A stretch of 21,134 nt of DNA, from positions 1 to 21,134 of the IMG/VR virus record IMGVR_UViG_3300008264_000031, one strand, 5' to 3'. This DNA is from a virus. Shown piece after piece: positions 1-21,134 of this stretch. The notes under the pieces were generated by a model, which did no database searches, had not been told where the DNA came from, and saw only the letters and a program-made list of their open reading frames with translations. The position numbers and the translations under genes were made by a program. Every line of letters begins with the position of its first letter. Position 1 is the first letter of the stretch.

Positions 1-7
1 AATCAGT

Positions 8-24
8 ATCACCAACATGGTGCA
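8..24. promoter_or_regulatory. NtrC-like enhancer site 1
   Basis: The 17-bp dyad ATCACCAACATGGTGCA matches 12 of the 14 fixed positions of the NtrC (NRI) consensus as I know it, TGCACCA-N3-TGGTGCA. It is the best of three similar sites. Its centre is about 200 bp upstream of the start predicted from the sigma-54 promoter at 189-205, within the usual range for sigma-54 enhancers. The consensus match is direct; binding by NtrC is inferred. Confidence 0.65.
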
Positions 25-38
25 TTTGAGGGTATCAC

Positions 39-55
39 TTCACCATTATAGTGCA
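39..55. promoter_or_regulatory. NtrC-like enhancer site 2
   Basis: TTCACCATTATAGTGCA matches 12 of 14 fixed positions of the NtrC consensus. It lies 31 bp (about three helical turns) from site 1. That is close to the spacing I recall between the two strong NtrC sites upstream of enterobacterial glnA, which bind dimers cooperatively on one DNA face. Confidence 0.6.
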
Positions 56-59
56 TATT

Positions 60-76
60 ATCACCAATACAGTGCA
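60..76. promoter_or_regulatory. NtrC-like enhancer site 3 (weaker)
   Basis: ATCACCAATACAGTGCA matches 10 of 14 fixed positions. It lies 21 bp (two helical turns) from site 2. The shared core of the three copies is TCACCA-N5-GTGCA at 9-24, 40-55 and 61-76. The copies could alternatively be iterons or operators for an unknown phage protein. The helical phasing argues for cooperative protein binding in either case. Confidence 0.5.
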
Positions 77-79
77 CCC

Positions 80-161
80 TGTGGATAACTCTAGGAATTG
101 TGGATAACTATTTAGCCTGTGGATAACTACACAGTCACACTCTAGAGATGCTTGTGGATAA
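80..161 (-). other. Cluster of four perfect DnaA boxes; candidate replication origin
   Basis: TGTGGATAA, the complement of the high-affinity DnaA box TTATCCACA, occurs exactly at 80-88, 99-107, 118-126 and 153-161. All four copies have the same orientation. The first three are spaced 19 bp start to start and the fourth follows after 35 bp. Three copies extend to TGTGGATAACT. I saw no other exact copy in the window; one random copy of a given 9-mer on either strand would be expected about 0.16 times in 21 kb. The cluster suggests a host DnaA-dependent origin, or DnaA acting as a regulator between the enhancer sites and the sigma-54 promoter. No clear AT-rich unwinding element is visible next to it. 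The boxes are seen directly; origin function is inferred. Confidence 0.75.
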
Positions 162-188
162 CCTGTTAGTCAGGGGTAAACTGCAAAG

Positions 189-205
189 TTGGCACACTGC
201 TTGCG
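189..205 (+). promoter_or_regulatory. Sigma-54 (RpoN) -24/-12 promoter of the early operon
   Basis: The sequence TTGGCACACTGCTTGCG fits the sigma-54 consensus YTGGCACR-N4-TTGCW at every fixed base except the last. The invariant GG (191-192) and GC (203-204) have the required 10-bp gap. The start of transcription would be near 216, giving a leader of about 30 nt before the first gene at 248. The stretch AAAGTTGGCACA (185-196) resembles the sigma-54 promoter of glnA in enteric bacteria as I recall it. Sigma-54 promoters need an enhancer-binding activator, and three NtrC-like dyads lie upstream at 8-76. A weak sigma-70 reading (TTGGCA at 189) lacks a good -10 at 17 bp. Confidence 0.75.
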
Positions 206-247
206 TAGTAACATGCGTACCAACCAACCAACTAAGGACATAGCAAC

Positions 248-448
248 ATGAAAGAACAACTCATTCACATCACATACAAAGACCAATACGGGATCCACTC
301 ATACTCACTAGAGGGCTTTGTAGACGGTGACTTTGTAGGCTTTGCCAGTGCCTCTAAAGACAGGGTACAACATGAGCTTGCATGGTACACTGACAACTTC
401 GATGGCTTACCTGTATCATTTACCACAATCACAGAGGAATTAAAATGA
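248..448 (+). CDS. Hypothetical protein, first gene of the early operon
   Basis: This is a 66-residue acidic protein with no family I recognise. It is mostly predicted soluble, rich in aromatic residues and Asp/Glu, and has no signal peptide or membrane segment. The ATG at 248 follows an AAGGA ribosome site at 234-238. It is the first gene behind the sigma-54/NtrC-like control region, so it would be among the first phage proteins made. Small first genes in T7-like phages often act on host enzymes, but nothing in this sequence shows such a role. Its stop overlaps the ATG of the next small gene (ATGA, 445-448). Confidence 0.75.
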   Translation: MKEQLIHITYKDQYGIHSYSLEGFVDGDFVGFASASKDRVQHELAWYTDNFDGLPVSFTTITEELK

Positions 449-546
449 TGAACAAACAAACATTTTATGATGTCTTATGTGCTGTCAGTATCGGTCTGCT
501 ATTGGCTATCGGTGCACTTGCATACTTTGACGTCCTTGTCCCCTAA
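445..546 (+). CDS. 33-residue single-pass membrane microprotein
   Basis: The frame begins at the ATGATG overlapping the stop of the preceding gene (445-448) and ends with TAA at 544-546. The peptide has a short polar head (MMNKQTFYDV) followed by one hydrophobic stretch of about 20 residues (roughly positions 11-30, including GLLLAIGALAYF). It therefore probably sits in the inner membrane. The 4-nt stop/start overlap suggests translational coupling. The family is unknown. Small early membrane peptides in phages can interfere with host envelope functions or superinfection, but that is only a possibility here. Confidence 0.6.
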   Translation: MMNKQTFYDVLCAVSIGLLLAIGALAYFDVLVP

Positions 547-562
547 GTGACAGCCTATTGTG

Positions 563-583
563 TAGCAGTGTGACAGACTGCTA
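563..583 (+). other. RNA hairpin between early genes
   Basis: A perfect 7-bp inverted repeat, TAGCAGT (563-569) and ACTGCTA (577-583), is separated by a 7-nt loop. No T-run follows, so it is not a classical terminator. It lies in the 91-bp gap between the 33-residue gene and the gene at 638 and could be an mRNA processing or stability element. Confidence 0.4.
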
Positions 584-608
584 TGCACTGCACTGTCGCA
601 GTAACCAA

Positions 609-620
609 AGGCTACGGCCT
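609..620 (+). other. Stable UNCG-type tetraloop hairpin in the leader of the gene at 638
   Basis: AGGC-TACG-GCCT forms a 4-bp stem closed by C-G around a UACG loop, a member of the very stable UNCG tetraloop class. It ends 17 nt before the start codon at 638 and just before the AAAGG ribosome site (627-631). It may mark a processed 5' end or keep the ribosome site open. Confidence 0.4.
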
Positions 621-637
621 AACTTTAAAGGTTTAAC

Positions 638-919
638 ATGATCGCTATTCACACAAAGTATTTCGGCCCTACTAACACCAGAGGCTCACGCATCAAAGCG
701 TATACGTGTAACTACTTTAACAATAACAACAAGGGCTTTGAAGTCTCTATACCATACGATCACGCTTTGAGTGGTGTTGACGTACATTTCAAAGCTGTCA
801 AGGCTTTAGTGGCTAAGCATAAGCTTGATTGGAATCTTGATTTCATGCGATATGGTGATTCAGCCGATGGCAAGGGATATAGTTTTTGTTTTGATAGCTC
901 ATGCGTAGAGGTGAAATAA
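638..919 (+). CDS. Hypothetical early protein
   Basis: This is a 93-residue protein of unknown family with no membrane segment or signal peptide. It is rich in aromatic residues, Asn and Lys (for example YFNNNNKGFEV around position 26), with several His and Cys scattered without a metal-binding pattern. The ATG is preceded by AAAGG at 627-631. Its last codons run into the ribosome site of the following gene. It belongs to the block of small early genes of unknown role. Confidence 0.75.
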   Translation: MIAIHTKYFGPTNTRGSRIKAYTCNYFNNNNKGFEVSIPYDHALSGVDVHFKAVKALVAKHKLDWNLDFMRYGDSADGKGYSFCFDSSCVEVK

Positions 920-921
920 TC

Positions 922-1128
922 ATGATTGAAACAACACACAATAAACCATTGGCCATCAAAGGCCTCAAAAGCTACCGCTACAGAGGCCGTTATGGTTTCA
1001 TAATGATCGGAGCCACTGACTCTCAAGATGCGCTTAAAGAGGCTTCTAGAAGTACTGAAAGCAAGGTAATAATTGACAACTTAGAAGCATGGGATTATTC
1101 TAAGTATATGTACACTCAAGCTATATAG
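922..1128 (+). CDS. Hypothetical early protein
   Basis: This is a 68-residue protein starting MIETTHNKPLAIKGL. An in-frame ATG at 901 would add seven residues but overlaps the preceding gene. The ATG at 922 has a good ribosome site (AGAGG, 907-911) and starts 2 nt after the previous stop, so I chose it. The N-terminal half is basic (YRYRGRYG) and the rest looks like a small alpha/beta fold. No recognised family. A sigma-70-like promoter lies inside its 3' half (1073-1101). Confidence 0.7.
   Translation: MIETTHNKPLAIKGLKSYRYRGRYGFIMIGATDSQDALKEASRSTESKVIIDNLEAWDYSKYMYTQAI
1073..1101 (+). promoter_or_regulatory. Candidate sigma-70 promoter inside the 922-1128 gene
   Basis: A perfect TTGACA (1073-1078) is followed, after exactly 17 bp, by TATTCT (1096-1101), four of six matches to TATAAT. 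Transcription would begin near 1108 and serve the genes from 1144 onward. It lies within a coding sequence and could be chance. Confidence 0.45.
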
Positions 1129-1143
1129 GGAAACAGTAACATT

Positions 1144-1308
1144 ATGAACACTAAACTACTAAAGCACTCACGTGATATTTTCAAGTCCTATGACGTACCG
1201 GAACACGTAAGGCGAAGCTATAGGCTTAAATGGGTGAGATCAATCAGGAACCTAGGTGATAAGTGGCTATTCGCTAAACATATTCAACGTAAGGACACAA
1301 TACAATGA
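1144..1308 (+). CDS. 54-residue basic protein
   Basis: The frame runs from ATG 1144 to TGA 1306-1308, and its stop overlaps the ATG of the next gene (ATGA, 1305-1308), supporting translation. The protein (starting MNTKLLKHSRDIFKSYDVPE) is strongly basic. It has a central stretch VRRSYRLKWVRSIRNLGDKW that resembles small proteins I recall from other T7-like phages with a similar RxWVRSxRxLGDxW pattern. The function is unknown; nucleic-acid binding is conceivable from charge alone. Confidence 0.7.
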   Translation: MNTKLLKHSRDIFKSYDVPEHVRRSYRLKWVRSIRNLGDKWLFAKHIQRKDTIQ

Positions 1309-1556
1309 CAATCGACACAATAACCTTTCACTTTGTAGGTGAATTAGAGGATTCAGGTGCTATCGTTGACGTTCAATGTCAGATTGACGAAGATGGGGAT
1401 TGTAGAAGCTTAGACTCTGCAATGTATCAGGGTATTAACTTGCTTGAGGTTATCTCACACGATCAATGGGAGAACCTTCAATGGGAGGGTTCAAAGAAAT
1501 ATAAAGCTGAACACATGGAACAGTTGACCATTGACCATGACTTAGACCATGCCTAG
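1305..1556 (+). CDS. Hypothetical acidic protein
   Basis: This is an 83-residue, strongly acidic protein. The middle contains DVQCQIDEDGDCRSLDSA, which looks like a beta-rich small domain, and the tail is rich in His and Asp. The start is fixed by the 4-nt ATGA overlap with the preceding basic gene. A basic and an acidic small protein in coupled order could be partners, but nothing else supports this. No recognised family. Confidence 0.75.
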   Translation: MTIDTITFHFVGELEDSGAIVDVQCQIDEDGDCRSLDSAMYQGINLLEVISHDQWENLQWEGSKKYKAEHMEQLTIDHDLDHA

Positions 1557-1613
1557 AAGGGCTTTAAAGGGCTGTTTTAGCCTACATTTTAACAACTTAA
1601 TACCGGAGGTGCT

Positions 1614-1805
1614 ATGTTATACAATAAAGGCTCTATTGTAGGGTTCACAAATGATAACCCTAAAGTGGAAGTGGTTACTATAAAGTTTGATGCTTTGCTT
1701 GATGACAAAACCATTGAGGAAGTATTGGACACACTCAGGGGTAAGTTCAACGATTGGGGTGAACACCTGCACTTTAAAATGACCTTAGAAAGTGAGGATG
1801 TGTAA
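1614..1805 (+). CDS. Hypothetical small protein
   Basis: This is a 63-residue protein starting MLYNKGSIVGF and ending in an acidic tail. A near-ideal ribosome site (GGAGGT, 1605-1610) stands just before the ATG, so expression should be strong. It probably forms a compact alpha/beta fold (VEVVTIKFDALL, then TIEEVLDTLRGKF). It follows a 57-bp gap and starts a run of three abutting genes (1614, 1806 and 1997). The family is unknown. Confidence 0.75.
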   Translation: MLYNKGSIVGFTNDNPKVEVVTIKFDALLDDKTIEEVLDTLRGKFNDWGEHLHFKMTLESEDV

Positions 1806-2000
1806 ATGATCTCAGATGTTGACTTAAAAGACTGGATAAAGGAACCAAAGAAAATGAATGAGTATTGCTATCAGGTAAGCCCGACAATGGACATATGGGT
1901 TTATGCCTCCAGTGAGGAAGAAGCTGAAAGCATGGTCTATGAGCAGCTAGGGTATGACCCTGAGGAAATGGACTTGATTGAAGTGAGGGAAGACGTATGA
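1806..2000 (+). CDS. Hypothetical acidic protein
   Basis: This is a 64-residue acidic protein. The ATG at 1806 follows the preceding stop without a gap and has GAGGA at 1794-1798. An internal ATG at 1854 (MNEYCYQVSP) with AAAGGA upstream is an alternative start giving 48 residues. The segment VYASSEEEAESMVYEQLGYDPEE resembles small domains in which a beta strand is followed by a helix that scores each residue pair, as in many phage proteins of unknown role. It overlaps the next gene by ATGA (1997-2000). Confidence 0.7.
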   Translation: MISDVDLKDWIKEPKKMNEYCYQVSPTMDIWVYASSEEEAESMVYEQLGYDPEEMDLIEVREDV

Positions 2001-2230
2001 AATGCTTATGTTGTGACAGGATTCTAACAGACTATGAAAGTACACGTAAACACGCTGTAACTGGTACATTCATTGACCTATGTCAGCAATGCTTTAAAAC
2101 TGTACAGGCTGACTCACACCTACCTACAAAGGATCGTAAAGATTTAATATCCTCGGATGACATAGATGATGGATTAGATGAAGAGAGTGAGAGTCACGTT
2201 AGCGACACCAACAGTGAAGGAGACCATTGA
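1997..2230 (+). CDS. Small zinc-ribbon protein with acidic tail
   Basis: This is a 77-residue protein with two Cys pairs, C3-x2-C6 (plus C5) and C29-x2-C32, separated by about 22 residues. The spacing is typical of a zinc ribbon. Between them is a segment DYESTRKHAVTG, and the C-terminal 30 residues are very acidic (SSDDIDDGLDEESES). I recall similar Cys-pair small proteins in other podoviruses, without an assigned function. It could bind nucleic acid or a host polymerase subunit. The start is fixed by the ATGA overlap at 1997-2000. A TTGACA hexamer overlaps its stop codon. Confidence 0.75.
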   Translation: MKCLCCDRILTDYESTRKHAVTGTFIDLCQQCFKTVQADSHLPTKDRKDLISSDDIDDGLDEESESHVSDTNSEGDH

Positions 2231-2255
2231 CAATCTGTACAAAGTGTGCTACCCT
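2227..2255 (+). promoter_or_regulatory. Weak candidate sigma-70 promoter
   Basis: A perfect TTGACA (2227-2232) overlaps the preceding stop codon. After 17 bp there is TACCCT (2250-2255), only three of six matches to TATAAT. It stands at the head of the 178-bp non-coding gap. The resemblance to the minus-strand promoter at 20537-20565 (TTGACA, 17 bp, TACCAT, also overlapping a stop codon) makes it worth listing. Confidence 0.3.
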
Positions 2256-2263
2256 AACTTTAA

Positions 2264-2281
2264 AGATACTACAAAGTATCT
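2264..2281 (+). other. Hairpin AGATACT/AGTATCT
   Basis: A perfect 7-bp stem, AGATACT (2264-2270) and AGTATCT (2275-2281), encloses the loop ACAA. No T-run follows. It is the first of three hairpins in the 2231-2408 non-coding gap, and RNA processing is one possible role. Confidence 0.45.
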
Positions 2282-2310
2282 AGGATGATTCATAGAAGTT
2301 AAATACACTA

Positions 2311-2340
2311 TATAAGTATTATTTAAGTAATATACTTATA
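2311..2340. repeat. AT-rich inverted repeat
   Basis: TATAAGTAT (2311-2319) and ATACTTATA (2332-2340) are a perfect 9-bp inverted repeat around a 12-bp AT-rich centre. The whole 30 bp contains only G/C at the four positions inside the repeated AAGT/ACTT-type motifs. It could be a binding site for a dimeric protein, an easily melted element, or a weak hairpin in RNA. Confidence 0.4.
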
Positions 2341-2376
2341 AAGACTTTAAAGTGTAAAAGTTGGACTATAAACCCA

Positions 2377-2390
2377 GTGTCGTAAGACAC
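2377..2390 (+). other. GNRA-tetraloop hairpin in the leader of the gene at 2409
   Basis: GTGTC-GTAA-GACAC is a perfect 5-bp stem with a GUAA loop, a GNRA tetraloop. It ends just upstream of the AAAGG ribosome site (2396-2400) of the gene at 2409. GNRA hairpins near 5' ends commonly stabilise phage mRNAs or mark processed ends; that role is inferred. Confidence 0.45.
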
Positions 2391-2408
2391 GATTGAAAGG
2401 ATAATTTT

Positions 2409-2612
2409 ATGTCTATTGAAATGTTTGAGGATGACGGTGAAGACTTGGATGTCGTTCAGTATGAGTGTTGGTATTGGTCTGTCATTGACAGTATGGCTGA
2501 ACTGATAATGAACAATGGACAAGGTAAGGTAATGTCTCATGTTGCTGAGGCTGTCTTAAACAAGGTACACAGCGGGTACGTAGCAGCTCAGGAAGACCCG
2601 TTCAAATGGTAA
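2409..2612 (+). CDS. Hypothetical acidic protein
   Basis: This is a 67-residue acidic protein with a cluster of Glu and Asp at the N terminus (FEDDGEDLDVV) and a helix-rich remainder. No recognised family. It follows the hairpin-rich leader at 2231-2408 with AAAGGA just upstream. Its last codons overlap the start of a 19-residue hydrophobic reading frame at 2606, which leads on to the gene at 2662. Confidence 0.7.
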   Translation: MSIEMFEDDGEDLDVVQYECWYWSVIDSMAELIMNNGQGKVMSHVAEAVLNKVHSGYVAAQEDPFKW

Positions 2613-2665
2613 TGGCTTTATTTGTCGTTATCTTAACTTTAATTAAACTGGTACTAAGCAAATGA
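2606..2665 (+). CDS. 19-residue hydrophobic microprotein
   Basis: The frame encodes MVMALFVVILTLIKLVLSK. It starts at ATG 2606 inside the end of the preceding gene and ends with TGA 2663-2665, overlapping the next ATG at 2662. An AGGAAG ribosome site (2590-2595) stands 10 nt upstream. An alternative start at 2612 gives 17 residues. The peptide is almost entirely hydrophobic with two Lys, so it would be a single membrane helix. The stop/start overlaps and ribosome site support translation. It could equally serve only as a coupling frame for the next gene. Confidence 0.45.
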   Translation: MVMALFVVILTLIKLVLSK

Positions 2666-2886
2666 ACACAAACATTGATCCTGATAAGCCTTGGCCTTTC
2701 CCAACTAACATCATTCAAGGGGATAATGATGCTAAGTTGATAGCTGATTGTCTTGAACTGTTGCAGGACTTCACAGCCTTCCAGCTCAGGGGTGAAATCT
2801 ACTATGGCTACCTCGATGTGAAGGCACTGAAGGTCATTGAGGAACTTAGGGAGGCTCAAGACAATGAAGCTAAACCTAGTACGTAA
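2662..2886 (+). CDS. Hypothetical protein upstream of the primase-helicase
   Basis: This is a 74-residue protein with a Pro-rich N terminus (DPDKPWPFPTN) followed by a mainly helical stretch (residues 25-70). No recognised family. The start is fixed by the overlap with the 19-residue frame (2662-2665). Its last 23 bp overlap the start of the primase-helicase gene at 2864, and its sequence supplies the GGGAGG ribosome site (about 2848-2853) for that gene, so the two are probably translated together. Confidence 0.7.
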   Translation: MNTNIDPDKPWPFPTNIIQGDNDAKLIADCLELLQDFTAFQLRGEIYYGYLDVKALKVIEELREAQDNEAKPST

Positions 2887-4495
2887 ACCTAAGCCAAGTG
2901 AGTCTAAGCTTATCAAGCACATTGCCTGTGATGCCTGTGGTAGCTCAGATGCCAATGGCTTATACGATGACAATCACACGTATTGTTTCTCATGCAATAC
3001 TTACTACAATGAAACTGATGCTGATGAACTGTCAGTTATGCAACAAGCAGTAGCACCACGAAAGACCATGATGTTAGACATCAAAGGAACCATCAAGTCG
3101 ATACCTGATAGAGGTATCACCCTTCAAACCTGTGAGAAATATGGAGTTACACAAGATAATGGACAGCACTTTTATCCTTACACTGACGATGCCGGAGGAG
3201 TTGTTGCAGCAAAACTTAGACGAGTGGCAGACAAAACTTTCAGCATTCTTGGAACATTCACGAATGCTAGGCTTTTCGGACAGCAGCTCTTTCACGCTGG
3301 TGGCAAGGCAGTCACCATCACTGAAGGAGAACTTGACGCTCTAGCAGCTTTTCAGATGAATGGTAGCCTCTACCCTGTGGTGTCAGTCAGAAACGGTGCA
3401 CAGGCAGCTTTAAAGGACTGCAAGGCACAGTATGAGTGGCTAAACTCCTTCGATAGCATTGTGATCTGCTTTGATGCTGATGAACCCGGTAAGAAGGCAT
3501 CTAAGGAAGTGGCTGAACTGTTCGGTCAGAAGGCTAAGATTGTGAAGCACTTGAGTGGCTACAAAGATGCCTGTGACTACCTCATTGCAGGTGCTACCAA
3601 AGAGTTTGTGAATGAGTGGTGGAGAGCTGAGGTTTACATCCCAGATGGCATCATCAATGCTGCATCTCTGTGGGAGGAAGTCATTAAACCTGAGGCTAAG
3701 GCTGAGGCTATGTATCCGTGGAAGGGCTTGAATAAGCTTCTCTATGGTATCAGACCTTCAGAGTTAATCACAGTCACTGCAGGTTCAGGACTAGGTAAGA
3801 GTCAATTTCTGCGAGAGATATTGTTCAATATACTGAACACTACGAAGTGGAACATTGGAGGTTTATTCCTTGAGGAGTCCACTCGAAAGACAGCTCGAAG
3901 TATCATGAGCTTACACGCTAACAAACTACTGCACTTACCTGACACCCCAACAACTGAACAGGAGCTTAAAGATGCTTTCGATGCAACACTTGGCACTAAT
4001 CGTGTGTATCTCTTTGACCACTTCGGTAGCAGTGACGTTGATAACATTGCCAACAGAATCCGATACATGGCTAAAGCTTGCGATTGCAGGGTTATCTTTC
4101 TTGACCACATCAGTATTGTTATATCTGGTCAAGACAATGGAGATGAGCGTAAGGCTATTGATAACATGATGACGAAGCTTCGTACACTGGTGCAAGAGCT
4201 GGAGATTACCTTGATCTGTGTCAGTCACCTTCGTAGACTGCAAGGGAATCAAGGTCACGAAGATGGTGGTAGTGTCTCATTGTCGCAGCTCAGAGGCTCA
4301 GGTGCTATTGCTCAACTGAGTGATGCTGTGATTACCTTGGAGCGTAACTCGATGGCAGCAGATGACAATGAGAGACATCAGACTAAGATCTCAGTGGCTA
4401 AGAATCGTTACAATGGTTATACAGGCCCAGCTTGTGTGTTGAAGTACGACATGGATACTGGACGCATGGTGGAGATGTTGGAGGAAGTACTATGA
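2864..4495 (+). CDS. T7 gp4-like DNA primase-helicase
   Basis: This 543-residue bifunctional replication protein would unwind DNA ahead of the polymerase as a ring and make RNA primers for the lagging strand. The N-terminal zinc-binding domain shows C22-x2-C25 and C41-x2-C44. The Toprim-type primase core has E154 in TEGELDAL and D204/D206 in FDADEPG. The DnaB/RecA-like helicase has a Walker A loop GSGLGKS at about 307-313, Walker B (VIFLDH) at about 408 and a C-terminal QLRGSGAIAQLSD segment followed by KNRYNGYTG. T7 gp4 has 566 residues, so it is full length. ATG 2864 is preferred over ATG 2837 because of GGGAGG upstream and less overlap. Confidence 0.95.
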   Translation: MKLNLVRKPKPSESKLIKHIACDACGSSDANGLYDDNHTYCFSCNTYYNETDADELSVMQQAVAPRKTMMLDIKGTIKSIPDRGITLQTCEKYGVTQDNGQHFYPYTDDAGGVVAAKLRRVADKTFSILGTFTNARLFGQQLFHAGGKAVTITEGELDALAAFQMNGSLYPVVSVRNGAQAALKDCKAQYEWLNSFDSIVICFDADEPGKKASKEVAELFGQKAKIVKHLSGYKDACDYLIAGATKEFVNEWWRAEVYIPDGIINAASLWEEVIKPEAKAEAMYPWKGLNKLLYGIRPSELITVTAGSGLGKSQFLREILFNILNTTKWNIGGLFLEESTRKTARSIMSLHANKLLHLPDTPTTEQELKDAFDATLGTNRVYLFDHFGSSDVDNIANRIRYMAKACDCRVIFLDHISIVISGQDNGDERKAIDNMMTKLRTLVQELEITLICVSHLRRLQGNQGHEDGGSVSLSQLRGSGAIAQLSDAVITLERNSMAADDNERHQTKISVAKNRYNGYTGPACVLKYDMDTGRMVEMLEEVL

Positions 4496-4638
4496 GTGCA
4501 TGGTTAATCGCTGTAGTGGGTGTTGTCTATGCTGTAGTAGCTGTAGACTTGATCGTTAAAGGTAACACTGGCTTAGGTATAGCCTTCATTGGTTATGCGC
4601 TAGGGAACGTGGGTCTGTACATGGAGGCTGCAAAATGA
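4492..4638 (+). CDS. 48-residue two-helix membrane protein
   Basis: The ATG at 4492 overlaps the helicase stop (ATGA, 4492-4495) and follows GGAGGAAG (4480-4487), so I start here rather than further upstream. The protein has two hydrophobic stretches, at about residues 3-22 (WLIAVVGVVYAVVAVDLIV) and 28-44 (GLGIAFIGYALGNVGLY), and would form a helical hairpin in the inner membrane. No family is recognised. Its position inside the replication module suggests a possible link to membrane attachment of replication, but this is only inference. Confidence 0.7.
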   Translation: MSAWLIAVVGVVYAVVAVDLIVKGNTGLGIAFIGYALGNVGLYMEAAK

Positions 4639-4904
4639 GCAAGTGGGTTAAGAATGTTGAGAATCAAGACGAAGCTGATGCTATCATTGAAGCCCGTAAG
4701 GAGAGGAACAGGCAGAAACAACGAGCATGGGCTAAAGCCAACAGAGATAAGGCTAATGCTTACAAGAGAAGAGCTAAAGAACGTAAGAGGAATATATTAC
4801 TAGTAACCGCAGCAGACCCTGTAAAGACTGCCTACCATACTGACTGGAAGGGCACACTGTATCATTGCCCTGAACTAACGTATAGAGGAAAGAACGATGC
4901 TTGA
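4635..4904 (+). CDS. Basic hypothetical protein
   Basis: This is an 89-residue protein. Residues 10-55 are very rich in Lys, Arg, Ala and Glu (RKERNRQKQRAWAKANRD and on) and should form a long charged helix, followed by a short polar region ending in YHTDWKGTLYHCPELTYRG. The positive charge suggests nucleic-acid binding. It overlaps the preceding gene by ATGA (4635-4638). It is not recognised as an HNH nuclease, since the required His-Asn pattern is absent. Confidence 0.7.
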   Translation: MSKWVKNVENQDEADAIIEARKERNRQKQRAWAKANRDKANAYKRRAKERKRNILLVTAADPVKTAYHTDWKGTLYHCPELTYRGKNDA

Positions 4905-5079
4905 CCTAGACACCATAGCTGGTAGAATGCTTGACTTGGAGACTAAGTACTATGAAATGCAAGACAAGTATCAGTTACTTATTCACCACTATGAAGACTT
5001 GAAAGCAGAATATGAAGCGTATCGTATTGGACATAGAAACAACCTTAGATCACAACACGATTTGGATGGTAGTAACTAA
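4897..5079 (+). CDS. Coiled-coil hypothetical protein overlapping the polymerase gene
   Basis: This is a 60-residue protein whose residues 5-45 carry heptad-like Leu/Tyr spacing (MLDLETKYYEMQDKYQLL) typical of a coiled coil. An AGAGGAAAG ribosome site precedes ATG 4897. Its last 68 bp overlap the first codons of the DNA polymerase gene in another frame, an unusually long overlap for this genome. Because the polymerase start is fixed by its exonuclease motif, either both frames are used or this one is chance. The good ribosome site favours real. Confidence 0.55.
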   Translation: MLDLDTIAGRMLDLETKYYEMQDKYQLLIHHYEDLKAEYEAYRIGHRNNLRSQHDLDGSN

Positions 5080-6727
5080 GGACATTGACAGCGGAGAAGT
5101 GAACGTATGGAAAGCAGCAGACAGCCTCGTGGAGTATTTAAAGGACGTTACATTGATAGTAGCCCACAACGGGATAAGCTTCGATTTCTCGATACTCAAC
5201 AGGCTTTGGAGTACGAAGATTCGCTTGAACCAAGTGTTCGATACACTGATAGCCTCAAGACTGCTAGATCCCTCAATAGAGAACGGTCACAGCTTAGACG
5301 CTTGGGGCGAGAGATTGAAGGTGAAGAAGGTTAACTACAAAGGAGTGTGGCAATGGTTAATGGACAAACGAGAGGAGTACAAGGGTGAGTGCTTTGATGT
5401 TCCTCACATGGGTCTTCTTGAGCATTATTGCATTAGGGACGTTGAGGTCACTTGCAATCTTTATAAGCATCTTACTGATGAATTCACTAAGAAGGACTTT
5501 TCACAAGAAAGCCTTACTCTTGAACATAAGGTAGCATCTATCATTGCTGAACAGGAACGTCATGGATTCAAACTCGATCAAGCCTATACAACCTGTTTAC
5601 TTGCTGACATCAAGGGAAAGATGGCAGGAATCTATGAACAGATGCAAGAGAGATGGCCTCCAGTCATCACACAAAGGTTCCACAAAACCAGTGGAAAGCC
5701 CATTAAAGACTGCATTGATACTTTCAATCCCGGAAGTAGAAAGCAAATTGGAGAGAAACTGATGGAGCTAGGATGGAAACCTAAGGTGTTCACTGAGAAG
5801 GGTCAGGCTATTGTCGATGAGTCTGTACTTGCTAAGGTTCCTCTACCTGAGGCTCAGATGATTGCTGAATACTTGATGCTGCAGAAACGAGTAGCTCAGA
5901 TTGAAAGCTGGCTAGAGGCTGTGGGTAAGGACGGTAGAGTTCACGGTAAGGTAATAACGAATGGAGCTGTAACTGGTAGGATGACACACAGTAGTCCTAA
6001 CATGGCACAGATTCCTAATGCTGGAAGTATTTATGGCCCAGAGTGCAGAGAATGTTGGACTGTGGAAGCAGGTAACGTATTGGTTGGTTGCGACGCTAGT
6101 GGCCTTGAGCTTCGTATGCTTGCACATTATATGAAAGATGAAGATTATGTTAAAACGGTCACTGAAGGATCATCAAAGGATGGAACTGATGTTCACACGC
6201 AGAACCAGAAAGCTGCAGGTTTACAGACAAGGGATCAAGCGAAGACATTTATTTACGCATTCCTATACGGTGCAGGGCCAGCTAAGATTGGCTCCATTGT
6301 CGGTGGTAATTCTAAAGCGGGACAGAAACTTATCGATGCCTTTCTTACGAACACACCAGCCTTACAACGTCTTAGAAGTACGGTTAGCAGATATGCGGGT
6401 AAGGGCTTTGTACCGGGGCTTGATGGTCGTAAGATATGGGTACGCTCGGAACACGCAGCTCTTAATTCCCTCCTTCAAGGTGCAGGTGCAATCGTAATGA
6501 AGAAAGCTTTAGTACTATTTTATGATAAGACTAAGGCTAACAAGTGGCCTGTGAAGCTGGTAGCTAATGTCCATGATGAATTTCAACTTGAAGTTCCTAA
6601 GATATATGCTACAATGGTAGGTGAGGCTGCAAAGCAAAGTATCGTTGAAGCTGGTGAACACTTTAAGCTTCGTTGTCCATTAGACGGGGAGTTTAAAATT
6701 GGTAACAACTGGCGTGAAACACATTGA
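5012..6727 (+). CDS. Family A DNA polymerase (T7 gp5-like) with 3'-5' exonuclease
   Basis: This is a 571-residue replicative polymerase. The N-terminal proofreading domain shows Exo I (D7-x-E9 in VLDIET), Exo II (HNGISFDF) and Exo III (YCIRD, about 144-148). The polymerase domain has motif A with D361 (VGCDASGLELR), motif B (R407, K411, Y415 and Y419-G420 in RDQAKTFIYAFLYG) and motif C (H521-D522-E523). The residue equivalent to E. coli Phe762 is Tyr415, as in T7. T7 gp5 has 704 residues, so this enzyme is about 130 residues shorter and may lack a long thioredoxin-binding insertion. It starts right at the Exo I strand, so ATG 5012 is safe despite overlapping the preceding gene. Confidence 0.95.
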   Translation: MKRIVLDIETTLDHNTIWMVVTKDIDSGEVNVWKAADSLVEYLKDVTLIVAHNGISFDFSILNRLWSTKIRLNQVFDTLIASRLLDPSIENGHSLDAWGERLKVKKVNYKGVWQWLMDKREEYKGECFDVPHMGLLEHYCIRDVEVTCNLYKHLTDEFTKKDFSQESLTLEHKVASIIAEQERHGFKLDQAYTTCLLADIKGKMAGIYEQMQERWPPVITQRFHKTSGKPIKDCIDTFNPGSRKQIGEKLMELGWKPKVFTEKGQAIVDESVLAKVPLPEAQMIAEYLMLQKRVAQIESWLEAVGKDGRVHGKVITNGAVTGRMTHSSPNMAQIPNAGSIYGPECRECWTVEAGNVLVGCDASGLELRMLAHYMKDEDYVKTVTEGSSKDGTDVHTQNQKAAGLQTRDQAKTFIYAFLYGAGPAKIGSIVGGNSKAGQKLIDAFLTNTPALQRLRSTVSRYAGKGFVPGLDGRKIWVRSEHAALNSLLQGAGAIVMKKALVLFYDKTKANKWPVKLVANVHDEFQLEVPKIYATMVGEAAKQSIVEAGEHFKLRCPLDGEFKIGNNWRETH

Positions 6728-6890
6728 CAAGAATCAGATTCTATTTAGTGTTGAAGGGGAAACTTTCAAGATTAAGATAGGAGAGGATCTAGACCTTGAA
6801 GAGGTGTACACTGTGCTCTTATCAGCACTTGTGCACTTAGAAGATCTAGCATCGGGTAATACAGCTCACCCGTCCCAAGAGCTGCATTGA
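6699..6890 (+). CDS. Small hypothetical protein with TTG start
   Basis: This 63-residue acidic protein has a beta-rich first half (QILFSVEGETFKIKIGEDL) and a helical second half. The first codon is TTG at 6699, placed 7 nt after a strong GGGGAG (6686-6691). GTG at 6714 is the alternative and has no better ribosome site. The gene overlaps the polymerase gene by 29 bp. It lies between polymerase and ssDNA-binding protein, so a replication accessory role is possible, but no family is recognised. Confidence 0.6.
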   Translation: MVTTGVKHIDKNQILFSVEGETFKIKIGEDLDLEEVYTVLLSALVHLEDLASGNTAHPSQELH

Positions 6891-6914
6891 TAGTAGAAAC
6901 TAAAGGAAAATGAA

Positions 6915-7346
6915 ATGAGTATTGATACACTGAAACCCGTTAAAGTTGCTGGTGAAATCTTCTGGAGTAACTGGATGAACACCTTTAACACTAAGTTTAA
7001 CGAAGACAACAAGAAGTACGAATGTACCATTGGTAACTTGAGTGATGCAGCTTGTGAGAAGCTTAAAGAGCTTGGCATCAACATCAAGAACAAAGAGAGC
7101 ATGGGTAACTTTATTGTTGCTAAGTCAACTTACTTGTTCACACCTGTGGATGAGGAAGGTAATCCTGTAGACATTGCCATGATGGGTAATGGTACTAAGT
7201 GTCACGCAGTTGTCTCCTCATACCGCCACAAGATGTCAGCTAAGTTTGGTGCTGCACCCTCAATTAAGAAACTCATCATTACTGAGTTGAAAGTCTACTC
7301 TCCTGAAGGTGAAGAAGCAACAGAGACAGCGGACGATGTCCTCTAA
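6915..7346 (+). CDS. Probable single-stranded DNA-binding protein (gp2.5-like)
   Basis: This is a 143-residue protein. The core reads like a five-strand OB fold, with blocks such as NKKYECTIGNL, GNFIVAKSTYLF, MMGNGTKCHAVVSSY and KKLIITELKVYS. The final residues are acidic (PEGEEATETADDVL), the feature by which phage gp2.5 proteins contact the polymerase and helicase. T7 gp2.5 has 232 residues, so this is a shorter member. It would coat single-stranded DNA and coordinate replication and recombination. The position between polymerase and exonuclease genes fits. The assignment rests on block pattern, context and tail rather than a diagnostic motif. Confidence 0.7.
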   Translation: MSIDTLKPVKVAGEIFWSNWMNTFNTKFNEDNKKYECTIGNLSDAACEKLKELGINIKNKESMGNFIVAKSTYLFTPVDEEGNPVDIAMMGNGTKCHAVVSSYRHKMSAKFGAAPSIKKLIITELKVYSPEGEEATETADDVL

Positions 7347-8070
7347 CCGTCAGGTGACTGATAAGCCTACTGAGGCTATTGTAGATGCTGACTTTTTAGT
7401 TTATAAAGTTGGCTTCTCCAATGAGGAAGAAGAAGAACAGTGGGCACTAAATCGACTCACAGAGTGGTTTACCGACATCATCTATATGCGTCTGAAGTGT
7501 GATGACTACAGAGCTTGGATTACAGGTAAAACTAACTTTAGATTTGAGATAGCTACCACTGTTCCTTACAAAGGTAATCGTAAAGATGCTCCCAAGCCTA
7601 AACATTACGATGCTCTCAGAAACCATCTCATGAAGCTCGGTGCTAAGATGTCTGAGAACGAGGAAGCTGATGATGCTGTAGGCATAGCGTCCACTGAAGG
7701 TAACTACTGGATCGTCCACGTTGACAAGGATCTAGATCAGTTACCGGGGTGGCACTATAATCCTGTAAAGGATGAGGAGTATTATGTTACTGAGTTTGAA
7801 GGCTTGTACAGTTTCTATAAACAGATACTGACAGGTGACAGAGTTGATAACATTGAAGGTATACGAGGTATTGGCCCTGTAAAGGCTGATAAGATTCTCA
7901 AAGACTGTACAACCGAAGAGGAATTATATGCAGCTTGTATCAAGGCTTATGACAGCAATACTGACAGGGTACTGGAAAACGGTAAGCTCCTATGGCTAAG
8001 AAGAAAAGCAAACCAGATGTGGCAACCTCCTTTGAACTTGCAGGATCAAAGTGGTACGTTAACTACGTAG
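7336..8070 (+). CDS. 5'-3' exonuclease (FEN/T7 gp6 type)
   Basis: This is a 244-residue nuclease of the FEN/5'-nuclease superfamily, which removes RNA primers, degrades host DNA and processes recombination ends. Acidic metal-site residues appear in order: D17 and D19 in VDADFLVY, E110-A-D112-D113 in the EADDAVG loop, D130 and D132 in HVDKDLDQL, and D168 and D171 in GDRVDNI. A helix-hairpin-helix follows (IRGIGPVKADKIL, about 176-190). ATG 7336 is preferred to the upstream in-frame GTG 7309, which would overlap the preceding gene by 38 bp. Its 3' end overlaps the next gene by 79 bp. Confidence 0.9.
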   Translation: MSSNRQVTDKPTEAIVDADFLVYKVGFSNEEEEEQWALNRLTEWFTDIIYMRLKCDDYRAWITGKTNFRFEIATTVPYKGNRKDAPKPKHYDALRNHLMKLGAKMSENEEADDAVGIASTEGNYWIVHVDKDLDQLPGWHYNPVKDEEYYVTEFEGLYSFYKQILTGDRVDNIEGIRGIGPVKADKILKDCTTEEELYAACIKAYDSNTDRVLENGKLLWLRRKANQMWQPPLNLQDQSGTLTT

Positions 8071-8294
8071 TGCACATGGATGATATGGGTAAGTGTGACC
8101 CTGAGAAGCAAGTCATTTCTATTCGTATGGACATGAACAAGCAGACCACTGAGCAAACCTTCTACCATGAGTTAGTTCATGCCATTATGTTTACAATGGG
8201 TAAGCTTACACATGATGAAGAGTTTGTAGATACCTTTGGAGCTTTCTTGCACCAGTATCATATTACTAAGGAGTACCATGAAGCCGAAGCGTAA
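7992..8294 (+). CDS. Small HExxH protein, putative zinc metallopeptidase
   Basis: This is a 100-residue protein with H59-E-L-V-H63, the zinc-protease active-site motif, preceded by YHELVHAIMF-type hydrophobic spacing. Further Glu/Asp residues (E76, E77 and D80) could supply the third ligand, as in gluzincin-type minimal proteases. The N terminus is Lys-rich (MAKKKSKP). If active, it may cleave a host or phage protein. It could also be a degenerate zinc-binding protein. It is tucked between the exonuclease and endonuclease genes, overlapping both (79 bp with the former, 17 bp with the latter). Similar small HExxH proteins occur in other podoviruses as I recall, without a tested role. Confidence 0.7.
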   Translation: MAKKKSKPDVATSFELAGSKWYVNYVVHMDDMGKCDPEKQVISIRMDMNKQTTEQTFYHELVHAIMFTMGKLTHDEEFVDTFGAFLHQYHITKEYHEAEA

Positions 8295-8715
8295 GAAGCC
8301 ACTGACAGTTAGACAAGTAGCTTTGAAGCATGGCTTTAGATCTGGCTTAGAGGATAAGATAGCTGATAACCTAGTAGCCTTAGGTGTTCCATTTGAGTAT
8401 GAGAAGCTAGTGATTGGGTATACGCAGCCTGAGAAGAAACGTACATACACTCCTGACTTCTTACTACTGAGTAACGGTATTATCATTGAGAGCAAAGGTA
8501 GGTTCGTGACTGCTGATAGACAGAAGCATTTGATGGTGAAGGAACAACATCCTGAACTTGATATTAGATTTGTCTTCAGTAACTCTAAGTCTAAACTCTC
8601 AAAGATAAGCCAAACTACATACGGGGATTGGTGCACTAAGCATGGATTCAAGTATGCTGATAAAGATATTCCAATGTCATGGTTAAATGAAAAAGGTTCT
8701 AAATATGTTAAATAA
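8278..8715 (+). CDS. T7 gp3-like endonuclease I (Holliday junction resolvase)
   Basis: This is a 145-residue nuclease that resolves four-way junctions and helps break down host DNA. The sequence aligns closely from memory with T7 gp3 (149 residues), including FRSGLEDK, YTPDFLL, the E-x-K block IESKGRF and EQHPELDIRFVFS. Catalytic residues by position are E25, D60, E71 and K73, matching the T7 set E20, D55, E65 and K67. I chose ATG 8278, with AAGGAG at 8268-8273, over the more upstream ATG 8236. It overlaps the HExxH gene by 17 bp. Confidence 0.95.
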   Translation: MKPKRKKPLTVRQVALKHGFRSGLEDKIADNLVALGVPFEYEKLVIGYTQPEKKRTYTPDFLLLSNGIIIESKGRFVTADRQKHLMVKEQHPELDIRFVFSNSKSKLSKISQTTYGDWCTKHGFKYADKDIPMSWLNEKGSKYVK

Positions 8716-8968
8716 TATTATTAAAGCTCTAGAGAATTCACCTGAGGTTCGTTATGCTTGGGATGATTTCACAGATGCTATTCTTGTTGAAAAACTTAAA
8801 GAGACTTATTTAAATACTCTAAATGGAGGACTTAGTAGTCACCCTGAAGACATTGCTGATAACAAGAAAGTTAGTGCAGCCATTGCAGTTGTCTTAGGAT
8901 ACTTTATGTACGTTAAAGACGCTGAAGAATTCTTAAAGGAGGCTGAGAGTGAACGTAAATCTGATTAA
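8705..8968 (+). CDS. Hypothetical helical protein
   Basis: This is an 87-residue, helix-rich, acidic protein of unknown family. ATG 8705, with AAAAGG 8 nt upstream (8691-8696), is chosen. The ATG at 8687 would add six residues and overlap the endonuclease more. The segment KKVSAAIAVVLGYFMYV is moderately hydrophobic but short of a clear membrane helix. It sits in the coupled series after the endonuclease gene and supplies the AGGAGG ribosome site of the next gene. Confidence 0.7.
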   Translation: MLNNIIKALENSPEVRYAWDDFTDAILVEKLKETYLNTLNGGLSSHPEDIADNKKVSAAIAVVLGYFMYVKDAEEFLKEAESERKSD

Positions 8969-9143
8969 AGAACATGAGAATGGTGATGCCACTTATCAGT
9001 TTGACCTCACAGCTGAAGAAGCTCAATCACTCATATCCTTCGGTATCCTAGAAACTTTTAAATCTATGATACGTGAAGGTGAAAGACTAACAGTTGAAGG
9101 AGAAGACATTGAAGATTCTAGTAATCCCGGACTGTCAGATTAA
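8949..9143 (+). CDS. Small hypothetical protein with GTG start
   Basis: This 64-residue acidic protein starts at GTG 8949, 6 nt after a strong AGGAGG (8937-8942). It has a predicted beta strand (ATYQFDLTAEEAQSLI) then a helix and an acidic tail. It overlaps the preceding gene by 20 bp and the phosphoesterase gene by 35 bp. Similar short acidic proteins with a QFDLTxEEAxxLI pattern occur in other phages as I recall, without known function. Confidence 0.65.
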   Translation: MNVNLIKEHENGDATYQFDLTAEEAQSLISFGILETFKSMIREGERLTVEGEDIEDSSNPGLSD

Positions 9144-9873
9144 AGAGGGTGTACCTTTAGAGCACCTGACATGGGCTGGTAAAGCCATTGTCGATTACAA
9201 ACCTGATGTAGTGATTAACATAGGTGACTTTGCAGATATGCCAAGCCTTAGCACTCACGACATCAAGGGAAGTAAATACTTTGAAGGTCTGCGTTACAAG
9301 AAGGACATTGAATCTGCTAAGGATGCCATGAAGTTGTTATTGGCTCCTTTGAGGGAACTTCAGAAGTCTCAGAAGTCATCTAAGCACAAGGTGTACAAGC
9401 CTCGTATGGTGATGACTTTAGGAAACCATGAGAACAGGATTGATAGAGCTATTAACAATAATCCTACACTTGAAGGCTTAATATCTACAAAGGATCTTGA
9501 GTATGAGAAAGATTGGGAAGTACACGGTTTCCTTCACCCTGTGTTTATCAATGGTGTGGGTTTCAATCATTATTGGCCCGTTGGTGCGATGGGAAGACCT
9601 GCTGGTGCTGCTAGTGCTATCATTAATAAGTTACATATGTCTTGTGTTGCAGGACACCAACAGGGAAAGCAAATCGCCTATGGAAAACGTGCTGATGGAA
9701 AGCCTATATGCGCTATCATTGTTGGGAGTTATTACCTACACGATGAGTCTTATATGGATCAACTAAGCAATAGACACTGGAGGGGCTTACTGATGATGAA
9801 TGAAGTACAGGACGGACACTTCGATGAGATGTTCTTAAGCGTAGAATACCTTGGGAGGAAGTATGGTAATTGA
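9109..9873 (+). CDS. Calcineurin-like metallophosphoesterase
   Basis: This is a 254-residue enzyme. Metal-site blocks appear in order: D-x-Q (IPDCQI, replacing the common D-x-H), GDFAD, GNHE (LGNHENR) and GH (AGHQQGK). The first codon is TTG 9109, 6 nt after GGAG in a good ribosome site (9097-9102). A further upstream TTG at 9094 is less well placed. It would hydrolyse a phosphodiester or phosphomonoester; the substrate cannot be read from sequence. Related phosphoesterases occur in marine podoviruses near replication genes, so a role in nucleotide recycling or host nucleic-acid breakdown is possible. It overlaps the next ORF by 11 bp. Confidence 0.85.
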   Translation: MKILVIPDCQIKEGVPLEHLTWAGKAIVDYKPDVVINIGDFADMPSLSTHDIKGSKYFEGLRYKKDIESAKDAMKLLLAPLRELQKSQKSSKHKVYKPRMVMTLGNHENRIDRAINNNPTLEGLISTKDLEYEKDWEVHGFLHPVFINGVGFNHYWPVGAMGRPAGAASAIINKLHMSCVAGHQQGKQIAYGKRADGKPICAIIVGSYYLHDESYMDQLSNRHWRGLLMMNEVQDGHFDEMFLSVEYLGRKYGN

Positions 9874-10246
9874 TAAATGTAATACTTGCTTTTATAGCAA
9901 TCTAGATAAAAGCATTCACCCTTGTAACCATTGCTTTCAGTTTGATAGATGGGTTCCTCGTAATATGTACATTCAAGAGTCTTCAAAGCCTTTAAGTGAA
10001 GCCATTAAAGAGTGGGTTGACTGTAAAGAGGGAGAAGTAGATGTAGTTAATCAACCTAAGCACTACACTGAACATCCATCAGGTATTGAATGTATCCAAG
10101 TTACTGAGCACATGGGCTTTAACTTAGGTAATGCAATCAAGTATATCTGGCGTTGTGACCTTAAGAAAGATGCCATTGAAGACCTGAAGAAGGCTAAGTG
10201 GTACATTGACAGAGAGATTGATAAACGTGTCAAACATAACCTTTGA
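9863..10246 (+). CDS. Zinc ribbon plus DUF3310 protein (T7 gp1.7-related domain)
   Basis: This 127-residue protein has two parts. Residues 6-24 hold C6-x2-C9 and C21-x2-C24, a zinc-ribbon pattern. Residues about 57-120 match the DUF3310 pattern as I know it, with VVNQPKHYTEHPSGIECI and an IKYIWRCDLKKDAIEDLKKAKWYI helical block. Proteins with this domain are often annotated as nucleotide kinases because T7 gp1.7 contains it. I cannot confirm kinase activity here. ATG 9863 (GGGAGG just upstream) is preferred to TTG 9851. The zinc ribbon in front of the domain is unusual to my knowledge. Confidence 0.8.
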   Translation: MVIDKCNTCFYSNLDKSIHPCNHCFQFDRWVPRNMYIQESSKPLSEAIKEWVDCKEGEVDVVNQPKHYTEHPSGIECIQVTEHMGFNLGNAIKYIWRCDLKKDAIEDLKKAKWYIDREIDKRVKHNL

Positions 10247-10385
10247 AGAACTGAAAGAGGCTCTCAAGCGTTTGGATGAGGTCACACTCTTGGAACTGCT
10301 AGGACTCCAGAGTGATGACCTTGTTGAAAGATTTGATGATGTGATTGAGAAGAAACAAGAATATTTAATAAAGGAACTAGACTAA
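10227..10385 (+). CDS. 52-residue acidic helical protein
   Basis: The frame runs from GTG 10227 to TAA 10383-10385 and overlaps the end of the DUF3310 gene by 20 bp. The peptide (start VSNITFEELKEALKRLDEVT) is acidic and helical, with a segment LLELLGLQSDDLVERFDD. I recall near-identical patterns in many T7-like and cyanophage genomes just before or within nucleotide-metabolism genes. The function is unknown. It ends 1 nt before the RNR start codon, and its last codons supply AAGGA (10371-10375). Confidence 0.65.
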   Translation: MSNITFEELKEALKRLDEVTLLELLGLQSDDLVERFDDVIEKKQEYLIKELD

Positions 10386-10386
10386 G

Positions 10387-12294
10387 ATGACAACAACAAC
10401 TATGACACCATACCAAGAATACATTGGCAAGAGCCGTTATTCTCGCTACTTGGATGATAAAGGCCGTAGAGAGCACTGGCCTGAGACTGTAGCCCGATAC
10501 TTTGACTTCATGACCAAGCACTTGAAAGATAAGCATGACTACACACTGACACAGCCACTACGTAACGAGCTGCAGTCTGCTGTGACTAACTTAGAAGTGA
10601 TGCCATCAATGCGAAGCATCATGACAGCTGGTGATGCCTTGGAGCGTCAGAACATTGCTGGTTATAACTGTTCATACCTACCCATTGATGATCCCAAAGC
10701 CTTTGATGAGGCTATGTACATTCTACTGTGTGGTACTGGTGTAGGCTTTAGTGTGGAGCAAAAGTATGTATCTAAGTTACCTGAGATTCCAGTTGATTTG
10801 TACAATAGTGGCACTGTCATTAATGTTAAAGACTCCAAAGAGGGATGGGCTAAAGCCTTACGACAAGTCATTGCCTTGCTATATGCTGGTGAGATTCCAA
10901 AGTGGGATGTCTCCGGTGTTAGACCCGCTGGTGCAAGACTTAAGACTTTTGGTGGAAGAGCGTCAGGGCCTGAACCTCTCGTATCCTTATTCCATTACGT
11001 CACTGCTAAATTCAAAGGGGCAACGGGCCGTAAGCTCACCTCGCTGGAAGCACATGACATATTATGTAAGGTGGGAGAAGTAGTTGTTGTAGGTGGAGTT
11101 CGTAGATCTGCCATGATCTCTCTGTCAGACTTGGGTGATGATCGTATGGCTCACGCTAAAGCTGGTAACTGGTGGGACGGTAATGGTCAACGAGCCTTGG
11201 CTAACAACAGTGCCATCTACGAAGTTAAGCCTGAGGTTGGTAAGTTCATGCGTGAGTGGTCAAGCATTTATGAATCACATTCTGGAGAGCGAGGCATCTT
11301 TAATCGTTATGCAAGTGAACTTCAAGCAGCTAAAAGTGGACGTAGGGAATTGGGTAAAGAGTGGGGTACAAACCCTTGCAGTGAGATTATCCTTAGACCT
11401 TATCAATTCTGTAATCTGTCTTCTGTTATTGTTCGGAGCAGCGATAGTGTGGATACTCTACGGAATAAGGTGCGCTTGGCTACTATTCTGGGGACTTTTC
11501 AATCGACAATGACTCACTTTCCGTACCTTCGTAAGGTGTGGCAGACAAACACTGAAGATGAGCGTTTGTTGGGTGTGTCTATGACTGGTATCTTGGATAA
11601 TGCACTGTTGAATAATCCTGACAGTACTGAACTACCTGCTATCTTGGAAGGAATGAAGAATGTGGCTATTGATACTAACGCTGAGTTTGCTGACGCTATC
11701 GGTATTAATCGTAGTGCTGCCATCACTGCCATTAAGCCAGAGGGGACTGTCTCTCAGCTTACAGGCACTGCTAGTGGTATCCACCCTCAGCATAGTCAGT
11801 ACTTTATTCGTCGTGTACGCTCTGATAACAAAGACCCTCTAACTGACTTCCTGAAGTCTCAAGGATTTCCTTCAGAGGCTTGTGTGATGAAGCCTGATAG
11901 CACAACTATCTTTAGCTTCCCCATGCGAGTTGAGAAGGGTGCTGTACTGCGTGAAGACTTGAATGCCATTAAGCATCTTCGCTTGTGGCTCCTGTTCCAG
12001 CGTCACTACTGTGAGCATAAGCCTTCAGTGACTATCTCAGTGAACGAGAATGAATGGCCTGAAGTTGGGGCTTGGGTGTGGAATAACTTTGATGAGATTA
12101 CAGGTGTGAGTTTCCTACCGATGGATGGTGGAACATACCGACAAGCTCCTTATGAGTCCATGACTGAGTTTGAGTATCACGACATGGTAGCCAATATGCC
12201 TCTAGGTATTGATTGGGATAAACTGGTTGAAGGCACTGACAACGTAGAAGGTGCTCAGCAGTTGGCCTGTACCGCTGGCGTATGTGAGATATGA
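10387..12294 (+). CDS. Class II (B12-dependent) ribonucleotide reductase
   Basis: This 635-residue enzyme would convert ribonucleotides to deoxyribonucleotides for phage DNA synthesis using adenosylcobalamin. Active-site blocks include C95 (GYNCSY), N329-P-C331-S-E333 with the thiyl-radical Cys, the conserved PEGTVSQLTGTASGIHP loop and the C-terminal redox pair C628-x4-C633 ending in CEI. The lack of an NrdB-type gene nearby and the overall length fit a single-subunit class II enzyme. It needs B12 supplied or made by the host. It closes the replication and nucleotide block of the plus strand and overlaps the next small gene by ATGA (12291-12294). Confidence 0.95.
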   Translation: MTTTTMTPYQEYIGKSRYSRYLDDKGRREHWPETVARYFDFMTKHLKDKHDYTLTQPLRNELQSAVTNLEVMPSMRSIMTAGDALERQNIAGYNCSYLPIDDPKAFDEAMYILLCGTGVGFSVEQKYVSKLPEIPVDLYNSGTVINVKDSKEGWAKALRQVIALLYAGEIPKWDVSGVRPAGARLKTFGGRASGPEPLVSLFHYVTAKFKGATGRKLTSLEAHDILCKVGEVVVVGGVRRSAMISLSDLGDDRMAHAKAGNWWDGNGQRALANNSAIYEVKPEVGKFMREWSSIYESHSGERGIFNRYASELQAAKSGRRELGKEWGTNPCSEIILRPYQFCNLSSVIVRSSDSVDTLRNKVRLATILGTFQSTMTHFPYLRKVWQTNTEDERLLGVSMTGILDNALLNNPDSTELPAILEGMKNVAIDTNAEFADAIGINRSAAITAIKPEGTVSQLTGTASGIHPQHSQYFIRRVRSDNKDPLTDFLKSQGFPSEACVMKPDSTTIFSFPMRVEKGAVLREDLNAIKHLRLWLLFQRHYCEHKPSVTISVNENEWPEVGAWVWNNFDEITGVSFLPMDGGTYRQAPYESMTEFEYHDMVANMPLGIDWDKLVEGTDNVEGAQQLACTAGVCEI

Positions 12295-12449
12295 TACTAG
12301 ACTTTGAATTCAAGACTGGCTTAGTCTTTGGTATAGAAGCTGATGAGCTTTATATCATGGATGAGGAGAACAATATGTCAGAGGAAGCTAATCAAGTTAT
12401 CTACTTACACATAGGTTTTATAACACTAGCGTTTATTCTAGGACAGTAA
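12291..12449 (+). CDS. 52-residue protein with C-terminal hydrophobic segment
   Basis: The ATG overlaps the RNR stop (12291-12294), suggesting coupled translation. The protein reads MILDFEFKTGLVFGIEADEL in its first part, an acidic middle, and VIYLHIGFITLAFILGQ at the end, which could be a membrane helix. I recall small proteins with a MIxDF...VFGIEA start near nucleotide genes in other podoviruses. No known role. The gene ends 17 bp before the bidirectional terminator. Confidence 0.7.
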   Translation: MILDFEFKTGLVFGIEADELYIMDEENNMSEEANQVIYLHIGFITLAFILGQ

Positions 12450-12466
12450 CTTCCGTGGCTATGCCA

Positions 12467-12510
12467 CTAAAAAAGCCCCTTAGGAGTGATCCTTTGGGGC
12501 TTTATTTTAT
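12467..12510. terminator. Bidirectional intrinsic terminator between convergent blocks
   Basis: The inverted repeat AAAGCCCC (12472-12479) to GGGGCTTT (12496-12503) continues inward with AGGA/TCCT (12482-12485 and 12490-12493) around a GTGA loop. Only the TT/TT positions between are mismatched. On the plus strand the stem is followed by TTTATTTTAT. On the minus strand it is followed by a T-run from the A-run at 12469-12474. It therefore ends both the rightward early block and the leftward late block. Confidence 0.88.
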
Positions 12511-13025
12511 TCTATTTCATCATCGCTTAAGAATAATACTACTTCAGCTTTCCTTCGTTTAACTAATCCGGGTAACTCTCTACCACCTCCCTTAGTCCAC
12601 TGCATGAAAGCTTCAGCAGCTGCATCCCATTCACCTCTATTGATCTTCATCCGAATAGTAGACCGCTGAAAATTGCCCAGTCCGGCATTGAAGGCAAAGC
12701 TGACACACGCATCGAAAGCCCCTTGACGACCAGATAGAGTAGGAGCAAGTCGAAGAACACCACGTTCAAAAAGACCGACATCATCTGCGAATAGTTTATC
12801 GATTTCCTCTTTAGACCATACACGGTTATCCTCCTGTTTCAATGGGTACTCCTTACGAATCATCGTAGGTTGTCCCTCTTTAGCTACCATTGGTAAGCGT
12901 ATCTGTTCCTGATATAGAACATGACCATAGCCAATAGTCCAGATATGAGCAGGACACAGGTAAGGTTTATTCCTGCATCCCTCAAACCTGTGCATCAAGT
13001 CAGCTCCAGCTTTGCTTAGCTTCAC
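12507..13025 (-). CDS. GH24 lysozyme (T4-type endolysin)
   Basis: This 172-residue phage lysozyme would cut glycan strands of peptidoglycan. The catalytic triad is visible as E15-x8-C24-x5-T30 in FEGCRNKPYLCPAHIWTIGYGH, where the middle Asp of T4 lysozyme (E11, D20, T26) is Cys. Cys at this place is a known variant in many phage lysozymes. The rest fits the fold (ACVSFAFNAGLGNF, WTKGGGRELPGLVKRR). No signal peptide is visible, so it should depend on a holin for export. It starts by ATGA overlap with the holin gene (13022-13025). Confidence 0.92.
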   Translation of the reverse strand: MKLSKAGADLMHRFEGCRNKPYLCPAHIWTIGYGHVLYQEQIRLPMVAKEGQPTMIRKEYPLKQEDNRVWSKEEIDKLFADDVGLFERGVLRLAPTLSGRQGAFDACVSFAFNAGLGNFQRSTIRMKINRGEWDAAAEAFMQWTKGGGRELPGLVKRRKAEVVLFLSDDEIE

Positions 13026-13525
13026 TTCTTACTCCAGCTACGTGAGCCAAACCAGAAGCCTATGATACCTCCAAGCATAGCCATCTCATCACTGCTAAAG
13101 ATAATGTCAGAGACTGCAATCAAGTTATCAATACTTGTAATCAACTCAGGATGGTTACTGACATAGATTGCAATCCAAGCATTGATGGCACATAGCTCAA
13201 GAATAAAGATGTAAGTTACAATAGGACGTACAGTACCTACAAAGTTAACTACCCATGTACTAGCTCTCTCCATGATCTTCTCATCATGCTTCAATGCAGC
13301 TTCAGTCATCTGAGCATCAGTCTGCATAGCAATCTGATCTGTACGAATTTCTTCAATACGCTCTTGAGCTGCAAAGCCAGCTGCAGCCATTTGAAGTTCA
13401 CGTTCAGTCTGCACTTGAGCTAAAGCTAACTCATGCTTCTGATCAGCTTTGTTCTGGAAGAAGTCTAATAGTTTAGGTAGACCTGAGATTAGTAGACCAC
13501 CAAGGGTAGAAAATAGTGATAACAT
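13022..13525 (-). CDS. Putative holin, three-TM superfamily
   Basis: This 167-residue protein has a hydrophobic N terminus (residues 1-20, MLSLFSTLGGLLIS), a long charged helical middle, and two hydrophobic stretches at about 97-122 (VGTVRPIVTYIFILELCAINAWIA) and 148-160 (GGIIGFWFGSR). This matches the GTA/3TM holin family pattern, including the RP-x-V-TY and GFWFGSR blocks. The position directly upstream of the lysozyme supports a lysis role. It may work with the 49-residue membrane protein coded just before it. Confidence 0.8.
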   Translation of the reverse strand: MLSLFSTLGGLLISGLPKLLDFFQNKADQKHELALAQVQTERELQMAAAGFAAQERIEEIRTDQIAMQTDAQMTEAALKHDEKIMERASTWVVNFVGTVRPIVTYIFILELCAINAWIAIYVSNHPELITSIDNLIAVSDIIFSSDEMAMLGGIIGFWFGSRSWSKK

Positions 13526-13674
13526 TAGAGTCCTATCTTAGATAATAATAAAGTAACAATCTTGTCAGAAAGATCATCAGGGAGAAACTTAAGGAAGCCT
13601 AAGAAGTACAGAGCTACTAGACCATAGACAAATATCTTCAGGCACAGGTCAAATGTCTTCTGGTACTCATTCAT
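13525..13674 (-). CDS. 49-residue membrane protein of the lysis cassette
   Basis: The frame begins at ATG 13672-13674, sharing one base with the upstream gene's stop (TAATG). It ends with TAA at 13525-13527, sharing one base with the holin start in the same way. The peptide MNEYQKTFDLCLKIFVYGLV continues with ALYFLGFLKFLPDDLSDKIV. It has one hydrophobic segment at about residues 12-31 and charged ends. The tight coupling and position suggest an antiholin, a holin partner or a virion membrane component. No family is recognised. Confidence 0.65.
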   Translation of the reverse strand: MNEYQKTFDLCLKIFVYGLVALYFLGFLKFLPDDLSDKIVTLLLSKIGL

Positions 13675-14171
13675 TACCGTCCACACCTTTGAGTAGTTGT
13701 ACAGAAGTCCATTAACTCATTGACACCAACAAACACTAAGAATAGAACAAAGAAGACACCACCTATAATCATGGCTATCTCATTCATCTCTTGTTCTTTC
13801 TCCTTAGCTGCCTTCTCAGCTTTCTTCAGAGCACTTAGCTCCTTGGCATCAGCTAAATCCATCTCAGCTTGTCTAGCCTTAATCTTGTTCCAGACATCAA
13901 TCTTTCCAGTCTGCATGAAGAGCATCTTAAGTTCTTCTTCAAAGGCTCTAGCTTGCTCCAAAGCCATCTCAATCTGTAATGCAGTTCCCATGTTGGAACC
14001 CTTACCAGACTGTTTAGCCTGAAGCATAGCCTTTGTAGCTACACTCTTGGCATCAAACATCTTACCAATCATAGGTGCAAGAGAGCCTAGATCGTTGGCT
14101 ACCTTACTAGCCTTCTTAACCATGCTAATAGCTGACTGTATGCCAGCAAGGGCTGTCATTGGATCAATCAT
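13674..14171 (-). CDS. Coiled-coil membrane-associated virion protein (putative)
   Basis: This 165-residue protein has a Met/Ala/Lys-rich, helix-rich body (about residues 10-130) with coiled-coil-like stretches, and one clear hydrophobic segment at about 131-153 (IAMIIGGVFFVLFLVFVGV). It could be a structural or ejection-related protein, or part of the lysis set since it is coupled to it. It overlaps the neighbouring 56-residue gene by ATGA (14168-14171). No recognised family. Confidence 0.65.
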   Translation of the reverse strand: MIDPMTALAGIQSAISMVKKASKVANDLGSLAPMIGKMFDAKSVATKAMLQAKQSGKGSNMGTALQIEMALEQARAFEEELKMLFMQTGKIDVWNKIKARQAEMDLADAKELSALKKAEKAAKEKEQEMNEIAMIIGGVFFVLFLVFVGVNELMDFCTTTQRCGR

Positions 14172-14338
14172 TTGTTATATGCTTTCTTCCATTCTAGACA
14201 TACGACAATACGAGTCTTATAGTCAGCCGCCCACTTCCATGTCCACCTAACACATCTATCTGCATTAGGGTCGAAGCCAGCTGTCGCTATAAAACTCGTA
14301 AAAAGGATTAGAAGAAGGGCTAGAGTTAGCCTCTTCAT
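14168..14338 (-). CDS. 56-residue secreted protein
   Basis: The in-frame ATG at 14338 is chosen because it lies 5 nt after the preceding stop. A longer reading from 14389 would overlap the neighbour by 46 bp. Residues 1-20 (MKRLTLALLLILFTSFIATA) are a strong signal peptide. The mature part, about 35 residues, is rich in Trp and basic residues and carries two Cys (NADRCVRW and RIVVCLEW) that could form a disulfide. No lipobox Cys is visible, so it is probably not an Rz1-type lipoprotein. It could be an envelope-acting or structural protein; the function is unknown. Confidence 0.65.
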   Translation of the reverse strand: MKRLTLALLLILFTSFIATAGFDPNADRCVRWTWKWAADYKTRIVVCLEWKKAYNK

Positions 14339-14343
14339 TGGGT

Positions 14344-15840
14344 TTACTGTTGTGGTTCTTGAGGAACACCTGACAACATTCCTCGCCATGCCATATTAGG
14401 AGGAATCTGTGGAACCTGTCCAGATGCTACATCTGAGATCAGTCTATTTACACCACGTTGACGTAGAGCACCTTGAAGCTTATCAGCACCGTAACCTAGA
14501 CCTGCCACTGTAGCTGCAGCTGCTGGATTAGCAAAGGAACCTGCTACAGTACTAGCTTGCATAAGAGCACTACGCTCAGGATTCAGACGAGCTACAAGAG
14601 ACAGTAAAGGATCTCCAACAGGCCCAGAAGCTACACTCTTAATAGCATTCTTCTCACGCTCTGAAAAGAATCTCATCTTGTCTTTATTAGCAGCTAGATT
14701 AATTAACTGTCTACGAATCAACTCACCCTCAGAAGCTTTAGGGTCTAATGCACGAGCTTCAGCAACATTCAAAGCATCTTCTAAGACAGTAGCACGAGAT
14801 AAGTTACGCCAGTCCTTACGTGCATCCTGTACAGTTTTAACAGCTGTACCTAAATTACCCTGACTAGCCAATACATCTTTAGAGCCTAGCTTAGTAATGT
14901 AGTTATCTAGTTCAGATACAGCCTGTCCTGCATACTTACGAGTTGCTGCGTCTTTCTCTAACTTCAAGTCCACTAAGGCAGACCTCATCTGCTCTAGCTT
15001 AGTGAAAGAAACTCTTTGAGTTCCTACCATGTCTCTAACTTGTTCAAGCACTTGGGCAACAGGTTCATGCGCTTTAAGTTTAGGATTAAAGTTCTCTTTT
15101 AGTAAAGCAGCTTCAATATTGTTAAAGTTATCTAAAACACTTTTAGGCTTAAGAAAGACACCTTGCTGATCTACAGTTGCATAGGATCTTTGAGCACGTT
15201 GCTTAATCTGATCTAGAGTTATTAGAGGTTCACGAGTTGTAGTTGCAGCTGTAGCTCCCTTAGCAGCTCCAACACCAGCTACAGTACCTGCTGCAATACC
15301 TGCAATAGCACTTAGAAGTGGATTCTCAGTAGCCTCTTGCACCACATCTGCAGCAGCCTGTCCAGCCACACCACCAGCACCAGCCGCTGCAGTTTGCTGT
15401 AATAGGTTCTGACGCAATGGAGCCAATGCAGCTGAAGTACCTGACATAGCAGCCTGTGCTGGAACACCTGCCATAGCTGCTGTACCAGTCTGTACAGCTC
15501 TTTCAAGACCTGTCTCAGGAGCTGGAAGACCAGCAGCAGTTAGAACATTCTGCAATCCTTGAGTTGGTGAAGCCATTACTTGCTTACCAGCTAACAGATT
15601 AACACCTGCAGCCACAGGCTCAGCCAACATAGCAGGGAGTGAAGCTAAACCTGTAATGCCAGCCCTAGCTGTAAGACCTAACTGACGACCAGTCTCTTGA
15701 GCTAAACTACGCTGAGGCTTCTCAGCAGGTTTAGAGTAGTTCTGCTGTGCATAAGCTAAGACTTGCTCTTGTGTTGCTCCTTCAGGTGCTGTAATCTCAT
15801 ACTCCTTACCATCAGGAGCTGTAACAACGTATGTAGGCAT
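14344..15840 (-). CDS. Large putative ejection/virion protein
   Basis: This 498-residue protein starts with the pattern MPTYVVTAPDGKEYEITAPE, a short domain I know from many phage DNA-ejection proteins. It continues with a long Ala/Gly-rich hydrophobic part (about 55-190) and ends with a helical, charged region (about 210-470). A podovirus internal virion protein that lines a channel for DNA delivery is the likely role. The ATG at 15840 has AAGGA in good position. It lies downstream of two other putative ejection proteins, as in T7 and similar phages. Confidence 0.7.
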   Translation of the reverse strand: MPTYVVTAPDGKEYEITAPEGATQEQVLAYAQQNYSKPAEKPQRSLAQETGRQLGLTARAGITGLASLPAMLAEPVAAGVNLLAGKQVMASPTQGLQNVLTAAGLPAPETGLERAVQTGTAAMAGVPAQAAMSGTSAALAPLRQNLLQQTAAAGAGGVAGQAAADVVQEATENPLLSAIAGIAAGTVAGVGAAKGATAATTTREPLITLDQIKQRAQRSYATVDQQGVFLKPKSVLDNFNNIEAALLKENFNPKLKAHEPVAQVLEQVRDMVGTQRVSFTKLEQMRSALVDLKLEKDAATRKYAGQAVSELDNYITKLGSKDVLASQGNLGTAVKTVQDARKDWRNLSRATVLEDALNVAEARALDPKASEGELIRRQLINLAANKDKMRFFSEREKNAIKSVASGPVGDPLLSLVARLNPERSALMQASTVAGSFANPAAAATVAGLGYGADKLQGALRQRGVNRLISDVASGQVPQIPPNMAWRGMLSGVPQEPQQ

Positions 15841-15854
15841 TATGAATCCTTGTA

Positions 15855-17093
15855 TTAAGACTTAGGTTTAATAGACCATCCACTTTGGGTAGCCGCTGGA
15901 GCACCTGTCTGTGGTTGCTTAGACTTTAAGAACTCATCTAATGAAAGAGGTTGCAACCCCTGTGTAGTACGAACCCAGTTTGAATAGTGATTCTCAATCT
16001 TATTCAAGTTCTTTTGAAGCTCTGCTTTAGATTGTCCTAACTCTAAAGATCCTACAGTGGCTTGCAAGGCTTGAAGTTCCTGTACAGCAACCTGACCCAA
16101 AGCACCACCTGTAGGACTTGCATCTCTCATCTGTTGTAAACGATCAAAGCCTAAGTTAGCTTTAAGAGTTACTAAACGCTGTTGTAGGTCATAAGCGGTT
16201 GTGCCGGGAACAAATGAAGAACCCTTACCAACAACACCTGTAGTCACTCCTGTAACAAGTCCTTGAGCAGACTGCACATCATTAATAACCTTAGTAGCGT
16301 GGTTAACAGCAGCCTTCTTAGCTTCTTCCTTCTTATCTTCCTTATCTGACTGTTTAGATTTTAAATCTGCTAAGCGTTGTTCAGCTAGTTCTTTTTGAAC
16401 ACCTGTCAAAGCTGACTTAGAAGAGGCAGATATAGCCGCCAGTTGTTGTTTAAACTCTTGGTCACGTTGCTTTTCAATAGCACGTTGCTCAGCCTTCTCA
16501 CGTTCCAGATCAGCTTTAGCAATACGATTAGCTTCAGCAGTAGACTTACGCTCTAGTGTCTTAAAGATGTCATCAGGCTTACCATACTTACGCACAATAT
16601 CTTCAACAGCTTTATCAGTAGCTTCAGCAGGTAAAGAAGCTAACTCAGCACGTAACTGTTCATCTTTAGCTTCACCACGAAGAATCTTACCTTGTTCAGC
16701 CAATGCTTTACCAGCTTGAGCTTCCTGTGTAAGTGTCTTAGCCTTTTCCAACTCCATAGCCTGAGCACGTTGCATCACTTGAAAGCCCAACTCAGGGTCT
16801 GTACTTTGTAAAGCTTGAGCCATCTGCTTCAAACCTTCAGGTGTGTTAGTATCATACTGAGAAGCCATCTGACGAAGCATAGTAGCTCTCTTGATAGATG
16901 GGTCTTGTACGTCTACACCAAAAGCACCAGCTAAGCCACGACCTAAGTTACCTGTGTTCTTGTAGATGTTATATGATGTCTGTTGTTGAGGAGTCATAGT
17001 AGCAAACTGCATAGCCTTTTGCTCTGTCATCTGTCGTTGCATTTCCTCAGGAGTACCCATGCCTCCGAATAAACCTTGTGGTAGTGTTGCCAT
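15855..17093 (-). CDS. Putative ejection protein rich in Gln, Lys and Ala
   Basis: This 412-residue protein begins MATLPQGLFGGMG and is mostly helical. It has a long charged stretch with repeated KQ/KA motifs (about 180-280) that should form coiled coils. The N-terminal Met/Gln-rich part (QRQMTEQKAMQFATMTP) and the gene order suggest it is an internal virion or ejection protein. A good AAGGAA site precedes the start. It does not resemble a lytic transglycosylase, and I see no catalytic motif. Confidence 0.65.
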   Translation of the reverse strand: MATLPQGLFGGMGTPEEMQRQMTEQKAMQFATMTPQQQTSYNIYKNTGNLGRGLAGAFGVDVQDPSIKRATMLRQMASQYDTNTPEGLKQMAQALQSTDPELGFQVMQRAQAMELEKAKTLTQEAQAGKALAEQGKILRGEAKDEQLRAELASLPAEATDKAVEDIVRKYGKPDDIFKTLERKSTAEANRIAKADLEREKAEQRAIEKQRDQEFKQQLAAISASSKSALTGVQKELAEQRLADLKSKQSDKEDKKEEAKKAAVNHATKVINDVQSAQGLVTGVTTGVVGKGSSFVPGTTAYDLQQRLVTLKANLGFDRLQQMRDASPTGGALGQVAVQELQALQATVGSLELGQSKAELQKNLNKIENHYSNWVRTTQGLQPLSLDEFLKSKQPQTGAPAATQSGWSIKPKS

Positions 17094-17107
17094 GTTATTC
17101 CTTATTA

Positions 17108-18094
17108 TTAACCGATTGTCTGGAAGTATGGATTAACTGTTTGTTGATAGTTAGAACTACCTCTAGATAGACCACTAATTAACTGACTGATAGGGTCTGT
17201 TAAGCCACCAACTACAGCATTGTTACGTTGCATCTGCAAAGCTGCTGCCTGTTGTGCTGCAGCATTCTGAATGTTAGCTGCTGCTGTAGAACCTGCTGTA
17301 ATAGATGAACCCAATCCTAAACCTTGAGTCAAAGCATTCTGACCTAAGTTTTCAATATTAGATGCACCTGCCATGTAGTTAGTGTATGGAGCTAGAGCTT
17401 GTGTCTGCAAACCATAACCAGCACCTTGAAGATTCAAACCACCAGTCATCAATCCTTGACCGAACTGTACTTGTTGATTGCCGAATGTCTGAGCATTAGC
17501 AGCTAACTGAGCATCTTGTTGTGCACGAGCATTCATTGCCGCTGCAATAGTAGGGTTAGTAGCCGCTAATCCGGGATCACCTGCTGCATAACCTGCCATA
17601 GTTCCACCGGTAGCTAGACCCATACGTCCTTGCTGTTGTTGTTGGTTATACAACTGAGCCATCTGTTGTTCACGACCGGGAGCAAGTAACTGCTGCTGCT
17701 GAGTCATGTATGCTTTAGCTACATCTTCAGGAGTCTTTTGAAGATACTTAGCACCTAAGTTAAACAGTCCTTGACCAGCTGTATTTATACCTGTCTGAGC
17801 AGCCTGTTGTGCTTGAGCTTGACCGATACCAGTACCAGCTAAGCCCATTAGACCTTCACGAGCTGCAGCTACGTCAGGAGCTACTTGATAACCAGCACCA
17901 ATCAGCTGTCCAGTTGTAGGGTCATAGTTAAATCCTGACTTACCGAACCTTGTAGTAACTCCTACAGGACGGAACTGTGCAGCCTGTGCAGCCTGTGCAG
18001 CAGCGTTAGTGGTAGCATTAGCAGCTTGATTAGAGCTATATACACTACCTGCAGTGCCCAACAATGGGCCAATTAAGTCTGTCCAATCAGCCAT
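17108..18094 (-). CDS. Putative ejection/virion protein rich in Gln, Ala and Gly
   Basis: This 328-residue low-complexity protein is dominated by Gln, Ala, Gly and Asn (runs such as AAQAAQAA near residue 33 and QQQLLAPGREQQMAQLYNQQ near 135). A short tandem DNA repeat encodes part of the Ala/Gln run (about 17982-18002). The first residues (MADWTDLIGPLLGTAGSVYS) resemble the N terminus of tail-associated virion proteins in other podoviruses. Ejection or structural function is inferred from gene order. The start overlaps the preceding stop by one base (TAATG). Confidence 0.65.
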   Translation of the reverse strand: MADWTDLIGPLLGTAGSVYSSNQAANATTNAAAQAAQAAQFRPVGVTTRFGKSGFNYDPTTGQLIGAGYQVAPDVAAAREGLMGLAGTGIGQAQAQQAAQTGINTAGQGLFNLGAKYLQKTPEDVAKAYMTQQQQLLAPGREQQMAQLYNQQQQQGRMGLATGGTMAGYAAGDPGLAATNPTIAAAMNARAQQDAQLAANAQTFGNQQVQFGQGLMTGGLNLQGAGYGLQTQALAPYTNYMAGASNIENLGQNALTQGLGLGSSITAGSTAAANIQNAAAQQAAALQMQRNNAVVGGLTDPISQLISGLSRGSSNYQQTVNPYFQTIG

Positions 18095-18324
18095 TAGTAT
18101 GTGCCTCCGTCAACTGTTGCTGTAAAAGTACCAGAGACAGTAAGATTTACCGCAGTGGTTGTGCCTGTCAATGCACCGTTATTAGCATCAGGTTTAGAAT
18201 TCACTGCTGATGCAATGTTATCAAACTCAGTGTTAACTTCAGTACCTTTAATGATCTTGCTTGGATTACCTGTATTCAGGCTATCCTTGATTGCAAAGTT
18301 AGTTGCTTTTGTATAGTTACTCAT
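18094..18324 (-). CDS. Short tail-fibre-like protein
   Basis: This 76-residue protein contains NYTKATNFAIKDSLNTGN and then KIIKGTEVNTEFDNIASAVN. This pattern is common at the N terminus of podovirus tail fibres and short virion proteins. It ends with Ser/Thr/Val-rich sequence (VNLTVSGTFTATVDGGTY) and lacks any further fibre domain, so it is either a small stand-alone virion protein or a shortened relic of a fibre gene. It overlaps its neighbours by one base on each side, as other genes here do, so it looks maintained rather than broken. Confidence 0.65.
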   Translation of the reverse strand: MSNYTKATNFAIKDSLNTGNPSKIIKGTEVNTEFDNIASAVNSKPDANNGALTGTTTAVNLTVSGTFTATVDGGTY

Positions 18325-19862
18325 TATCGTGTCTTCCCTGTCTTAACATAGACATCAAGTTTCTGAATGGATATTGATTTATTAAATACACTGGTTTCAA
18401 AGCCAAGTTGAATAACCTTACCTGAACCACCAATGTTAATAATCTTATTATCGAAGGCTGTACCACCATACTCACCAATGTTATATTCAGCTATGTTGTA
18501 TTCAGCTACTGCAGCATTAGCTAAGTTAAACTGTCTAGTGTTTAAAATATCACTGTAATCAAAGCCAAACCTTAAAGTAACTGGATAACCACCACCACCA
18601 ATAACTGTTACGCCTACCTTCTTCATAATCTTAATCACAGTTGGTGACTGGAAGTCAAAGTAGTTAGTGTAGTATCTCATCAAGTATGAGTTAGCATTGT
18701 CTTTGTAGCCATCATACTTACCAATGTATCCAGCTCTTCCAAACAGTAAGTCTTTATTACGAGTGTACTTAAAAGCTGTTGGAACTAAACCATCCCATGT
18801 TGTAACCCTGTTAGCACCATTAGGTAGAGGTGCTCTCATGTCAAAGCAGTACACTAACTGACGAGCTGGTAAAGCTAACAGATAGAAAGCTTCCTTGTCT
18901 GAGTATATAGCTTTAATATCAGCTGAAGTCTCAAGACTAACCTCCAGTACAATATCATCACGTACATTGGCACTGATGTCTCTCATTGGAGCTGACTTCT
19001 CTTGAATGGTACGCATCAATGAACGTACACCTGAGTCAGACAAGAAGATTACATCACCACCTGTAGCTACTACTGAGTCTCTAGCTACACAGCCAATACC
19101 TGTGATAGCATCTGACAATGTTAGATTATTAGGGTCTGTAGCATTGGAATAGATAAGAATCTGTCTACGACCAAAGACAATCAAGAAGTTATTATGTGCA
19201 GCTAAGGATACAATCTCATCTGCACCATTAGGCCACACTTGAGATACATCCAATGTACCAGCTGTACCTGTACTTAAGACATGACCTGATAGCAAGTCTG
19301 AGAACTGAATGGTACTCTTAACTGAAGCATTATTAGCTGACCATGTACGACCATAGGCACTGATAACACAGTTGTTACTGGACACTGTAGCTACATAGCC
19401 AGTCTTCTCAGATACTCTCTTAAATGTAGTTGAGCTTACTGCAGGGTCAAACACTAAAGGATCATGTCCAGCTTGATAGAGATATAAGACTCCATTCAAC
19501 GGAGCCATCTGCCAGTTACTGTCTGTGATTGTAGGAGCTGTACCACCACCTCCGTAGGTTAACTGTGATAGTGTAGTACCTACAAGCTTGAATAGTTTAT
19601 TGTTACCAGCAGCAATAATGTATGAGTTACCTGAGTTATCAATCAACTCACCGATAGCTTTGACGTTAGCATCACTTAAGTCACTATTAGTTGCGTGAGA
19701 TGTAGACCATCCCTTACGAGCACCAATACGTCCAAACTTATCAATCACACAGTTATTAGCCACAGTAGCATAGCCAGCCTCTAGAGAGACTGAACTATCC
19801 TGTGTATTCAACCCCATGAATCCCGGAGCTGCTACAGTTGTGGTTAAGATTTTAGCTACCAT
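18324..19862 (-). CDS. Tail/head-completion protein, possible stabilisation or tube protein
   Basis: This 512-residue protein is beta-rich and starts MVAKILTTTVAAPGFMGLNT. It has several blade-like repeats (LYLYQAGHDPLVFDP, LIVFGRRQILIYS and DVIFLSDSGVRSL), suggesting a propeller fold as in P22 gp10-type stabilisation or tail-tube proteins. A short tandem repeat, xEYNI (AEYNIAEYNIGEY), lies near residues 458-470. It is coded right after the adaptor-like gene, so it likely completes the tail. The start shares a base with the upstream stop (TGATG). Confidence 0.65.
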   Translation of the reverse strand: MVAKILTTTVAAPGFMGLNTQDSSVSLEAGYATVANNCVIDKFGRIGARKGWSTSHATNSDLSDANVKAIGELIDNSGNSYIIAAGNNKLFKLVGTTLSQLTYGGGGTAPTITDSNWQMAPLNGVLYLYQAGHDPLVFDPAVSSTTFKRVSEKTGYVATVSSNNCVISAYGRTWSANNASVKSTIQFSDLLSGHVLSTGTAGTLDVSQVWPNGADEIVSLAAHNNFLIVFGRRQILIYSNATDPNNLTLSDAITGIGCVARDSVVATGGDVIFLSDSGVRSLMRTIQEKSAPMRDISANVRDDIVLEVSLETSADIKAIYSDKEAFYLLALPARQLVYCFDMRAPLPNGANRVTTWDGLVPTAFKYTRNKDLLFGRAGYIGKYDGYKDNANSYLMRYYTNYFDFQSPTVIKIMKKVGVTVIGGGGYPVTLRFGFDYSDILNTRQFNLANAAVAEYNIAEYNIGEYGGTAFDNKIINIGGSGKVIQLGFETSVFNKSISIQKLDVYVKTGKTR

Positions 19863-20512
19863 CAGACATCAACCCAAGTAGTTTCTTCATCGTATCTGTT
19901 ACGCTCAATGGCTACAGCATCTGCCAAAGCTAAGCGATATTGTTGATAAACCTCACTGAAAGCTGTACCTCCATCTTCACCTCGTTCACCAACAGCTTTA
20001 GCGTAGGCTAACATCTGTACTAAGTGATGAGGGACTAACAAAGCATCAGCATTGGCTGTTAAGTCAGCCTGAGGGATAATCAACTCAAACCTCAATGAGT
20101 ATTCACCATCAGGACGAGGCCATATATCAACCTGAGTATCATCACCGGAGATACCACTGTAGTTGTAGTACACCGGAGCTGCACTCTGTACATTACCTAA
20201 GTAGTACTGTCTATTCATCCAGTTAGTAGCTACAGCTCTCATAGGCACATCTTGAGTGTCATTTAAGACATCTACAGTACGGAACCTCTGACCTGAACCT
20301 GTCAGTGTATAGTTACGAGTATTAGCCACTGTAGGGATTACAATGGTTTGTGTGAGGACATTCCAATCGTAGGCATCCTCAATCTCTCTCTTAGCATCGT
20401 TAACAAATACACCCATAAGGGAACTATAAGGAGTATCACTAACTGACGATACTTCAGTCTCCCTCAAGCGTATCAATACGTTGTTTACCAACTGTAGATA
20501 TGTCGTAGCCAT
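19862..20512 (-). CDS. Head-tail adaptor-like protein
   Basis: This 216-residue protein has an N-terminal helical part (TYLQLVNNVLIRLRE) with an NDAKREIEDAYDWNVL block, then a beta-rich middle (RFRTVDVLNDTQDVPM) and a helical tail (HHLVQMLAYAKAVGERGEDGG). The helical core interrupted by a beta sheet resembles T7 gp11 or P22 gp4 adaptor-type proteins, as I recall. It sits behind the sigma-70-like promoter at 20537-20565 and has a good AAGGAAG site. It is the first gene of the tail operon visible here. Confidence 0.7.
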   Translation of the reverse strand: MATTYLQLVNNVLIRLRETEVSSVSDTPYSSLMGVFVNDAKREIEDAYDWNVLTQTIVIPTVANTRNYTLTGSGQRFRTVDVLNDTQDVPMRAVATNWMNRQYYLGNVQSAAPVYYNYSGISGDDTQVDIWPRPDGEYSLRFELIIPQADLTANADALLVPHHLVQMLAYAKAVGERGEDGGTAFSEVYQQYRLALADAVAIERNRYDEETTWVDV

Positions 20513-20536
20513 TATCTTCCTTATATCTTAATTAAT

Positions 20537-20565
20537 ATGGTAACATACTTTAGTGTTACTGTCAA
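20537..20565 (-). promoter_or_regulatory. Sigma-70-like promoter for the tail/lysis block
   Basis: On the minus strand a perfect TTGACA (complement at 20560-20565) is followed after exactly 17 bp by TACCAT (20537-20542), four of six matches to TATAAT. The start of transcription would be near 20530, about 18 nt before the adaptor start codon. The -35 overlaps the stop codon of the DUF6496-like gene. It would drive the leftward block using host RNA polymerase. Confidence 0.55.
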
Positions 20566-20744
20566 GCCTTTTTAGACTTCTTTTTAGCTTTATTTGCTTC
20601 TGACATGGCAATAGCAATGGCTTGGTCACGAGACTTCACCACAGGGCCACCTTTACCGCTGTGGAGAGTACCTTCCTTGTACTCACCCATAACCTTCTTC
20701 ATCTTGTTCTTAGCTGTTCTTTGTCCACGTGTCGGTAGGTTCAT
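20562..20744 (-). CDS. DUF6496-like small basic protein
   Basis: This 60-residue protein has a basic, Lys-rich sequence with the blocks KVMGEYKEGTLHSGKG and VKSRDQAIAIAMSEANKAKK, which match DUF6496 as I know it. It may bind DNA or package with the genome, but the function is unknown. ATG 20744 is chosen because GGAG (complement at 20754-20757) precedes it by 9 nt and it starts just after the upstream stop. Longer starts at 20759 and 20774 are possible. Confidence 0.75.
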   Translation of the reverse strand: MNLPTRGQRTAKNKMKKVMGEYKEGTLHSGKGGPVVKSRDQAIAIAMSEANKAKKKSKKA

Positions 20745-20745
20745 T

Positions 20746-20976
20746 TTATTTAACTCCATTAAATTTACTATCAATAGCTAAGTAAATAGCTCCAAAGAAA
20801 GCACCTATGATGATAATAGGTTTAACAGCTTTAGCGATCCATTCGAGTACTTGGAAAGCTCCTGAGGCTGCATTAAAGGCTTGAACAACCTCTTGTGTAT
20901 TCTTCTCTATGTTGTCTACCTTAGCTTCAACAGCTAGTAGACGCTCATAGATTTGCTCATGGCTTACATCGCTCAT
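20746..20976 (-). CDS. Small coiled-coil membrane protein
   Basis: This 76-residue protein has a helical, heptad-like N-terminal part (EQIYERLLAVEAKVDNIEKN) and one hydrophobic helix at about residues 53-68 (KPIIIIGAFFGAIYLAI). This pattern resembles small phage proteins annotated as putative holins or virion accessory proteins. Its place away from the lysozyme argues against the main holin role. It starts by ATGA overlap with the assembly-like gene (20973-20976). Confidence 0.7.
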   Translation of the reverse strand: MSDVSHEQIYERLLAVEAKVDNIEKNTQEVVQAFNAASGAFQVLEWIAKAVKPIIIIGAFFGAIYLAIDSKFNGVK

Positions 20977-21134
20977 GGCGCATCAGGCCAAGTAATAGTC
21001 CAAGGGAAACCTGTCTGCGTAGTTACATCACGCAAGGCTTGACGATAGGTAGCCCATACTGCTTTGTCAACAGGAGCGTCCGCTACTTGTGTCCAATCAC
21101 AGTCTTTCAGTTTCTCATCTCTTGAAGCACGAAC
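20973..21134 (-). CDS. Partial tail assembly chaperone-like protein (C terminus)
   Basis: An open frame enters from the window edge (21134) and ends with TGA at 20973-20975, giving 53 codons. It contains RDEKLKDCDWTQVADAP and then WATYRQALRDVTTQTGFPWT, ending in WPDAP. This is the pattern of the phage tail assembly chaperone family (Phage_tail_APC type), usually near the end of a tail fibre or assembly protein. The N terminus lies outside the window. Confidence 0.8.
   Translation of the reverse strand, partial: VRASRDEKLKDCDWTQVADAPVDKAVWATYRQALRDVTTQTGFPWTITWPDAP

Follow-up and report, generated by a model that had tools for sequence, protein, structure and literature searches.

Known and Proposed Phage Use of Host Nutrient Regulators

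The reading of host nutrient state by phages is known mainly from cyanophages, where it has been shown for PhoB and predicted for NtcA; the use of host PhoBR by cyanophages was reportedly described by Zeng and Chisholm in 2012. In phage lambda, host DnaA acts at pR, which provides a precedent for a role of DnaA; the locus described here shares with lambda pR/ori the host DnaA sites near an early promoter and (here putative) origin, but pR is a sigma-70 promoter and NtrC is not involved. Cyanophages employ the PhoBR two-component system of the host for phosphate (PMC10976474), and cyanomyoviruses have predicted NtcA sites (PMC3037559). As in the PhoBR case, phage genes are here placed, by prediction, under a host nutrient two-component regulator; there, however, it is phosphate that is sensed, through PhoB, at individual genes of T4-like cyanophages, whereas here NtrC and sigma-54 would act where the early region of a short-tailed phage begins. 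The NtcA case likewise proposes that a phage uses the nitrogen-stress regulator of its host, but NtcA is an unrelated regulator, does not involve sigma-54, and its predicted sites are spread over the genome. In E. coli, one NtrC target adjoins the Qin prophage gene ydfK (PMC8743547); NtrC binding, which is predicted in the present case, thus lies beside a phage gene in both, but ydfK belongs to a resident prophage and was taken from a list of in vitro binding sites; it is not part of a region from which an infecting phage controls its early genes.

The glnA-type NtrC enhancer of proteobacteria is matched in box sequence, in the paired spacing of about three helical turns, in enhancer distance and in the −24/−12 motif. 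Unlike that system, the phage region has three imperfect dyads which lie farther upstream and a cluster of DnaA boxes that separates enhancer and promoter; where the bacterial system has genes for nitrogen assimilation, early genes of the phage follow. The published NtrC box of E. coli, TGCACCAnnnTGGTGCA, is the same as the motif found here, and the motif of the sigma-54 holoenzyme is TGGCACnnTTnTTGC (PMC8743547). The open-access literature searched, outside of which subscription papers mostly fall, yielded no description of NtrC and sigma-54 governing the early region of a phage; such control would be a variant of a known phage strategy, that is, of the one represented by cyanophage PhoB and, by prediction, NtcA.

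The Predicted Control Region of the Early Genes

The window, by which the whole analysed stretch of 21,134 bases is meant, is a virus record of an uncultivated short-tailed phage (IMG/VR IMGVR_UViG_3300008264_000031). Its rightward genes encode a primase-helicase, a DNA polymerase, an exonuclease, an endonuclease, a phosphoesterase and a B12-type ribonucleotide reductase; endolysin and virion proteins are among the products of the leftward genes. Located between the exonuclease and endonuclease genes is one (7992–8294, plus strand) for a 100-aa protein with an HExxH motif (HELVHA), possibly a small metallopeptidase. Bases 1–240 are non-coding and contain, in this order, three dyads, four DnaA boxes and a −24/−12 site; downstream of these come a ribosome-binding site and the first of the genes, a small one. 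The features are:

8–24, unstranded: dyad 1, predicted NtrC-type box ATCACCAACATGGTGCA; 12/14, centre about −200
39–55, unstranded: dyad 2, predicted NtrC-type box TTCACCATTATAGTGCA; 12/14, centre about −169
60–76, unstranded: dyad 3, weaker predicted NtrC-type box ATCACCAATACAGTGCA; 10/14, centre about −148
80–88, minus strand: DnaA box 1, exact TTATCCACA; conserved in the clade
99–107, minus strand: DnaA box 2, exact TTATCCACA; mostly conserved in the clade
118–126, minus strand: DnaA box 3, exact TTATCCACA; mostly conserved in the clade
153–161, minus strand: DnaA box 4, exact TTATCCACA; mostly conserved in the clade
189–205, plus strand: predicted sigma-54 −24/−12 promoter TTGGCACACTGCTTGCG; GG-N10-GC, 11/14 specified positions
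216, plus strand: predicted transcription start, from geometry (GG at −25/−24, GC at −13/−12)
234–238, plus strand: ribosome-binding site AAGGA, from sequence; precedes the first gene
248–448, plus strand: first early gene, 66 aa, function not assigned; another gene at the same place in the relative L002
2837–4495, plus strand: primase-helicase (PHROG 239, E 3.3e-187); downstream of and co-oriented with the promoter
5012–6727, plus strand: DNA polymerase (PHROG 17, E 5.9e-150); downstream of and co-oriented with the promoter

The dyads were scored against TGCACCA-N3-TGGTGCA (14 specified positions), and the positions and match counts given for them in the initial annotation are confirmed, as is the phasing: the starts are 31 and 21 bp apart, which keeps the sites in helical phase, and the same spacings recur in relatives. 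The predicted enhancer fits the 17-bp box in more than one copy, about 100–200 bp upstream of a sigma-54 site. The sigma-54 promoter claimed by the annotation corresponds to a real site, which conforms to the −24/−12 motif YTGGCACGRNNNTTGCW with the GG-N10-GC spacing exact; since its GG lies at 191–192 and its GC at 203–204, the start is placed at about 216, and the resulting dyad centres bear out the proposed distance of 150–200 bp. On the promoter strand of the window, no sigma-70-like site was seen upstream of 388. While dyads and promoter of this earlier picture of the control region stand, the DnaA boxes, which are integral to it and more widely conserved, had been missed.

It appears probable (roughly 0.8) that phosphorylated NtrC of the host, probably with DnaA, activates sigma-54-dependent transcription of the early operon. 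NtrC would bind the three dyads as an enhancer, loop over the DnaA-box cluster and activate the host sigma-54 RNA polymerase at 189–205, from which transcription would begin near 216 and reach the early and replication genes; DnaA on its four boxes would probably shape the loop, mark a replication origin, or both. As NtrC is phosphorylated in nitrogen shortage, the early programme would be coupled to the nitrogen status of the host. Should this hold, the nitrogen cascade of the host would gate infection where waters are poor in nitrogen, which would link viral lysis to the nitrogen cycle.

Conservation and Recurrence of the Module

Taken singly, neither kind of site is exceptional: the window contains 11 sigma-54 sites of this kind against 7.8 expected, and the two dyads with at most three mismatches on both its strands are not above chance (shuffle mean 1.31). 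The cluster of dyads is exceptional; none of 2000 Markov-random windows with the dinucleotide make-up of the window had even two sites of at least 12/14 within 60 bp.

Conservation of the dyads in relatives, which the annotation had named as a check, is strong, with fixed positions and scores in 14 distinct sequences. These come from 18 loci, the window included, in which the three dyads lie at −174, −143 and −122 from TGGCAC. Dyad 1 is identical in 14/14 of the sequences; the left half of dyad 2 varies (TTCACCA, TGCATCA, TGCTCTA, CTCACCA, CGCATCA), its score still being 11–12, and dyad 3 scores 10–11 across the clade relatives, while registers shifted by 1–3 bases score at most 6 at each of the three dyads. 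The sigma-54 site of the window (11/14) is the weakest of the clade; those of the relatives L036 and L002 score 12–13. From about −200 to the promoter the identity to L002 is 0.82–0.95, as against 0.46–0.55 just upstream and 0.43–0.53 downstream of this island, which stops at the promoter; behind the same promoter L002 has a different first gene. In a more distant group (L090, L100, L112, L113) there are two dyads, at −172 and −120, and L099 has three, at −153, −132 and −112.

Among 2.9 million viral contigs, an NtrC-type site combined with a sigma-54 promoter (CACC-N5-RGTGCA, 95–125 bases, TGGCAC-N5-TTGC) was found in 55 stretches, versus 1 with the sigma-54 spacing off by one base and 5 with the dyad spacing off by one base; close relatives are among the viral matches, and these counts are not independent. 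In 50 distinct sigma-54 sites recovered by this search, the consensus is also followed at positions that the pattern left free (Y before TGGCAC in 90%, R after TGGCAC in 96%, W after TTGC in 86%). The composite loci form several unconnected groups (judged by proteins shared at 50% identity within the DNA covered), among them one of HMO-2011 type by its portal, one related to Lauvirus by its terminase, and one temperate phage. Several carry perfect 14/14 boxes, and some unrelated groups are without DnaA boxes. As the same arrangement is present in related and unrelated phages, it is probable that these phages sense the nitrogen status of the cell ahead of switching on their genes. The module was not seen in HMO-2011, CRP-1, CRP-2, CRP-403, HTVC104P, Lau218, ICBM2 and MW202701 (for five of them, in the first 50 kb).

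Two of the matches, L165 and L171, lack a real dyad and apparently arose by chance. L180, L181, L194 and L197 were considered as host nitrogen operons, which was rejected; the locus examined, L180, belongs to a temperate phage and has genes for integrase and terminase. L180, like the other three, has two adjacent NtrC-type boxes with a sigma-54 site, and the contig identifiers of all four look like those of isolate genomes, which makes them a possible cultured test case. A further set of loci (L169, L173, L176, L182, L186, L187, L193, L195) has, next to perfect NtrC boxes, sigma-54 sites which face each other and make up a near palindrome, for example TGGCACGCTTCTTGCCTAGCAAGATCCGTGCCA.

DnaA Boxes and a Possible Origin

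The four DnaA boxes, which are exact and co-oriented, lie within 82 bp between dyads and promoter. A DnaA box followed after 15–45 bases by a sigma-54 site was found in 76 stretches of the viral contigs, versus 2 in a control with wrong sigma-54 spacing, and in none of 399 bacterial genomes; from these numbers, the combination looks like a phage invention. Association of the promoter with DnaA is wider than that with NtrC, as a marine-type group has DnaA boxes without NtrC dyads. The boxes may bend the DNA between enhancer and promoter, mark an origin, or both.

If marking an origin were the main function, the region would primarily serve replication: the dyads would be iteron-like repeats for an initiator of phage or host, DnaA would be loaded at the boxes, and transcription would come second. 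Four exact boxes in a single orientation would suit an origin, as would the dyads, which also constitute an 18-nt direct-repeat family of 72–83% identity, and the DnaA clusters which related phages keep without dyads or sigma-54 site. However, no initiator was recognized among the scanned proteins, and unrelated phages that have no DnaA boxes carry the dyad as far from sigma-54 sites as an enhancer would be; further, the controls show that the exact sigma-54 spacing is needed, and distant relatives retain the palindrome while losing the repeat flank. A primary origin is, for these reasons, unlikely, although of the alternatives it survives best; an origin role as such is compatible with activation by NtrC and sigma-54 and not exclusive of it.

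The Bacterial Counterpart and the Probable Activator

When the gap was set to 50–80 bases, the composite gave 6 matches in 399 Pseudomonadota genomes, and the reversed pattern 1. Four of the six precede glutamine synthetase genes, of which Pfam confirms three and the fourth was recognized from its sequence; of the other two, one precedes a gene for a NirB-like reductase and one another gene. The promoter before one bacterial glutamine synthetase (L217, GTTGGCACACTGTTTGCT) is close to that of the window. The resemblance to the glnA enhancer, to which the initial annotation had pointed, is borne out by the host-spaced composite marking glutamine synthetase in most of its bacterial matches.

The sigma-54 activator domain (PF00158) was found in none of 25 viral records (the window and 24 others, some of them fragments), which makes NtrC of the host the likely partner. 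Most simply, the phage would use both NtrC and the sigma-54 polymerase of the host, and we infer that NtrC and sigma-54 are present in this host, presumably a proteobacterium. Relatives of the polymerase in genome contigs are found only at Rhizobiales loci (35–39% identity). Isolates are far removed: the best terminase matches listed have 26–31% identity, and the portals of related groups about 22–27%. As far as sequence can decide, the host NtrC control put forward in the annotation is well supported by conservation, by the spacing controls, by the bacteria as positive control and by the published box.

The enhancer might instead be bound by a different activator of the host, one from the NtrC superfamily whose site is similar; the signal would then not be nitrogen. 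Throughout the clade, the same two outer bases of dyad 1 read AT in place of the TG of the box, dyad 3 scores only 10, and the marine group with arrays of sigma-54 sites, being without NtrC dyads, must use something else, if anything; all this would be in keeping with such an activator. On the other hand, the core CACCA-N3-TGGTGCA with its 3-base spacing is that of the NtrC box, in bacteria the composite stands before glutamine synthetase genes and a NirB-like one, and perfect boxes occur in other groups, which leaves a different activator slightly less probable still than a primary origin. That the resemblance is due to chance, and dyads and promoter-like site are non-functional, would fit the single-site counts, which in the window are not above shuffles, but is very improbable given the clustering of the dyads, the conservation island, the spacing controls and the recurrence in unrelated groups.

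Possible Exchange of the Module among Relatives

Control by NtrC and sigma-54, the preferred explanation, is not essential to the lifestyle of these phages, because dyads and sigma-54 site are missing in L010, L012 and L016, the polymerases of which are 93% identical to that of the window, and which have DnaA clusters. In L036, with a polymerase 90% identical, dyads and sigma-54 site are present. Most relatives without the module (L010, L012, L016, L043, L046, L054, L055, L056, L057, L080) have, downstream of their DnaA clusters, a GATAAT-type −10 element that is preceded, at about 10 bp, by a direct repeat TGTAAG-N5-TGTAAG. A direct repeat just before the −10 element is the layout of promoters controlled by OmpR-class response regulators. 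By its sequence, the putative TGTAAG-repeat promoter resembles these and occupies the same position as the NtrC/sigma-54 module, which suggests that more than one two-component system of the host can be used at this position.

More tentatively, and with somewhat more doubt than belief, a large group of uncultivated short-tailed phages may be pictured in which the early programme starts from a module, absent from the bacterial chromosomes searched, where an NtrC enhancer (the nitrogen signal of the host) and DnaA boxes (its replication initiator) converge on one sigma-54 promoter, the module being exchanged between close relatives for promoters of other host response regulators and expanded in marine relatives into arrays of up to nine sigma-54 sites; these would represent interchangeable sensors of host physiology.

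In the marine-type group, a stretch of about 350 bp surrounding two DnaA boxes contains five to nine near-perfect sigma-54 sites, all on the same strand (nine in L122 and L154; eight in L124, L134 and L138; seven in L155; six in L085, L092, L123, L141, L142, L144 and L153; five in L089). Among the copies, the spacer letters vary and the consensus letters stay. The sites are too closely packed for simultaneous occupancy of all of them; they might act as promoters or as decoys, or belong to an origin. Candidate NtrC dyads in the gap-15 marine group (at about −167/−219) coincide with an unrelated conserved element, CTTTTTTGTG, and were not counted. Upstream of the control region, many relatives have conserved a further element, CTTTTTTGTGNNCTT followed by GAGGCTCC, located in L002 at about 4130–4155, in L036 at about 250–275, in L010 at about 2145–2165, and present in others as well.
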